From positions 1 through 64,000 of the forward strand of contig CALJNR010000073.1 of assembly GCA_937981575.1 (NCBI GenBank): DNA of 64,000 bases, written 5' to 3'. The translations under genes were made by a program, and so were the position numbers. Numbering within the stretch: the stretch's first letter is position 1; every line of letters starts with the position of its first letter. The notes below the pieces were generated by a model that saw only the letters and a list, made by a program, of their open reading frames with translations, did no database searches and was not told where the DNA came from. This DNA comes from an uncultured Clostridia bacterium (lineage in GTDB: Bacteria; Bacillota; Clostridia; Lachnospirales; Cellulosilyticaceae). Of the stretch, positions 1 through 64,000 are shown in pieces.

Positions 1-1311
1 ATCTTTCGTAATATGGATAACGACTATATGAAAGAGAGAGCACTAGATATCAAAGACGTATCAAATAGGTTACTAAGCATGCTTAGCGGAGAAACTGCTG
101 AGGACCTCACTTCATTAAAGGAACCAGTCATTATTGCAGCCAGAGACCTTTTGCCGTCGGATACGATTCAAATGGACAGACGGTATGTGATGGGAATTAT
201 TACGGAAGAAGGAGGTCAGACCTCTCATGCGGCTATTTTAGCCCGCTCTATGGGAATACCTGCTGCCATGGGCATTCAAAGTGTGCTTCAGTACGTCAAG
301 CAGAATGAAAAAGCAGCATTGGATGGTAGGACTGGGGAGATAACCATTGCTCCAAGTGATGATGAACTTAAGGCATGGCAAGTGAGAAAAGAGGAATATG
401 ACCAGTACATAAAGAATCTCCAGCTCCTAAAGGGAACACCGAACAAAACCAAAGATGGGGTGCCTGTTCATTTGAATGCTAATATTGCTTCGCCTGATGA
501 TATTCAAGATGTTCTAGAAAATGAAGCTGAAGGGGTAGGGTTGTTTAGAAGTGAGTTTCTCTATATGCATAAGGATAAACTGCCTAGTGAAGAGGAGCAG
601 TTTGCAGCGTATAAAAAAGTTTTGGAATCTATAAAGGGCAAAGTGATTATAAGGACCTTAGATGCCGGGGGCGATAAGGAAATTCCAGCCTTAGGCGTTA
701 CAAAAGATGAAAACCCCTTTCTTGGCTATAGGGCTATTCGGTTGTGTCTGGGGAAAAGAGAAGTATTTTATACGCAGATTAGAGCCTTGCTAAGAGCGAG
801 TATTTATGGTTCGTTAGGGATTATGTTTCCGATGATTAGCTCGCTAGAAGAAGTCAGAGAGGCTAAAAAGATGCTGAAGGAGGTGGAAGCAGACTTGGAA
901 AGCTGTGGCATTCCTTTTGCTAAGGATATTGAAATAGGTATGATGATCGAAACACCGGCAGCCGTTATGCTTTCGGACCTCTTTGCGAAAGAAGTACAGT
1001 TCTTCAGCATAGGTACCAATGATTTGACGCAGTATATGATGGCAGTTGATAGGATGAACCCTAGAGTTGCTTATTTATATGATACGCATAATCCGGCGGT
1101 GCTTAGGGCCATTAAAACAGCGGCAGAAAATGCTCATAAGGCTGGCATATGGATAGGTATTTGCGGTGAAGCAGCAGCGGATACATCACTTTTGCCTTTT
1201 TTCTTAAAGATTGGCATTGATGAATTGTCTGTAAGTGCGAACGCAATACTACAGGTAAGAGAAAGGCTGCAGAGCATTGACACAAGGGAGTCTGTTGAAG
1301 AAATCATATAA
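1..1311 (+). CDS. ptsI: PTS enzyme I (phosphoenolpyruvate-protein phosphotransferase), 5' truncated by window edge
   Basis: The reading frame is open from base 1 (Ile-Phe-Arg-Asn precede the first Met at 13), so the gene starts outside the window. The visible 436 residues are the C-terminal part of a protein that is usually about 540-575 residues long. Enzyme I takes phosphate from PEP and passes it to HPr in the cytoplasm. The phosphohistidine motif GGQTSHAAILARS is seen near residue 76 of the fragment. The PEP-binding TIM barrel follows, with signatures MMIETPAAV and IGTNDLTQYMMAVDR and the active-site Cys in GICGEAAAD. It is followed after 18 bases by an antiterminator and then by a sugar permease, so general and sugar-specific PTS genes share one operon. 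HPr may lie upstream, outside the window. Confidence 0.96.
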   Translation: MFRNMDNDYMKERALDIKDVSNRLLSMLSGETAEDLTSLKEPVIIAARDLLPSDTIQMDRRYVMGIITEEGGQTSHAAILARSMGIPAAMGIQSVLQYVKQNEKAALDGRTGEITIAPSDDELKAWQVRKEEYDQYIKNLQLLKGTPNKTKDGVPVHLNANIASPDDIQDVLENEAEGVGLFRSEFLYMHKDKLPSEEEQFAAYKKVLESIKGKVIIRTLDAGGDKEIPALGVTKDENPFLGYRAIRLCLGKREVFYTQIRALLRASIYGSLGIMFPMISSLEEVREAKKMLKEVEADLESCGIPFAKDIEIGMMIETPAAVMLSDLFAKEVQFFSIGTNDLTQYMMAVDRMNPRVAYLYDTHNPAVLRAIKTAAENAHKAGIWIGICGEAAADTSLLPFFLKIGIDELSVSANAILQVRERLQSIDTRESVEEII

Positions 1312-1329
1312 GATTATTGAGGAGGCAAT

Positions 1330-2157
1330 ATGGAATATGAAGTATTGAAAATATATAACAATAATGTTGTATTAGCTAAGCAGAATACAGAAGAGGTTAT
1401 TTTACTTAGTAAAGGAATAGGCTTTGGTAAGAAAAAGGGAGATAAACTAAAAGATAACGTTGGTATAGAAAAAGTATTTTATGAATCCCAAAACCAAGCA
1501 GAGAATCTCGATTCATATTCCCTCAATAAAAGAAAAAAAGAAATAGAAAATGTTATTATGGAAATCATCGGTATTGCTGAGTCTAAGATAGGAAAGTTAA
1601 ATGAAAATACTGCCAAGGCACTTATTGAACATATTGATTTTGCTATTGAACGGCTAAATATGGGACTCGTTATAGAAAACCCTTTTATAAATGAAATCCT
1701 ATCCCTTTATCCTAACGAGTATGAAATTGCAGGCATCGCCTCTAAGCTTATTGAGGAAAAGCTGGGCATTGACATTGGTGAAGAAGAAAAAGGGTTTATA
1801 GCACTTCATATTTATTCAGCAAAAACTCAAAAGACGGTTAAAGAGACGATGAAGACCACGAGGTTTTATAAAGAGTGCATCGTCATTATTCAAAATGAGT
1901 ATGGATGCAAGATATATCTTAAGAGCCCAGCCATCAAGGACTTTTTCAGAAATTTAAAATCCTTGATCCGTGCAGCGGAAAACAATAAAAATGTCAGTAT
2001 GCCTATTAAGAAGCCCATAAGGCTCTTAATGTCAAAGGGGCATCGGGCGGCATTAAAAATAGCTGATTTAGTCAAGCAGGAAGTTAATGTTCAGTTTTCA
2101 GAAGATATAGTGAGCTTTTTAACTATGGAAATAGAAAAACTTATTCAATTACTATAG
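1330..2157 (+). CDS. BglG/LicT-family transcription antiterminator with degenerate PRD2
   Basis: A 275-residue protein, close to the roughly 277 of LicT, with SD GAGGAGG before ATG. Residues 1-55 resemble the CAT RNA-binding domain (INNNVV-type start, GKGIGFGKKKGD). PRD1 keeps both regulatory histidines, H101 in EHIDFAIER and H160 in FIALHI. PRD2 aligns with LicT, but the expected histidines are N208 (FRNLKSL) and E267 (LTMEIEK). By family knowledge, PRD1 is phosphorylated negatively by the cognate EIIB, and PRD2 phosphorylation by HPr activates. This copy should therefore have lost HPr-dependent activation and answer only to its permease. It lies between ptsI and the permease gene. No RAT/terminator pair is visible in the 55 bases before the permease, so its RNA target is probably upstream of the window. 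Confidence 0.9.
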   Translation: MEYEVLKIYNNNVVLAKQNTEEVILLSKGIGFGKKKGDKLKDNVGIEKVFYESQNQAENLDSYSLNKRKKEIENVIMEIIGIAESKIGKLNENTAKALIEHIDFAIERLNMGLVIENPFINEILSLYPNEYEIAGIASKLIEEKLGIDIGEEEKGFIALHIYSAKTQKTVKETMKTTRFYKECIVIIQNEYGCKIYLKSPAIKDFFRNLKSLIRAAENNKNVSMPIKKPIRLLMSKGHRAALKIADLVKQEVNVQFSEDIVSFLTMEIEKLIQLL

Positions 2158-2212
2158 TTTCAAAAAGTTCTTTATATAAATTATACTTACAATATATTAA
2201 GGGGGAATTTGA

Positions 2213-3607
2213 ATGAAAAATGTATTTAGTAACGTTCAAAAATTAGGAAAAGCTTTAATGCTTCCGGTAGCAGTACTTCCGGTTGCGGGGTTATTGCTGC
2301 GCCTTGGACAGCCAGACGTATTTAATATTCCTTTCATAGCAGCAGCAGGGAATGCCGTATTTGCTAACATGGCGTTACTTTTTGCAATAGGAATTGCCGT
2401 TGGGCTTGCAAAAGACACTAACGGAGCAGCGGGGCTTGCAGGAGCAGTAGGATACCTCATCTTAAATACAACTGCTACAACAATCAACCCAGATATTAAG
2501 TTAAATGCATTTGGCGGTATTATTGCAGGGATTGTGGCCGGTATGCTCTATAATAAGTTTAAGGCTGCAAAGCTACCTGACTTTTTGGGCTTCTTTGGAG
2601 GTAAACGTTTTGTACCGATTGTAACCGGAGGCGCTACACTTGCCCTTGGAGGCGTTATTGGGTACATATGGCCACCTATTCAGAACGGACTTGCAGCCAT
2701 TGGAAACTGGTCAGCCAGCAGCGGCGGGGTTGGAGAGTTTATGTTTGGGTTCTTAAACCGTCTGCTTATCCCAACAGGACTTCACCATGTTCTTAATAAT
2801 ATTTTCTGGTTCCAGCTTGGAGAATTTAATGGAGCAACAGGAGATTTAGGAAGGTACTTTGCACAAAATCCAGCAGAAGGGCTCATTGACCCAACAGCAG
2901 GTATTTATATGGCAGGATTTTTCACAATTATGATGTTTGGTCTTCCAGCAGCAGCACTTGCTATGTATGTATGTGCTAAAAGAGAAAATAAAGCAGCTGT
3001 AGGCGGTGCTTTATTCTCAGTAGCTTTCACGGCGTTTTTAACAGGGATTACAGAACCTATTGAATTCATGTTTATGTTCTTAGCCCCAGTACTTTATGGT
3101 ATTCATGCTGTTTTATCAGGGTTAGCACTGGCTATAACAAGTTTACTTGGCGTAAGACACGGTTTTTCATTCTCAGCAGGATTTATTGATTATGCGCTTA
3201 ATATGGGGCTTTCAACAAAAGGTTACTGGATAATAGGACTTGGACTTGTTTTTGGAGCTATTTATTTCTTCCTATTTGTATTTTGTATTAAAAAATTCAA
3301 TATTCCAACACCAGGGCGTGAAAATGATGAAGAAACAGATGAACTTGCAAGCCTGGTTTCACAAAAGGGGATGGCGGAACTTGCTGCAATGTATATTGAA
3401 AGATTAGGTGGAAAAGGTAATATAGAAGAAGTAGATGCTTGTATTACAAGACTTCGTCTGACACTTAAAGATTCTAAACTAGTAGAAGAAAAAGACATGA
3501 AAGCGTTAGGTGCTTCAGGGGTTATGAGACCTAACAGCAAGAACTTACAGGTTATCGTAGGAACAAAAGCAGAACTTATTGCAGATGAAATGAAAAAGCA
3601 ATTATAA
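2213..3607 (+). CDS. PTS EIICB sugar permease, N-acetylglucosamine/glucose family (NagE-like)
   Basis: A 464-residue membrane protein, SD AAGGGGGAA. The EIIC domain (about 1-375) has repeated hydrophobic segments and family signatures: LPVAVLPVAGLLLRLGQPD, FFGGKRFVPI, LLIPTGLHHVLNN and the substrate-site region GITEPIEFMFMF. The EIIB domain follows (about 385-464) with the phosphocysteine in VDACITRLRLTL. It imports and phosphorylates a hexose. The whole EIIC reads more like NagE (GlcNAc) than PtsG (glucose), but I cannot fix the sugar from sequence. EIIA is on a separate gene downstream, whereas E. coli NagE carries EIIA fused. The upstream antiterminator is the likely regulator. Confidence 0.9.
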   Translation: MKNVFSNVQKLGKALMLPVAVLPVAGLLLRLGQPDVFNIPFIAAAGNAVFANMALLFAIGIAVGLAKDTNGAAGLAGAVGYLILNTTATTINPDIKLNAFGGIIAGIVAGMLYNKFKAAKLPDFLGFFGGKRFVPIVTGGATLALGGVIGYIWPPIQNGLAAIGNWSASSGGVGEFMFGFLNRLLIPTGLHHVLNNIFWFQLGEFNGATGDLGRYFAQNPAEGLIDPTAGIYMAGFFTIMMFGLPAAALAMYVCAKRENKAAVGGALFSVAFTAFLTGITEPIEFMFMFLAPVLYGIHAVLSGLALAITSLLGVRHGFSFSAGFIDYALNMGLSTKGYWIIGLGLVFGAIYFFLFVFCIKKFNIPTPGRENDEETDELASLVSQKGMAELAAMYIERLGGKGNIEEVDACITRLRLTLKDSKLVEEKDMKALGASGVMRPNSKNLQVIVGTKAELIADEMKKQL

Positions 3608-3627
3608 TTAATTTATACAAATTAAAG

Positions 3628-3644
3628 GCAGGGGTTTAACCTGC
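3628..3644 (+). other. small intercistronic hairpin
   Basis: GCAGG pairs with CCTGC across a 7-base loop just after the permease stop. There is no T-tract behind it, so it is not a standard terminator. It sits upstream of the larger hairpin at 3660-3710. It may protect the 3' end of the upstream message. Confidence 0.4.
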
Positions 3645-3659
3645 TGCTCTAAATAACAA

Positions 3660-3710
3660 GACTATAGGCGGATTTTTTATCTGCACCAGATCTAAAATCT
3701 GCTTATAGTC
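3660..3710 (+). other. large intercistronic stem-loop between permease and EIIA genes
   Basis: The arms start GACTATAGGC and end GCTTATAGTC. They pair over about 20 positions with a few G-U pairs or mismatches around a short central loop. The following bases are TAAACAACTAAGGCAGGAG, with no T-tract, so read-through into the EIIA gene is expected. Likely roles are processing or stabilising the segment of mRNA, or setting the permease:EIIA ratio. It does not match the RAT consensus recognised by LicT-type proteins. Confidence 0.55.
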
Positions 3711-3739
3711 TAAACAACTAAGGCAGGAGAATGACAACG

Positions 3740-4234
3740 ATGTTTAATTTTTTTAAGAACACTAAAACAATTGATTTGTATGCACCTATTGAAGGCAGTA
3801 TTAAGTGTATTGAAGCTGTTCCGGATACCCTTTTTGCAGAGAAAATGGTTGGAGACGGCATTGCTGTAGAACCGGAAAAAGGAAGTATTACAGCGCCTTG
3901 TGATGGTAAAGTTGTACAGATCTCTTCGACTAATCATGCGGTGGGTATGGTAACGGACTCAGGTGTTGAGATCCTCATTCATGTAGGGATAGATACAGTT
4001 GAACTAAAAGGCGAAGGATTTAAAAGAATAGCTGAAGTTGACACTTTTGTAAAAAAGGGTGATCCCCTATTGGAAGTAGATCTAGAAAAAGTAGCTGCAT
4101 TAGGCAAACCTATTATTACACCTTTTATTATAACGAATAGGGAAGAAGTTGAGATTACTTATAGAGCAGAAGGGAGAGCGCTACTTGGGGAAACTGTTGT
4201 CATGAAGGTCAAGGTCAAAAAGGAGAAAAAATAA
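3740..4234 (+). CDS. crr: PTS glucose-type EIIA component
   Basis: A free-standing EIIA of 164 residues. I chose the ATG at 3740 because AGGAGA at 3725-3730 is 9 bases away; the ATG at 3731 would abut the SD. The phosphorylated His is in EILIHVGIDTVELKG and the partner His in NHAVGMVT. Both are typical of the glucose-family EIIA fold, as are APIEGSI and ITAPCDGKV. It takes phosphate from HPr and passes it to the EIIB domain of the permease encoded just upstream. It overlaps the next gene by one base (TAATG). The symbol crr is by family; Firmicutes copies do not do the E. coli cAMP signalling job. Confidence 0.92.
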   Translation: MFNFFKNTKTIDLYAPIEGSIKCIEAVPDTLFAEKMVGDGIAVEPEKGSITAPCDGKVVQISSTNHAVGMVTDSGVEILIHVGIDTVELKGEGFKRIAEVDTFVKKGDPLLEVDLEKVAALGKPIITPFIITNREEVEITYRAEGRALLGETVVMKVKVKKEKK

Positions 4235-5184
4235 TGAAGAGGATATTTGATCTTACTCTAAACGATATAGAAAACACTTCTGCAAAGGACTTAAAGGAGA
4301 TGATAAAGTCTTCAGAAGGCAGAACAATTATGGCAGAGATCATTACAAGCTATACGCCTTACATTAAAGGGGTCTCTAATATAGAAATGGCAGCGGGGTT
4401 TGGAGCAGATATGATTACCCTAAATGTTTTTGACCTTGAAAATCCCTTTATATTTGGAATAGACGATGCTGAATTAGACCTTTTTAACGGGTTTGAGAGT
4501 TATTTAGCCGGTGTTTCTGAAGTGATTAAGAAAAATAGAGAAGACAGTAAATATATTAACAAGGTTAGAAAATTAGCGGGAAGATTTTTAGGGGTAAATT
4601 TAGAACCTGTTCCTAGGGGGGGCAACTATAAAAAAGGACTGCAGCTTAACGAGGAAAACCTTGAAACAGTTAAGAAATATGGCTTTAATTATATTATGAT
4701 TACAGGCAATCCAAACACTGGAGTGAATTATGATACCATAAAAGAGGGCATAGTACTTGCTAAAAAAATTCTGAGTGATGATGTGCTTGTTATAGCAGGG
4801 AAGATGCATGGCGCAGGTGCAGGAAATATAGAAAGTAAAGAAATGTTATTGGACTTTGTAAAACTAGGGGCAGATATTGTATTATTTCCGGCTCCAGGAA
4901 CAGTACCGGGATTTGATACAAATACAGTAAAAGCAATGACTGATGCAGTGCACAAAGAAGGTGCATTGGCGATGTCGACGATTGGAACATCGCAGGAAGG
5001 TGCGAGTCGGAATGTTATTGAAAACTTTGGGATTATGTCTAAAATGGCAGGCGTTGATATACAGCATATAGGAGACTGCGGTTCTTTTGGTATGGCACTG
5101 CCGGAGAATATCATGACATTATCTGTAGCTGTGAGAGGAATACGACATACCTATAAAAGAATGGCCTTATCTATTAATAGATAA
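4234..5184 (+). CDS. PTS-associated TIM-barrel-like protein (PEP phosphonomutase-like / DUF7916-type), function unknown
   Basis: A 316-residue cytosolic protein translationally coupled to EIIA (TAATG overlap). Visible features: GRTIMAEIITSY near the N-terminus, GADMITLNVFD, GVNLEPVPRGG, IMITGNPNTGV, VIAGKMHGAGAG, and a C-terminal IGDCGSFGMALPENI. Alternating beta-strand/helix periodicity with Gly-rich loops suggests a TIM barrel. Relatives from memory are labelled variously as haloacid dehalogenase-like, PEP phosphonomutase-like or DUF7916 and often sit in PTS operons. I see no HAD DxDxT motif, so that label looks wrong. The operon position implies a role with the imported sugar phosphate, which is inference. 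The last codons and stop lie inside the terminator stem. Confidence 0.7.
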   Translation: MKRIFDLTLNDIENTSAKDLKEMIKSSEGRTIMAEIITSYTPYIKGVSNIEMAAGFGADMITLNVFDLENPFIFGIDDAELDLFNGFESYLAGVSEVIKKNREDSKYINKVRKLAGRFLGVNLEPVPRGGNYKKGLQLNEENLETVKKYGFNYIMITGNPNTGVNYDTIKEGIVLAKKILSDDVLVIAGKMHGAGAGNIESKEMLLDFVKLGADIVLFPAPGTVPGFDTNTVKAMTDAVHKEGALAMSTIGTSQEGASRNVIENFGIMSKMAGVDIQHIGDCGSFGMALPENIMTLSVAVRGIRHTYKRMALSINR

Positions 5185-5200
5185 GGCCATTCTTTTATAG
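5156..5200 (+). terminator. bidirectional Rho-independent terminator overlapping the stop codon
   Basis: Arms ATGGCCTTATCT and AGATAAGGCCAT form a perfect 12-bp stem extended by A-T pairs. T-rich tracts lie on both sides (CTTTTATAG to the right, TCTTTTATAG on the other strand). The 5' arm encodes the last residues of the TIM-barrel protein, and the TAA stop is inside the 3' arm. It ends the PTS operon and probably also the convergent gene at 5275. Confidence 0.88.
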
Positions 5201-5274
5201 ATAAAAACCTAGTTTTGTGTACTTGTATTTAATTGCTGTTAGGTCTTAATGAAGGTTTAGAAGCATAACAAAAG

Positions 5275-6267
5275 CTACAATTTGATATAATCGGGACTGA
5301 TATATTTCATAGAACGGGTGTCACTAGTGGGAAGTCCTGTTAAGTAAGAAATGTTAGGCAGAAGCACTTCAAATTCTTCAAGAGGAAGCTTGCCGGTACT
5401 GAATTCATAAGCTGCTTGTAAAAGAATTGTACTTTTCTTGATTGCATTTCTGAGAATATCATTGAAACTGAAGGTATAAAGATTTCCTGTAACGGGATGA
5501 CGCCATACTTTCCTAGAGTCATTCATATAATCAATATCGGGCTGTACGCAGTTATGATAGGAAAAGGACAGTTTAAGGGAACTGAGGGTTTCAGGCAGAA
5601 GCGGGGAAGCAAGGCCTGCAAAAACTTTTTTCGCCCCAAGCATATCATAAGTCAGCATAAAATAATTTCGTGCATCTTTATAGGATTTTTTAAAGATGCC
5701 CCCGCCGTTATTAATATCATAAACTAAGTATAATGCTTCATCGTATATACTTAAGATGCTATAGGGAACAGGTATGTTTTTTAGAATATGATTATGAACT
5801 TTAAATTGATGAGCCTTAAGTCCGAATTTTTGCTCCAGAAGTAGGGTGTCAATAGCAAGTTCTATTTTTTTATGCAAGGTTTTATATTTAACAGTTTCAG
5901 GCGTTTCATCGTATCTGCCGCCTAGATAAAAAATATAAGGATGTGCCATAGAGTCAAGCACATAATGGCATATGAAGCCGCTTAAATAGCTGAGTCCTTC
6001 ACTGAATTCCTCAGAGTTAACATCATATCTGTTAAGGTACGAGAGCGCAGCAATTAAGAAATCACCTGTCTTTTCAGTATGCATTTTGAACCCTATAAAA
6101 GCTTTGGAGTCTTTTTTGGGCATCGTATTATAATACATCAAATCAGGACCTTGAAGTCCTACGAGATATATATTTTTATTTTCTTTTATAATTTTATACA
6201 GTGGGGACTGTTTGATGTTTTGAGTGGTATCGAGACCAAAAAGATAGTGGGTAATGATATCGGGCAT
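5275..6267 (-). CDS. zinc-dependent phospholipase C family protein
   Basis: A 330-residue protein. SD AAGGAG is 8 bases before the ATG. The N-terminus MPDIITHYLFG, then GPDLMYYNTMP, FICHYVLDSMAHPYIFY and a further HKKIELAIDTLL, give the His/Asp pattern of the PF00882 zinc-dependent phospholipase C-like family (helical, like alpha-toxin's N-domain). There is no signal peptide, so it probably acts inside the cell. Many genomes in this class have such cytosolic copies of unknown substrate. It appears monocistronic, flanked by terminators on both sides. Confidence 0.8.
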   Translation of the reverse strand: MPDIITHYLFGLDTTQNIKQSPLYKIIKENKNIYLVGLQGPDLMYYNTMPKKDSKAFIGFKMHTEKTGDFLIAALSYLNRYDVNSEEFSEGLSYLSGFICHYVLDSMAHPYIFYLGGRYDETPETVKYKTLHKKIELAIDTLLLEQKFGLKAHQFKVHNHILKNIPVPYSILSIYDEALYLVYDINNGGGIFKKSYKDARNYFMLTYDMLGAKKVFAGLASPLLPETLSSLKLSFSYHNCVQPDIDYMNDSRKVWRHPVTGNLYTFSFNDILRNAIKKSTILLQAAYEFSTGKLPLEEFEVLLPNISYLTGLPTSDTRSMKYISPDYIKL

Positions 6268-6344
6268 ACTAAAAACTCCTTTATGATAGCTAACTACTTT
6301 CAGTATATCACTATATTATTTTATGTGATAGAGGGAGTTTTTAA

Positions 6345-6375
6345 TAAAAAAAACTCCTTTAAAAAGGAGTTTTTG
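6345..6375 (-). terminator. terminator of the wecA operon
   Basis: On the minus strand AAAAACTCC pairs with GGAGTTTTT around a short A/T loop, followed by a T-run. It lies 12 bases beyond the wecA stop. The symmetry of the A and T tracts means it could also stop plus-strand transcripts. Confidence 0.85.
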
Positions 6376-6386
6376 GATATATTATT

Positions 6387-7460
6387 TTACTCTTTTTGAT
6401 TAGTAGAGTTACTTTCTTTAGCAGCAGCGGACATGGCTTTTATATTGAAGTATAGAAGCATTCCCATCATCACAAAAACTAGAAAAACAAAGCGAATGTC
6501 ACGGTTTACAAAACTGATTGCAGAGAGTCCTAAAATGCCGCTGATACCATATAAAGTTACAACAGCTTGCTTGTGGGTATATCCCCTATCTACTAACCGA
6601 TGGTGCAGATGGCCGCGGTCAGGAGACATAATAGGTTTGCCGGCTAAAAATCTTCTGATAATGGCAAAAGCTGTATCAAAAATTGGAAGCCCTAGTACTA
6701 AAACAGCAATAAAGATAGCTGCGATAGTATACCCTTTTAAGAGACCAAGAATTGAAGTAATAGCCAGTGTAAACCCTAAAAATGTAGAGCCGGTATCTCC
6801 CATAAAAATAGAAGCAGGATTAAAGTTATAAGGCAAAAAGCCAATACATGCACCAGCAAGTGTTGCAGTAAGAATAACCCCTGGCAGGTAGCCGGAATAG
6901 ATGGATAGAACCATTAATGACAGTGAAGCGATAGAAGATACTCCAGCTGCAAGGCCATCCAGTCCATCAATGAGGTTTACGGCATTTGTTATCCCAACAA
7001 TCCAAATAACAGTAGCTGGAATAGAAAAAATATTAGTATAGACAGGGTTATTGCCTATGAAAGGAATAAAGAAAAAATCAATTCTTATTCCACTAAGTGC
7101 TACAAAGGTAGCAGCTGCAATCTGCACTAAAAATTTAAGTTTGGCATCCAATTCATAGATATCATCAAAAAAGCCTAAGAAAAAGATAACCGAACAACCT
7201 ATAGTAATACCAAAAATTTGTTTCCAGTTAATAATCGGCATTACAGGCATAATCACAAAGATAATAAGAAAGGTTATCATAAAGCCCGCAAAAATAGCTA
7301 TTCCACCCATACGAGGAATAGGTTTTTTATGCATATCACGTTTTCTAGGTTTGGCAATAGCCCCTACTTTAAATGCAATTTTTTTAGCAAGAGGGGTTGA
7401 AAAGAATGAAATTAAAAATGCTAGTGCGAAAGCTATTATACATAGAGCTGTATAGCCCAT
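6387..7460 (-). CDS. undecaprenyl-phosphate N-acetylhexosamine-1-phosphate transferase (WecA/TagO family)
   Basis: A polytopic membrane protein of 357 residues from the chosen start, the ATG (MGYTALC) 9 bases after AAGGAG; a longer ORF has no SD. It attaches sugar-1-phosphate from a UDP sugar to undecaprenyl phosphate, the first step of teichoic acid or polysaccharide linkage-unit synthesis. Family signatures: KKPIPRMGGIAIF, FLGFFDDIYELDAKLKFL (the DDxxD region), NAVNLIDGLDGLAAG, FMGDTGSTFLGF and the cytoplasmic HLHHRLVDRGYTHKQ. The next gene expected in relatives, wecB (UDP-GlcNAc 2-epimerase), is 34.6 kb away on the other strand. Confidence 0.92.
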   Translation of the reverse strand: MGYTALCIIAFALAFLISFFSTPLAKKIAFKVGAIAKPRKRDMHKKPIPRMGGIAIFAGFMITFLIIFVIMPVMPIINWKQIFGITIGCSVIFFLGFFDDIYELDAKLKFLVQIAAATFVALSGIRIDFFFIPFIGNNPVYTNIFSIPATVIWIVGITNAVNLIDGLDGLAAGVSSIASLSLMVLSIYSGYLPGVILTATLAGACIGFLPYNFNPASIFMGDTGSTFLGFTLAITSILGLLKGYTIAAIFIAVLVLGLPIFDTAFAIIRRFLAGKPIMSPDRGHLHHRLVDRGYTHKQAVVTLYGISGILGLSAISFVNRDIRFVFLVFVMMGMLLYFNIKAMSAAAKESNSTNQKE

Positions 7461-7585
7461 ACTGTTCATCTCCTTAAGTATGTAGACATCACTTAATAAC
7501 ATTATTTTATACTTATATAGTCTTTGGTATTCTTAAAAGATAGAAATATAGAATATAAAATGTTTCATGACGTATTGTAATAAAT

Positions 7586-8029
7586 TTATTCATTAAGCTG
7601 AATGAGGGTAATACCTGCTTCAGAAAGAAGCTGAGAAGAAAGAGTATCCGGATACTCTCCTTCATAAATAATCTGCGACAAACCTGCATTAATAATAAGT
7701 TTAGCACATAGGCTGCAGGGTTGATTCGTCACATAAATCGTCGCATCTTTCATAGAAATACCATGTTGGGCTGCCTGAGCGATAGCATTTTGCTCTGCAT
7801 GAAGTGCACGACAAAGTTCATGTCTTTCGCCAGATGGCACATTAAGTTCTGCTCTTAAACAGCCAACTTCACTGCAGTGCTTGCAATTAGTAGGAGCGCC
7901 GTTGTAACCTGTTGATAAAATTCTTTTGTCTTTTACGACTACCGCCCCTACCTGCCTTCTGATGCATGTAGAACGGGTTTTAACAAGATGTGCAATCTCC
8001 ATAAAATACTTATCCCAAGATGGTCTCAT
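7586..8029 (-). CDS. comEB: dCMP deaminase (ComEB-like)
   Basis: A 147-residue zinc-dependent deaminase, SD AGGAGG 7 bases before ATG. It converts dCMP to dUMP for thymidylate synthesis. The zinc site is seen as LHAEQNAI (His and catalytic Glu) and QPCSLCAK (two Cys). An extra Cys/His group (CKHCSEVGC) matches the second zinc site of dCMP deaminases. It lies between upp and wecA in a same-strand cluster with short spacers. Despite the symbol, comEB has no proven role in competence. Confidence 0.93.
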
Positions 8030-8053
8030 AACTCATCCTCCTAAGATGTATGA

Positions 8054-8683
8054 TTATTTAGTTCCAAATAATCTGTCTCCTGCATCTCCAAGACCAGGAA
8101 CAATATAGGCATGATCATTTAATTTTTCGTCAAGCGCTGCTACATAGATATTTACATCTGGGTGAGCTTTTTGAAGTGTATTTAACCCTTCAGGCGCAGC
8201 AATAAGACATAGGAAGTTAATGTTTTTAGCTCCACGGTCTTTAATAAACTGAATAGCTGCAACTGCTGACCCGCCAGTAGCTAACATTGGATCAAGGACA
8301 AAGAAATCTCTTTCTTCAATATCTTGAGGAAGTTTGCAGTAATATTCAACAGGCTGAAGTGTTTCAGGATCTCTATATAAGCCGATGTGACCTACTTTAG
8401 CTGTTGGAACAAGATCAAGCATACCATCGACCATACCAAGACCGGCACGTAAGATAGGAACGATGCTGAGGTTTTTGCCAGCAATACATTTACATGTAGC
8501 ATGACCAACTGGAGTTTCTACTTCATATTCAGCAAGCGGAAGATCGCGGGTTGCTTCATAACACATAAGCTGTGCAATTTCCCTTACAAGTTCTCTGAAT
8601 TCCTTTGAACCTGTTTCTTTGTTTCGAAGCCTTGAAACCTTGTGTTGTATAAGCGGGTGATCCATAATAAATACTTTACTCAT
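8054..8683 (-). CDS. upp: uracil phosphoribosyltransferase
   Basis: A 209-residue enzyme of the usual length, SD AGGAGGA. It salvages uracil to UMP using PRPP. Signatures: [14 protein letters not shown], the PRPP loop [13 protein letters not shown], and the uracil-binding C-terminus [17 protein letters not shown]. It sits 24 bases before comEB and 36 bases after rpiB in one pyrimidine and sugar-phosphate cluster. Confidence 0.97.
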
Positions 8684-8719
8684 TTTAAATATTCCTCCTA
8701 ATGTATACTGACATGTTTG

Positions 8720-9148
8720 TTAGTTTTCGATTTTAGATATTCTGTTAATATGTCTTTCATCATTTGAAAATGGTGTAGATAAGAAAGTATCAACAACCAT
8801 TATTGCATGTGATGGACCAATAATACGTCCGCCTAGAGCAAGTATATTGGCATCATTATGAAGGCGTGTAGCTTCAGCTGAGAAAACATCATGGCAAAGC
8901 GCGCATCTTATGCCAGGAACTTTGTTTGCAGCAATGGATATGCCAATGCCGGTCCCGCATATTAAAATACCTTGAGTATATTCACCACTTAGAACTGCAT
9001 TTGTAACAGCTTTGGCATAGTCAGGGTAATCTACAGCATCAGGACTGTAGCAGCCAAAATCTTTAAATGCAACATTTTTTGATTTTAAGTGTGCAATAAT
9101 TTCCTGTTTAAGTGCAAAACCACCATGGTCGCTTGCAATTGCTATCAT
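8720..9148 (-). CDS. rpiB: ribose-5-phosphate isomerase B
   Basis: A 142-residue RpiB/LacAB-family isomerase, SD GGAGGATAAAAA before ATG. It interconverts ribose 5-phosphate and ribulose 5-phosphate. IASDHGGFALK at the N-terminus, the active-site Cys in GILICGTGIGISIAANK and the HNDANILALGGR region are diagnostic. A sigma-A promoter lies directly upstream (9167-9195), so rpiB is probably the first gene of the rpiB-upp-comEB-wecA message. Confidence 0.96.
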   Translation of the reverse strand: MIAIASDHGGFALKQEIIAHLKSKNVAFKDFGCYSPDAVDYPDYAKAVTNAVLSGEYTQGILICGTGIGISIAANKVPGIRCALCHDVFSAEATRLHNDANILALGGRIIGPSHAIMVVDTFLSTPFSNDERHINRISKIEN

Positions 9149-9166
9149 TTTTTATCCTCCAGTTAT

Positions 9167-9195
9167 ATTATAGTATAATTTGACAGTATTGTAAC
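9167..9195 (-). promoter_or_regulatory. sigma-A promoter for rpiB-upp-comEB-wecA
   Basis: On the minus strand: -35 GTTACA (9190-9195), a 17-base spacer, -10 TATAAT (9167-9172), about 12 bases upstream of the rpiB SD. Confidence 0.65.
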
Positions 9196-9257
9196 TATAT
9201 ATATTTTGTTTTATATCAAAGCTTCAAGGAAATAGAAATGTTGTTACCTTGAACACT

Positions 9258-9698
9258 TTAAGTTTTTAAATAAAGTTTGTTTAAAAGTGCTTCGATCTGC
9301 AGCATGCATGCTCTGTAGGTTTCCAAAGACCCCCCAAAAGGATCGATGATATCACTGCCTTCACCAACATATTCAAACAAAGTATAGACACTTAGAGAAA
9401 ACTCAGGATAAAGACGAACTATAGCATCTTTATGCGCCCTTGTCATAGTCAGAATAAGTGTATCTGAATCAGCCAGTTTTGGAGAAAAAAGGGTAGAATA
9501 ATGTGAAGAAGCATCAATATTTTTTTCTTTTAGCAGGGCTTTAGCATGATTAGATATGGGCATTTTGGAATAAGCATTTATTCCGCTTGAGATGATCTCA
9601 AAGGACTCTTTTTTTTCTTGAGGTATAAGGTGCTTAAATAAATATTCTGCCATAGGACTGCGGCAAGTATTGCCTGTGCAGACAAATATGATTTTCAC
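9258..9698 (-). CDS. ywlE: low-molecular-weight protein-tyrosine/arginine phosphatase (YwlE/Wzb family)
   Basis: 146 residues from GTG (starting MKIIFVCTGNTCRSPMAEYLF); GGAGG is 7 bases before this GTG but only 1 base before the upstream ATG. The P-loop CTGNTCRS near the N-terminus and the general-acid loop DPFGGS (DP motif) are the LMW-PTP active site. In Bacillus the family member YwlE is a protein-arginine phosphatase, in which a Thr after the first Cys-x-Gly-Asn is characteristic; Thr is present here. It is linked with tsaC and rpiB as in Bacillus and Clostridium. Confidence 0.9.
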   Translation of the reverse strand: MKIIFVCTGNTCRSPMAEYLFKHLIPQEKKESFEIISSGINAYSKMPISNHAKALLKEKNIDASSHYSTLFSPKLADSDTLILTMTRAHKDAIVRLYPEFSLSVYTLFEYVGEGSDIIDPFGGSLETYRACMLQIEALLNKLYLKT

Positions 9699-9757
9699 TG
9701 GCATACCTCCATCTAACATCATATTTTAATATACATTAATAAGTCAGCTGACAGCTT

Positions 9758-10792
9758 TTAAATAGAGATAATATTATAAGAGGCTGACTTTTCAAGACGA
9801 TTCATAATAGCTGCCCCAATTTCATTTGTTGGAAAAGCTAAAGTATATACGATATCCATATGCGCATCATCAAACCTTCTAAGGTCTTCAAATAAACGGT
9901 TTGCAATTGTGTTAAGATTGCTAAGTGTTCCGCCGCTAAGAACAAGATCCGCATGCATTAAATGTTTAGTTTCATCAGTCGCAAGTACGCCAACGCGCCG
10001 CCCAAGATTTTGCTGCTCTTTGACAAGTTCATTGATTTTCATTGCAGCCCGCTTGGGGTCGCCTTTAACAATAAAAACGGATGCATTAGGGGCATAGTGG
10101 GTATATTTCATTCCAGGTGCCTTAGGCAGGAGATCACCGGATAACCCTTGATAAATAGCCGGGTCAATTTCAAGTCTGCCTAATACTTTTTTGAGCATTT
10201 CATAAGTAATGCCGCCAGGTCTAAGTATAACAGGAAGTGAAGAGGTAATATCAAGTACTGTAGACTCTACGCCAAATTCGCAGCTGCCGCCGTCTATAAT
10301 GGATTCGATTTTGCCATTTAAATCTTCTATAACCCTCTTAGCAGTTGTTGGACTTGGCTTACCAGAAGTATTGGCACTGGGCGCAGCAAGCGGAAGGCCG
10401 GATAAAGTGATAAGCTGTCTCATAATAGGATGAGAGGGAAATCTGACAGCAACAGTATCAAGTCCGCCTGTTACTTCTTTAGGCACAATAGGGGAGGCTT
10501 TAAACACCAATGTGAGCGGCCCAGGCCAGAAATGCTCTATCAGAAGTTTCGCTGTTTGCGGAATATTTTCTACCAGCGGAGTCAGCATATCTAAATTTGC
10601 GATATGTACAATAAGAGGGTTATCACTTGGACGCCCTTTTGCCTTGAATATTTTGGCCACGGCTGAAGGATCCAGTGCATTCGCACAAAGACCGTAGACG
10701 GTTTCAGTAGGAGATGCCACAAGTCCGCCGGCCTTTAAAATATCTGCGGCACTCTTTAAGTCGTCAAAATCAGAAATAAGTACTGTTTTCAT
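9758..10792 (-). CDS. L-threonylcarbamoyladenylate synthase, Sua5 type
   Basis: 344 residues, the long (Sua5) form: YrdC domain about 1-205 plus a C-terminal Sua5 domain. It makes threonylcarbamoyl-AMP from Thr, bicarbonate and ATP for the t6A37 modification of ANN-decoding tRNAs. Seen: GGLVASPTETVYGLCANA, KGRPSDNPLIVHI, FWPGPLTLVF, APSANTSGKPSPT, and the linker PGMKYTHYAP that closes the active site. SD AGGAG is 6 bases before ATG. It heads the tsaC-ywlE pair. The family is also called ywlC in Bacillus. Confidence 0.95.
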   Translation of the reverse strand: MKTVLISDFDDLKSAADILKAGGLVASPTETVYGLCANALDPSAVAKIFKAKGRPSDNPLIVHIANLDMLTPLVENIPQTAKLLIEHFWPGPLTLVFKASPIVPKEVTGGLDTVAVRFPSHPIMRQLITLSGLPLAAPSANTSGKPSPTTAKRVIEDLNGKIESIIDGGSCEFGVESTVLDITSSLPVILRPGGITYEMLKKVLGRLEIDPAIYQGLSGDLLPKAPGMKYTHYAPNASVFIVKGDPKRAAMKINELVKEQQNLGRRVGVLATDETKHLMHADLVLSGGTLSNLNTIANRLFEDLRRFDDAHMDIVYTLAFPTNEIGAAIMNRLEKSASYNIISI

Positions 10793-10889
10793 TTAATACT
10801 CCTATTGTATGCTAAGGTATCAATCTGACATATAGTATAACACAAAAGAGAACTAAAAATAACAAAAAAAGCTAAATTTTGTTCAAAGA

Positions 10890-10919
10890 AAAGGATGCAG
10901 CTTCTTGGCCGCATCCTTA
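10890..10919 (-). terminator. terminator after the USP gene
   Basis: Minus strand: AAGGATGC pairs with GCATCCTT around a 12-base loop, then TTTCTTTG. It begins 5 bases past the USP stop. Confidence 0.8.
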
Positions 10920-10923
10920 TGTA

Positions 10924-11328
10924 TTAAGCTTCTTGAAATTTGTAATCTTCTCTTGAAAGTACAGATAGATTAATATCAGGCAGGTATGAAAGCAGCTGAT
11001 CAAAGATGTTAGTCTGACTATGAGGCTCAGTGTCTCTTGCTACTCCAAGCACTAAATGTGTTATTTTGTTTTCTATAATAAATTCTCTGATCGTTTGAAT
11101 AATGTCACTGCTGCACAGAAAATGCACTTCTCCGCCAAGTTCAGAGCCATACCCGAACAGATCTTCAAGTAAGGCACTGCTTTCAGGGTGATCAAAAATA
11201 GTTTCGCCTTTTCGGACATGCAGAATATTAAGAGGTGCATTTAGTTTTTCAGCAATATTAAACCCCTCAGAGATCAGACGGCGGCTGTTTTCTTGAATGG
11301 TAATGCAAACCAAAACTTTTTCGTTCAT
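10924..11328 (-). CDS. universal stress protein-like (USP / KdpD-type) domain protein
   Basis: 134 residues, SD GGAGGGAA. The N-terminus VLVCITIQENSRRLISEGFNIAEKL and the strand LNILHVRKGE resemble the USP alpha/beta fold found in UspA and the KdpD sensor. The C-terminal HLVLGVARD stands where the ATP-binding G-x2-G-x9-G(S/T) motif would be, but that motif is incomplete, so ATP binding is doubtful. Extended -10 TGGTATAAT lies upstream near 11370. It is a single-gene unit bounded by terminators. Confidence 0.7.
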   Translation of the reverse strand: MNEKVLVCITIQENSRRLISEGFNIAEKLNAPLNILHVRKGETIFDHPESSALLEDLFGYGSELGGEVHFLCSSDIIQTIREFIIENKITHLVLGVARDTEPHSQTNIFDQLLSYLPDINLSVLSREDYKFQEA

Positions 11329-11444
11329 ATATTCCCTCCTTATCGGGTTATACTACTTTCTTATTATACCATACATTGTGCGTATAGATATGAATAAAAA
11401 GTAAATAAATAATAAGTTATAGCTTCTGTACTTATTAGAGAAAA

Positions 11445-11492
11445 GACATGGCAATCTGCAGAAGTTTATGATGCTTCAGCAGGTGCCATGTC
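11445..11492 (-). terminator. long terminator hairpin after the orphan gene
   Basis: Two coaxial stems: outer GACATGGCA with TGCCATGTC, inner CTGCAGAAG with CTTCAGCAG (mismatch in the middle). On the minus strand it is followed by TTTTCTC. It closes the glgP-orphan transcription unit. Confidence 0.75.
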
Positions 11493-11548
11493 TAATTTAT
11501 TTAATATCATATGCAGGTCCGCTCAGCCTGCTTTAGAAAAATTGTTAT

Positions 11549-12019
11549 TTAAAGCGGATTGCCGATCATAGGAGGGGTGTGACACAGTGTATAAACAAAT
11601 TTACGCATACGCCTTTTATATAATTCATTAAGGAGGAGAGGACGAATCAATAAATCCAGAGCGCCGCGCCTAGTGTATCTGAAGTTATCTGCCTGGTCAA
11701 ATTCTCTAAATGTATTTGGAGCATCATCCTTTATCTCCATATAAATGATGTCAACGATATGATCAATGGTTGCACTAGATGGATACCCGTCGTAAATACA
11801 ACTGAAAGCATAGTCCTCGGAATTAAGATATCTGTCAATATAGTAATGAAGCTTTTGGCAAAAAGGGGGGTAGTTCTTCATTAGAAAATGACTTTCGAGT
11901 TCATCATATTGTGCTTGTAGTATAAGCTGAGAAGTCAAAATATCAGCCGGATTAGGGAATGCATTTGGGCGGTCATAGCTGGGAGTTAACTTTTTGATGT
12001 CGCTGCAATTATTCTCCAA
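11549..12019 (-). CDS. hypothetical protein, downstream of glycogen phosphorylase
   Basis: I do not recognise this 156-residue protein. I start it at TTG 12019, 8 bases after AGGAGG, because the GTG at 12028 overlaps the SD. It has no signal peptide or membrane segment. It is rich in Tyr, Asp and Leu, looks mostly helical, and ends in a basic patch (YKRRMRKFVYTLCHTP). A short RYTRRGALDLLIRPLLLNELYKRR region is the most conserved-looking part. It follows glgP on the same strand by 64 bases and shares its terminator, so co-expression with glycogen breakdown is likely. Function unknown. Confidence 0.75.
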   Translation of the reverse strand: MENNCSDIKKLTPSYDRPNAFPNPADILTSQLILQAQYDELESHFLMKNYPPFCQKLHYYIDRYLNSEDYAFSCIYDGYPSSATIDHIVDIIYMEIKDDAPNTFREFDQADNFRYTRRGALDLLIRPLLLNELYKRRMRKFVYTLCHTPPMIGNPL

Positions 12020-12083
12020 GGGTAGCACCTCCTCGAGAAGGAATAATATACTACCATTATATTACATAAGTGCCAATGTGTTA

Positions 12084-14549
12084 CTATTTTCTGAGGAGCT
12101 TTAAGTGTTCTAATTTCCAAATTTCATTGGCATATTGCAAAATAGTACGATCAGAACTAAATTTACCTGAACATGCCGTATTAGTAATAGCCATTTTTGT
12201 CCAATGATCCTGATTTAAATAAGCTGCATCTATTCTTTTTTGCGTTTCATGATAAGCTCTTAAATCTTTGAGAATAAAATAAGGATCTGCCAAGTTATCG
12301 CCTGCTCTATTAAGAAGTGACTCGTACAGCTCTCTGAAGAGATCAGGAGAAGATGGTTCTAGTGTACCGTTGATAAGCTGCTTGAGTGCCCTTCGGATTG
12401 CTGCATCATTATTATAGATATCCCATGGATTATACGCCCCAGATTGGTACAGGCCTAGAACCTCCTCATGAGTAAGACCGAAAATAAAGATGTTTTCTTC
12501 TCCTACTTCTTCAAAGATCTCTATATTGGCACCATCTAAAGTACCTATTGTCAGGGCACCATTCAACATAAGCTTCATATTACTAGTGCCCGAAGCTTCT
12601 TTGCTTGCAGTTGAAATCTGTTCGCTTACATTGGCAGCAGGAATAATAAGCTCTGCTCCTGACACATTATAATTTTCGATGAAGATAACTGTTAAATACT
12701 GTTTAGTTAAAGGATCATTATTTACAAGCTCTGCAACAGAGTTAATCAGTTTAATAATCAGCTTAGCCCTTGTATAACCAGGGGCAGCCTTAGCCCCAAA
12801 AATAAAGGTTCTGGGAACATAGTTTCCATTTGGGTTATCTTTAATTTCATTATAAAGCATTAAGATATTAAGCACATTCATAAACTGACGTTTATATTCA
12901 TGAAGACGCTTGATTTGAACGTCAAAAATGGAATGAGGATTGATTGTAAGTCCTTGATGATTTTTAACAAAATCAGCAAGCTTTATTTTATTTTGAAACT
13001 TAATATCACTGTACTCTTTAGCAAAACCCTTATCTTCAGCATAAGGAATAAGCTTTCTAAGTTCCATTAAGTCTGTATTCCATTTATCGCCTATCGCATT
13101 TGTAATGAGTTTTGCAAGACTTGGGTTTGAGTGAGTCAGCCAGCGTCTTTGGGTAATTCCGTTGGTTTTATTATTGAATTTCTCAGGATAAATGCGATAA
13201 AAGTTCTTAAGCACACTGTTTTTTAGAATTTCTGTATGAACAGCTGCAACGCCATTGACAGAGAAACTTCCTACTATAGCAAGATAAGCCATTTTAATTT
13301 GTCCGTCAGAAATAATACTCATATCATGAATGAGATTTTCTGATAAGTGATGTTTATCGCGCAGTTCGATGCAAAAACGTCTGTTAATTTCCTCAATAAT
13401 TTGATAAATACGAGGTAAAAGCTTAGTAAACAGGTCAGTAGGCCATGCTTCCAGTGCTTCGATCATAATAGTATGATTGGTGTAGGCACAGGTTCTAGAG
13501 GTAATATCAAAAGCTTCTTCCCAGCCTAATTTTTCTTCATCGAGTAAAATCCTCATAAGCTCTGCTACGGCAATGGCAGGATGTGTATCATTCATTTGGA
13601 AGACAACTTTTTCAGGCAGCAAATAGATATTATTATAGGACTTTTTAAATTTCTGGATAGCCAGCTGGATAGTTGCTGATACAAAGAAGTACTGCTGTTT
13701 TAGGCGCAGTTCCTTGCCTTGATAGTGGTTATCATTGGGGTAGAGTACTTCAACCAGTGTTTTAGCCAAAGTCTGCTGTTCAACAGCTTTTTGATAGGCC
13801 CCTTGATCAAAGAAACGAAGAATAAATTTTTGTGGCGCCTCAGCATCCCATAATCTAAGTGCATTTACAAAACCATTTTTATAGCCTAATACAGGCATGT
13901 CATAGGGAATAGCTAGTACAGATTCATAATCCTGCTGAATAAAGTGGGTTCTTCCATGCTCATCCTGATATGAAGATACTGTGCCGCCAAAACGAACTTC
14001 TTGAGCGCTGTCTGTACGTTTTACTTCCCATGGATTGCCGTTTCTAAGCCAGTCATCAGGAAGTTCAACTTGATAGCCATTTTCAATCTGCTGTTTGAAG
14101 ATTCCATAGTTATAACGGATACCACAGCCATGGGCAGGGTAGGATAAGGTGGATAAAGAGTCCATAAAGCAAGCGGCAAGACGGCCAAGGCCCCCATTAC
14201 CAAGGCCGGGATCAGGCTCTTGATCTTCTATTTCACCTAAATTGATATCAATATTAAGTTCGTCCAGAACGTCTTTAGCCTGCTCTAAAATGCCCATATT
14301 GACAAGATTGTTGCCCAAAGCACGGCCTACTAAAAACTCCATTGACAGGTAATAAAGGATTTTAGGCGCTGATTGATTGTATGATCTTTGAGTAAGAATC
14401 CAGTTATCTGTAATAATATCTCGAACAGCATAAGCTACAGCTTGATAAAGCTCCTGGGTAGAAGCTTCCTCGAGGGATTTACGTGAAAAGTTTCGGACAT
14501 GATCAAGAATTTCTTCTTTAAATTTTTCCTTATTAAATGCATACGCCAT
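12084..14549 (-). CDS. glgP: glycogen/starch/maltodextrin phosphorylase
   Basis: 821 residues, typical of the GT35 family. It releases glucose 1-phosphate from alpha-1,4-glucans using phosphate and PLP. Seen: EDQEPDPGLGNGGLGRLAACF near residue 110, the substrate region QMNDTHPAIAVAELMR, and the PLP-lysine motif EASGTSNMKLMLNGALTIG (about residue 650). SD GGAGGTATATTC before ATG. No other glycogen genes are adjacent, so it may act on stored glycogen or imported dextrins. The orphan gene at 11549 follows in the same unit. Confidence 0.97.
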   Translation of the reverse strand: MAYAFNKEKFKEEILDHVRNFSRKSLEEASTQELYQAVAYAVRDIITDNWILTQRSYNQSAPKILYYLSMEFLVGRALGNNLVNMGILEQAKDVLDELNIDINLGEIEDQEPDPGLGNGGLGRLAACFMDSLSTLSYPAHGCGIRYNYGIFKQQIENGYQVELPDDWLRNGNPWEVKRTDSAQEVRFGGTVSSYQDEHGRTHFIQQDYESVLAIPYDMPVLGYKNGFVNALRLWDAEAPQKFILRFFDQGAYQKAVEQQTLAKTLVEVLYPNDNHYQGKELRLKQQYFFVSATIQLAIQKFKKSYNNIYLLPEKVVFQMNDTHPAIAVAELMRILLDEEKLGWEEAFDITSRTCAYTNHTIMIEALEAWPTDLFTKLLPRIYQIIEEINRRFCIELRDKHHLSENLIHDMSIISDGQIKMAYLAIVGSFSVNGVAAVHTEILKNSVLKNFYRIYPEKFNNKTNGITQRRWLTHSNPSLAKLITNAIGDKWNTDLMELRKLIPYAEDKGFAKEYSDIKFQNKIKLADFVKNHQGLTINPHSIFDVQIKRLHEYKRQFMNVLNILMLYNEIKDNPNGNYVPRTFIFGAKAAPGYTRAKLIIKLINSVAELVNNDPLTKQYLTVIFIENYNVSGAELIIPAANVSEQISTASKEASGTSNMKLMLNGALTIGTLDGANIEIFEEVGEENIFIFGLTHEEVLGLYQSGAYNPWDIYNNDAAIRRALKQLINGTLEPSSPDLFRELYESLLNRAGDNLADPYFILKDLRAYHETQKRIDAAYLNQDHWTKMAITNTACSGKFSSDRTILQYANEIWKLEHLKLLRK

Positions 14550-14801
14550 GAATATACCTCCGATAATATACGATAAATTAAGTATTTAAAATTTTATTTA
14601 TAATTTATGAAAAGAAAAAGAGTTAAAATACATTATACAATAAAATGATTAACAATATACAGTATTTTAAACGATATTTTTAAAAATAAAAAATATTTTT
14701 TTTTAAGAGTTTATTAAATAGAAGTTAAATTCTGTAGAAGACTTTATCTGCTAAATAGATATTTAATAAACTTTTATAAATCTCTATCATGTTAAGAACT
14801 T
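14550..14801. other. AT-rich gene-free stretch with a 13-bp inverted repeat
   Basis: About 250 bases, extremely A/T-rich. It holds a perfect 13-bp inverted repeat, AGTTTATTAAATA at 14708-14720 and its complement at 14760-14772, enclosing 39 bases. It must hold the glgP promoter (a TATAAT lies near 14634 on the minus strand, without a convincing -35) and any apeB terminator. No ORF of note. Confidence 0.5.
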
Positions 14802-16094
14802 TTATTGAAGACTGAAAAAAGCTTTCATTGCATCACAGGTATAAAGAAAATCTTCTTTGGCCATAAGCTCTCTGGCTGAATGCATGCTTAAAATAGGTGT
14901 CCCAATATCTACACAGCGAATAGCTAAATGGGATGCAGCTACAGGACCAATCGTTGAGCCGCCTTTTTCATCAGATCGGTTAACAAAAACTTGATAAGGA
15001 ATTTGATGCATTTTACAAAGTGCTGCAAAGACCGCAAAGGAGGAGCTGTCGGTTGTATAACTAAAGTTAGCACTTACTTTAATGGCAGGTCCTTTTCCGG
15101 GAAGCACTTTATGACTCGGATCAAACTTTTCCGGGTAATTAGGATGAATAAGATGAGCCACGTCTGCAGATATCATAAACGATTTTTCAAGAGCTATAAA
15201 AAGTTCTTCGCGGGTTTTCCGAAGACTTAGCATGATTCGTTCAAGCAAATACGATAAGAAAGGTGAATCGGCACCTTGCCTGGTTCGGCTTCCGATTTCT
15301 TCATTGTCGTAGCATACAAATAGAGAAATTCCTTTATCAGATGTGCTGCCTAGAAGGCCTACTAGACTGCTGTAGGTCATGCAAAGATCATCTAATCTTG
15401 GAGCAGAAATAAATTCATTATTTAGGCCCATTTCCATGCTTTTTTCAAAAGGATACAAAAATAAGTCCATATCGAAGATATCTTCAGCTGGAATCTGAGC
15501 TTCCTTGCTGATAAGATCCAGCAGCAAATCACTAGAGAGAGTTTCATCGCAGTAAGAAAGGATAGGAAGAGTATCTTTTTGTTTATTAATGTTTACGCCT
15601 GTATTGATGTCTTTGTTCATGTGTATGGCAAGGTTTGGAATAATAAGAAGCGGGCGGTTTATATTGACTAACTGGCTTTGAGGAGACCGGGGATGAGGCC
15701 CTTTTGAGGTTATACGGCCAGCTAAAGCAAGGGGCCTGTCATACCAAGTACTTAGTATAGGGCCTCCGTATACTTCAGTATTAAGTTTAAGGTAGTTTTC
15801 AAACTGCATCTGAGCTTTAGGCTTAATTCTAAAGCCTGGTACGTCACTATGCGTTCCAACAATTTTAAAACCTTCTTCTACAATATTTGATGAGTCAATG
15901 CGAAAAGCCGCTACAGCTGAATCATTAGTCTGGGTGTAGTATTTGCCGCCAAGTTTTAGTTCCCAGGTTTTTTGGGGGTCTAAATATATATATTCATTTT
16001 CTTCTAATATTTTTATACACATTTTTGCTGTATGAAACATAGTCGGACTGTTATCTATAAAGTTTATTAGTCCGTGTATTAATTCTGCACTCAT
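14802..16094 (-). CDS. apeB: M18 family aspartyl aminopeptidase
   Basis: 430 residues, SD AGGAGG 5 bases before ATG. M18 enzymes are dodecameric di-zinc aminopeptidases preferring acidic N-terminal residues. Metal and catalytic motifs are seen: VGTHSDVPGFRIKPK (metal His and Asp), YDNEEIGSRTRQGADSPFL (catalytic and metal Glu), PRLDDLCMTYS and the C-terminal HSARE with metal His (ILSMHSARELMA). It is cytosolic. A possible promoter TTGACA is at 16175-16180 on the minus strand, divergent from cadA. Confidence 0.95.
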   Translation of the reverse strand: MSAELIHGLINFIDNSPTMFHTAKMCIKILEENEYIYLDPQKTWELKLGGKYYTQTNDSAVAAFRIDSSNIVEEGFKIVGTHSDVPGFRIKPKAQMQFENYLKLNTEVYGGPILSTWYDRPLALAGRITSKGPHPRSPQSQLVNINRPLLIIPNLAIHMNKDINTGVNINKQKDTLPILSYCDETLSSDLLLDLISKEAQIPAEDIFDMDLFLYPFEKSMEMGLNNEFISAPRLDDLCMTYSSLVGLLGSTSDKGISLFVCYDNEEIGSRTRQGADSPFLSYLLERIMLSLRKTREELFIALEKSFMISADVAHLIHPNYPEKFDPSHKVLPGKGPAIKVSANFSYTTDSSSFAVFAALCKMHQIPYQVFVNRSDEKGGSTIGPVAASHLAIRCVDIGTPILSMHSARELMAKEDFLYTCDAMKAFFSLQ

Positions 16095-16221
16095 GATATC
16101 CTCCTAAGAAACGAATTATTTCTTTTGATTATACACTTAAATAAACTTTTTTAGTACGCCTTCCTCATTTATTATGTCAAAAAAAGCTTATTCTATTTGA
16201 GAATATATAAGTTTTTAAAAA

Positions 16222-16245
16222 AACTGTTATTTTAAAATAACAGTT
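16222..16245. repeat. 24-bp perfect palindrome overlapping the cadA -35 box
   Basis: AACTGTTATTTT is followed immediately by its reverse complement. The last two bases are the first two of the TTGACA -35 box. The symmetry and position suggest a protein-binding site rather than an RNA structure, but no regulator is identifiable here. Confidence 0.55.
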
Positions 16246-16272
16246 GACAAAATAAGTAAAGGTACATATTAT
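16244..16272 (+). promoter_or_regulatory. sigma-A promoter of the metal P-ATPase gene
   Basis: -35 TTGACA (16244-16249), 17-base spacer, -10 TATTAT (16267-16272). Transcription should start near 16279, just before the operator. Confidence 0.8.
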
Positions 16273-16282
16273 ATAATTAAAT

Positions 16283-16302
16283 ATATGAACAATCATTCAT
16301 AT
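16283..16302 (+). promoter_or_regulatory. candidate ArsR/SmtB (CadC/CzrA-type) operator
   Basis: Inverted repeat ATATGAA-CAATCA-TTCATAT, close to the TGAA...TTCA sites bound by metal-sensing ArsR-family repressors (established pattern for SmtB, CzrA and CadC). It lies between the predicted start site and the SD GAGGAGGT, a position fit for repression. No ArsR gene is in the window. Confidence 0.65.
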
Positions 16303-16316
16303 GAGGAGGTATTGAT

Positions 16317-18485
16317 ATGAAATATATATTTCAAATACGTCACTTAGGATGCGCTAACTGCAGTGCAAAAATAGAACATGCACTTCGCCGGAGTAAACAG
16401 TTTCAGCATATAGAGATAAACTTTATGTTAGGAGAGGTTCAAGTCAGGGCAGATAGAGCCATAGATGTAGTGAAGACAGCAGCTTTTATCGAAAAAATTG
16501 CAAATCAGTATGAGGATGGCATTAAAGTTACATATGATGTGGATAACAGTGAAGAACATAGGCATGAAAGCTGTACTAAAGGGGAGTGTGCTGCAGGGCT
16601 GGACGCTGAAGGCACACACACAGATTCGAAAGAAGGTCAAGGCCTTTATAGGCGCATAAAGTATACAGCTTTTATCTTAGGGATCATCTTGCTTTTGGGA
16701 GGAATTGTTTTTAAGCAGGATAAAATGCTCATTTTAGCATATCTGCTTACGGGTTATGATATTGTGTGGATGGCATTTAAAAACTGTATTAAGGGAAGGA
16801 TGCTGGATGAAAACTTTTTGATGACTATTGCCACAGTGGCAGCTTTTGCAATTGGGGAGTATCCAGAGGCTGTTGCGGTTATGATATTTTACAAAATCGG
16901 TGAGTATATGCAGGATAAGGCTGTTGATTATTCTACACGAGAAATTGAAAAGGCAATGGATATCAGACCCGATTTTGCACGGGTATTAAGAGATGGGGAA
17001 AGAATCGTAAATCCTAAAGATGTGAATATAGGAGAGCTTGTCGAAGTAAGACCAGGGGAGAAAATTCCGCTAGATGGCGTTGTAGCTGAGGGCAGCAGCG
17101 CTTTGGATACATCGATGCTTACAGGAGAATCCTTACCACTTACAGTAGGAAAAGGAGATGAAGTACTAAGCGGAAGCATTAACCATGAAGGAGTTATCCG
17201 AATTCATGTTACCAAATTGTTTAAGCATAGTACGGCATCTAAAATACTGGAGCTTATTCAAAGTGCGAGCAGCAAAAAGTCAAAGTCTGAGAACTTTATT
17301 ACCAAGTTTGCAAGATGGTATACGCCCTTAGTTGTTGGGCTTGCTTTGTTAGTAGCTGTTGTTCCTTCGGTGATTACAGGTAATTGGCAGGAGTGGGTTT
17401 ATACAAGTATTATTTTTCTGGTTATTTCCTGCCCTTGTGCTTTGGTGGTATCTGTTCCGCTGGGTTTCTTTGGAGGAATTGGAGCCGCTTCAAAGGTTGG
17501 TGTACTTGTGAAAGGCAGCAACTATTTGGAGGAATTAAATCAGATAGATACTGTTGTTCTAGATAAAACAGGAACAATTACCAAAGGACGCTTTGGCATA
17601 ACCCATATCATGACAAAGGATGCGTCTGAAAATGAGGTTTTAGAATATGCTGCCCTTCTAGAAAGCTTTTCTAATCATCCTATTGCTAAGTCTATCGTAA
17701 AAGCTTATGGAAGAGAAATGAATCAGTCTATCAAAGTAACTCATTTTAAAGAAATAAGCGGTGAAGGATTAGCAGCTAAGGTAAATGGAGAGGACGTCTT
17801 AGCAGGTAATGAGAAACTTATGATGAGACATAGTATTACATATGAAAAAAATGATAAGCTAGGCTCTCATGTTTATGTAGCTAAAGAGAATAAATACTTA
17901 GGTTGTATTATCGTGGCTGATGAGATCAAAGAAGACAGCAAGGAGGCAGTTAAGAGCCTCAAAGTGAGGGGAATCAAGAGAGTTGTTATGCTTACCGGAG
18001 ATAAAAAAGAAATAGCGGATCAAATTGGAAAAGAAGCAGGCGTAGACGAAGTGTATGCCGAACTTTTACCTCAAGATAAGGTTATGAAGCTTGAAGAAGA
18101 ACTTAAACAAGGTAGGGCTGTATTTGTAGGAGACGGCATCAACGATGCACCGGTTCTTGCAAGAGCAGATATAGGAATAGCGATGGGCGGAGCAGGCTCT
18201 GATGCCGCAATAGAAGCAGCAGATATTGTGCTTATGACAGATCGGTTAAGTTCTATTGGAGATGTTATGGATATCGCTAAAAAAACGAGAAGAATTGTTA
18301 CAGAAAATATTATTCTTGCATTAGGGGTTAAAGTGATTGTTTTAGTTCTAGGACTTTTGGGCATTGCGAATATGTGGCTGGCAGTTTTTGCAGACGTAGG
18401 TGTTTCGTTTTTAGCTGTTCTTAATTCCATAAGAGTTCTTGGTCACAATAAGGGACATATGCTAGAGATGGTAAAGAAAAGATAG
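16317..18485 (+). CDS. cadA: P1B-type heavy-metal ATPase (Zn/Cd/Pb exporter, CadA/ZntA group)
   Basis: 722 residues with SD GAGGAGGT. An N-terminal HMA domain has the metal-binding CANC (C12, C15), then a His/Cys-rich linker (EEHRHESCTKGEC). Membrane segments follow, with the CPC motif in SCPCALVVSVP near 371, the phosphorylation site DKTGTITKG near 416 and hinge GDGINDAPVLARAD near 605. The last membrane pair carries the Lys (ALGVKVIVL) and Asp (FADVGVSF) typical of the Zn/Cd/Pb (P1B-2) subgroup, which argues against copper. It exports toxic divalent metal. Promoter and ArsR-type operator are directly upstream. Confidence 0.93.
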   Translation: MKYIFQIRHLGCANCSAKIEHALRRSKQFQHIEINFMLGEVQVRADRAIDVVKTAAFIEKIANQYEDGIKVTYDVDNSEEHRHESCTKGECAAGLDAEGTHTDSKEGQGLYRRIKYTAFILGIILLLGGIVFKQDKMLILAYLLTGYDIVWMAFKNCIKGRMLDENFLMTIATVAAFAIGEYPEAVAVMIFYKIGEYMQDKAVDYSTREIEKAMDIRPDFARVLRDGERIVNPKDVNIGELVEVRPGEKIPLDGVVAEGSSALDTSMLTGESLPLTVGKGDEVLSGSINHEGVIRIHVTKLFKHSTASKILELIQSASSKKSKSENFITKFARWYTPLVVGLALLVAVVPSVITGNWQEWVYTSIIFLVISCPCALVVSVPLGFFGGIGAASKVGVLVKGSNYLEELNQIDTVVLDKTGTITKGRFGITHIMTKDASENEVLEYAALLESFSNHPIAKSIVKAYGREMNQSIKVTHFKEISGEGLAAKVNGEDVLAGNEKLMMRHSITYEKNDKLGSHVYVAKENKYLGCIIVADEIKEDSKEAVKSLKVRGIKRVVMLTGDKKEIADQIGKEAGVDEVYAELLPQDKVMKLEEELKQGRAVFVGDGINDAPVLARADIGIAMGGAGSDAAIEAADIVLMTDRLSSIGDVMDIAKKTRRIVTENIILALGVKVIVLVLGLLGIANMWLAVFADVGVSFLAVLNSIRVLGHNKGHMLEMVKKR

Positions 18486-18509
18486 TTTGTTTAAATATGT
18501 TATCCGTGC

Positions 18510-18560
18510 AATATATTCATAAAGGCCAAAGCTTATTGCTTTGGCCTTTATGAATATATT
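18510..18560 (+). terminator. 23-bp perfect hairpin after cadA
   Basis: Arms begin AATATATTCATAAAGGCC and end with its exact complement, around a TTATT loop. The core AAAGGCCAAAGC/GCTTTGGCCTTT looks like a terminator, but the T-tract is short (CCTTTATG). It may stop transcripts from both directions (cadA and the convergent gene at 18637). Confidence 0.65.
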
Positions 18561-18636
18561 AAACTTTAAACTGTGAAATCTATAGTATTAGAATAGATAG
18601 ATGTGCAGGCAAAATACATTCATCTATAAACAAAAG

Positions 18637-19359
18637 TTACTCATAGCGGATAAGTTCTAGATAATGCCCTTGAACACGTCTTGCAGTGTCTAATTCTTCA
18701 GCTGGAATAGGAATGTTAACAGTATACATGGGTCCAGTAAATAAATCATAGTCACCATATAAGAATTGAAGAAGATTTTCATCACTGTAATCAATACGCA
18801 CATCTTCTAAAAAATAGATGGATTTATTTAATGTATAAAGGTCATCAATAAAATAAATACAATCTTCTCCGATAATCACTTCAGTATCAGAAGTTAACTT
18901 TGATTGATAGTACCAGGCGTTAATAAAAAGTGAGGCTGCGGAACCTATAAGGCTTAAGGCAGTTAATATAAGTCCGATTTGAAGGCTGTATTTTTCACCG
19001 CTTAAATAAACACAGCAGGCAATGACTAAAAATAAAAGCAGTGTAAGCATAATGGTGGAAGAACTTGAGAATTTTTTACTATAAAGGAGCTCGTTAATAT
19101 AGCTTGATGTATTGGACTTAAACGTCCAATGGGCGATTACCTTAACCTGTTTATTTTTTAGGTATTTCATTTTTTGATACTTTTTATTATGCTCTACGTA
19201 TGATGTAATTCCTAAAAGGATAAAGCATAATCCAAAGAGCACAAGAATACTTTTAGTAGAGTCTAGAAGTGAACCGAGCAAAATAGCTGTTATGCAGCCA
19301 GTTACTCCTAGGAATAACATGGCAAGCGAAATCATGCAATGGAGATATTCTTTTTTCAT
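18637..19359 (-). CDS. hypothetical membrane protein
   Basis: 240 residues, SD GGAGGGGATTG before ATG. Four hydrophobic segments occur in two pairs (about 7-28 and 35-53; 100-120 and 128-150), with a short hydrophilic stretch between pairs. A C-terminal soluble part (about 160-240) is rich in acidic residues and Tyr (ECIYFIDDLYTL-like, then DYSDENLLQFLYGDYD). The layout resembles small clostridial membrane proteins with a PH-like C-terminal domain (DUF5673-type), which is a guess. Convergent with cadA and apparently monocistronic. Confidence 0.75.
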   Translation of the reverse strand: MKKEYLHCMISLAMLFLGVTGCITAILLGSLLDSTKSILVLFGLCFILLGITSYVEHNKKYQKMKYLKNKQVKVIAHWTFKSNTSSYINELLYSKKFSSSSTIMLTLLLFLVIACCVYLSGEKYSLQIGLILTALSLIGSAASLFINAWYYQSKLTSDTEVIIGEDCIYFIDDLYTLNKSIYFLEDVRIDYSDENLLQFLYGDYDLFTGPMYTVNIPIPAEELDTARRVQGHYLELIRYE

Positions 19360-19544
19360 ATCAATCCCCTCCTTTAAGCAGCCACAAAAAAATAGTCTAC
19401 TAATAGTATATGCTTTATATCCCTATTTTGTTAATCATTAATAGATTAGGAAACAGCAAGAAGATACTGGAGGAAGCATTTAAGAATAAAATACCTCAAG
19501 CTTCACATAATAAGAATGAACTTAAAATAAGGAGTGTGAAGATT

Positions 19545-19697
19545 ATGGCTAAGGCTGGTATGAGAAGACCAGACCCCAGTGATCCTCATGGGACTGAAAG
19601 CAACAAAAAACAGCATTTCGATAAAAACGAACAGGGACCAGTACCAGAAATACAAGGCAAAGCAAAAACAGGAAATAAAAAGGCAGGAAAAGCTTAA
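19545..19697 (+). CDS. conserved small hydrophilic protein (50 aa)
   Basis: The ATG at 19545 follows AAGGAG with suitable spacing; a longer frame from 19410 has no SD. The sequence begins MAKAGMRRPDPSDPHGTESN and is strongly basic, Pro/Gly-rich and without hydrophobic core, so probably disordered. I have a memory of near-identical short proteins in other Clostridia, which supports a real gene; I cannot search. No function can be assigned. Confidence 0.7.
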   Translation: MAKAGMRRPDPSDPHGTESNKKQHFDKNEQGPVPEIQGKAKTGNKKAGKA

Positions 19698-19750
19698 GCA
19701 GAAAGTAAGTCATTATTATTCATATAAGCACCTTAGAACAAGCGAGGGCG

Positions 19751-19821
19751 GTCCAGTTTTGCTGGACGCACCACATGAAAAGGAACAAGTTATGCACAAA
19801 GTGTGCATAACTTGTTCCTTT
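19751..19821. terminator. tandem hairpins, bidirectional terminator
   Basis: First hairpin: GTCCAG/CTGGAC (19751-19767). Second: GGAACAAGTTATGCAC pairs perfectly with its complement around AAAGT (19782-19818), flanked by AAA and TTT for use in both directions. It separates the 50-aa gene from the convergent flavoprotein gene. Confidence 0.85.
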
Positions 19822-19843
19822 CTTACATAGAAGGGTGGATAAA

Positions 19844-21241
19844 CTAAACTAACTTGCGTGCCATAATAACTCCCATAACAGAGGCCATCATGAGTCCGCG
19901 GGTCCAGCCGCTGGAATCACCGAGGCAATATAGAGAAGTAATATTAGTATTTAAGGTTTCATCTAATTTTACTTTATTGCTGTAAAATTTAATTTCAGGC
20001 CCATAAAGAAGTGTTTCTTTACTTGCAAAGCCGGGAACTACCTGATCCATAGCTTGAATAAAGTTAATAATATTCATCATTGGCCTATAAGGCATCGCAG
20101 AAGTAATATCACCCGCTACAGCGTCAGGAAGAGTCGGTCTTACGTTAGACCTGTCTAATTCTTTTTGCCAAGTACGTTTGCCTTCTAAAATGTCTCCGTA
20201 TCTTTGAACTAAGATATGACCGTTACCTAACATATTCATAAGTTCACCAACTTTCTTGCCATACTCAATAGGCTTGTTGAAAGGATAAGAAAAATTATGT
20301 GAACTAAGGATAGCTAAATTTGTATTATCAGACTTTAGGTTTTTATACGAATGCCCATTGACAATAGCCAGATTGTTGTCGTAGTTTTCTTGGCTTACAA
20401 ATCCACCAGGATTTTGGCAGAATGTTCTTACTTTATTTCCGAAGGGTTCAGGATAGCCTATTAGTTTAGATTCATAAAGAACGTTATTAACCTTCTCCAT
20501 AATCTCATTTCTTACTTCTACTCTTACCCCGATATCGACGGTACCGGAAGTGTGATTAATAGCGTGCTTTTCGCACATTTCTTTCAGCCAGTCAGCACCT
20601 TTGCGGCCGGTGGCTACGACAACCGTATCAGTATAGAGAACTCGGGATTCAGATCCCCCTTTTGCAGAGGCAATAACAACACCTTTACATCGATCATCTT
20701 CGATAATGAGATCCTTAGTTAATGTATTAAATAAAATATCTATACCATTTGCGATTAGGTATTGTTCGATTTTATTATAAATTTCCTGTGCCTTTTCGGT
20801 CCCAAGATGGCGAATAGGGCAATCTACCAGTTTAAGGCCGGCTTGGATGGCCTTACGTCTGATATCTTTAATTTCCTCAGAGTTTTCAAGTCCTTCTACT
20901 TTCGGGTCTGCGCCAAAATCAAGGTAAATGCTATCCGTATATTTAATAAGTTCAGCTGCAGTATCAAATCCAATAAGTTCTGGTAAGTCGCCTCCTACTT
21001 CAGGACTTAAAGACAGTTTGCCGTCGGAGAAAGCGCCGGCGCCTGAAAAGCCTGTTGTTATATGACAATAAGGCTTACAGTTTACACATACTTTCGTCTG
21101 TGATTTAGGACAGTGGCGTTTACTTATGCTGCAGCCTTTTTCGATGATGGCAATTTTTTTGCCTGAGTTTTTTCGCGTGAGTTCAAGAGCCGTAAATATT
21201 CCAGACGGTCCTGCCCCTACAATAATAATATCATATTTCAT
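19844..21241 (-). CDS. NAD(P)/FAD-dependent oxidoreductase (COG2509-like FAD-dependent dehydrogenase)
   Basis: 465 residues. I use the ATG at 21241 (MKYDIIIVGAGPSG), 9 bases after AAGGAG; the ATG at 21250 touches the SD. The Rossmann GAGPSG binds FAD. A Cys-rich segment (SKRHCPKSQTKVCVNCKPYC, about 43-62) and GFSGAGAFSDGKLS follow. A second FAD motif is VVVATGRKG and the C-terminus has YCLGDSSGWTRGLMMAS. The family is common in Firmicutes, but its substrate is not known to me. The Cys cluster could bind a metal or take part in redox. Confidence 0.85.
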   Translation of the reverse strand: MKYDIIIVGAGPSGIFTALELTRKNSGKKIAIIEKGCSISKRHCPKSQTKVCVNCKPYCHITTGFSGAGAFSDGKLSLSPEVGGDLPELIGFDTAAELIKYTDSIYLDFGADPKVEGLENSEEIKDIRRKAIQAGLKLVDCPIRHLGTEKAQEIYNKIEQYLIANGIDILFNTLTKDLIIEDDRCKGVVIASAKGGSESRVLYTDTVVVATGRKGADWLKEMCEKHAINHTSGTVDIGVRVEVRNEIMEKVNNVLYESKLIGYPEPFGNKVRTFCQNPGGFVSQENYDNNLAIVNGHSYKNLKSDNTNLAILSSHNFSYPFNKPIEYGKKVGELMNMLGNGHILVQRYGDILEGKRTWQKELDRSNVRPTLPDAVAGDITSAMPYRPMMNIINFIQAMDQVVPGFASKETLLYGPEIKFYSNKVKLDETLNTNITSLYCLGDSSGWTRGLMMASVMGVIMARKLV

Positions 21242-21421
21242 ATCAATCATCTCCTTCTAGCTTATAGTACAACTATTTAAGGTAGTTGGTAGAAACAACT
21301 GATCCATATTATCAGATTTATATAAGCGAACATTAATTTGAAAAGTAAATAAAATATTCGTCACATAGAATATTTTATAGTATAATATCAATAAAATCAA
21401 TGGTAGATAATGATTAAATTC

Positions 21422-21450
21422 TTGACAGACACCTAATAATAAAATAGTAT
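21422..21450 (+). promoter_or_regulatory. sigma-A promoter for corA
   Basis: -35 TTGACA (21422-21427), exactly 17 bases, -10 TAGTAT (21445-21450). It predicts a transcript start near 21457 and so a 5' leader of about 185 bases before corA. Confidence 0.8.
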
Positions 21451-21504
21451 TGTAATGATGAATTATAATGCGTAAATTTAGGAATAAAAGGAGTGTGGGT
21501 ATTC

Positions 21505-21579
21505 GTGGACGTCGGACCGAGTTATAGGCGGAGCAATAATCAATCAAACAAAATATACTTGCACTCATTTATTATTTAG
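21505..21579 (+). CDS. candidate leader peptide upstream of corA (24 aa)
   Basis: GTG at 21505 opens a 24-codon frame ending in TAG at 21577-21579. AAAAGGAG ends 11 bases before it, a little long; an in-frame GTG at 21493 overlaps the SD. The stop lies at the first base of the alternative hairpins in front of corA. Salmonella corA is controlled through translation of a leader peptide (CorL), so the arrangement is suggestive. No sequence similarity to CorL is claimed. The frame could be chance. Confidence 0.35.
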   Translation: MDVGPSYRRSNNQSNKIYLHSFII

Positions 21580-21614
21580 GATATTACTATAAGTTATTCT
21601 TATCCTTAGTAATA
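21578..21614 (+). promoter_or_regulatory. mutually exclusive hairpins in the corA leader
   Basis: AGGATA (21578-21583) can pair with TATCCT (21601-21606), and TATTACTA (21582-21589) with TAGTAATA (21607-21614). The 5' arms overlap and the pairings cross, so both cannot form fully. They lie 20 bases before the corA SD. This is the kind of switch used in attenuation; it does not resemble the M-box. Confidence 0.45.
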
Positions 21615-21642
21615 AAGAAGTGCAGGACTAAGGGTGGGAAAA

Positions 21643-22575
21643 ATGAAAAATATTTATAAAACATTTGATACAGGATTACAGCAAATTGACAACTTTGAAG
21701 ATGGGGCTTGGGTAAATCTTATTAACCCGACACCACACGAGATCAATGAGATCTCTACATTATTTAACATTGAAGTTAATCATATTTTATCTGCGCTGGA
21801 TGAAGAGGAGAGAGCACGTATTGAAGTAGATGATAACTGCACAGTTATTATTGTTGACGTACCTATTAAAGAATCAGAAGAGGGTCTTGGAACTTATGCT
21901 ACTATTCCTATGACGATTATTATAGGGGATAAATTCATTATTACGACATGTTTAAAAAATGTTCAGCTTTTAGATGACTTCAGTTCGGGGAAGATTAAAG
22001 GGTTTTTTACTTTTAAAAAGACAAGATTTATTCTGCAGCTGCTCTATAAAAATGCTTCTTATTTCCTGCAGTACTTAAGACATATTGACAGGTTAAGCCA
22101 CAGAATAGAAAGAGAACTTCATAAGTCCATGAAAAACAAGGAGCTTATACAGCTTTTGGACCTAGAAAAAAGCTTAGTTTATTTTACGACCTCACTTCGT
22201 TCTAATGAAGTGGTTCTTGAAAAAATGATGCGCATGGAAACGATTAAACAGTATCCAGAGGATCAGGAACTTTTAGAAGATGTTATTATTGAAAATAAAC
22301 AGGCTATCGAGATGGCTAATATCTACAGTAATATTTTAAGTGGAACGATGGATGCTTTTGCATCAGTCATTTCTAATAATTTAAATATAGTCATGAAGAC
22401 TTTAACTTCTATTACAATCGTAATGGCTGTTCCTACAATGATAGGCAGCTTTTGGGGAATGAATGTTAGAGTACCGTTAGAACAGAATCCTTATGCTTTT
22501 TGGATCATTATCATCTCTTCAGTCATTCTGACGGCACTTCTTACACTGCTCATGGTTAAAAGAAAGCTATTTTAA
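21643..22575 (+). CDS. corA: CorA-family divalent metal transporter
   Basis: 310 residues from ATG 21643 (MKNIYK); AAGGGTGG is 6 bases upstream, and the GTG at 21634 would overlap it. A large N-terminal cytosolic alpha/beta region with a long helix (about 150-245) is followed by two membrane segments. The signature GMN sits at the end of the first (SFWGMNVRVPL). CorA pentamers move Mg2+ (some Co2+ or Ni2+; a subset export Zn2+). The extracellular loop VRVPLEQNPYAF has fewer acidic residues than the classic MPEL loop, so the exact ion is uncertain. Confidence 0.93.
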   Translation: MKNIYKTFDTGLQQIDNFEDGAWVNLINPTPHEINEISTLFNIEVNHILSALDEEERARIEVDDNCTVIIVDVPIKESEEGLGTYATIPMTIIIGDKFIITTCLKNVQLLDDFSSGKIKGFFTFKKTRFILQLLYKNASYFLQYLRHIDRLSHRIERELHKSMKNKELIQLLDLEKSLVYFTTSLRSNEVVLEKMMRMETIKQYPEDQELLEDVIIENKQAIEMANIYSNILSGTMDAFASVISNNLNIVMKTLTSITIVMAVPTMIGSFWGMNVRVPLEQNPYAFWIIIISSVILTALLTLLMVKRKLF

Positions 22576-22582
22576 TAATTTG

Positions 22583-22609
22583 GCGGGACTATTTTAGTCT
22601 CGCTTTTTT
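22583..22609 (+). terminator. corA terminator
   Basis: GCGGGACTA pairs with TAGTCTCGC (one G-T) around TTT, followed by TTTTTT. Confidence 0.9.
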
Positions 22610-22714
22610 GCATCTTTAAAGGATATAATGGATAGGTAGACAAGTTTATTGCTTAAATAAAAGTCTTCGGAAAACGTGAAGATCATAATTTAACGAACAG
22701 GGAGAAACTAAGAG

Positions 22715-23167
22715 ATGTATAATGCAGAGTATTTTATAGAACAATTAAAGATGACAGCTCATGTAGAAGGTGGATATTTTAAAGAGTGCCTTGTATCAGA
22801 TGAGAAAAGATGGAGCAGTATTTATTTTCTTTTGAGAAAGGGAGAAGCTTCTCATTTTCATAGACTGAAATCTGATGAAGTATGGTATTACCATGCGGGG
22901 GAGCCCCTTACCATTTATATGATTGATGAATTAGGCTGCTTAGTTCAAAAACAGTTAGGAATGAATATAGAAAAAGGAGAAATGCCGCAAATACTTGTTC
23001 CAAGAGGAACTGTTTTTGGGTCTATGCAAAATGAAGAAGGGTTTTCATTAGTAGGCTGTATGGTAGCACCTGCTTTTACTTATGATGAATTTGAACTTTT
23101 TGAGCGGGCAGATCTTTTAAGCCGTTACCCACAGCACGAAGATATCATTATGAAACTAACAAGATAA
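22715..23167 (+). CDS. cupin-fold protein, DUF985 family
   Basis: 150 residues, SD AGGGAGAAA. The pattern IYFLLRKGEASHFHRL, SDEVWYYHAGEPLTIYMID and LVPRGTVFGS is that of the DUF985 cupins (one jelly-roll barrel). The His residues in SHFHRL and the Glu in SDEVW may bind a metal. Some relatives bind sugars or nucleotide-like ligands, but the substrate is unknown. A complete, normal-length copy in a run of small single-domain enzymes. Confidence 0.85.
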   Translation: MYNAEYFIEQLKMTAHVEGGYFKECLVSDEKRWSSIYFLLRKGEASHFHRLKSDEVWYYHAGEPLTIYMIDELGCLVQKQLGMNIEKGEMPQILVPRGTVFGSMQNEEGFSLVGCMVAPAFTYDEFELFERADLLSRYPQHEDIIMKLTR

Positions 23168-23226
23168 ATACAGTAAATAAATGAGGGCAGAGAAAGACGC
23201 TAAGAATAGGCAAAGGAAATGATAAA

Positions 23227-23679
23227 ATGATGATAGGGGTTATTGCTGATACTCATGGGCTATTGAGAGAAGAATTTATAGAGGCATTCGGAATGTGCAG
23301 TATCATTTTTCATGCCGGAGATATAGGAAAAGAAGAAATCCTGCATGAATTAGAAAAAATAGCACCTGTTATTGCCGTTAGAGGCAACAATGACAGAGGG
23401 GACTGGGCAGATAAACTGCCTGATGAAGTGAGGGTGGAAGTTAATCATAAAAAGATTTATATGATTCATGATCTAAAAGCGTGTAAAGCTGAATTTAAGA
23501 AAGGTGAAGTAGATATTGTTATTAGCGGACATTCACATATTTATAAGGAAGAGCAGAAAGGACACATACTGTATCTCAATCCAGGGGGAGCAGGGGCTAA
23601 ACGTTTTGGCAGACCAGCCACAGTTATGATCATAGAAGAGCGTAGCAGTGTATTTCAAATAAAACAGCTTATACTTTAA
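23227..23679 (+). CDS. YfcE/MJ0936-family metallophosphoesterase
   Basis: 150 residues. The di-metal phosphoesterase motifs are all present: IADTHG, HAGDIGK, VRGNND, a His in MIHD and SGHSHI. Family members hydrolyse phosphodiesters such as bis-pNPP in vitro and their natural substrates are mostly unknown. Weak SD AAAGGA before ATG. It follows the cupin by 60 bases and may be cotranscribed. Confidence 0.9.
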   Translation: MMIGVIADTHGLLREEFIEAFGMCSIIFHAGDIGKEEILHELEKIAPVIAVRGNNDRGDWADKLPDEVRVEVNHKKIYMIHDLKACKAEFKKGEVDIVISGHSHIYKEEQKGHILYLNPGGAGAKRFGRPATVMIIEERSSVFQIKQLIL

Positions 23680-23810
23680 GGTTTGATATGTTTTTCTAAA
23701 TATGATATGATGAATTAAACCATTAAGAACCAATCTAAAGATAAAAATTCAAGTATTTGATCATTTATTAGGCGCTTAAGATTACGAATTTTACTTAATG
23801 AGGTAATAAT

Positions 23811-24464
23811 ATGCAAAAAAAATATCAAACGATTCTATTTGATTTAGATGGCACACTAACAGACCCTAAGCTGGGAATAACCAAATCAGTTCAATATGCG
23901 CTAAAGCATTTTAATATTCAGGTTACCAACCTAAGCAGTTTGACTTCTTTTATTGGCCCGCCGCTTAAAGATTCATTTATGGAATACTACCATTTTGATG
24001 AAGAAAGTGCCCTTTTGGCTATAGAAAAATACAGAGAGTACTTTAAAGAAACGGGTATTTTTGAAAACAATCTTTATTATGGTATGGATCATTTGTTGAA
24101 GCAATTGGCAGAACGAGGCAAAACACTTATCGTAGCAACTTCTAAGCCTACTGTTTTTGCGAAGCGTATTCTTGAATACTTTAATATACACGATTATTTT
24201 GCTTTTATCAGTGGAAGTGAACTTGATGGGACTAGATCCAAGAAAAGTGAAGTTATTCAGTACGCCTTGGAGCAGAATAATATAAACAATCTTAGTGAGA
24301 TTATTATGATTGGAGATAGGAAGTACGATATTATTGGAGCAAAGGAAACTGGCATTGACTCGGTCGGTGTTTTATATGGTTATGGAGATGCGGCAGAAAT
24401 AGAAAATGCAAAGCCTACTTATATTGCCGAGGATATTAATGAGCTTTATCAAATACTTATTTAA
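23811..24464 (+). CDS. HAD-superfamily hydrolase, phosphoglycolate phosphatase-like
   Basis: 217 residues, SD GAGGTAATAAT. Motif I is LFDLDGTLTD, motif II VATSKP, and motif III/IV is the Lys in KSEVIQYAL plus MIGDRKYDIIGAKETG. The helical cap between motif I and II marks subfamily IA, as in Gph and PpaX. A substrate cannot be chosen; phosphoglycolate, pyrophosphate or sugar phosphate are all possible. Confidence 0.88.
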   Translation: MQKKYQTILFDLDGTLTDPKLGITKSVQYALKHFNIQVTNLSSLTSFIGPPLKDSFMEYYHFDEESALLAIEKYREYFKETGIFENNLYYGMDHLLKQLAERGKTLIVATSKPTVFAKRILEYFNIHDYFAFISGSELDGTRSKKSEVIQYALEQNNINNLSEIIMIGDRKYDIIGAKETGIDSVGVLYGYGDAAEIENAKPTYIAEDINELYQILI

Positions 24465-24478
24465 CTATGTTTTCTTAC

Positions 24479-24513
24479 AAAAAAGCTGCTAGGTTTTCCC
24501 TAGGCAGCTTTTT
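24479..24513. terminator. bidirectional terminator between HAD gene and ileS
   Basis: AAGCTGCTAGG pairs with CCTAGGCAGCTT-type sequence with a T-rich loop. A-run on the left and T-run on the right serve both convergent genes. Confidence 0.88.
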
Positions 24514-24520
24514 CTTAGTT

Positions 24521-27500
24521 TTATGCTTTTTTTACTGTGAAAGTAACATTTTCTCCATTGACTTTCCACTCTTTTGTAAAGCCATCAAGGCTTCCTTCTT
24601 CTACACTGTGAGCTAGAACTTCCTGAGCGATAAGCGTTCTATTTTTCATCATAATTTCAGCAATTTTTGTATTACCGCTGTAAGAAACTAATATATGATC
24701 TTGTACTTCGAAGTCAGCTTCTTTTCTCATAGTTTGTATTTTGGAGATAATTTCTCTTACAAAGCCTTCTTCTAAAAGTTCCTCTGAAAGATTCGTATCA
24801 AGAACTACTGTATAGCCTTTATCTACTGCAGATACAAAACCGCCTTTTTGAGCCGTATCAATAAGCAGATCTTCTTTTGATAGTTCAATCGTTTCACCTT
24901 GAATCACAAGTTTTAATACGCCGGCAGTATTTAATTCATCCATAGCTTTAGAACCATCAAGATTTGTAAGTTCATTTCTGATGTCATTAAGAAGCTTGCC
25001 GTATTTAGGACCGAGCGTACGCATCTGAGGCTTGAAGCTGTAAGAAATAAATTCGCTGGCATCTGTCTTGAATTCAACATTTTTGACATTTAACTCTTCA
25101 GCGATGATCTCAGTAAACTCAGAAGAAAGAACTGTTTGAGCACCTACATACATTGTGCCGATCGGCTGGCGGTTTTTGATGTTGGATTCGTTACGGCAGC
25201 TGCGGCCAAGCACAACAATCTGAAGCACTTCTTCCATAGACTTTTCAAGATTTCTATCGATCATGGCTTCATCAAAGCTTGGGAAATCACAAAGATGCAC
25301 GCTGTTTGGTGCAGAAGCATCTACTGTTTTAACGAGATTTTGATAAATCTGTTCTGCCATAAATGGAACAAATGGTGCTGAGATTTTAGCCAAGGTAACA
25401 AGTACAGTGTGAAGCGTCATATAAGCATTGATTTTATCTTGAGGCATTTCACTTTGCCAGAATCTCTCACGAGAACGGCGTACATACCAGTTAGACAGCT
25501 CATCTACGAAATCCTGCATGATACGAGAAGCTTCAAAAATGCGATAGCTTTCAAGATGTTCATCTACGTCTTTAACAAGTGTGTTAAGTTTTGATAGTAC
25601 CCATTTATCCATCATATTAAGTGAATTGTAGTCTAAAGTATATTTTGTTGGGTCGAAAGCGTCAATGTTTGCATAGAGTACATAGAAAGCATAAGTGTTC
25701 CAGAATGTACCCATGAATTTTCTTTGTGATTCACTGACATTTTCAGAGCCGAAGCGGCTTGGAAGCCATGGGGAACTTGCAGAGTAAAAATACCAACGTA
25801 CGGCATCGGCACCTTGTGCATCAAGCACAGACCAAGGATCTACAACGTTACCTTTATGCTTGCTCATTTTTTGACCCTCTTTATCGCAGACATGCCCGAG
25901 AACAATAACATTTTTATACGGAGACTTATCAAAGATAAGTGTTGAAATGGCCATTAGTGTATAGAACCATCCACGGGTTTGGTCTACAGCTTCAGAGATA
26001 AAATCAGCTGGATAATTGTCATCGAAAATCTCTTTGTTTTCAAAAGGATAGTGCCACTGAGCAAAAGGCATTGAACCGCTGTCATACCAGCAGTCAATAA
26101 CATCTTCAACTCTTGTCATGTGTTTTTGGCACTTTGGACAATTAAGATGCACGGCATCGATATAGGGTTTATGGAGCTCGATTTCATCAGGACAGTCAGG
26201 ACTCATTGATTTAAGTTCTTCGATGCTTCCAATCATATGCTTATGGCCACACTCACATTCCCAGATTGGAAGAGGTGTTCCCCAATAACGAGAACGGGAA
26301 AGCCCCCAGTCGATTACTCCTTCTAGGAAGTTGCCGAAGCGGCCTTCACCGATAGATGGAGGAAGCCAGTTAACTGTATTATTATTTTTTACCAGTGCCT
26401 GACGCACTTTAGTCATAGAAATAAACCAGGTATCTCTTGCATAGTATAAAAGAGGCGTATCACATCTCCAGCAATGCGGATAGCTGTGTTCGTAAGGTTC
26501 GGATTTGAACAGTTTATTATTTTCACCAAGCCACTTAAGGATGTGCTTATCCGCATCCTTTACAAAAATGTTCTGCCATAAGTCCACTTCTTTTGTAAAA
26601 TAGCCTTGCTCGTTTACAAGCTGAACAAATGGAAGATCATTTTCACGGCCTACCTTTGCGTCATCTTCACCAAAAGCTGGGGCAATATGGACAATACCTG
26701 TACCATCAGTAAGGGTTACATAAGTATCGGATACAACAAACCAAGCTTTTTTATCAGGTTTTACAAAATCAAAAAGAGGTTCATACTCCATGCCGCACAG
26801 TTCTTTGCCGGAATATTTTTCTAAAATGCAAGCCCCTTCACCAAGAACTGAAGCTGCTAATGATTCAGCCAAGATATACTTATTGCCTTCGAATTCGGCT
26901 TTTACATAAGTATGCTCGGGATGAACACAAAGCGCTACGTTTGATGGAAGTGTCCAAGGGGTTGTAGTCCATGCTAAAAGGTAAGTACTGTTCTCACCTT
27001 TTACTTTAAATTTTGCAACGGCAGTTGCATCTTTAATGTCTTTGTAGCCTTGAGCAACCTCGTGAGATGACAAAGAAGTCCCGCAACGCGGGCAGTAAGG
27101 AACAATCTTATGACCTTTGTAAATGAGGTCCTTGTCCCAAATTTGTTTAAGTGACCACCACACAGATTCAATATAGTTATTATGGTAAGTTACATAAGGA
27201 TCATCCATATCTACCCAGTATCCAACCCGGTCAGACATTTTCTCCCACTCGTTTTGATATTTCCAAACGCTTTCTTTGCACTTTGTAATAAAGTCTTCAA
27301 CACCGTATTTTTCGATTTCAGGTTTACCACTGATGCCAAGGAGCTTTTCAACTTCAAGTTCTACAGGAAGACCATGAGTATCCCAGCCGGCTTTTCGAAG
27401 TACTTTATAGCCTTTCATCGTTTTGTAACGTGGTATAAGGTCTTTGATAACACGGGTTAGAATATGACCTATATGGGGTTTGCCGTTTGCTGTTGGAGGG

Positions 27501-27637
27501 CCATCATAAAAGGTAAAGGTTGGCCCGTCGTTTCTGGCTTTTATAGAATCCTCAAATACATTATTTTCCTTCCAAAACTTCAGGACGTCTAATTCTCTTT
27601 CCACAAAGTTCAGGTTGGTATCTACTTTTTTGTACAT
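24521..27637 (-). CDS. ileS: isoleucyl-tRNA synthetase (long, IleRS2-like form)
   Basis: 1038 residues. Class I motifs: PHIGH in PPTANGKPHIGHILT and KMSKH in EGQKMSKHKGNVV. The editing domain (about 190-400) includes GTGIVHIAPAFGEDD. The N-terminal FTFYDGPPTANG and GWDTHGLPVELEVEK, and the length above 1000, are of the eukaryote-like IleRS2 type, common in Clostridia and often naturally less sensitive to mupirocin (family knowledge). It is preceded by a T-box leader of about 310 bases and a good promoter. Two Cys pairs (CPRCG, CPKC) in the middle may bind zinc. Confidence 0.97.
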   Translation of the reverse strand: MYKKVDTNLNFVERELDVLKFWKENNVFEDSIKARNDGPTFTFYDGPPTANGKPHIGHILTRVIKDLIPRYKTMKGYKVLRKAGWDTHGLPVELEVEKLLGISGKPEIEKYGVEDFITKCKESVWKYQNEWEKMSDRVGYWVDMDDPYVTYHNNYIESVWWSLKQIWDKDLIYKGHKIVPYCPRCGTSLSSHEVAQGYKDIKDATAVAKFKVKGENSTYLLAWTTTPWTLPSNVALCVHPEHTYVKAEFEGNKYILAESLAASVLGEGACILEKYSGKELCGMEYEPLFDFVKPDKKAWFVVSDTYVTLTDGTGIVHIAPAFGEDDAKVGRENDLPFVQLVNEQGYFTKEVDLWQNIFVKDADKHILKWLGENNKLFKSEPYEHSYPHCWRCDTPLLYYARDTWFISMTKVRQALVKNNNTVNWLPPSIGEGRFGNFLEGVIDWGLSRSRYWGTPLPIWECECGHKHMIGSIEELKSMSPDCPDEIELHKPYIDAVHLNCPKCQKHMTRVEDVIDCWYDSGSMPFAQWHYPFENKEIFDDNYPADFISEAVDQTRGWFYTLMAISTLIFDKSPYKNVIVLGHVCDKEGQKMSKHKGNVVDPWSVLDAQGADAVRWYFYSASSPWLPSRFGSENVSESQRKFMGTFWNTYAFYVLYANIDAFDPTKYTLDYNSLNMMDKWVLSKLNTLVKDVDEHLESYRIFEASRIMQDFVDELSNWYVRRSRERFWQSEMPQDKINAYMTLHTVLVTLAKISAPFVPFMAEQIYQNLVKTVDASAPNSVHLCDFPSFDEAMIDRNLEKSMEEVLQIVVLGRSCRNESNIKNRQPIGTMYVGAQTVLSSEFTEIIAEELNVKNVEFKTDASEFISYSFKPQMRTLGPKYGKLLNDIRNELTNLDGSKAMDELNTAGVLKLVIQGETIELSKEDLLIDTAQKGGFVSAVDKGYTVVLDTNLSEELLEEGFVREIISKIQTMRKEADFEVQDHILVSYSGNTKIAEIMMKNRTLIAQEVLAHSVEEGSLDGFTKEWKVNGENVTFTVKKA

Positions 27638-27949
27638 ACGTTGCCTCCTAATTTAACTAGATATAAATACAAAAAAACTCCTTCATCCAATAACAGGACG
27701 AAAGAGTATTAAATACGTAATCTTCCGCGGTACCACCTGATTTGTCTCTCCTATAGAGAAACCGCTCGTTATACCTTTCCTAATAAATAACGGTAGGATG
27801 CCGTCAGAGCCTACTGGACTTCGGTCTGCCACTCCAAGGGGATTTTTCGTATTTTCTATCGTATGGGCTTACACCAACCCCACTCGCTAAGACGCATCAA
27901 AAATAGTACTTTTCCTTTTCACTGTGTTTAGTCTATAAAATTTTATACA
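27638..27949 (-). ncRNA. T-box riboswitch leader of ileS
   Basis: The hallmark T-box sequence GGTGGTACCGCGG occurs on the minus strand (27725-27737). A terminator follows at 27671-27705 (ACTCTTTCGTCC with GGATGAAGGAGT, then a T-run), which the T-box element must displace. The upstream stem I part holds AGCGAGTGGGG and GGTGTAAGCCCA, and a likely ATC isoleucine specifier (27841-27843) in AAAATCCCCTTGGAGTGG. Uncharged tRNA-Ile would bind and favour read-through. Confidence 0.92.
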
Positions 27950-27955
27950 AATATT

Positions 27956-27984
27956 ATTATAGAATTAAATAGGTATCTTGTAAA
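27956..27984 (-). promoter_or_regulatory. sigma-A promoter of the ileS T-box transcript
   Basis: Minus strand: -35 TTTACA (27979-27984), 17 bases, -10 TATAAT (27956-27961). Start expected near 27949. Confidence 0.8.
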
Positions 27985-28050
27985 GCCTTAATTCTATAAT
28001 ATATATGTTTTTTAATTGTGAAAAAATGGAATGGTATTATTTGAACTCAA

Positions 28051-28977
28051 TTAATTTTTATTGACGATAATAATACCAATACACACGAGTAAAAGAGCAA
28101 TAAAGTGTACTGGAAGTAATAACTCGCCAGGGATGAATATACCAGTTAGCAAACTCCCTGTTATGGGAATAATAAATTTAAACATAGAAAGTTCACTGAT
28201 TGCTCGATATTGCAGAAGCGAATACCAAAGGTAAAAGGCAATGCTTGAAACGAGTGAGAGATAGATGAGTAAACCGGCGGCAAGAGGCGTGAAATGTAAA
28301 GAAAAAGGATTTCCCCCCATGAAGAGACCGGTGAAAAATAATAAAATTGCGCCAAGGAACATTTGCCAAGCAGTAAATACAAGGGAAGGAAGTTCTTCGC
28401 CGATTCTTTTGGCTATAAACATAGACAGAGCGCTTGTAAGTCCGGAAATGATCATAAATCCTTCCCCTAGGAAGGAAAAACTCAGCAGCCCGCTGCGTCC
28501 GTGATCAAGATTTATGAGAATAAGACCTCCAAAGCCGAGTAGAAGCCCAATTGCTTTTTTGAAGTTAAGTTTATCATTTTTATCTAAAAAATGAGCCAGC
28601 ACGATAGCAAGAAAAATAGAGCTTTGTCCCAAAATAGAAGCCTTGATGCCTGAAGTATTGTTAATACCTATATTAAAGAAAAAGTATTGAAGCGTTGTAT
28701 TAAATAGCCCTAGAAAAAGTATTGAACGTATATGAGCGGATTTAAGCTTAAAAAACTGGACTTGTTTAACCATTCCGAAAACGAATAAAAACACTCCTGC
28801 CAGTATAAACCTGAGGCTGATCAGTGTAATGTTATCAGCCAAGTTACTGCTTGCAATTCCCATTTCTTTGTAAATGATTTTAAGAGTGGGATATGGAGTT
28901 CCCCATAATATGCAGCATAGTAAGGCTATGGAGGTTGTGATGAAAAAAGATTGAGGAGGGGCTTGCGTTTTATTCAT
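28051..28977 (-). CDS. EamA-family (DMT superfamily) transporter
   Basis: 308 residues with about ten hydrophobic segments in two EamA repeats; CILWGTPYPTLKI in the first helix and PITGSLLTGIFIPGE in the last repeat are typical. DMT proteins export or import amino acids, nucleotides or drugs; the substrate is not predictable here. SD AAGGAGAA lies before the ATG. Single gene between the ileS promoter region and the divergent pncB. Confidence 0.88.
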   Translation of the reverse strand: MNKTQAPPQSFFITTSIALLCCILWGTPYPTLKIIYKEMGIASSNLADNITLISLRFILAGVFLFVFGMVKQVQFFKLKSAHIRSILFLGLFNTTLQYFFFNIGINNTSGIKASILGQSSIFLAIVLAHFLDKNDKLNFKKAIGLLLGFGGLILINLDHGRSGLLSFSFLGEGFMIISGLTSALSMFIAKRIGEELPSLVFTAWQMFLGAILLFFTGLFMGGNPFSLHFTPLAAGLLIYLSLVSSIAFYLWYSLLQYRAISELSMFKFIIPITGSLLTGIFIPGELLLPVHFIALLLVCIGIIIVNKN

Positions 28978-29128
28978 TTTTGTTCTCCTTGAACCTAACT
29001 GGTTTACTTAAGTCTAAAAATATTTATTAGATATCAGTTAATTGTTTACCTAATGATGACGAAATATGGTATAATAATAGTATAGTATAATACAATTGGC
29101 TTTAAGAGTCAAAGAAGGAGATGCACCA

Positions 29129-30583
29129 ATGTTTACCAGAAATTTAACATTATTAACAGATTTGTATCAGCTGACGATGATGCAAGGTTATTATGAGAAT
29201 GATGTTAATAATCATGAAGTAGTATTCGATCTTTTTTATAGAACTAATCCATCTAAAAATGGTTATGCCCTATGTGCAGGACTCGCACAGGCCATAGAAT
29301 ATATCAACAACCTGTCTTTTGCAAAAGAGGACATTGATTATCTGGAAAGCTTAGGTTTATTTAAAAAAGATTTTCTTGAGTATTTGAGAAATTTTAAGTT
29401 TACAGGAGACATTGATGCGATAGAAGAAGGAACAGTTGTTTTTCCAGGAGAAGTGCTGCTTCGGGTAAAGGCTCCGATTTTTGAAGCTCAATTTGTTGAG
29501 ACAGCGCTTTTAAATATAGTCAATCATCAAAGTCTTATTGCAACAAAGGCAGCGCGGGTTGTTAAAGCTGCTGAAGGAGATCCAGTTTTAGAATTTGGAT
29601 TAAGAAGAGCGCAGGGGCCAGACGCTGGTGTATATGGGGCAAGAGCAGCTGTTATAGGCGGCTGCAGCGCTACTTCTAATGTGCTTACAGGCAAAATGTT
29701 TGGCGTTCCTATTGCAGGAACACATGCTCATAGCTGGGTTATGAGCTTTGATGAAGAAATAGAAGCCTTTAGAGCCTATGCAAAGTTATTTCCTAACAAG
29801 TGTATATTGCTTGTTGATACCTATGATACCCTTGAATCAGGTGTACCTAATGCGATTAAAGTGTTTGATGAAATGAAAGAAGCTGGTATCACTTCTGCCG
29901 CATATGGCATACGTCTTGACAGCGGAGACCTTGCTTATTTATCTAAAAAAGCAAGACAGATGTTAGATGCAGCAGGGCATACAAAGGCAATAATCAGTGC
30001 TTCGTGTGATCTCGATGAACTGCTTATTGCAGACCTTAAAAGGCAAGGAGCTAAAATCTCTTTATGGGGAGTAGGAACAAATCTTATTACTTCATCTGAT
30101 TGTCCTTCGTTTGGAGGTATTTATAAATTATCAGCAGAGATTAGTAAAGAGGGCACAAGTATCCCAAAAATCAAAATTTCGGATAACCCAGAGAAAGTTA
30201 CTAATCCAGGCGTTAAAAAGGTTGTAAGAATATACGACAAACTATCCCATAAAATCCAGGCGGATATTATCGCGCTAGATGACGAAATCTTTGATGAAAC
30301 TAAGCCGCTTACATTGTACGAAACCCATGCCAGGTGGAAAAAGATAAAACTTAAAGCAAATACCTATGAAGCTCGGGAGCTTTTAGTTCCAGTATTTAGA
30401 GGAGGGCATCAAGTTTATGAATCACCTGCAGCTATGGCGATAAAAGAGTATGCTGCAGGTGAACTGGCTACCCTTTGGGATGAATATAAAAGGTTGATTA
30501 ATCCGCAGATCATGCCTGTCGTTTTATCCGATGGCTTATATGAACTTAAACAGAAGATGCTGGAAGACTACAAGAAGGATTAG
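29129..30583 (+). CDS. pncB: nicotinate phosphoribosyltransferase
   Basis: 484 residues from ATG 29129, chosen because GAAGGAGATG is just upstream; a TTG-started extension has none. It converts nicotinate and PRPP to nicotinate mononucleotide in NAD salvage. N-terminal LLTDLYQLTMMQGY, the catalytic His region AGTHAHSWVMSF, LVDTYDTLESGV, YGIRLDSGDLAYLS and GVGTNLITS are characteristic. Two TATAAT boxes lie near 29070 and 29086. Followed by plsC after 10 bases, with the SD in that gap. Confidence 0.96.
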   Translation: MFTRNLTLLTDLYQLTMMQGYYENDVNNHEVVFDLFYRTNPSKNGYALCAGLAQAIEYINNLSFAKEDIDYLESLGLFKKDFLEYLRNFKFTGDIDAIEEGTVVFPGEVLLRVKAPIFEAQFVETALLNIVNHQSLIATKAARVVKAAEGDPVLEFGLRRAQGPDAGVYGARAAVIGGCSATSNVLTGKMFGVPIAGTHAHSWVMSFDEEIEAFRAYAKLFPNKCILLVDTYDTLESGVPNAIKVFDEMKEAGITSAAYGIRLDSGDLAYLSKKARQMLDAAGHTKAIISASCDLDELLIADLKRQGAKISLWGVGTNLITSSDCPSFGGIYKLSAEISKEGTSIPKIKISDNPEKVTNPGVKKVVRIYDKLSHKIQADIIALDDEIFDETKPLTLYETHARWKKIKLKANTYEARELLVPVFRGGHQVYESPAAMAIKEYAAGELATLWDEYKRLINPQIMPVVLSDGLYELKQKMLEDYKKD

Positions 30584-30593
30584 AGGTGATGAT

Positions 30594-31325
30594 ATGATTG
30601 GTAATATAAAAGTTTTAAACAGCATGCTTGTGCACTACATTACAACAACAGGAAAAAGAAAAAAATATTCTTACGGTAATTCGAAATATGATAAAAGAGA
30701 AAGCAGACAGCATATTTATAAAACGCTGCAGAAATTATCACGTAGCATGCTGAAAGCTGGAGAAATTCCCGTAGAAGTACGAGGAATCGAAAATCTGCCG
30801 CAGCATGGGCCGGTTCTCTATGTTGCCAATCATAAAAGCATTTTTGATATTGTTATTCTTACAAGCATTATCGAAGATCCTTGTATATATATTGGCAAGA
30901 AGGAAGTCTCTAAAATGCCTTTGGTTGGGAAATGGTTTGATGCTCTAGGATGTATTTATATTGACCGGGAGGATATCAGACAATCTTTAAAAGCTATTAT
31001 GGAAGGCATAGGTGAACTCAAGAACGGACAATCTATTGTTTTATTTCCAGAAGGAACAAGAACCTATGCCAGGGAAATGAAAGATTTTAAGGAAGGCAGT
31101 TTTAAGCTGGCAACCAAAACAGGGGTACCCATTGTTCCTATAGCTCTTCAGGATACTTATAAAGTTTTTGAAGAGAACAAGGGTATCAGAAAAGCTAAAG
31201 CCTATGTCAATATTGGAAAAACAATTTATCAGGAAGCGTTAAGTACGGAAGAGAGAAGAAGTCTTCCGCAATATGTACAGCATATTGTAGAGGAGCTGCT
31301 TAGACAAGTTACATATACTAGTTAG
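30594..31325 (+). CDS. plsC: 1-acyl-sn-glycerol-3-phosphate acyltransferase
   Basis: 243 residues from ATG 30594; GAGGTGAT is 3 bases upstream, and an ORF extension overlaps pncB without an SD. The acyltransferase HxxxxD motif is seen in VANHKSIFDIVI, then YIDREDI, FPEGTRTYAREMKDFKEGSF and the hydrophobic VPIVPIAL. It adds the second acyl chain to lysophosphatidic acid at the membrane. The N-terminal about 55 residues before the catalytic part are basic and lack a clear membrane helix. Confidence 0.9.
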   Translation: MIGNIKVLNSMLVHYITTTGKRKKYSYGNSKYDKRESRQHIYKTLQKLSRSMLKAGEIPVEVRGIENLPQHGPVLYVANHKSIFDIVILTSIIEDPCIYIGKKEVSKMPLVGKWFDALGCIYIDREDIRQSLKAIMEGIGELKNGQSIVLFPEGTRTYAREMKDFKEGSFKLATKTGVPIVPIALQDTYKVFEENKGIRKAKAYVNIGKTIYQEALSTEERRSLPQYVQHIVEELLRQVTYTS

Positions 31326-31471
31326 TTTGGGACACAAGAAGATCAGTAATATAAAAAGAAATTACGCACCTCAAGCTTACTGTATATGCACATATATTTT
31401 ATAGGTTTACAACTATTAAGAACTGAAAGAGTATGGCAGTAACTTTTAGTATTAAGTGAGGGGGGATTAGT
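31326..31471 (+). other. short gene-free stretch before the FapA gene
   Basis: 146 bases. A TTTACA with a poor -10 (AGTATG, 18 bases on) is the best promoter-like pair. No terminator for plsC is obvious. Nothing else seen. Confidence 0.3.
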
Positions 31472-32896
31472 ATGACAGATAGCCAAGAAAACCGATTGAA
31501 TCAGGAAGAACTTAAGCCTGTTAATGAAACATTATTTGTAGAGGTATCTAAGGATAAAATGTTAGGCGTAATTTGGTTTGAGGAGCCTAAAAATGGAGGC
31601 GCAGTTTTATCCTTAAATCAGATTAAAGATGAAATTGATAGAAAAGGCATTAAAAAGGGTATAGATTTTGAACTTCTAAATCACATTGCATCTGAAAAAA
31701 AGTACAGCTATAAATATATCATTGCTAAGGGAATTCTGCCGGAAGATGGGCAGGATGGCATATTAACCTTGACATTTAGTGCAGAAGATATTAAGAGTTT
31801 TAAACCGAAACAAAATGCAGATGGTACTGTAGATTTTAAAAATCTTCATGCAGTACATAATGTGAAAAAAGGAGATATACTAGCGACTAAAACCCCGCCC
31901 GCAGATGGTAAGGAAGGCTATAATATATTCGATCAAGTCCTTAAAGCTAAAAAAGGTAAAGACGTGAGAATACCTAAAGGGAAGAATACAGAGATATCAG
32001 CAGATGGACTAAGCCTTATTGCAGCAGTAGATGGCAAATTAGAGTATGATGGGCATAATATCTATGTTAATACGGTATATACCTTAAATGGAGATCTAGA
32101 CAGCAGTATTGGAAATATTGATTTTATAGGAAGTGTTGTAATAAGCGGAAGTATCAAATCAGGGTTTACTGTAAAAGCCGAAGGCTCTGTTGAAGTTAAG
32201 GGATCAGTTGAGGATTCAGTTATTATAGCGGGAGGAGATATTTTTCTAAGCTATGGCATACAAGGGATAGAAAAAGGGAAATTAATCTCTGGGGGAAATG
32301 TGGTTGCAAAGTTTATACAAAATGCTACAGTGGAAGCAAAAAAAGATGTCATTACTGAAGCTATCATACATTCTAATGTTTCAGCGGGAAATATGATTAG
32401 AGTAGAAAGCGGAAAAGGGACTATTGTAGGAGGTAGTGTTGCAGCCACCCATATGATTTTGGCTAAAAGCATCGGATCTCCTATGGGAACTGCTACGACG
32501 GTTCAAATAGGCATATTACCAAGCATCTATCAAAAGCATAAACAAATTGAGGCTGAGCTGCACCTTAAGCAGGAGACCTTAGATAAAGTAGAACAAAGTA
32601 TCAAGTTTTTATTTACTAAGGCAAGGGAGACGAAACTGGATGCGCAGAAACAAATGATGCTGCACAAGCTTAACGATTCGAGAACACCGCTTATAGAAGA
32701 AATAGGTGTATTAAAAAGTGAATTTAATGAGCTCTCTGAAGTTTTAAGAGAGGCCCAAGATGGGATTATCAAGGCGATGGATACGGTGTATCCAGGGGTT
32801 AAGCTTATTATTGGCAATTCTATTAAGTATGTAGATGATACACAGGTAAGGTGTACTATCAGAAAAGTAGATGGAGATATATTTATTGGTTTATAA
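31472..32896 (+). CDS. FapA family / DUF342 polymer-forming protein
   Basis: 474 residues, SD GAGGGGGGATT. The N-terminal half has KGDILATKTPPADGKEGYNIFD, the typical DUF342 signature. The middle consists of repeated beta turns rich in Gly/Val (GDLDSSIGNIDFIGSVVISG through GSVAATHMILAKSIGS), a right-handed beta-helix like bactofilin. A C-terminal coiled coil (about 355-440) and a short beta end follow. Family members bind surfaces or polymers and affect envelope shape or motility in some bacteria, but no firm role is known. It is followed by a bidirectional terminator. Confidence 0.85.
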   Translation: MTDSQENRLNQEELKPVNETLFVEVSKDKMLGVIWFEEPKNGGAVLSLNQIKDEIDRKGIKKGIDFELLNHIASEKKYSYKYIIAKGILPEDGQDGILTLTFSAEDIKSFKPKQNADGTVDFKNLHAVHNVKKGDILATKTPPADGKEGYNIFDQVLKAKKGKDVRIPKGKNTEISADGLSLIAAVDGKLEYDGHNIYVNTVYTLNGDLDSSIGNIDFIGSVVISGSIKSGFTVKAEGSVEVKGSVEDSVIIAGGDIFLSYGIQGIEKGKLISGGNVVAKFIQNATVEAKKDVITEAIIHSNVSAGNMIRVESGKGTIVGGSVAATHMILAKSIGSPMGTATTVQIGILPSIYQKHKQIEAELHLKQETLDKVEQSIKFLFTKARETKLDAQKQMMLHKLNDSRTPLIEEIGVLKSEFNELSEVLREAQDGIIKAMDTVYPGVKLIIGNSIKYVDDTQVRCTIRKVDGDIFIGL

Positions 32897-32904
32897 AATG
32901 GTAT

Positions 32905-32938
32905 AAAAAAGACAGATCTTTTGGATCTGTCTTTTTTA
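32905..32938. terminator. bidirectional terminator overlapping the cls stop codon
   Basis: AAAAAAGACAGATC pairs with GATCTGTCTTTTTT. The minus-strand stop codon of cls (32936-32938) is within the A/T arm. It ends both convergent genes. Confidence 0.9.
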
Positions 32939-34393
32939 TAAGATTGGAGAAAGGAGCCGGGCTATAGATTCTTTAATCTTAATGATGAGATTCCTGTTTT
33001 TGTAGATTTCAGGGGTAACTTCCTTACAATCTAAAATATCTTCAAGGAATATGCGGGAAAGCTTTTTCGTAATGGTTTCGTTATAAATAAAAGCATTAAT
33101 CTCAAAGTTTAGTTTGAAACTGCGAATGTCACAGTTGGCTGTACCCACAGAACAAATGGTATCATCTATCACAATGGTTTTAGCGTGCAAAAAGCCCTTT
33201 TCGTAAGTATAACATTTTGCCCCGCAATCAAGTATTTCTCCTATGTGCGCATAAGTTGCCCAATAAACAAAGATATGATCTGGCTTATTAGGAATCATGA
33301 CACGAACATCTATACCGGAAAGGGCAGCAAGTTTAAGTGCCGTTAAGACCACTTCATCAGGTACAAAGTAAGGGGTCTGGATATAAATATATCTTTTGGC
33401 TGTATAAATCATTTTTATGAAGCCGTCTCTTATACCCTGTTGTTTGGAATCAGGACCACTAGATACAATCTGCATACCTACATTGCCAGGGGCACTGTTT
33501 GTCTCAATAGGAATATATTTATCAAGAAGAAGATCTTCGCTGGTTGCAAATCTTCGGTCAAGCAAAAATTGAAGGTTAATCAGCCTGACAGCACTCCCGG
33601 TTATTTTGAGATGAGTATCCCGCCAATAGCCTAATTTTTTATTAAGGCCAATGTATTCTTCGCCAATATTAAATCCTCCTAGATAGCCTACTAGACCATC
33701 AATCACGCATATTTTGCGATGATTTCTATAGTTGGCTCGGAATTTGATAAAGGGAATAAAGGATGGGAAAAAGCAAGCTGTTTTGACACCTGCTTCTGCG
33801 AGTTCATGAAAAAACTTAGATGGAATACCAAAACAACCCATATCATCATAGAGCAAAAAGACTTCAATCCCTTCTTTGGCCTTGGCGACAAGGAGATCTT
33901 TAAGCGCTTTCCCTAATTCATCATTTTTTATAATATAATATTCAATATGAATATACCGTTTAGCTTTTTTGATGTTCTCAAACATCACATTAAAAAGTTC
34001 TTTGCCATCAATAATAATATCCACTGTGTTATCTTCAGTATATAATGAATCGTGAGCGTTAAGATGAAGACTTATAAGGCTTTCATAAGCATTAATGAGA
34101 GGGTTATCGTATTCGTTAAAGTGCTGCCAAAGGGAAGTCTGCTGCCTATGGGCTACGGCTAAAAAGCGATCCTCCTCTTCTTTTTTTATAAAAGTTTTTC
34201 TTTTTCGAAGATCTTGTCCGAACATAAGATATAAAATAAACCCTACAAATGGAATAAACAGCATGAGCATGATCCAGGCCCATGTGGTTGTAGGATTTTT
34301 GCGGGTAAAAAATATAACTGATATAACAAGCAGAATGTTAATATATAAGAACATGTCAAGCCAAGTAAAACCAATAAGCAAACTATGTATCAT
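32936..34393 (-). CDS. cls: cardiolipin synthase (phospholipase D family)
   Basis: 485 residues with SD GAGGTGATC. Two N-terminal membrane segments (about 8-60) precede two HKD motifs, HRKICVID near 224 (HxKx4D) and HAKTIVIDD near 402. It joins two phosphatidylglycerols to form cardiolipin at the membrane. Length and order match Cls of Bacillus type. The stop codon is embedded in the terminator shared with the FapA gene. Confidence 0.95.
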   Translation of the reverse strand: MIHSLLIGFTWLDMFLYINILLVISVIFFTRKNPTTTWAWIMLMLFIPFVGFILYLMFGQDLRKRKTFIKKEEEDRFLAVAHRQQTSLWQHFNEYDNPLINAYESLISLHLNAHDSLYTEDNTVDIIIDGKELFNVMFENIKKAKRYIHIEYYIIKNDELGKALKDLLVAKAKEGIEVFLLYDDMGCFGIPSKFFHELAEAGVKTACFFPSFIPFIKFRANYRNHRKICVIDGLVGYLGGFNIGEEYIGLNKKLGYWRDTHLKITGSAVRLINLQFLLDRRFATSEDLLLDKYIPIETNSAPGNVGMQIVSSGPDSKQQGIRDGFIKMIYTAKRYIYIQTPYFVPDEVVLTALKLAALSGIDVRVMIPNKPDHIFVYWATYAHIGEILDCGAKCYTYEKGFLHAKTIVIDDTICSVGTANCDIRSFKLNFEINAFIYNETITKKLSRIFLEDILDCKEVTPEIYKNRNLIIKIKESIARLLSPIL

Positions 34394-34516
34394 TTTTGAT
34401 CACCTCTATAATAGTATTATACTATGTAATAAAAATTATTATCAACATTGTGTTCTAAGTTTTGGTATGATATACTAATCTAAGCTTAACTAAAAGTTCT
34501 AAAGGAGGTATAAAAT

Positions 34517-34969
34517 TTGAATTGGACAATATTTTTTATTGTACTTGCAGTACTTGCTGTACTTATTGCTGGACTATATTTTTGGGGGAGAAACTTACAG
34601 AAAAAATATGATAGTCAGCAGCAGCTTATTAATCAGCATAAACAAGCTATGTCTATATTTGTAATAGATAAGAAAAGAGATCATGTGAGCAACCTGAAGC
34701 TTCCGAAACAAGTTAAGGAACAGCTTCCATGGATTTATAAAAAGCGTAAGATGCCAGTTGTTATTGCGAAAATTGGACCACAGATTCAGACACTTATGTG
34801 CGACGAAAAGATTTATAACAGCATTCCTGTAAAAAAGCAAATTAAAGTTGAACTTGCAGGGATACTTGTTGTGAATGTTTTATCCGGCAAACTTCCGGAG
34901 GTTAAGAAAAAAGGGTTTATATCTCAGCTCAAAGATAAGGCTATGCCTGCTAAAGCTGATAAAAAATAA
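34517..34969 (+). CDS. hypothetical membrane-anchored protein
   Basis: 150 residues from a TTG start 7 bases after AAAGGAGG. One N-terminal membrane helix (about 4-24) and a basic cytosolic part (very Lys-rich, with QQQLINQHKQ helical). VPVVIAKIGPQIQTLMC-like strands near 80-100 suggest a small soluble domain. I do not recognise it; it resembles clostridial single-pass proteins of unknown role. A strong terminator follows directly. Confidence 0.75.
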   Translation: MNWTIFFIVLAVLAVLIAGLYFWGRNLQKKYDSQQQLINQHKQAMSIFVIDKKRDHVSNLKLPKQVKEQLPWIYKKRKMPVVIAKIGPQIQTLMCDEKIYNSIPVKKQIKVELAGILVVNVLSGKLPEVKKKGFISQLKDKAMPAKADKK

Positions 34970-35005
34970 AGCTTGTATACTCTGAGTATACAAGCTTTAT
35001 TTTTT
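34968..35005 (+). terminator. terminator
   Basis: AAAGCTTGTATAC pairs perfectly with GTATACAAGCTTT around TCTGA, followed by ATTTTTTATT. The stop codon of the preceding gene abuts it. Confidence 0.92.
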
Positions 35006-35141
35006 ATTAAATTTATGACTTGTAGTATCTAAAACATTAATAAGGTTAATAATAATTGAAACAAACTCATATGTTTAAAACATGAAGCTTGTAAATGATA
35101 ATATACTAACTGACAGCAGAGATTGTAGAGGAGGAGGCCAA

Positions 35142-36002
35142 GTGAAAGAAAATGCAATTATATTTACAAAAAGATTAATTAAAAGATATGTTGCACACAA
35201 TATAGCAGCGACCAGTGCACAAATTGCTTATCACTGGATTATGGCATTTTTTCCATTTCTTATTTTCATTATTTCACTACTGACATATACCAGAATTCCA
35301 GTTATTATTTTAATGGAATACATTGCAAAGATTGTGCCTAGTTCTTTAGTTCCTTTTATTAGAAATACCATTAACCAATTTATTTTGTACAGAAGTACGG
35401 CACTTTTATCAGTTGGGATGCTTGTCACCCTTTGGTCAGGAGGAACGGCTGTTAATGCTCTCACAAGAGGTATTTATTTAGCTTACAACTCAAAACATGT
35501 TAAACCTTTTTGGCTTTCAAAACTGACAGCTGTTTTTTACACTATTTTACTCGCTGTGCTTATTATAGTTCTTATGATAAGCTTGGTGTTCGGAAACAGA
35601 TTGGGAGACTATGTTATGGAAAGTCTTCAAGTTAATAGAGGCATTTTTATGCCGATATGGAATCTAAGCAGGCTTATTATGCCGTTCATAGCACTAATTA
35701 TGATCCTATACAGTATTTATAGGGTGATTCCTAGAAAATATCTTAAATGCAAAAATGTATGGCCGGGAACACTATTCGTATCGTTTGGGTGGTACTTTTT
35801 CTCGCTTATTTTTTCTATATACGTAGATAATTATAGTAAGTATAACCAATTATATGGTAGTATAGGAGGTGTATTTGTTTTGCTGATATGGCTTTACTCA
35901 AGCTGTATGCTTCTTCTTCTCGGAGCAGAAATCAATGCACTTTATCAGGATATTAAAACAAATCACGTGATACGAAGAGGTGAACGTGTTAAACTCACAT
36001 AG
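35142..36002 (+). CDS. YihY/BrkB-family inner membrane protein
   Basis: 286 residues from GTG 35142, chosen because GAGGAGGCC lies 4 bases upstream; the ATG at 35082 has no SD. About six membrane helices, with MAFFPFLIFIISLL, LWSGGTAVNALTRGIYLAYN, PRKYLKCKNVWPGTL and YGSIGGVFVLLIWLYSSCMLLLLGAEINA as family marks. YihY proteins were once called ribonuclease BN; that is wrong for this family. Function unknown. First gene of the mpg-metF-metH string, 18 bases before mpg. Confidence 0.9.
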   Translation: MKENAIIFTKRLIKRYVAHNIAATSAQIAYHWIMAFFPFLIFIISLLTYTRIPVIILMEYIAKIVPSSLVPFIRNTINQFILYRSTALLSVGMLVTLWSGGTAVNALTRGIYLAYNSKHVKPFWLSKLTAVFYTILLAVLIIVLMISLVFGNRLGDYVMESLQVNRGIFMPIWNLSRLIMPFIALIMILYSIYRVIPRKYLKCKNVWPGTLFVSFGWYFFSLIFSIYVDNYSKYNQLYGSIGGVFVLLIWLYSSCMLLLLGAEINALYQDIKTNHVIRRGERVKLT

Positions 36003-36020
36003 ATTAAAGGAGTATTTTTT

Positions 36021-36644
36021 ATGCAGCCACTTCATCAAATATTTTATCTTAGAGACAGCTTAGTTGTAGCTCGAGATCTGCTGGGAAAAACACTGGTAAG
36101 GCAAGTTGGAGATAAACACTATGCATTTAAAATTGTTGAAACAGAAGCTTACAGAGGAGAATTTGATAAAGCTTCCCATGCCTACGGCGGCAAGTTGACT
36201 AATCGAACGAGGCCTATGTTTCAAGCGGGGGGAATCACCTATATTTACCTTATTTATGGCATGTATTATTGTCTCAATATTGTTACAAACAATGAGAGCA
36301 TTCCGCATGCTGTTCTAATTCGGGCCCTTCAGCCTTTAGATGATGAAGCCATTAGGTATGCTGCACTTAACAGACCCATTAAATCCAAAAAGGTGCAGGA
36401 TCTCACTAATGGACCTGGAAAGCTCTGCAAAGCCTTAGTCATAGATAAAACCTTAAATGAAGTGGATGTTACAGAAAAAGGCAGTTTATGGATTGCTGAG
36501 AGTATTACAGAAGAGAATAATATGAAGGACTTCGAGATTATAGAAGATAAAAGAATTAATATTCCTTACGCCATGGAATATCAAGATGTTTTATGGCGGT
36601 TTTATATTAACCATAATCAGTTTGTATCAGTACTAAAAAAATAA
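36021..36644 (+). CDS. mpg: 3-methyladenine DNA glycosylase (AAG/MPG type)
   Basis: 207 residues, SD AAAGGAG. It removes alkylated and deaminated purines in base excision repair. Signature elements are ARDLLGKTLVRQ at the N-terminus, the catalytic Glu in VETEAYRGE, DKASHAYGGKLTNRTRPMF, the Tyr that inserts in the groove (YLIYGMYYCLNIVTN), and LTNGPGKLCKAL. It lies between YihY and metF with 18- and 16-base gaps. Confidence 0.94.
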   Translation: MQPLHQIFYLRDSLVVARDLLGKTLVRQVGDKHYAFKIVETEAYRGEFDKASHAYGGKLTNRTRPMFQAGGITYIYLIYGMYYCLNIVTNNESIPHAVLIRALQPLDDEAIRYAALNRPIKSKKVQDLTNGPGKLCKALVIDKTLNEVDVTEKGSLWIAESITEENNMKDFEIIEDKRINIPYAMEYQDVLWRFYINHNQFVSVLKK

Positions 36645-36660
36645 TAAAGCGGTGATGAAC

Positions 36661-37539
36661 ATGTTTGAAAAAGAAATTCTTCAGTCTAAAAACCCTACCT
36701 TTTCGTTTGAAATTTTTCCGCCGAAGGGGGTAGGGAATTTAGAATCTATCTATGACGCAGTAGATGCCCTTGCAAGTTTAATGCCAGACTTTATCAGCGT
36801 CACATACGGAGCTGGGGGAAGCAGCAGAGACAATACTGTAGAAATTGCATCGGTTATTCAGAATAAGTATAATATCCCCACTCTTGCACATTTAACCTGT
36901 GTGGGGAGTACTAAGCTTGAGATGGACAACATTCTCGGTGCGCTAAGTGAAAAAGGTATCAAAAATATCTTGGCATTAAGAGGAGATTTAAACGAAGAAG
37001 CTGTTTTAGGAGAGTTTAAATATGCTTCAGATCTTATTACATACATAAAAGACAAATATAACTTTAATATAGTCAGTGCTTGTTACCCAGAAAAACATTT
37101 AGAGGCCTATAGTATGGCATCAGACTTGCAGCATCTTAAATATAAAGTTAACAGTGGAGCAGATATGTTGGTATCACAGCTCTTTTTTGATAATGAAGTC
37201 TTTTATCGCTTTCTTGATAAGACAAGAGTGCTTGGAATAGAAGTGCCTATTATTGCAGGGATAATGCCCATAACCTCACCAAAACAAATTGAGAGAATGG
37301 TTTCATTATGCGGAGCTACAGTTCCAGAAACAGTTCAGAAGTTTGTAAAAGCTTATGGGCACAACAGCATGGCAATAAAAGAAGCTGGAATTGCCTATGC
37401 GACGCAGCAAATTATTGATCTTCTTGCCCACGGCGTAGATGGTATTCACCTTTATACGATGAACCAGGCAGATATTGCGAAACGTATTGCAGAAAATTTA
37501 AGAGGTATTCTTTATTCGTTAAAAGTAAAGAGGGCATAG
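36661..37539 (+). CDS. metF: methylenetetrahydrofolate reductase
   Basis: 292 residues. I choose ATG 36661 because GGTGAT (the 3' half of the SD consensus) ends 4 bases before it; GTG 36652 and ATG 36655 lie in the SD. It reduces 5,10-methylene-THF to 5-methyl-THF. FSFEIFPPKG, ISVTYGAGGSSRDNTV, LAHLTCVG, NILALRGDL and VSQLFFDNEVFYRF are the FAD and folate barrel motifs. Followed after 2 bases by the MetH reactivation-like protein and MetH, the user of its product. Confidence 0.95.
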   Translation: MFEKEILQSKNPTFSFEIFPPKGVGNLESIYDAVDALASLMPDFISVTYGAGGSSRDNTVEIASVIQNKYNIPTLAHLTCVGSTKLEMDNILGALSEKGIKNILALRGDLNEEAVLGEFKYASDLITYIKDKYNFNIVSACYPEKHLEAYSMASDLQHLKYKVNSGADMLVSQLFFDNEVFYRFLDKTRVLGIEVPIIAGIMPITSPKQIERMVSLCGATVPETVQKFVKAYGHNSMAIKEAGIAYATQQIIDLLAHGVDGIHLYTMNQADIAKRIAENLRGILYSLKVKRA

Positions 37540-37541
37540 AG

Positions 37542-38213
37542 ATGAATATTTCAAGTCTAATGATTCAAGATGCACTTCGGTATATGCAGGTTCCAAAATC
37601 GAAGGCTGGTGATGAAACACTTCAAAAAATAATAGATGGATTCAATAAACTTTACCAAATAAGCACCCCAAAATACATTTATCATAGTTTCCATATTAGG
37701 AAGGACAACTTGGTAACTGAATTTGAAGGGACAAGTTTCGAGGTTAAAAGCTCAGATCTTACAAAGCTTTTTGAAAGCTGTCAAAGATGTTATCTTTTAG
37801 CAGCGACACTCGGGCAGTCTGTGGACAGGGAGATCGGGATAAAGCAAAAGGTAGATATGCTGGATGCAGTCATATTAGATGCATGTGCCTCTGTTTTAAT
37901 AGAAAAGCTATGTGATGAAGCAGAGCAGAAAATTGCAGCAGAAGTTTCGGACGGCGAATTTCTTACCATGAGGTTCAGCCCAGGATATGGAGATGTCCCC
38001 CTAGAAGTGCAGCAGGAACTTATAGAGGTGATGGTGGCTGCTAAAAAAATAGGATTAAGCCTTACATATACTAATATGCTTATTCCTACAAAGTCTATAA
38101 CAGCTTTTATCGGTATATCTTCAAAAAAAGAAAATAGAATGAAAAACTGCGGGGCATGCAACTTAGCAGCCAGCTGTTTATATAAGGAAAGAGGGAATCG
38201 ATGTGGTTTATAA
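37542..38213 (+). CDS. separate B12-dependent methionine synthase activation-domain protein
   Basis: 223 residues, SD AGAGGG before ATG. It resembles the SAM-binding reactivation domain that E. coli MetH carries at its C-terminus (RFSPGYGDVPLEVQQEL is the conserved RxxPGYG-like motif). In E. coli this domain re-methylates oxidised cobalamin using SAM and an electron donor. The Cys cluster at the end (CGACNLAASC, and a final CGL) is an extra feature seen in clostridial copies. It overlaps metH by 11 bases, so translation is coupled. Redox partner unknown. Confidence 0.85.
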   Translation: MNISSLMIQDALRYMQVPKSKAGDETLQKIIDGFNKLYQISTPKYIYHSFHIRKDNLVTEFEGTSFEVKSSDLTKLFESCQRCYLLAATLGQSVDREIGIKQKVDMLDAVILDACASVLIEKLCDEAEQKIAAEVSDGEFLTMRFSPGYGDVPLEVQQELIEVMVAAKKIGLSLTYTNMLIPTKSITAFIGISSKKENRMKNCGACNLAASCLYKERGNRCGL

Positions 38214-40590
38214 TGTATTAGAAAAAAAACGGCTGATTTTTGATGGTGCGATGGGGACGGTTCTCCAAAATCGAGGGTTGAAACTAGGAGAACTTCCAGA
38301 AAGTTATAATTTCACCCATGCAGAAGTGGTGCAAAGTATTCATAGAGACTACTTAAAGGCAGGGGCTAATTTTGTTACAACTAATACTTTTGGGGCGAAC
38401 AGATATAAAATGCAAAAACTGCCTTATACAGTAGAAGAAATCATTATGCAGGCGGCAAAACTTGCAAGAAATGCAGCTAAGGATTTTCCGGAAGCTTACG
38501 TAGCGTTAGATGTAGGACCAAGCGGAAGAGTTCTACAGCCTGTAGGAGATACTCCCTTTGAAGAGGTTTACGAAGTTTTCAAAGAACAAGTTGTAGCTGG
38601 GGAAAAGGCAGGCTGTGACGTGGTTCTCTTTGAAACATTTACGGATTTATATGAACTAAAAGCTGCTGTACTTGCAGCTAAGGAAAATACATCCCTTCCT
38701 ATCTTCTGTACGATGAGCTTTGAAGAGAATGAGCGAACCTTTTTTGGCACAAGTATTGAGGCGATGGTTCTGACTTTAGAAAGCCTTGGCGTACAGGCTC
38801 TTGGCGTAAATTGCTCCCTTGGGCCAAAACAGCTTGTGCCGATTGTTAACAAGATACTTAGATATGCTTCGATTCCAGTTATGATCCAGCCGAATGCAGG
38901 GCTTCCAACCGTAGGCGGGGCAGCAGCAACTTATGATATTACTGCCGAGCAGTTTGCAGAGTATATGAAGACATTTGCTGAATGCGGCATAAGTATACTC
39001 GGAGGGTGCTGCGGAACAACTGAAGAGTATATAGAAAAAACGGTTAAAAAGATTGCAGAGCTTCCTTATCTGTTTCAGCCAAAAGAAAGACTTACGGGGG
39101 TTTGCAGTCATTCAGAAGCGGTATTTTTTGATGATGTTGTGATCATTGGCGAAAGGCTTAATCCTACAGGGAAAAAGATGCTTCAGGCAGCTCTTAGAAA
39201 TCATGATATGGATTATATTCTAAGAGAGGCTATCATGCAGCAGGAACAGGGTGCTCACGTTTTAGATGTTAACATGGGACTTCCAGATATAGATGAGGTA
39301 GAAATGCTAAAACATGCTGTAGCTGAACTTCAGGGAATTATTACTCTGCCTCTTCAAATTGACTCTTCGAATCCTAAGGCGTTAGAAGCAGCAGCTAGAA
39401 TCTATAATGGAAAACCTATTCTTAATTCTGTAAATGGTAAGAATGAAAGCTTAGAAACCATTTTACCTATTGCTAAAAAATATGGCGCATGTGTTTTGGG
39501 ATTAACATTAGATGAAAAAGGTATTCCAAATTCAGCAGAAGAAAGACTTGCAATTGCTGAAAAAATAGTAGAAACTGCAGTTCAAATGGGTATTCCCAAA
39601 CAAGATATTCTTATCGACTGTCTTGTAGTTACTGCATCAGCTCAGCAGGATTTGGTGATAGAAACACTAAAAGCTGTAAGGCTCGTTAAAGAAAAGTTAG
39701 GGGTAAAGACTGTGCTTGGCGTAAGCAATGTTTCGTTTGGACTGCCTAATAGACCAGTTATTAACAAAACTATGCTTGCCATGGCCCTTATGCAAGGACT
39801 TGATGCGCCTATCATGAATCCAGGGGACGCAGGAATGGCTGAAACAATCCGGGCTTACAGAGTACTAAATGGTAAGGACGAAGATTCAAAAGAATATACA
39901 ACTTTCTATATGGATGCGCAAAATAGCGAAGCAGACAAAGTAAACGAGGCTGCACCTAAAGAATCTTTAGATCTCAGACAGAGTATTATAAGCGGGCTTA
40001 AGGAAGAAACGAAGATGTTGACAGACGAGCATTTAAAGGCGATGGCGCCTTTGGAGATTATTGAAACTTATATCGTACCAGCCCTTAATGAAGTTGGCAT
40101 TCTTTACGAAAATCAAAAAATTTATTTGCCACAGCTTATAAAATCAGCGGAAGCAGCTAAAAAATCTTTTGAAGTGCTTCAGAAAGAATTGGTAAAAACC
40201 AATACGGAGCATACGCTAAGCAAAACAAAAGTCGTATTGGCTACTGTTTATGGAGATATTCATGATATTGGAAAAAATATAGTTAAAGTTATTATGGAGA
40301 ATTATAATTTTGATGTCATAGATCTTGGCAAAGACGTGCCAGCAGAGAAAGTTGTTGAAGCTGTCAAAAGCCATCAAGCTAAAATAGTAGGGCTGAGTGC
40401 ACTGATGACTACCACTGTCAGCAGTATGAAAGATACAATTGCTGCCCTAAGAGCGCAGTGTCCAGATACTAAGATTATAGTTGGCGGCGCGGTGCTAACA
40501 AAAGAACTTGCAGCTTATGTTAACGCAGATTTTTATGCGAAAGATGCCATGGAAACCGTTAAAGTTGCACAGAATATAGTCACCTGTTAA
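38203..40590 (+). CDS. metH: cobalamin-dependent methionine synthase, without the reactivation domain
   Basis: 795 residues from GTG 38203. Domains in order: homocysteine-binding (about 1-290) with zinc Cys in GVNCSLGP (about 205) and GGCCGTT (about 268); pterin-binding (about 310-560) with IGERLNPTGKK and the folate-binding ILNSVNGK; cap (about 590-670); B12-binding with GDIHDIGKNIV near 685 (DxHxxG binds cobalt). The C-terminal SAM domain of E. coli MetH is missing and is encoded by the overlapping gene upstream. It transfers methyl from methyl-THF (made by MetF) to homocysteine. No S-box leader is seen for this operon. Confidence 0.95.
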   Translation: MVYNVLEKKRLIFDGAMGTVLQNRGLKLGELPESYNFTHAEVVQSIHRDYLKAGANFVTTNTFGANRYKMQKLPYTVEEIIMQAAKLARNAAKDFPEAYVALDVGPSGRVLQPVGDTPFEEVYEVFKEQVVAGEKAGCDVVLFETFTDLYELKAAVLAAKENTSLPIFCTMSFEENERTFFGTSIEAMVLTLESLGVQALGVNCSLGPKQLVPIVNKILRYASIPVMIQPNAGLPTVGGAAATYDITAEQFAEYMKTFAECGISILGGCCGTTEEYIEKTVKKIAELPYLFQPKERLTGVCSHSEAVFFDDVVIIGERLNPTGKKMLQAALRNHDMDYILREAIMQQEQGAHVLDVNMGLPDIDEVEMLKHAVAELQGIITLPLQIDSSNPKALEAAARIYNGKPILNSVNGKNESLETILPIAKKYGACVLGLTLDEKGIPNSAEERLAIAEKIVETAVQMGIPKQDILIDCLVVTASAQQDLVIETLKAVRLVKEKLGVKTVLGVSNVSFGLPNRPVINKTMLAMALMQGLDAPIMNPGDAGMAETIRAYRVLNGKDEDSKEYTTFYMDAQNSEADKVNEAAPKESLDLRQSIISGLKEETKMLTDEHLKAMAPLEIIETYIVPALNEVGILYENQKIYLPQLIKSAEAAKKSFEVLQKELVKTNTEHTLSKTKVVLATVYGDIHDIGKNIVKVIMENYNFDVIDLGKDVPAEKVVEAVKSHQAKIVGLSALMTTTVSSMKDTIAALRAQCPDTKIIVGGAVLTKELAAYVNADFYAKDAMETVKVAQNIVTC

Positions 40591-40689
40591 AAAAATAAGT
40601 GAGACTAAAAATAATTTTGATATTCTATTTGCTTTTATTGTTAACATAGTATAAATTAGTAATATGAGAATTTGTATGTTTTTTATGCT

Positions 40690-40765
40690 AATAAGCGTAA
40701 TAGAAATGAATCATTTAGCAGATGGATCTTGTACATTGTGTATCGAGGCAGTAGGTATGCTTATT
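40690..40765 (+). other. possible structured leader before the GGDEF gene
   Basis: AATAAGCGTA (40690-40699) can pair with TATGCTTATT (40756-40765) with one G-T, closing a 56-base interior. It lies in the 210-base gap after metH, 38 bases before the GGDEF start. It matches no riboswitch consensus I can recall (no GEMM marks). No clear terminator follows. Confidence 0.35.
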
Positions 40766-40802
40766 CAAATGGAATAGTTTTACTTAAGGAGGGGAACACA
40801 AG

Positions 40803-41879
40803 ATGGATAGTGAACTAATGAGTCAGCAGCAGTCATCTTTAGAATATTTAGAGATAGAACTGCAGCAGCAAAGAGGCATGTTATGGCTTTTTGGTGAAAT
40901 TATGAAAGAAGCTGTTAACATAAGTTCTTTCAAGCAGCTTATGGCGATATTAACAGATATGTTAATGGGGGTAATGGGCGTTACAACCTGCTATCTTTGG
41001 ATCGCTCAGGAAGACAAGTATAAAGTGTATTTTAGAAGTGTAGAGCTGCAGAACGACTTTAGGGAAACTAAAGTTATGGACATTCCAGCTTCTTTAAAAG
41101 ATTTGCAAGGCTCCTATACCTTTTCAAGAGAAGAAATCGTAAGTCCGCTTATTGAATGTATCAATGTTCCCTTATCCAGGTTTGCTGTTCCCCTGAAGAA
41201 TTTTAACGATAACAGCATCTTTGGAGCGTTGGTATTAGAGCACGAAGAGCCTAACTTTTTTACGGATAATACAATTGCTTTTTTTGAAACCTTAACGATA
41301 TTTATTTCAATCAATGCTCAAAACTCAAGGCTTCTGCAGACTGTCTCAAAAGAGTCGCAAACAGATCCGCTGACAGGAGCCTATAATAGAAGGCATCTTC
41401 AAAAAGCACTGGAGAAGGTTTACAAAGCTAAGAAAATCATGACTGTAGCAGTTGTAGATACAGATAATTTTAAGCAGGTTAACGATATGCTTGGCCATTT
41501 AAAGGGCGATACGGTACTTAAGGCTATTGCTCAGCTGGCAAAAGGATCTGTAAGAGAATACGGCGGAGAAGTCGTAAGGTATGGCGGAGATGAATTCGTT
41601 ATACTTATCCCTATTCCGATAGAAGAAGCTATTCATATTTTAGAAGAATTCAGAAGAGGTGTATATTATATTCAGCTGACTTATGACATTGATATTCCAG
41701 TAACTGTAACATTAGGGGCGTGTTCATATCCTGATATGGCTGAAGATCCGCATCAAGCTGTAAGAGCTGCAGATAATGCACTGATTAGGGGCAAAATGAA
41801 AGGTAAAAATCGTGTGGTACTGGCTATAGAAGAAGACATAAAAAAGAGTGTGCTTCTTAACCCTGAGGTTACTACCTGA
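40803..41879 (+). CDS. diguanylate cyclase with N-terminal GAF domain
   Basis: 358 residues, SD AAGGAGGGGA. A GAF-like sensor domain occupies about 35-185, followed by a GGDEF domain (about 190-350). The active loop RYGGDEFVILIP is intact at about 260, and NFKQVNDMLGHLKGD gives the substrate and metal contacts. The I-site RxxD expected at -9 to -6 is Glu-Tyr-Gly-Gly, so product inhibition through the primary I-site is not expected. It makes c-di-GMP from two GTP. No membrane helix or signal, so a soluble sensor. The ligand of the GAF domain is unknown. Confidence 0.92.
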   Translation: MDSELMSQQQSSLEYLEIELQQQRGMLWLFGEIMKEAVNISSFKQLMAILTDMLMGVMGVTTCYLWIAQEDKYKVYFRSVELQNDFRETKVMDIPASLKDLQGSYTFSREEIVSPLIECINVPLSRFAVPLKNFNDNSIFGALVLEHEEPNFFTDNTIAFFETLTIFISINAQNSRLLQTVSKESQTDPLTGAYNRRHLQKALEKVYKAKKIMTVAVVDTDNFKQVNDMLGHLKGDTVLKAIAQLAKGSVREYGGEVVRYGGDEFVILIPIPIEEAIHILEEFRRGVYYIQLTYDIDIPVTVTLGACSYPDMAEDPHQAVRAADNALIRGKMKGKNRVVLAIEEDIKKSVLLNPEVTT

Positions 41880-41908
41880 AGTTAAGACTTTAATTGGCTG
41901 ACGGCGTC

Positions 41909-41937
41909 TTGTACTTGGAAAATATATGTTGTATAAT
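41909..41937 (+). promoter_or_regulatory. sigma-A promoter for wecB-atp operon
   Basis: -35 TTGTAC (41909-41914), 17 bases, -10 TATAAT (41932-41937); start near 41944, giving a leader of about 95 bases before wecB. Confidence 0.75.
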
Positions 41938-41967
41938 GTCTTATTAACGTTATTTTTATCTAAATGA

Positions 41968-42005
41968 AAAAGATTACCTGCCTATAAGGTAGGCAGATAA
42001 TCTTT
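41968..42005 (+). other. stem-loop in the wecB leader
   Basis: AAAGATTA-C-CTGCCTA pairs with TAGGCAG-A-TAATCTTT around TAAGG. No T-tract follows, so it is probably not a terminator. It could be the 3' end of the DGC message or a stabiliser of the wecB-atp mRNA 5' end. Confidence 0.5.
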
Positions 42006-42037
42006 AGAAATACTTAAATATGAGGAGTAATTAACAA

Positions 42038-43192
42038 ATGAACAAAATAAAAGTAATGAGTGTATTCGGCACCCGTCCGGAAGCTGTTAAGATGGCTCCG
42101 CTTGTTAAAGAATTAGAAAGATATGATGAACTTGAAAGTATAGTATGTGTAACGGCACAGCATAGAGAGATGTTAGATCAAGTGCTTGATATATTTAAAC
42201 TAGAAGCTCATTATGATTTAAATATTATGAAAGACAGACAGACACTAACAGGCATTACTGTTAGAGTTTTAGAAGGCTTAGAGAAGGTTTTAGATGAGGT
42301 GCGTCCAGACATCGTTCTTGTCCATGGAGATACAACCACCTCTTTTGTTTCTGCCCTTGCGGCATTTTATAAGCAGATTAAAGTAGGTCATGTAGAAGCT
42401 GGGCTTAGAACTTATAACAGGTATGAGCCTTTTCCTGAGGAGATGAATAGAAAACTTACAGGATCACTAACTAATCTCCATTTTTCACCTACCCCTCTTG
42501 CAAAGGAAAATCTGCTTAGAGAGGGAATAGAAGAAGAAAGTATTTTTGTTACAGGGAATACGGTAATAGATGCGCTTAAAACAACAATAGAAGAAGACTA
42601 CATATTTTCTGAAGAAAAGTTGAATGCTATTCATTATGCGAAGCAGAAAGTTATTACAATGACTGCACACCGCAGAGAAAATTTAGGAGAGCCTTTAGAG
42701 AACATATGCAGTGCTGTACGGGAAATCGCCCTCGAACATGAAGATGTTGAGGTTGTTTATGCTGTGCATAAAAATCCTGCGGTAAGAGAAGTGGCAGAAA
42801 AGATACTTGGAGATGTTCCAAGGGTACATCTAGTTGAGCCGCTGGATATTAAAGACATGCATAACTTAATGCGAAGGTCTTATCTGGTACTTACAGATTC
42901 AGGCGGGCTTCAGGAAGAGGTTCCTTCGCTTGGAAAACCTGTACTTGTTCTTAGGAATGTAACTGAAAGACCCGAAGGGATTGAAGCAGGAACCCTGAAG
43001 CTGGCTGGGGTAGAAAAGGATACAATCTATCAGCTTACGAAAGAACTGCTTACCAATAAAGAACTTTATGGTCAAATGGCACAGGCCAAAAATCCGTTTG
43101 GTGATGGGGAAGCTTCAAGGAGAATAGCTGAAGCGATTCTCTATCATTTTAGCAAAGAAGCTAAAAGGCCAGAAGATTATCAGTATAAATAA
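42038..43192 (+). CDS. wecB: UDP-N-acetylglucosamine 2-epimerase (non-hydrolysing)
   Basis: 384 residues, SD GAGGAG. It interconverts UDP-GlcNAc and UDP-ManNAc for cell-wall polymer synthesis. N-terminal MSVFGTRPEAVKMAPLV, HGDTTTSFVSALAAFY, VGHVEAGLRTY, TMTAHRRENLG and LTDSGGLQEEVPSLGKPVLVLRN are the expected active-site motifs. In Firmicutes it commonly stands right before the atp operon, as here. Its partner wecA/tagO has been separated from it in this genome. Confidence 0.95.
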   Translation: MNKIKVMSVFGTRPEAVKMAPLVKELERYDELESIVCVTAQHREMLDQVLDIFKLEAHYDLNIMKDRQTLTGITVRVLEGLEKVLDEVRPDIVLVHGDTTTSFVSALAAFYKQIKVGHVEAGLRTYNRYEPFPEEMNRKLTGSLTNLHFSPTPLAKENLLREGIEEESIFVTGNTVIDALKTTIEEDYIFSEEKLNAIHYAKQKVITMTAHRRENLGEPLENICSAVREIALEHEDVEVVYAVHKNPAVREVAEKILGDVPRVHLVEPLDIKDMHNLMRRSYLVLTDSGGLQEEVPSLGKPVLVLRNVTERPEGIEAGTLKLAGVEKDTIYQLTKELLTNKELYGQMAQAKNPFGDGEASRRIAEAILYHFSKEAKRPEDYQYK

Positions 43193-43226
43193 TGAATACT
43201 TCTAGTCCATAGGAGGGGGTTTGAAA

Positions 43227-43454
43227 ATGAAAAATAGTAGTTGGGCACGTTCTTTAGTTCTGATATCCCAGTTAGGCATTTCTATGATTATTCCTATTTT
43301 GTTATGTACACTAATAGGTGTATTTTTAGATAACAAAATACATTCAGAGCCGTGGCTTACTATCATTTTTATCCTCTTAGGGGTAGGGGCAGCTTTTAGA
43401 AATATGTTTTACATGACAAGTAAAGAAATGAAGAAAGGGAAAAAAGATGAATAA
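43227..43454 (+). CDS. atpZ: AtpZ/AtpI-type small membrane protein of the F-ATPase operon
   Basis: 75 residues from ATG 43227 (AGGAGG is 10 bases away; TTG 43221 is too close). Two membrane helices (GISMIIPILLCTLIGVFLDN and WLTIIFILLGVGAAFRNM) around a short loop match the AtpZ/AtpI family found first in many atp operons. It is thought to help c-ring assembly or to bind divalent ions. It overlaps atpI by 8 bases. Confidence 0.82.
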   Translation: MKNSSWARSLVLISQLGISMIIPILLCTLIGVFLDNKIHSEPWLTIIFILLGVGAAFRNMFYMTSKEMKKGKKDE

Positions 43455-43833
43455 TGATTATCTCAAGATGAACAAGCCCCATCTTAAGAAAAATTTTATG
43501 CCTATTGTTATGATAGGATTTTCATTAATCGTATATACTATAGGCATATTGTGGACCAGTGATCTCTGGAGCTGGACTCGCGGGATATTATTTGGCTTAT
43601 TATTTTCCCTGCTAAAGCTTAAACTTATGCAAAGTACGTTTAAGCGTGCTGTAACAATGCCCGAAGGTAAGGCGAAAAGCTATGCGACAATGCATTATGT
43701 TCTTAGGTATCTTTTAACAGGTCTTGTACTATTTGTTGCTGCAATCGAGCCAGAAATAAATATTTTAGGAGTGTTTTTTGGTCTTATTTCAATGAAAGCT
43801 GCTGCTTATATGCAGCTGATGATGAAGGAGTAA
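43447..43833 (+). CDS. atpI: ATP synthase subunit I
   Basis: 128 residues, AAAGGG 7 bases upstream. Four hydrophobic segments, fitting the ATP synthase I chain (PF03899). In related systems AtpI is needed for or helps c-ring assembly, including Na+ types. Its length is typical. It comes before atpB. Confidence 0.8.
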   Translation: MNNDYLKMNKPHLKKNFMPIVMIGFSLIVYTIGILWTSDLWSWTRGILFGLLFSLLKLKLMQSTFKRAVTMPEGKAKSYATMHYVLRYLLTGLVLFVAAIEPEINILGVFFGLISMKAAAYMQLMMKE

Positions 43834-43898
43834 ATGAGGCAACAAGAGCTTATATAAGCTCATTGCATATATTCTTTAAAAGAAAGGGGTGTAAGTAG

Positions 43899-44591
43899 GT
43901 GGAAAATCTAGATTTTGGCGTACAGACGGTCATAAAACTGTTCGAAGTTAATGGACAGGCCCTAGGCATTACAACCACACATATCAATACATGGATTGTT
44001 ATGGCGGCGCTTATAGTCATCGCACTTATAGTGAGAATCAAGCTTAAGAATTTCAAAGAAGTCCCTGAAAGCAAGTTCCAAAACATTGTGGAACTTCTGA
44101 TAGAAACGCTTAGTAATTTTACGGCGAGCACTATGGGTGAGAAGAACAGAAATTTTGCTTATTTTTATGGACCAATGTTTTTGTTTATTTTGTTATCAAA
44201 TCTTTCAGGACTAGTTGGCCTTAGGCCGCCTACTGCAGATATCGCAACAACACTTGCATTAGGTTTAACGACGTTTTTCATGATCCATGGCTATGGGGTA
44301 AAAGCAAAAGGCCCTGGGTATTTCAAAGGATTTTTGGAGCCTATGCCCTTACTATTACCGCTTAATATTGTTGGAGAACTTGCAACACCGATTTCACTAA
44401 GTTTTCGTTTGTTTGGGAATATACTAGGCGGAACAATTATTATGGGGCTTTACTATGCGATGATGCCACTTGTACTTAGAATAGGACTACCAGCAATTTT
44501 TCATCTTTATTTTGATGTTTTTGCAGGGGCACTTCAAACACTTATATTTGTTATGCTAAGTATGACCTTTGTATCGAGTGCGATGGATTAA
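43899..44591 (+). CDS. atpB: F-type ATP synthase subunit a
   Basis: 230 residues from GTG after AAAGGGG. The stator channel subunit: the essential Arg is in ISLSFRLFGNILGG, and PMPLLLPLNIVGELATP and the C-terminal FAGALQTLIFVMLSM are conserved. Membrane protein with five to six helices. It contacts the c ring and carries the half-channels for the coupling ion. Next to two c-subunit genes. Confidence 0.94.
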   Translation: MENLDFGVQTVIKLFEVNGQALGITTTHINTWIVMAALIVIALIVRIKLKNFKEVPESKFQNIVELLIETLSNFTASTMGEKNRNFAYFYGPMFLFILLSNLSGLVGLRPPTADIATTLALGLTTFFMIHGYGVKAKGPGYFKGFLEPMPLLLPLNIVGELATPISLSFRLFGNILGGTIIMGLYYAMMPLVLRIGLPAIFHLYFDVFAGALQTLIFVMLSMTFVSSAMD

Positions 44592-44594
44592 TAG

Positions 44595-45484
<890 letters not shown>

Positions 45485-45525
45485 TAAGAAAACTGCACTA
45501 TGCATAGAAAGGAGGGAGCTTCCCT

Positions 45526-46095
45526 TTGAATACATCATTTATCACATTATTATCTACGGCACAAAATACTGCTCCCGAGCCAGGGAAAATTGTCGGGTTT
45601 GATATAGGCCTTATTTGGGACCTTAGTCTGCAGTGGCTTGCACTTTTTGTTATTATCTTTATACTCTATAAGCTTTTATTTAAGCCAGTAACAGAGTTCT
45701 TAGAAAAAAGAAAAAATGCTATCAAACAGACTATAGATGATGCCAATCATCAAAAAGCTTCTGCCGTTGAGATGAGAGCCAATTATGAGGCCAAAATTTC
45801 AAATATTGAGGAAGAAGCAAATAAAATTCTTAAAGAAGCAAGAGCAAAGGCTCTAGCGCGGGAAGAAGAGATTATTAAAGCTGCAAAAGAAGAAGCAGAA
45901 CTAATCAAACAAAAAGCTTTTAGTGATATTAAACTTGAACAGGCCCGCATTAAAGATGAGATGAAAAAGGAAATGATTGAGCTTTCCACAATTATGGCTG
46001 GAAAGTTTGTAAGTGCGTCTATTGATGATACTAAACATACAGAGTTAATTGATAATATTATCAAAGAGATGGGGGATGTTCAGTGGCTAAATTAG
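45526..46095 (+). CDS. atpF: F-type ATP synthase subunit b
   Basis: 189 residues from TTG 45526 after AAAGGAGGGA. One N-terminal membrane helix (about 31-50, LQWLALFVIIFILYKLLF) then a long charged coiled coil, the peripheral stalk of the enzyme. A 30-residue segment before the helix is longer than in many b subunits. It overlaps atpH by 13 bases. Confidence 0.92.
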   Translation: MNTSFITLLSTAQNTAPEPGKIVGFDIGLIWDLSLQWLALFVIIFILYKLLFKPVTEFLEKRKNAIKQTIDDANHQKASAVEMRANYEAKISNIEEEANKILKEARAKALAREEEIIKAAKEEAELIKQKAFSDIKLEQARIKDEMKKEMIELSTIMAGKFVSASIDDTKHTELIDNIIKEMGDVQWLN

Positions 46096-46628
46096 TTATT
46101 AAAAGGTATGCTACTGCCCTATTTGATCTTGCTGCTTCAGAAGGGAAAATGCAGCAGTTTGAAGAAGAAATAAGGTCTATAGTTCTTGCTTTAAAGGAAG
46201 AACCTGATTTTATAAGTGTCCTTCAAAACCAAAAAATAACTTTAGGTGAAAAAGTTTTACTTATAGAACGCATTTTCGCAAATAAGGCAGATGCTTCCAT
46301 TGTAGGTCTGATGGTTATTGTTGTGAGAAAAGGCAGACAGGAATTTCTGCTGGATATTTTCGAGGCCTTTTTAGAGATGGCAAAACATAAAAAGGGTATT
46401 TTGAGAGCAACTGTAACCTCGGCAGTGCCGCTTAAAGATAGTCAGTTAGAGCAAATTAAGTCAAGGCTCGAAATGAGTACCAAGAGTCAAATAGAACTTA
46501 ATACAATAATAGATGAGTCCATCATAGCAGGTCTCGTTGTTAGAGTTGGAGACAAAGTCGTAGATGCAAGTATTAAGGGTAATATGCAGAACTTAAAGAA
46601 GCAGTTAACTGAACTTAGACTTGCGTAG
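46083..46628 (+). CDS. atpH: F-type ATP synthase subunit delta
   Basis: 181 residues starting at a GTG within the end of atpF ([17 protein letters not shown]). It links the b stalk to the top of F1. The C-terminal [29 protein letters not shown] is the conserved OSCP/delta signature. Usual length. Confidence 0.94.
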
Positions 46629-46651
46629 AAAGAAAGGGGTGTAACAAGTTA

Positions 46652-48163
46652 ATGAATCTGAGACCAGAAGAAATAAGCAGTATAATTAAAGAACAGATTA
46701 AAAACTATACAGCGCACCTGGAAATAGCTGAAGTAGGTACTGTTATTACCGTAGGTGACGGTATTGCACGTATTCACGGCCTGCAAAAAGCAATGGCAGG
46801 TGAACTTCTTGAATTTCCAGGAGATGTATATGGTATGGTACTTAACCTAGAAGAAGATAACATTGGTGTTGTTCTTTTAGGTTCAGAGCAAAATATTAAA
46901 GAAGGCGATACTGTTAAATCCACAGGCCGCGTTGTAGAGGTTCCAGTAGGCGATGCCCTCATGGGACGTGTAGTTAATGCACTGGGACAGCCAATTGATG
47001 GTAAAGGGCCTATTCATACAGAAAAATTCAGAAGAGTTGAACGTATAGCACCAGGGGTTATTGAAAGAAAGTCAGTTGATACACCGCTTCAGACAGGACT
47101 TAAGGCAATTGATGCCATGGTTCCTATCGGAAGAGGACAAAGAGAGCTGATTATCGGAGACAGACAAACTGGTAAAACGGCGCTGGCCATTGATACGATT
47201 ATCAACCAAAGAGGAAAAGATGTACTGTGTATCTATGTTGCAATCGGGCAAAAGGCGTCAACTGTAGCACAAATTGTGAATACACTTGAGAAAAATAATG
47301 CAATGAGTTATACAACAGTAGTCGTATCTACAGCAAGTGAACTTGCACCGCTTCAATATATTGCACCTTATGCAGGGGTTGCAATAGGTGAAGAGTGGAT
47401 GGAAAATGGAAAAGATGTACTTATTGTTTATGATGATTTATCAAAACATGCGGTAGCTTACCGTACAATGGCACTTCTTCTTAGAAGACCTCCAGGGCGC
47501 GAAGCTTATCCAGGGGATGTATTCTATCTTCATTCACGTCTTTTAGAAAGAGCAGCTAAACTTTCAGATGAAAGAGGCGGCGGCTCTATAACAGCACTGC
47601 CTATTATTGAAACACAGGCTGGGGACATTTCAGCTTATATTCCAACAAACGTTATTTCAATTACTGATGGACAGATTTTCCTTGAAACAGAGCTCTTTAA
47701 CGCGGGGATAAGACCAGCGGTTAACCCAGGACTTTCAGTATCTCGTGTAGGAGGAGCGGCGCAGATTAAGGCCATGAAGCAGATTGCAGGCCCTATCCGT
47801 GTTGAACTTGCTCAGTACCGTTCTCTGGCTGCTTTCGCACAGTTCGGTTCAGACCTCGATACAGCAACTCAAAATGCGCTGATGCAAGGAGAACGTATCA
47901 TGGAAGTTCTGAAACAGCCACAGTACGCTCCGCTTAGCGTAGCTCATCAAGTTATTATTCTTTATGCAGCAACAAGAAAATATCTTTTAGATATACCAGT
48001 TTCGGCAGTTACAAAGTTCCAAAATGAGCTGATGGAATTTGTAGATACGAAGTATCCTGAAATCTTAGGAGAACTTGTTAAAAAAGAGGGTATCACTAAA
48101 GAAGTTGATGATAAGCTCAAAGCAATTGTTACTGAGTTTAAAGAAAAATTTAAAATCGATTAA
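46652..48163 (+). CDS. atpA: F-type ATP synthase subunit alpha
   Basis: 503 residues, SD AAAGGGG about 11 bases upstream. Non-catalytic nucleotide-binding subunit of F1. The Walker A is [11 protein letters not shown], and the conserved C-terminal [17 protein letters not shown] is present. All expected domains are intact. Confidence 0.97.
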
Positions 48164-48184
48164 TGGATAGAGAGGGTGCGATAG

Positions 48185-49066
48185 ATGGCGTCTTTACAAG
48201 ATATTAAAGGACGAATACGAAGTATAGACAGCACCAAAAAAATTACAAGCGCAATGCACCTTGTAGCAACCTCGAAGCTTAATAAAAGTAAAGAAGCTGC
48301 ACTGAGAACAAGGCCGTTTTTTAGAAAAATGCTTTCTACTATGCAGTCTATAGCTAAAAATGCTAAAGGCGCAGGTTCACCGTTTTTGAGGCCCAATGAA
48401 TCTTCTGTAAAAGCGTATATTACACTTTCAGCAGACAGAGGACTTTGCGGAGGATATAATTCAAACATTTGCAAACTTGTTATGAATCATATAGAAAACA
48501 AAGATGAAACGCACTTAGTGATTGTAGGCAAGAGAGGAAAAGAACTTTTTAAAACAAAAGGGTATCAGGTACAAAAAGAAATACTTGGCGTATCTGAAGC
48601 ACCTAATTATAAGGCAGCAAGGGACCTTGCGGATTATGTAATTGATCAGTATGCAAAAGGTGAAGTTGGAGAAGTCTATTTAGCTTATACAAGTTTTAAG
48701 TCTTCTATCCAGCAGGAACCAACGATGATTCGTATTCTGCCAATAGATATAGAGCGTATGATGAAAGAAGATTCCGAGCAAAAAACAAGTGAAGAAGGAC
48801 TGCCAAATGACCTTTTAGTTTATGAACCATCACCAGAAGCAGTGCTTGGCTACATTATACCAAGATATGTAGCTGATGTGATTTATGGGGGTATGGTAGA
48901 AGCAAGCGCAAGTGAGCAAGGTGCTAGAATGACAGCTATGGATTCTGCAACTGAAAATGCAGAGGAGATTATGGAAAAGCTTAACATTCAGTACAATAGA
49001 GCAAGGCAAGCAGCTATCACGCAGGAACTATCAGAGATTGTAGGTGGTGCCGAGGCACTCAAATAA
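48185..49066 (+). CDS. atpG: F-type ATP synthase subunit gamma
   Basis: 293 residues, SD AGAGGG. The rotor shaft: N-terminal DIKGRIRSIDSTKKITSAMHLVATSKL and C-terminal ARMTAMDSATENAEEIM plus RARQAAITQELSEIVGGAEAL are the typical coiled-coil ends. Standard length. Confidence 0.96.
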   Translation: MASLQDIKGRIRSIDSTKKITSAMHLVATSKLNKSKEAALRTRPFFRKMLSTMQSIAKNAKGAGSPFLRPNESSVKAYITLSADRGLCGGYNSNICKLVMNHIENKDETHLVIVGKRGKELFKTKGYQVQKEILGVSEAPNYKAARDLADYVIDQYAKGEVGEVYLAYTSFKSSIQQEPTMIRILPIDIERMMKEDSEQKTSEEGLPNDLLVYEPSPEAVLGYIIPRYVADVIYGGMVEASASEQGARMTAMDSATENAEEIMEKLNIQYNRARQAAITQELSEIVGGAEALK

Positions 49067-49097
49067 TTCAGAATTAGACTAACGAAGGATTCGTTAG

Positions 49098-50519
<1,422 letters not shown>

Positions 50520-50528
50520 GTGATGATT

Positions 50529-50930
50529 GTGGGAAAAAATAAAATAACGCTTCAAATCATAACACCACTTAAGAAAATATTTGATGAAGAAGTTGAGTCT
50601 GTCATATTGCATACCACAGAAGGAGACATGGGGGTACTATATGACCATGAACCTGTTGCAGCCCTTTTAGGTTATAATGTAGTACGCTACATTCAAGAAG
50701 GTGTGATGAAAAAAGCGACTACTATGGGAGGCTTTGCAGAAGTTACAAAGGATAGAGTTACTATTCTTACAGATGCTTCTGAATTTCCGGAAGACATTGA
50801 TGTAGAGCGGGCAAAAAGAGCTAAGGAAAGAGCAGAAGGCCGACTTTCGGATGAAGAGATGGATAGAAAAAGAGCTGAAGTAGCGCTTAAAAAGGCAATT
50901 GTCAGACTGAATGTTAGAGAAGAGAAATAA
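50529..50930 (+). CDS. atpC: F-type ATP synthase subunit epsilon
   Basis: 133 residues from GTG 50529; AGGTGAT overlaps the atpD stop 4 bases upstream, so GTG 50520 and ATG 50523 are less likely. N-terminal beta sandwich (TLQIITPLKKIFDEEVESV, GDMGVLYDHEPV, GFAEVTKDRVTILTD) and a C-terminal helix pair. It couples the shaft to the ring and can inhibit hydrolysis. Confidence 0.94.
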   Translation: MGKNKITLQIITPLKKIFDEEVESVILHTTEGDMGVLYDHEPVAALLGYNVVRYIQEGVMKKATTMGGFAEVTKDRVTILTDASEFPEDIDVERAKRAKERAEGRLSDEEMDRKRAEVALKKAIVRLNVREEK

Positions 50931-50936
50931 TAATAA

Positions 50937-50965
50937 AAGGGAGACCAAAGGTCTCTCTTTTTATT
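50937..50965 (+). terminator. terminator of the atp operon
   Basis: AGGGAGACC pairs with GGTCTCTCT (one G-T) around AAA, followed by TTTTTATTTTTAT. Confidence 0.9.
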
Positions 50966-51245
50966 TTTATTTCATCTCTAAATATCTTTCTAAAATAAAA
51001 ATTCATGGGACAAAGGCCTAAGATCAAGCAATCATCCTTATCCACTGGACTTTTCTTTATGTGTTTAGAAGTGCTAAAATAGTATAAAAACAAGACATTT
51101 TTTTACATATCTCAGCAGAATAAGTGGAGATAATAAATAAAAAAGTAAAAAAAATAATATTTCCTGGGAAATGGTGTTTATAAAGATTTGAAATTATGGT
51201 AAAATAAGTATACTGATTTTGAGATTTAGATGAAGGAGAATGGCT
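50966..51245 (+). other. gene-free stretch before mutY
   Basis: About 280 bases. It must contain the mutY promoter; TTGAAA near 51188 with TATACT only 15 bases on is the best pair I find and is not ideal. No RNA gene or repeat seen. Confidence 0.3.
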
Positions 51246-52277
51246 ATGGATTATACAGAAAGATTACTGACGTGGTTTGATGCTTATAAGCGGGAAATGC
51301 CTTGGAGAAATACAAATGATCCGTACGCAATATGGGTATCTGAAATTATGCTTCAGCAGACTCAAGTAGATACGGTTATTCCGTATTATAATAAGTTTAT
51401 GGGAAGGTTTCCGACTGTCCATAGCTTAGCCAGTGCTCCACTTGAAGAAGTCTATAAATATTGGGAAGGGCTTGGGTATTACCGAAGGGCGGAAAATCTT
51501 CATAAGGGCGCCAAAATGGTAGATGAGCAGTATGGAGGGGTTTTTCCGGGAGATATCGAACAGGTAAAAAAGATTCCTGGCATTGGTCCATATACCCTGG
51601 GCGCTATCCTAAGTATCGCTTTTCATATTCCACTGCCTGCTGTAGATGGAAATGTTATGCGAATCCTTGCAAGGCAATTTCTAATAGATGAAGATATCAG
51701 TATAACTAAAAATAGAAAGATATTTGAGGATAAAGTCATGGAGCTTATGCCGGAAGACCCCAATAGGTTTAATCAAGCACTTATGGAACTTGGGGCTCTA
51801 GTATGTACACCAAAAACACCAAAGTGCAGTGAATGTCCCGTAAGTACACTGTGTAAAGGACACATTAATGGCTCAGCTCTGCAGTATCCTGTTAAAACAA
51901 AGAAAATAAAAAATCCATCCGAATTCTACTATGCGATACTCTTCAAAAAAGGAAATACTTACTGGATGGAAAAAAGGCCAGAAGAAGGACTGTTAGCTCG
52001 ACTATGGGGATTTCCGCTTGTTGAAAAAGAGGGAGCTGATAACATTATCAATAAGGCATGTTATTATGAAGTATTGCAGGATGTCTCTCATGTTTTTACT
52101 CATAAAAAATGGGAAATGACTCCAATTATAATAGAATGGGAGAAAACGTTATTTAGCCAGTTAACAGCCAATACAGAATTGGGCGCATTTGTTACCCTTG
52201 AAGAAATGAAAAGTTATCCTATAGCGACGGCTTTTAAAAAAATTATTAAGAAAGTTATAAAAGAAGATTTAAAATAA
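51246..52277 (+). CDS. mutY: A/G-specific adenine glycosylase
   Basis: 343 residues from ATG 51246 (AAGGAG 7 bases upstream; ATG 51240 is 1 base away). It removes A opposite 8-oxoG. Catalytic Glu in VSEIMLQQTQVDTV, the helix-hairpin-helix IPGIGPYTLGAILS, catalytic Asp in VDGNVMRI, and the 4Fe-4S loop CTPKTPKCSECPVSTLC (C-x6-C-x2-C-x5-C). A C-terminal NUDIX-like 8-oxoG sensor (about 225-340) is present. Single gene, probably unrelated to what follows. Confidence 0.96.
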   Translation: MDYTERLLTWFDAYKREMPWRNTNDPYAIWVSEIMLQQTQVDTVIPYYNKFMGRFPTVHSLASAPLEEVYKYWEGLGYYRRAENLHKGAKMVDEQYGGVFPGDIEQVKKIPGIGPYTLGAILSIAFHIPLPAVDGNVMRILARQFLIDEDISITKNRKIFEDKVMELMPEDPNRFNQALMELGALVCTPKTPKCSECPVSTLCKGHINGSALQYPVKTKKIKNPSEFYYAILFKKGNTYWMEKRPEEGLLARLWGFPLVEKEGADNIINKACYYEVLQDVSHVFTHKKWEMTPIIIEWEKTLFSQLTANTELGAFVTLEEMKSYPIATAFKKIIKKVIKEDLK

Positions 52278-52387
52278 ATCACTAAATACTTATTATGAAA
52301 GTGGGAAATAATGTCGATAAATATTTAGACGGTATTTTAGTTTACTATATAACAACATGCATATAGAGGACATAGGGAGGGTATTTT

Positions 52388-55300
52388 ATGAAAAGAAAAC
52401 TAGCATTATTCCTAAGCATCATGATGATCATCAGTTTATTTCAAGGGATAAATATATATGCGGCGCCGCCAAGCAGTGAGTTTATTCAAACCCATAGGTT
52501 TGCAAGGACCCAGGAGGGTCTTTATGAGAGAGTAGGAACAGGCATGGAAAAAAAGGTTATGCCTGACGGAACACAGGAATCAGCGTTTAAATGGGAAATG
52601 CAGCAAGGGGAATATGAACTTACTTATGATATGATATCGAGTAAAAATACAACCAATAAAGTAAGGCTTGGTTTTGAAGTACTAGGAGAAGATGTTAAAG
52701 TAGATATCAGTCTTCGGGATGCTTTAGGAGCGCCGCAGACAGTTAACTATACGCAGTCTATCTTTCCTTACAGCAGCTCGTCAACTACAACGACAGGATC
52801 AAACTTTACATATACGCTAGGGATTAACCCTAAGTTGGCAGAACGAAGAGAACTAAGTTTAATAGCTGATAATACACATATTAGAATGTATATGGAAGGC
52901 AAAACGATACACTTTTGGACAAGTAATATCAGAAAGGGATATATTACAGATTTTACCTTAGCTTATGGGACTGAATCTCAGACCATTACAGTATTAAATG
53001 GACTAAGAGATTTTGAAATAAGTCCAATACATCTTGTGACAACTGGAGCAGCACTTGCATCAAAAGACATTATAGAAGTAAATGATGGCCTGAAGCCAGG
53101 GTCTAATCCTGGAGTCAGGGTATCCTTTGAAAAGCCTAAAAAGGTACAGGGCGGACAGTTCCAGCCTATTTCTTCAAATGGTGAAACAGCAACGCTTGCT
53201 ATTTGGGGGGAGCAAAGGCCAGGGGTAAAAGATACAACACGCATTAATAATGAGAGGAACCTGAGTTTTGCACTTTCTAATGGGGCTGTCATTAAAGATA
53301 CAGTTAAAAATCCTCCAGTAGGCGAGAATGTAGGGAATGCATATGATGACGGAAATACTGTAACAATTTACATAACAAAAGAGCGTCCAGTAGGAACAGG
53401 AGCAGATACAGCTGTTATATGGGACTCACTGGATGCTAGTATGCTCATAGGCGGCAAGCTGGAGCTTACGGGGGGAGTATTTAATACTATTAAAAATACG
53501 ACTTTTACGCCGCAAAATAACGGGCACACATATCTTGAATATACCGTATACCGCGCCAGCGAAGAACAAATTTGTATCGAGATTGTTCCATACAATATTA
53601 ATGGAACAGTAAACTATACATTGAAAGAAAGACTTGGGGGTACTGGTTCTCAAGGGAACTTCAGCAACATTATTACAAGAACCCACACTCGGACAGAAGA
53701 GAACAAAAATGATATTATATCAATTTATATTCCTAAAACGAAGGCAGATGTTTACTATCAAATAGAAGTTGATATCGGTACGAGTTCAAAACTCAATTCG
53801 CAGCAGCTTAGGTTTATGCCAGGGCTCAGCATTGCACCACCGCCTATCACTCAAATCTTAAGAGCAAACAATGTATACGTTATTCCGCCAGATACAACGA
53901 CAGGTAGTACGCTGATGGTACCTCAGGCTATAGGCTTTGACATTGAGTGGAGTGCACCAAGCAGTGCAGAGTTAGAAGCCATGCTTGCAAAAGGAGATAT
54001 CTATTACGAACTTTCTCTTTATGACAAGAAAAAAGAGAGTCCATATGTAACGAAAGTTTTCAGAGTCTATAAAGATCTAAGTGCCTCGGCAAATGAGCAG
54101 ATTAAAATAGCAATATACGGTGGAACACCATACAATGCTGAGGCAGCAGGGCAATACAATAAAACCACAGGAACTTTTGAAGTGAAAAGGGTTGTAGTCC
54201 AAAAGGCAGAAGAAACGAGATGGGAAAGGCTGGATCTTGCCCCAGAGCGTTTTACAAATAAACAAGATTATCCGGTAATAACGGAAAATGCTATTCGCGT
54301 AGATTTAGATTATTCTATTCCAGGAACTTATTATTTATCAATGAAAGGTATTTTGGATCCTGATGACGGATCACAGAATATAGCAGTCAGCAAAGAATCA
54401 AGTTTTATGTCTCTTGCCCTTGATTATGCAATAGAAGTGCTGCCTACCCCTTCTGATATAACAACTGTTAATCAGTCTGTTACCAGTGGAAGCAATTATA
54501 CTATTAGTTATGATATTCAAATAGAGAATTTAGACATCAGAAAGTATGTCAGAAATATGCTTGAACCAGCTAAGATTTATCTGGACGATCCTACTGGTAC
54601 AAGCCCAAATCTGAACAAAGGAATTTATGAAATATTTCTTTATCAGAAAAACGCCAGTAAGCAAAGCTATACACAGACAGATTTAGAAAATGCGATGAAT
54701 ACTCCAGAGAATGTGGTGCGTATGACTGATTTGAAGTTAGGGAATAAACTGGATATGTCACAATACGCTGAAAAGCTTAGAAAAGGCGAAGTGCTTGCGG
54801 TTGAGTATATAGCGAATGCACTTGAAGGCAGGCAGCAAAAAGAAAACCTGCTGCTTGAAAACCTGGATCCTAACCAAGTTTACTATGTAAAAGTAAGATT
54901 AAGGATAGATCCTTTGAAAGGAGATGCCCTATCGCCGCTGAGTTCGAGGTATTCTATATTTTCAAGTACGTATACCTTTACGACTGTCACAACCCCTCAG
55001 CCGCCAAAACCAGAAGATAAAGTACCGCCTGCTCCAAAATCTATATGGGTAGATTCTCAGCCTAACAATACAACGGCAGTACTTAAATGGGCTAAGGCTG
55101 AATTTGAACAAGATGAGGATACAACTAAGATTTATTATGAACTTATAAGAATGGCAGATGTTGGTCTTAAAGAAAATGAGAAAGGCAATAAAATTCCGCT
55201 TAGCAGATTAGTAGCTGATCATGCTGGCAGCAGCGGATTCTATACTTCAGAACCTAATATTATGACGATTAGAGGAAGTGCAGCTGCCTCAGAGCTTCAG

Positions 55301-57196
55301 CCAGTTCAATCTTCTGACAGTTTTAGGCTGGAAGATAACAGTCTTTCACCTAATACGATTTATTACTATTATGTACGTACGGTATGTGTTATTAAGGGTG
55401 AACTTGTGAGATCAGAGTGGATTATGGTGCCGGTAACGACGCAGCCTGTGGAAAAACCCATTAAATTACAGGTAGAAATACCTACGAAGTACCCATATAA
55501 CCCCAAAACGGAAACAGTTATCAGCTTTTTAGCGCCTATTCCACCAGGAGCAAATGTTCCGAATGATTATGAGTTTGAAATAGCTGTTCAAAGTGAAATG
55601 GAAGATAGTTATCGCCATGATTATGCTAAAACAGCTTTGACTTCAGTGGAGAATACCGCACTTATACCAGCAGGTTACAGGCATTTTGTCTATAAGATTT
55701 ATGATCTAAAACCAGGCAAGCGATATGACATTAAAGTAAGAATAGTAGATAAGACAGGGGAAAAACCAGTAAATGGAGATTATCCCCGCTCCTTATATTC
55801 AGATAAGGTTATTGCAAGAACAGAATTTGATCAGGATGACCAGGATAAAGATAATAAGTTTAATGAATATCTTAAGCGTTATGATGATGAGGTTGAGAAG
55901 CTAAGAAGAAAAGCCTTCTGGGAAGAAGAAGCCGAAAATAGATTTTCTACAATTTATAAGTATAGAGAATCTTATGTTAATGCTGAAATGGCAGTGCAAA
56001 ATATTTATGAACTGCAGACTCTAGAGGGTATGAATCGTGTGACCTATTACTTCCCAGCATCAATGCTGGATAAGGCTAGTGACTTAAACGTAGTTCTGCA
56101 GGCAGCGTTAGGCAATGAATCGATAAGCATTAGACCTTATACCCTAACATCCGGAAATGAAGCTATTAAAGAAGCCATTTATCAAAAAAATCAAAAGAAG
56201 ATTAAAGATTACTATATCAAACTTGATTTTCTCAAAATGTCTTCAATAGGAAGAATCAATGGTGAAGATGTTTTATCGCCGGAAATAAGTATAGATTTAG
56301 ACATTGTTTACTTAGACCAAGAGGATATACTTATTGAGGATAACATTATGATAGTGCTTAACAGCCTCATAGATCGGGAGCGAAAACGTATTATTACGCA
56401 GCTGGAAAAAGAACTTGCAAGAGGAACAATCAATGAGGATAAGCTGAAAGATATTATTGATAAGGCAGTAGCTAATATCAAAGATGACCACTTAAGAGAA
56501 GTAAAACGTATTTTAAAGAAAGAGCGCTATAAAGATGCTCTTGTAAAAGAGATAGAAAAGCCTATTCTTATTACAAGTATTTTGGATAGTTATGCAGTGA
56601 ACGGCTATTACTTAGAAGGGTACTGGAGTAGCGTAGAAGTTTTGCAGGCTAATGGAGGCTTCGGGATTGAAGCATATAAACTTGGTATTTATGCTTTCAC
56701 GGGCAAGATGGGAATAGGTAATGTTATCCCTGGAATGGCTGTGCATCAGAACATGATTTCAAAGTATAACCTTACAGACTTTTTCGCTCTAGATCCTTAT
56801 ATGATTAAGACAGGAACAACTAAAAAGCAGCTTTACGGAGCGGTTGCAAGAATATTAGGGGCGAAGAGAAATACCGATTATACCGAATACCTAAAAGCGA
56901 GAGGAATTAAAGGGATTACATCTATTGGAATGGATAAGGTTATCAGACAAGATGAGGCGGTTTATATTGTTATGCAGGCCTACGAAAAAATATATAACAG
57001 GCCTATTGGAACCATTCAAATAAAAAATAAACAGAGTGTAAAAAATATCGGAGCATTTCAGACTCAATACAGGCCATATGTTTATGCAGCAGTGGAGCTT
57101 AAGATTATTCAAAATCCAAATGCCAATGTCCTGCCAAGTAAACAGATATCTGTTGAAGAAACCATTAAGATGCTTTCTGGTATCGTACCTAAATAA
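52388..57196 (+). CDS. giant secreted surface protein 1, fibronectin-III-like with degenerate SLH-like C-terminus
   Basis: 1602 residues, SD GGGAGGG. Signal peptide at 1-25 (KRKLALFLSIMMIISLF, cleavage near IYAAP). Residues about 30-870 are beta-rich and Thr/Ser-rich, with no family I know. A fibronectin-III-like module begins near 880 (PPAPKSIWVDSQPNN, with TTAVLKWAKAEF), with another near 1030. Charged helical stretches are at about 1147-1187 and 1329-1391. The end (about 1475-1600) has three weak SLH-like units (TKKQLYGAVARILG, VIRQDEAVYIV, YRPYVYAAVELKIIQ). No LPxTG. Probably attached to the wall by the C-terminus. Followed by a second giant after 16 bases. Confidence 0.85.
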   Translation: MKRKLALFLSIMMIISLFQGINIYAAPPSSEFIQTHRFARTQEGLYERVGTGMEKKVMPDGTQESAFKWEMQQGEYELTYDMISSKNTTNKVRLGFEVLGEDVKVDISLRDALGAPQTVNYTQSIFPYSSSSTTTTGSNFTYTLGINPKLAERRELSLIADNTHIRMYMEGKTIHFWTSNIRKGYITDFTLAYGTESQTITVLNGLRDFEISPIHLVTTGAALASKDIIEVNDGLKPGSNPGVRVSFEKPKKVQGGQFQPISSNGETATLAIWGEQRPGVKDTTRINNERNLSFALSNGAVIKDTVKNPPVGENVGNAYDDGNTVTIYITKERPVGTGADTAVIWDSLDASMLIGGKLELTGGVFNTIKNTTFTPQNNGHTYLEYTVYRASEEQICIEIVPYNINGTVNYTLKERLGGTGSQGNFSNIITRTHTRTEENKNDIISIYIPKTKADVYYQIEVDIGTSSKLNSQQLRFMPGLSIAPPPITQILRANNVYVIPPDTTTGSTLMVPQAIGFDIEWSAPSSAELEAMLAKGDIYYELSLYDKKKESPYVTKVFRVYKDLSASANEQIKIAIYGGTPYNAEAAGQYNKTTGTFEVKRVVVQKAEETRWERLDLAPERFTNKQDYPVITENAIRVDLDYSIPGTYYLSMKGILDPDDGSQNIAVSKESSFMSLALDYAIEVLPTPSDITTVNQSVTSGSNYTISYDIQIENLDIRKYVRNMLEPAKIYLDDPTGTSPNLNKGIYEIFLYQKNASKQSYTQTDLENAMNTPENVVRMTDLKLGNKLDMSQYAEKLRKGEVLAVEYIANALEGRQQKENLLLENLDPNQVYYVKVRLRIDPLKGDALSPLSSRYSIFSSTYTFTTVTTPQPPKPEDKVPPAPKSIWVDSQPNNTTAVLKWAKAEFEQDEDTTKIYYELIRMADVGLKENEKGNKIPLSRLVADHAGSSGFYTSEPNIMTIRGSAAASELQPVQSSDSFRLEDNSLSPNTIYYYYVRTVCVIKGELVRSEWIMVPVTTQPVEKPIKLQVEIPTKYPYNPKTETVISFLAPIPPGANVPNDYEFEIAVQSEMEDSYRHDYAKTALTSVENTALIPAGYRHFVYKIYDLKPGKRYDIKVRIVDKTGEKPVNGDYPRSLYSDKVIARTEFDQDDQDKDNKFNEYLKRYDDEVEKLRRKAFWEEEAENRFSTIYKYRESYVNAEMAVQNIYELQTLEGMNRVTYYFPASMLDKASDLNVVLQAALGNESISIRPYTLTSGNEAIKEAIYQKNQKKIKDYYIKLDFLKMSSIGRINGEDVLSPEISIDLDIVYLDQEDILIEDNIMIVLNSLIDRERKRIITQLEKELARGTINEDKLKDIIDKAVANIKDDHLREVKRILKKERYKDALVKEIEKPILITSILDSYAVNGYYLEGYWSSVEVLQANGGFGIEAYKLGIYAFTGKMGIGNVIPGMAVHQNMISKYNLTDFFALDPYMIKTGTTKKQLYGAVARILGAKRNTDYTEYLKARGIKGITSIGMDKVIRQDEAVYIVMQAYEKIYNRPIGTIQIKNKQSVKNIGAFQTQYRPYVYAAVELKIIQNPNANVLPSKQISVEETIKMLSGIVPK

Positions 57197-57212
57197 AGAA
57201 GGAGGGAAGTAA

Positions 57213-60200
57213 ATGAGAAAACGAATAACAGCATGGCTTATACTAACAGTAATGATTGTAAATCTTATCCCTTCTGAACTCTTTGCAAACCCGCAAAAGC
57301 CTATTCCAATGGATGGTATTAAGGATATTGTTGTCCAAAACAGAGCCGTATCTACTTTGCCGGGGGCAGATATTATGCCTAAAGTAAGCGTACAATGGGA
57401 CCCAGCTCCAAACAATGATCCGTCAAGTCCGCCGAATCCTGACAGAGACCGTAATGTAGAAACCTATCGGTTTGAGCTAACAGATTCAACTGCGCTGAAT
57501 GCTAGAATCTATGGGGAGCGGAAAGCTTATACAGGGACTTTGCAGGATAACATTGAAGATCGTGTAAAGGATGTCAGATTTACAAATGGTAGGCTCTATA
57601 AACTAAGAATTTTGCCGGCCCACACTGAAGTGATAGGGACAGGGGATAACCAGCAGCAGGTGCTCGTTGAACCAATAACTAATGTTAACCAGCCAGAAGC
57701 CTATTTCTTAACAGATTTTAATACAAAAGCAAAAGATGTAGATGGCAAGCTGCAAGTTACATGGGAGTATATACCCGGTGGACAATATGAGGTTATCTAT
57801 GTTCCAGCCGATCGAAAAACGGTAGAGGAAATAGAAAATAGTGCAGACAGCAGCGGTAACAAAATCGCTTCATCTGTGGCCAGAGTGAGCTCGGACTACG
57901 CAAAGCTAGCTGAGAATCAGCTCATAGAAGATGGTGCGCGAAAAGTAAAATATACACTAACTGATGCAGACCCGGGGCAAGTCTATTCAGTTTACGTAAA
58001 ACTTGTGGGGCTTACGGCAGAAAATCCTTTCGGTATTCGTTTTGATCAAGTTAGACAAAACACTAAAAAGGACAGCCAAGGACCTAAGGTAGCTCAAGCT
58101 ACTACAAGCATCAACTTAAAAGTTTTCAATGTTGGAGCAAATGATGTAAGGCTGGAGTGGACTTTAGCGTCATGGCTCCGGCTTAATCCAAGACTTATTA
58201 GCGAAACTAGAATTAAGCAAAGGGTTGAGGGAGGAACATCTGAGGTAACGATAGGTACGATTCCAAATCAAGATAGTGTGGTTGAATACTACCAGTATAC
58301 AAGACCGACAAGAAATACTTATTTTCTTATAGAGTTTATTATAGAAGGACAAAAAGATCCGCTTCGAACTAAGGAAGTGCTTTATATTCCGAGTGAGGCT
58401 GTGGAAAGGCCTTTGCAGCCCCAAGTGCCAAAACCCTTTTCAGAAAGCCTGGATTTAAGTAAAATCAACATTTCAGAGTATAAAGTTGTTGGAGATGATA
58501 TGAATACCAACGATCCAAGACTCATACAAAATACATTCCATGCTAAAAAGTCTCCACAGCAAATCCAGCTTATATGGAATGCACCAAAGATTTTTAATGC
58601 CCAGAATCAGTTAACGACAGACTATAATCAGTACTACGATATTTTCGTTACAGAAGACAGAAAGCAGCTGGATGAGCTGGGACTTGTACCAATTGTAAGC
58701 AATGGTTTTTTAAATCAAAATCAAACCAATAAACTTATTTTTAAACAAGATAACAAAACTGTAGTTGGATTTAAGTGGTTGCTAGATCAATACACAACCA
58801 AAAATTATCAAACATCGGCTCTTATGCCTAATAAAACCTACTATATTAAAATTGTTGCTAAAAGAGAATATGGCAATGACTATATCAATTCTGAGCCGAC
58901 GGTAGTCACAATTACAATAGGAGAGGATGGAAATATCTTCGTTCCTCCGGTTCTTGCAAAGCCGCCACTCAAGCTTCATAAAACAACGACGGAGACGGCA
59001 ACCTTAAGATGGCTTACGACTTGGTATGAGCTATCTGTTAAAGATCAAAGTTTGAGAAATGCATATGATGCACTCCAAGAAGGAGAACTTGCAAAAAACT
59101 GGAACTCTGTTGTCTATACCGGAAGCAGCACCTCTCCTTATATTAGGTTCAAAAAAGCAGATCCAAGTTATCAGGAGCATATCTTAAAAACTTCTAATGA
59201 TTTGCTTCGGGTACAAGGAGCAGTAAATGGAGCAACAACTTATGGAGCGCTTTATATAGACAGAGAAGTGACTCTTGGCAATGATTCAAAATATGAGATC
59301 AAAGTGCTGGGGTATGATGAAGTAAATAGGCAGATAGATCTCTACAACCAAACTGCTCCGAAGCCAATTTCGATTGAAGAGTGGATTGTAGAAAAAGAAA
59401 GCGATACAACAAGCGGTTGGGAGAGTATTAATCCAAAAGCGCCGCAGACAGATTTGGAAGAAGACCGACTTCCATGGCTGGAATATACGCAAGAAGGGCT
59501 AAGGCCTAATACGCGCTATGTTATTTTAGTAAGAGCCTACAGGGTACTGGCAGATGGTACAAAGCTTCAGCAGACCTTCCCAAGTTATGTTATATGTACA
59601 ACTTTGACAGACTATGAAAGTCCAGAAGAAACCCCGAAAACGCCAGAACTTAATTTGGACACAAAAAATGATGTTTCAGCCACTGTATGGTGGACATATA
59701 GCAGCAGTTTTGATTATGAAATTGTGTACGGCAGATTAGATGATGTATCAAAAGCAACGAAGTGGGACTTTACCATTTCAGATGTTCCAGGAAATAATAA
59801 CTATGTATCCAATGGGGCAAAAGCCAGTGTGAAAATCACGGGTCTTATACCAGAGACGTCATACAATATATGGATTCGCGCCAAACAGAAAAAAGGAACT
59901 TTATCATCAGCTTGGAGTAATCCTGTAACCGTAAAAACAGATATTCTAGGGATTCCAGCGGCGCCTACTGGACTCGGCCCGGCAGCTTATCAAAGTATAT
60001 TAGAACTTGGTAAAGATTTTCCCGCAGTTACAAAAGATTATATTACTGTAGAATGGATTAAAAATGCTAATGATGTTACAGAAACCTCATCAGATGCAGA
60101 AAAACAATACAGCTATATAGTAGAATTTGCGGATAACCCTGAATTCTTAGATGCTGTTATTGTTAAGACGTCTGAAATAGCTGCACCAGGGGGGAAGGCA

Positions 60201-61508
60201 GAGGCTGATCAGTATGAAGTACTTGCAAAAAATATAGTTAAGTTTAATAATCTAATTTCTAACAGACCTTATTATGTGAAGGTAAAAACTGTCCTCACCT
60301 TTAAAGATAGGGAAGGGAATCGAGAAATAATTAAAGAGTCAGACTATACACAGTGGGTAAGAATTATCACTTTGAAATCTTCAGATGAATATGATGGAGG
60401 AGCAAACGAAAATATCGTTATTTATCCTGACGCTATTATCGAAAACTATTCAAAAGATATCTGGACAATAGAGATTGTAGATACAGCTAAAGTTATTTCA
60501 GATATTATGAAGAATAAAGCTTACTTCTATACAGTAAAAGCTGAGAAGTTTAATAATAAACAAGATGCTACAATCAGAAGGATTAAAATGCCAAAGACAG
60601 TGGTGGATGCGCTTATTAATCAAAGGATGGAAATAAGGGTTGTTACCAATATAGGGGTCTATGAGATTCCAGCTAAGGCTTTAGCTGTGTATACGAATAA
60701 ATATAGTGCAAAAGATATGATTCAACTAGACTTTACTAAAATTGTTGATTATAAAATTGCTAATATCCTGCGCCCCTATCCTGAGGCCTTCATTAAAGGC
60801 GAACAGCTTGATATTGTCATAAAAGGAAAAACAAATACCACGATTATCAAGAAGCTGGATGGGTTTCTTAGAGCAAAAATAAAACTTGATGCAGCTAAGG
60901 AGTACCTCTATAAGGATTTATTTGCCTATACCTACAATTTTGATAGAAATGCATGGATCAAAGAAAACTATTCAATCGATACGCTGATAGATACTTATGT
61001 GAGTTACTTAACGCCTGCTACAGGTATTTATGCAGTTTACCAAAAAACAAAAGGCAGTTCATCAACAGCCAGCTCGTTTGCTATGAATACTCTGACAAAT
61101 ACCTATGGTATATCAGGACTTGGAAGCTCATACCGTAGATTCGATCCTGTTTCACGTAATCAGTATGTTCATCTGCTTTTGGGAATAGCACAAAATAAAT
61201 CAGAAATTAACCTTGCATCGGCAATGCATGCTGATATTCTTTCAAAAGCCAAAGCGGCAGGCCTTTACACAGATACAAATGCAGGGGTTATTTCCGAGGA
61301 GCAAGCCCTTTTAGGGGTTGTGAAACTCTATGAACTTAAAAACGGGTTTAAAATTAAGCCTTCAAGTATTAAGTTTGCGAATGTAGGGGCTAAGTACCAA
61401 GAAGCGGCAGCGAAGGCTTATGCGATAGGGCTCATTGAGGACATTAATCCAAAACAGCCTGTTACTTATGAAGTGTTGTGTGATTGGATTCTGCAAGTTA
61501 CAGAGTAA
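57213..61508 (+). CDS. giant secreted surface protein 2, fibronectin-III-like with degenerate SLH-like C-terminus
   Basis: 1431 residues, SD AAGGAGGG 7 bases before ATG. Signal peptide about 1-25 (KRITAWLILTVMIVNLIPSELFA). Repeated fibronectin-III-like modules are clearest at about 820-910 (SATVWWTYSSSFDYEIVYG through TSYNIWIRAKQ) and 917-1030. A shared helix/beta region at 1060-1290 resembles the corresponding part of giant 1. The end (about 1310-1431) carries SLH-like units (SRNQYVHLLLG, VISEEQALLGVVKLYEL, YQEAAAKAYAIGLIED). No sortase signal. It looks like a paralogue of giant 1 in one operon. Partner or ligand unknown. Confidence 0.85.
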   Translation: MRKRITAWLILTVMIVNLIPSELFANPQKPIPMDGIKDIVVQNRAVSTLPGADIMPKVSVQWDPAPNNDPSSPPNPDRDRNVETYRFELTDSTALNARIYGERKAYTGTLQDNIEDRVKDVRFTNGRLYKLRILPAHTEVIGTGDNQQQVLVEPITNVNQPEAYFLTDFNTKAKDVDGKLQVTWEYIPGGQYEVIYVPADRKTVEEIENSADSSGNKIASSVARVSSDYAKLAENQLIEDGARKVKYTLTDADPGQVYSVYVKLVGLTAENPFGIRFDQVRQNTKKDSQGPKVAQATTSINLKVFNVGANDVRLEWTLASWLRLNPRLISETRIKQRVEGGTSEVTIGTIPNQDSVVEYYQYTRPTRNTYFLIEFIIEGQKDPLRTKEVLYIPSEAVERPLQPQVPKPFSESLDLSKINISEYKVVGDDMNTNDPRLIQNTFHAKKSPQQIQLIWNAPKIFNAQNQLTTDYNQYYDIFVTEDRKQLDELGLVPIVSNGFLNQNQTNKLIFKQDNKTVVGFKWLLDQYTTKNYQTSALMPNKTYYIKIVAKREYGNDYINSEPTVVTITIGEDGNIFVPPVLAKPPLKLHKTTTETATLRWLTTWYELSVKDQSLRNAYDALQEGELAKNWNSVVYTGSSTSPYIRFKKADPSYQEHILKTSNDLLRVQGAVNGATTYGALYIDREVTLGNDSKYEIKVLGYDEVNRQIDLYNQTAPKPISIEEWIVEKESDTTSGWESINPKAPQTDLEEDRLPWLEYTQEGLRPNTRYVILVRAYRVLADGTKLQQTFPSYVICTTLTDYESPEETPKTPELNLDTKNDVSATVWWTYSSSFDYEIVYGRLDDVSKATKWDFTISDVPGNNNYVSNGAKASVKITGLIPETSYNIWIRAKQKKGTLSSAWSNPVTVKTDILGIPAAPTGLGPAAYQSILELGKDFPAVTKDYITVEWIKNANDVTETSSDAEKQYSYIVEFADNPEFLDAVIVKTSEIAAPGGKAEADQYEVLAKNIVKFNNLISNRPYYVKVKTVLTFKDREGNREIIKESDYTQWVRIITLKSSDEYDGGANENIVIYPDAIIENYSKDIWTIEIVDTAKVISDIMKNKAYFYTVKAEKFNNKQDATIRRIKMPKTVVDALINQRMEIRVVTNIGVYEIPAKALAVYTNKYSAKDMIQLDFTKIVDYKIANILRPYPEAFIKGEQLDIVIKGKTNTTIIKKLDGFLRAKIKLDAAKEYLYKDLFAYTYNFDRNAWIKENYSIDTLIDTYVSYLTPATGIYAVYQKTKGSSSTASSFAMNTLTNTYGISGLGSSYRRFDPVSRNQYVHLLLGIAQNKSEINLASAMHADILSKAKAAGLYTDTNAGVISEEQALLGVVKLYELKNGFKIKPSSIKFANVGAKYQEAAAKAYAIGLIEDINPKQPVTYEVLCDWILQVTE

Positions 61509-61520
61509 GATGCGAAGTAT

Positions 61521-61548
61521 TTGATAAAACATTTAATAGGTGTATAAA
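61521..61548 (+). promoter_or_regulatory. candidate sigma-A promoter for ywmB
   Basis: -35 TTGATA (61521-61526), 16 bases, -10 TATAAA (61543-61548). Start near 61555, just before the hairpin at 61562. Confidence 0.45.
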
Positions 61549-61561
61549 TACTATAAAATAT

Positions 61562-61602
61562 CCCCATACTCTAACTACTATGAATAAGTAGAAAGTATGG
61601 GG
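61562..61602 (+). terminator. hairpin directly before ywmB: terminator of the giant operon or leader switch
   Basis: Outer stem CCCCATACT/AGTATGGGG (9 bp), inner CTACT/AGTAG, followed by TATTTTT and then the ywmB ATG at 61610. It looks like a terminator for the upstream operon. The GGGG in its 3' arm is also the only SD-like sequence for ywmB, so the hairpin could hide the ribosome site. Confidence 0.6.
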
Positions 61603-61609
61603 TATTTTT

Positions 61610-62404
61610 ATGAAAATAAGTAATAGAGTTATTATCTTAGTGACCTTAATTTTATCTGTAAGTTATATATTTGGAATTGATTATTATGATAAAAAAGAAA
61701 GTAAAGTGAAAAGCCTTTACCAAAAAGTAACTTTACCGGAAGTTACATATACGGATGTTTATATTGCATTTAATGGCATAAAAACTGGTGAAAAGCTAAA
61801 TGAGCGAGATTTGGCTGTTAAACAAAGCCAAAGTATTTATATGCTTTCCCATGATCACGAGTGTTCAAAGCTCTGCGCTCAGCTGCATCCCCAAGATACG
61901 AGTACAGAGTTCGTTCAGGAAGATGAGAGGCTAAGTCTTCAGATTAATAGAGCAAGTGAAATCGCTCGGTATACAGTATCTGTAAAGTCGCAAAAGGATA
62001 TCGGCTATAATACGTACTATAAGATAGAGATGCAAGGCATACAAGATCTCAATGAATTAGACAGCCTAAGAGGATATGCACAGAACCTTTTTAATAAGTG
62101 GAAAGTAAGACCAAAGGAAACGCTTTACTTTAAAGGAACTATTATGGGCAAGATAGATCCTTACCAAAAAAAGAATCATGCAGCTGGGTTATTAGGGAAG
62201 CTTAAGGCACGTCAAACAGGTTATTATGAGGATGATAGCAGCCACGAAACAGTTGCTTACTACGGTTACACAAAAACGATCAAAGACTATATTCTAGATG
62301 AGAACGGTGAGAAGACTAATGTCCAAATAAGTTTTTCTTATCATGAAGCTGAAGACTACACACAGATGATTATAGCATTCCCATTTTATAATGAGCCATT
62401 TTAA
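61610..62404 (+). CDS. ywmB: YwmB-like protein (TATA-box-binding-like DUF1779)
   Basis: 264 residues. N-terminal signal or anchor helix (RVIILVTLILSVSYIFGI), then a soluble part with IAFNGIKTGEKLNERD, an acidic loop and a repeated alpha/beta pattern typical of the YwmB fold. In B. subtilis ywmB lies upstream of murAA and spoIID; here spoIID follows directly and murAA is absent. Function of YwmB is not known to me. Assignment rests on fold-like pattern and position. Confidence 0.65.
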   Translation: MKISNRVIILVTLILSVSYIFGIDYYDKKESKVKSLYQKVTLPEVTYTDVYIAFNGIKTGEKLNERDLAVKQSQSIYMLSHDHECSKLCAQLHPQDTSTEFVQEDERLSLQINRASEIARYTVSVKSQKDIGYNTYYKIEMQGIQDLNELDSLRGYAQNLFNKWKVRPKETLYFKGTIMGKIDPYQKKNHAAGLLGKLKARQTGYYEDDSSHETVAYYGYTKTIKDYILDENGEKTNVQISFSYHEAEDYTQMIIAFPFYNEPF

Positions 62405-62405
62405 C

Positions 62406-62433
62406 TCATAAACTTGTCTCCCTTTCATATACT
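62406..62433 (+). promoter_or_regulatory. candidate sigma-E promoter for spoIID
   Basis: -10 CATATACT (62426-62433) matches CATACAnT at all but one defined position; -35 TCATAAA (62406-62412) is a weaker match, with a 13-base spacer. SpoIID is sigma-E controlled in Bacillus. Confidence 0.45.
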
Positions 62434-62469
62434 ATATTAGAGACAGAATAGTATGCGAGGGGGGACAAG

Positions 62470-63387
62470 ATGAAGGAGTTTATTAAGGCCATATGCTTCA
62501 TTGGGGGGTGCTTATTTTTTATACCCTTTCTTATTGTATATGGAGGGGGATATCAAAACGAAGAAATTCTGCAAAAGCTTGCAGCGCAAAATAGTGCAGC
62601 TCACCATAAAAGGGAAGAAAACAGTCTGATTGATGAAGAGAAAATTATCAGCATATTAGCAAAAGAAATACCCTATAACTTTGAATACGAGGCCATAAAG
62701 GCCCAAGCAGTAGTTATACGAACCTATATGACAAGGCGTGTACTCGGCATACAAAATAAGGGAGAACTCATTGGCTATGCAGAAGAGGAGATGAAAGAAT
62801 TATGGGGAGAAGACTTTGAGCATATTTATGCAACCTACAAAGAGGCTGTAAAGGATACAGAAAATCAAATTATACTTTATGACAGTGAACCTATTGAAGC
62901 CCTCTACCACAGAGCCAGCAGCGGCATGACCAGATCGGCGAAAGATGTTTATAATGTAGATGTTCATTATCTTCAGGGGGTTACAAGTGAAAAAGACAAG
63001 TTGACAAAACAGATAGAACTTAAGAAAAAAGATATGGTGTCTATGCTTATAGAAGTATACCCTGATTTGGTAGTTGATGAGGATAATCTTGAAAATCAAA
63101 TGCAAATTGTAGAGAAGGATCAGTCTGAATATATCAAAACCATTCAGATCGGAAATACCATTATAAGCGGAGAAGAATTTAGAAAGATTCTGGGGCTGCC
63201 GTCAAGCAATTTTAAGGTATTTAAGCAGTCGGACAGCCTAGTATTTGATGTAAGAGGAATTGGACACGGCGTGGGGCTTAGTCAAAATGGTGCCAATGAA
63301 CTTGCTAAAGAGGGCAAGAAATATGATGAAATAATCAGTCACTATTATACAGATGTAACTATTAAAAATAATCAGTATAAAAAATAA
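62470..63387 (+). CDS. spoIID: stage II sporulation protein D (lytic transglycosylase)
   Basis: 305 residues. One N-terminal membrane helix, then the SpoIID/LytB domain. The catalytic Glu is in EYEAIKAQAVVIRTY (E74 here, E88 in B. subtilis). YHRASSGMTRSAKDV corresponds to the conserved region and GHGVGLSQNGANELAKEGKKYDEIISHYYTD is the C-terminal signature. It cuts peptidoglycan glycan strands to start engulfment of the forespore, with SpoIIM and SpoIIP (not in this window). SD GAGGGGGG. It shows that this organism can sporulate, or did recently. Confidence 0.94.
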   Translation: MKEFIKAICFIGGCLFFIPFLIVYGGGYQNEEILQKLAAQNSAAHHKREENSLIDEEKIISILAKEIPYNFEYEAIKAQAVVIRTYMTRRVLGIQNKGELIGYAEEEMKELWGEDFEHIYATYKEAVKDTENQIILYDSEPIEALYHRASSGMTRSAKDVYNVDVHYLQGVTSEKDKLTKQIELKKKDMVSMLIEVYPDLVVDEDNLENQMQIVEKDQSEYIKTIQIGNTIISGEEFRKILGLPSSNFKVFKQSDSLVFDVRGIGHGVGLSQNGANELAKEGKKYDEIISHYYTDVTIKNNQYKK

Positions 63388-63395
63388 GTTCATGT

Positions 63396-63425
63396 GAATA
63401 TTATTAAAAAACTCTGGCGATAATT
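63396..63425 (+). promoter_or_regulatory. candidate sigma-F promoter for the SpoIIQ-like gene
   Basis: -35 GAATA (63396-63400), 15-base spacer, -10 GGCGATAATT (63416-63425), which fits the sigma-F -10 GGnrAnAnTw at every defined base; -35 has one mismatch to GywTA. In B. subtilis spoIIQ is sigma-F dependent. Confidence 0.55.
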
Positions 63426-63447
63426 TAGACGTCGGAGGTGTAATAAA

Positions 63448-64000
63448 ATGAATATTAAAAAAATAGGACAATTTCTTAAAAGGTATGGCTTTTATGTAGC
63501 TGTTGGTGTAGTGAGTGTAGGCGCTCTTGCAGCAATATTCCTTGTGCCAAACTTAGGCGGGAATGTAAAGGAAGAACCTAATCCATATGCCAAAAATGAA
63601 GAAACATCAGTAAAGGGACTAGGTGATATCACAGATGAAACTGGTGAAGTGGTTATCGAATATGAAGATGAAACAGCCAGCAAAACTTCAGGAAGTGGTA
63701 TTGAAAGTGAAGCATTGATTGAAGACAAGGAAAAAGGCAGTGAGGCCAAACAAGAAAGCACTGATAAGGCAGCTAAGAGTGAAGAAATAGTAGCTGAGAC
63801 ATTTGAATCAACTACAGCAGCAGCAAACCAAACACCTTTTTTTGCAGAAGGGGATACATTCAGCTGGCCGGTAGTTGGAGAAGTGGTAGTTCCTTATACA
63901 GACGAAAGCACAAAGCATTGGTTCAGCGAGTCGCTTAACCAAACAATGCGTACCTTTGGAATCTGTATCTCAGCCAAAGAAGGAGCGGAAATAAGAGCAG
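63448..64000 (+). CDS. spoIIQ: SpoIIQ-like M23 peptidase-domain protein, 3' truncated by window edge
   Basis: The ATG follows GGAGGTG; 184 residues are visible and the frame is open at the end of the window. One membrane helix (about 15-32), a linker rich in Glu, Lys, Ser and Thr, then TFSWPVVGEVVVPYTDES and WFSESLNQTMRTFGICI, typical of the start of the LytM/M23 domain of SpoIIQ. In B. subtilis it makes the forespore side of the channel with SpoIIIAH. The order after spoIID agrees with this. Whether the zinc residues are intact is outside the window. Confidence 0.85.
   Translation, partial: MNIKKIGQFLKRYGFYVAVGVVSVGALAAIFLVPNLGGNVKEEPNPYAKNEETSVKGLGDITDETGEVVIEYEDETASKTSGSGIESEALIEDKEKGSEAKQESTDKAAKSEEIVAETFESTTAAANQTPFFAEGDTFSWPVVGEVVVPYTDESTKHWFSESLNQTMRTFGICISAKEGAEIRA

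Follow-up and report, generated by a model that had tools for sequence, protein, structure and literature searches.

Two large secreted proteins, A and B, encoded side by side in the window (the whole stretch of DNA analysed, 64,000 nucleotides), are proposed to act as the large subunits of a clostridial surface complex of ancient origin, a conserved wall-anchored hetero-oligomeric scaffold, and this reading is given a probability of about one half. That surface proteins of this size (1300-2200 residues) have stayed paired in a single gene order among distantly related Clostridia suggests a basic function in the envelope, as yet unnamed.

Gene A (52388..57196; all features given here lie on the + strand) encodes a secreted surface protein of 1602 amino acids and gene B (57213..61508) one of 1431 amino acids, with orthologues in 45 and 42 of 59 related genomes, respectively. 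Signal peptides were predicted from the sequence at approximately residues 1-26 of A (52388..52465) and 1-25 of B (57213..57287); signal-like N-termini are present in nearly all complete A homologues, and A25 and Q28 of B are nearly invariant. The two reading frames are separated by 16 bases and each is preceded by a ribosome-binding site. Upstream of A lies mutY, and the genes 3' of B are a DUF1779 (YwmB-like) gene, spoIID and an M23-type gene. A terminator-type hairpin with a T-run was located between B and ywmB at about 61552..61612 (minimum free energy -21.1 kcal/mol, z -5.8), and A and B are therefore most likely a single bicistronic unit apart from ywmB. These coordinates, signal peptides and hairpin end agree with the preliminary description of two giant secreted proteins encoded 16 bases apart in one unit, and its remark on missing sortase signals was confirmed, as no LPxTG-type motif was found at the C-terminus of A or B.

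The preliminary description further called A and B paralogous, which is borne out by profiles and not by direct comparison of the two sequences. In BLASTP, A and B aligned over only 50 residues with an E-value of 3e-4, and a paralogy claim on this basis was dropped as the match is too weak. Profiles of 38 orthologues each aligned collinearly over 956 columns with a probability of 99.9% and an E-value of 5e-31, and profiles of the C-terminal parts (last 400 residues) with 99.3% and 2e-20. Judged by such profiles, A and B are paralogues, a relationship weak between single sequences and clear at the profile level. As a correction to the preliminary description, the alignable stretch starts only downstream of the A N-terminal part. 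As a side observation, the B profile often also matches the end of A, adjoining B, in many genomes.

A species-level scan (one genome per species) uncovered 71 loci, all in Clostridia, the hosts being Cellulosilyticum, Sporanaerobium hydrogeniformans, Vallitalea, Defluviitaleaceae and other lineages, including the giant Epulopiscium (Candidatus Epulonipiscium viviparus and other Epulopiscium). A is followed by B in almost every one of some 100 loci from many clostridial families, and the 93 A-to-B junctions from a set of 107 loci, in which some genomes are counted twice, showed a median gap of 14 bases, 68 of them being no longer than 50 and 88 no longer than 200 bases. Co-occurrence in other Clostridia had been named beforehand as a check, and the two proteins were found together almost everywhere that they occur. 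In one clade (G035, G053), A and B are located on separate contigs, indicating that adjacency is not obligatory, and E. viviparus has each of the two genes twice, arranged in tandem. Orthologues in finished genomes of cultured species make deletion and pull-down experiments feasible.

Pairwise distances of A and of B correlate at 0.89 among 33 genomes and at 0.86 after controlling for SpoIID among 15 genomes, which is taken only as supporting evidence of coevolution, the short control proteins being noisy. In a class-wide sample of 293 genomes, 32 further genomes from several families were found to bear B-type proteins. A phylum-wide sample of 299 genomes, searched with thresholds and models that differ from those of the class-wide sample, contained no B-type protein beyond the window's own.

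The bodies of both proteins consist largely of fibronectin type III (Fn3)-like modules, as the preliminary description had recognized. B contains an Fn3 domain at residues 812-907 (59646..59933; Pfam fn3 50.2 bits, cut-off 25), and the Fn3-like region of A spans approximately residues 489-1140 (53852..55807), where Pfam fn3 scored 23.0 bits with the whole protein and 27.7 bits with the middle region. The family was matched in the middle regions of 37 of 38 B relatives and 28 of 38 A relatives. Conservation in both proteins is maximal in these inner modules (residues 850-1150 in A and 540-950 in B) rather than at the termini or in the outermost domain, which suggests that the inner Fn3 modules are a specific interface instead of a plain spacer.

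The N-terminal part of A, originally regarded as novel, turned out to be mostly Ig/Fn3-like, with only its first ~160 residues left unmatched. AlphaFold2 modelled the N-terminal stretch of 485 residues as an all-beta chain with a pLDDT of 87. Residues 178-453 of the model (53000..53827) matched tandem Ig/Fn3-like beta sandwiches, including cytokine-receptor folds, with Z-scores of 8-9, which are middling and agree with the neighbouring Pfam results, and Foldseek returned Ig/Fn3-type matches with poor rmsd over long spans. The all-beta domain in front of them (52469..52999) showed no clear known fold: no separate match to the first ~160 residues was obtained by Foldseek with the whole N-terminal model or by Pfam. 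NCBIfam holds no family for A or B, and a PDB sequence search with either protein alone gave nothing credible.

The ends of both proteins were first described as weak SLH-like units, and profiles together with a structure model of B now assign them to SLH folds, A by profile homology. Pfam SLH (PF00395) did not match A or B of the window, either as whole proteins or as C-termini, so the evidence for SLH comes from profiles, a structure model and distant orthologues. An HMM built from B C-termini only aligned in register over about 300 residues with other secreted proteins of the order (E-values down to 7e-22), and Pfam recognized three SLH units in each of the six matched proteins that were checked. 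AlphaFold2 modelled B residues 1062-1431 with a mean pLDDT of 90.7 (about 93 in the SLH region), and the final 147 residues of the model contain six helices.

Comparison of this model with known structures answered the earlier question of whether an SLH fold is present, with Z-scores of about 13 at the B end. The SpaA-SLH and Sap-SLH structures aligned with this end over about 132 residues at Z 12.3-13.4, ahead of unrelated matches (6cwh, Z 13.4, 132 aligned; 6bt4, Z 13.1). The end of B is thus predicted to be a three-unit SLH trimer fold (61065..61505) with degenerate ligand motifs (SRNQ, SEEQ and TYEV), preceded by a GAIN/ZU5-like domain (60438..61055; 4dlo, Z 10.2, 148 aligned; ankyrin ZU5, Z 8.2). 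The cleavage motif H[FLIVY][STC]x[YF] was found in none of the 76 A and B sequences searched over their last 450 residues.

The corresponding C-terminal module of A (55955..57193) probably comprises a GAIN/ZU5-like part with a helical insertion, assigned by homology to B, and a degenerate SLH-like region (56744..57193) in which TKKQ, RQDE and SVEE replace TRAE. Its SLH fold is inferred from the 99.3% profile match to the B C-terminus, a weaker match to the small SLH protein C described below, and a distant A orthologue above the Pfam SLH cut-off. Outside the order, Pfam SLH scored 35.6 bits in the B of L222, 26.1 in the A of L230 and 21.4 in the B of L224, the curated cut-off being 20.8 bits.

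SLH domains bind a secondary wall polymer that is pyruvylated by CsaB, the enzyme which thereby makes the SLH ligand. The window genome encodes CsaB (314.8 bits, cut-off 213.1) as well as canonical SLH proteins. The order was represented by 157 genomes, almost all with a completeness of 90% or more, of which 77 encode a full-length B and 120 a CsaB over the cut-off. CsaB passed the cut-off in 74 of the 77 genomes with full-length B, the three exceptions being drafts of 270-330 contigs, and the two families lacking CsaB have no B in any of 32 genomes. Fisher's test gave 3e-9 for this association, a value inflated by relatedness and partly reflecting shared ancestry.

Pyruvylated ManNAc is bound in SpaA by the SLH residues Trp13, Gly29 and Arg43 (PMC6081394), and the full set occurs in no SLH unit of A or B in the window. 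Within the order, position 43 has been lost in unit 3 of both proteins (Tyr or Phe in 27 of 38 B relatives), and 32 of 38 A relatives retain a basic residue in unit 1. The pattern is reversed in orthologues from beyond the order, where units 2 and 3 of A and B mostly preserve T/S-R-x-E/D and unit 1 does not. This retention suggests that the ancestral forms were typical SLH anchors and that the window lineage has drifted away from them. The initial idea that the pair is tied to the wall by its SLH-like ends accordingly stands as far as the type of the ends is concerned and is weakened here by the incomplete ligand residues.

A third gene, C, is located directly 3' of B in several families, also outside the order, and encodes a secreted SLH protein of about 285 residues (Pfam SLH 84-92 bits). 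C is absent beside the pair in the window's family, and no copy was detected elsewhere in the window genome at an E-value of 1e-20. The preliminary remark that no S-layer gene lies beside the pair is correct within the window and does not extend to loci elsewhere. In one family (f13), B ends after the GAIN/ZU5-like part and has no SLH end, and C follows directly 3'; by its gene content this could be a natural case in which the small SLH protein takes over anchoring. The loci together offer a natural series for the evolution of SLH anchors after the loss of ligand residues, including their possible replacement by C.

For the proposed scaffold, A and B would be exported by the Sec pathway, after which their C-terminal modules would be positioned at the wall, and in the ancestral form these modules would bind the pyruvylated secondary wall polymer. 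The long conserved Fn3 parts would pair A with B, and the scaffold would stand out from the wall. The small canonical SLH protein C may serve as a further anchor in many lineages. In the window's family, which lacks C and in which A and B have eroded ligand residues, attachment is probably weaker or achieved by another route, which might be the remaining basic residue in the first SLH unit or other SLH proteins. A wider version of the proposal, put forward tentatively, regards A-B(-C) as a so far undescribed complex of the clostridial envelope that extends through the class and predates the split of several orders; the giant SLH paralogues would form an obligate heteromer serving as a structural component of the surface, and their SLH ends in Cellulosilyticaceae and Epulopiscium would have moved from binding the wall polymer to a new role in attachment or assembly.

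The modules of A and B are already known, and what appears to be new is the A-B(-C) set as a conserved system within the SLH-anchored surface proteins. No description of the A-B pair or the A-B(-C) system was found in the open-access full-text literature. Like the SLH surface proteins SpaA/SlhA of Paenibacillus alvei and Sap of Bacillus anthracis, A and B are secreted, carry a predicted terminal SLH trimer and are encoded in a genome with CsaB. Different from these proteins, the window's A and B have eroded ligand residues and form a paralogous pair in fixed order, and for them a role in the S-layer is only a rival reading. Other SLH proteins of Clostridia, such as L189, L187 and L191, in which a GAIN/ZU5-like region precedes three SLH units, share the C-terminal module of B, whereas their N-terminal parts differ from those of A and B, and an HFS motif ends the GAIN/ZU5-like part in 9 of 12 of them as opposed to 0 of 76 A and B sequences. 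Cellulosome anchoring scaffoldins of related Clostridia, such as those of Clostridium clariflavum with SLH domains and cohesins, are likewise large SLH-anchored surface proteins, but no cohesin or dockerin match was found in A or B.

The SLH-type C-termini, the Ig-like rods and the association with CsaB would also suit subunits of a two-component S-layer, in which the SLH ends sit at the wall and the Ig/Fn3 parts build the lattice, and the Fn3 region being better conserved than the termini fits such a lattice too. The proteins of an S-layer usually outnumber all others in the cell, and their genes usually vary fast. A high abundance of A and B is not supported by codon usage in the window genome, where the CAI is average (0.49 for A and 0.48 for B against 0.74 for ribosomal proteins), which argues mildly against the main S-layer protein in this organism. 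Codon adaptation of the pair is also middling in three other genomes (G002, G006, G125), while in a fourth (G044) A and B reach 0.78 and 0.79, the highest values of their locus and a point in favour of the lattice. As A and B are, in addition, mostly single-copy and kept in synteny, an S-layer role is considered rather unlikely.

An adhesin function, or the binding of gut or plant polymers by proteins held at the wall through SLH-type ends, is unlikely. It would be consistent with the many gut or fibre-degrading hosts (Cellulosilyticum, Epulopiscium, Defluviitaleaceae) and with the N-terminal all-beta domain of A, for which no known fold was matched. However, no carbohydrate-binding Pfam family was found in the scanned regions of A and B relatives, and the highest conservation lies in the inner Fn3 modules rather than in the outermost domain. 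The pair is also present in Vallitalea and other lineages that are not known from guts.

Nine loci outside the order were read, and atpC-A-B-(C)-[ywmB]-murA-spoIID-M23 was found in L222, L226 and L230 and A-B-C-ywmB-murA-spoIID in L223 and L224, the ywmB-like genes being DUF1779 in four loci. Although atpC-A-B-(C)-ywmB-murA-spoIID recurs in distant orders of the class, an action of the complex in wall growth, at the septum or in forespore engulfment, as might be suggested by its location with the ATP synthase operon on one side and murA-spoIID-M23 genes on the other, is very unlikely, since a terminator parts A-B from ywmB in the window and the pair lies elsewhere, away from these genes, in many families. 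The setting between mutY and ywmB given in the preliminary description did not prove general, as no family other than the window's own has mutY adjoining the pair, and more widely the flanking genes are atpC and murA-spoIID, in the order atpC-A-B-C-ywmB-murA-spoIID. Most simply, the window's atpC-mutY-A-B-ywmB-spoIID is a derived form of this arrangement.

HFSxY was found in 9 of the 12 canonical clostridial SLH proteins subjected to a motif check (loci L189, L193, L187, L191, L194, L186, L195, L190 and L197), 184-201 residues ahead of the C-terminus, which places it at the end of the GAIN/ZU5-like region and immediately N-terminal to the SLH trimer. Animal ZU5/FIIND domains undergo self-cleavage at a motif of the HFSxY type.

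Two orthologues of B, the second gene of the giant secreted pair, lack the SLH end and stop after the GAIN/ZU5-like domain (L058:4856-8680 and L080:3809-7597). Both are followed immediately 3' by C, the small canonical SLH protein gene, with the paralogous partner A in a separate contig. At L224, an A-B-C locus outside the window's order, the gene immediately upstream of A (L224:3-812) encodes a product matching a BslA-like domain (E 1e-44) and the S-layer SbsC C-terminal domain (E 1e-10).

In L069 and L122, from Epulopiscium viviparus and a relative, symbionts of surgeonfish, A is duplicated in tandem and the two copies precede two copies of B. The mutY adjoining the A-B pair of a Cellulosilyticum relative consists of two overlapping frames (L072:15177-16219), possibly split by a frameshift or an assembly error. 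A and B are each split over two frames in genome G025 (L074:6080-15344), where the B region contains stop codons, reflecting either sequencing error or decay.
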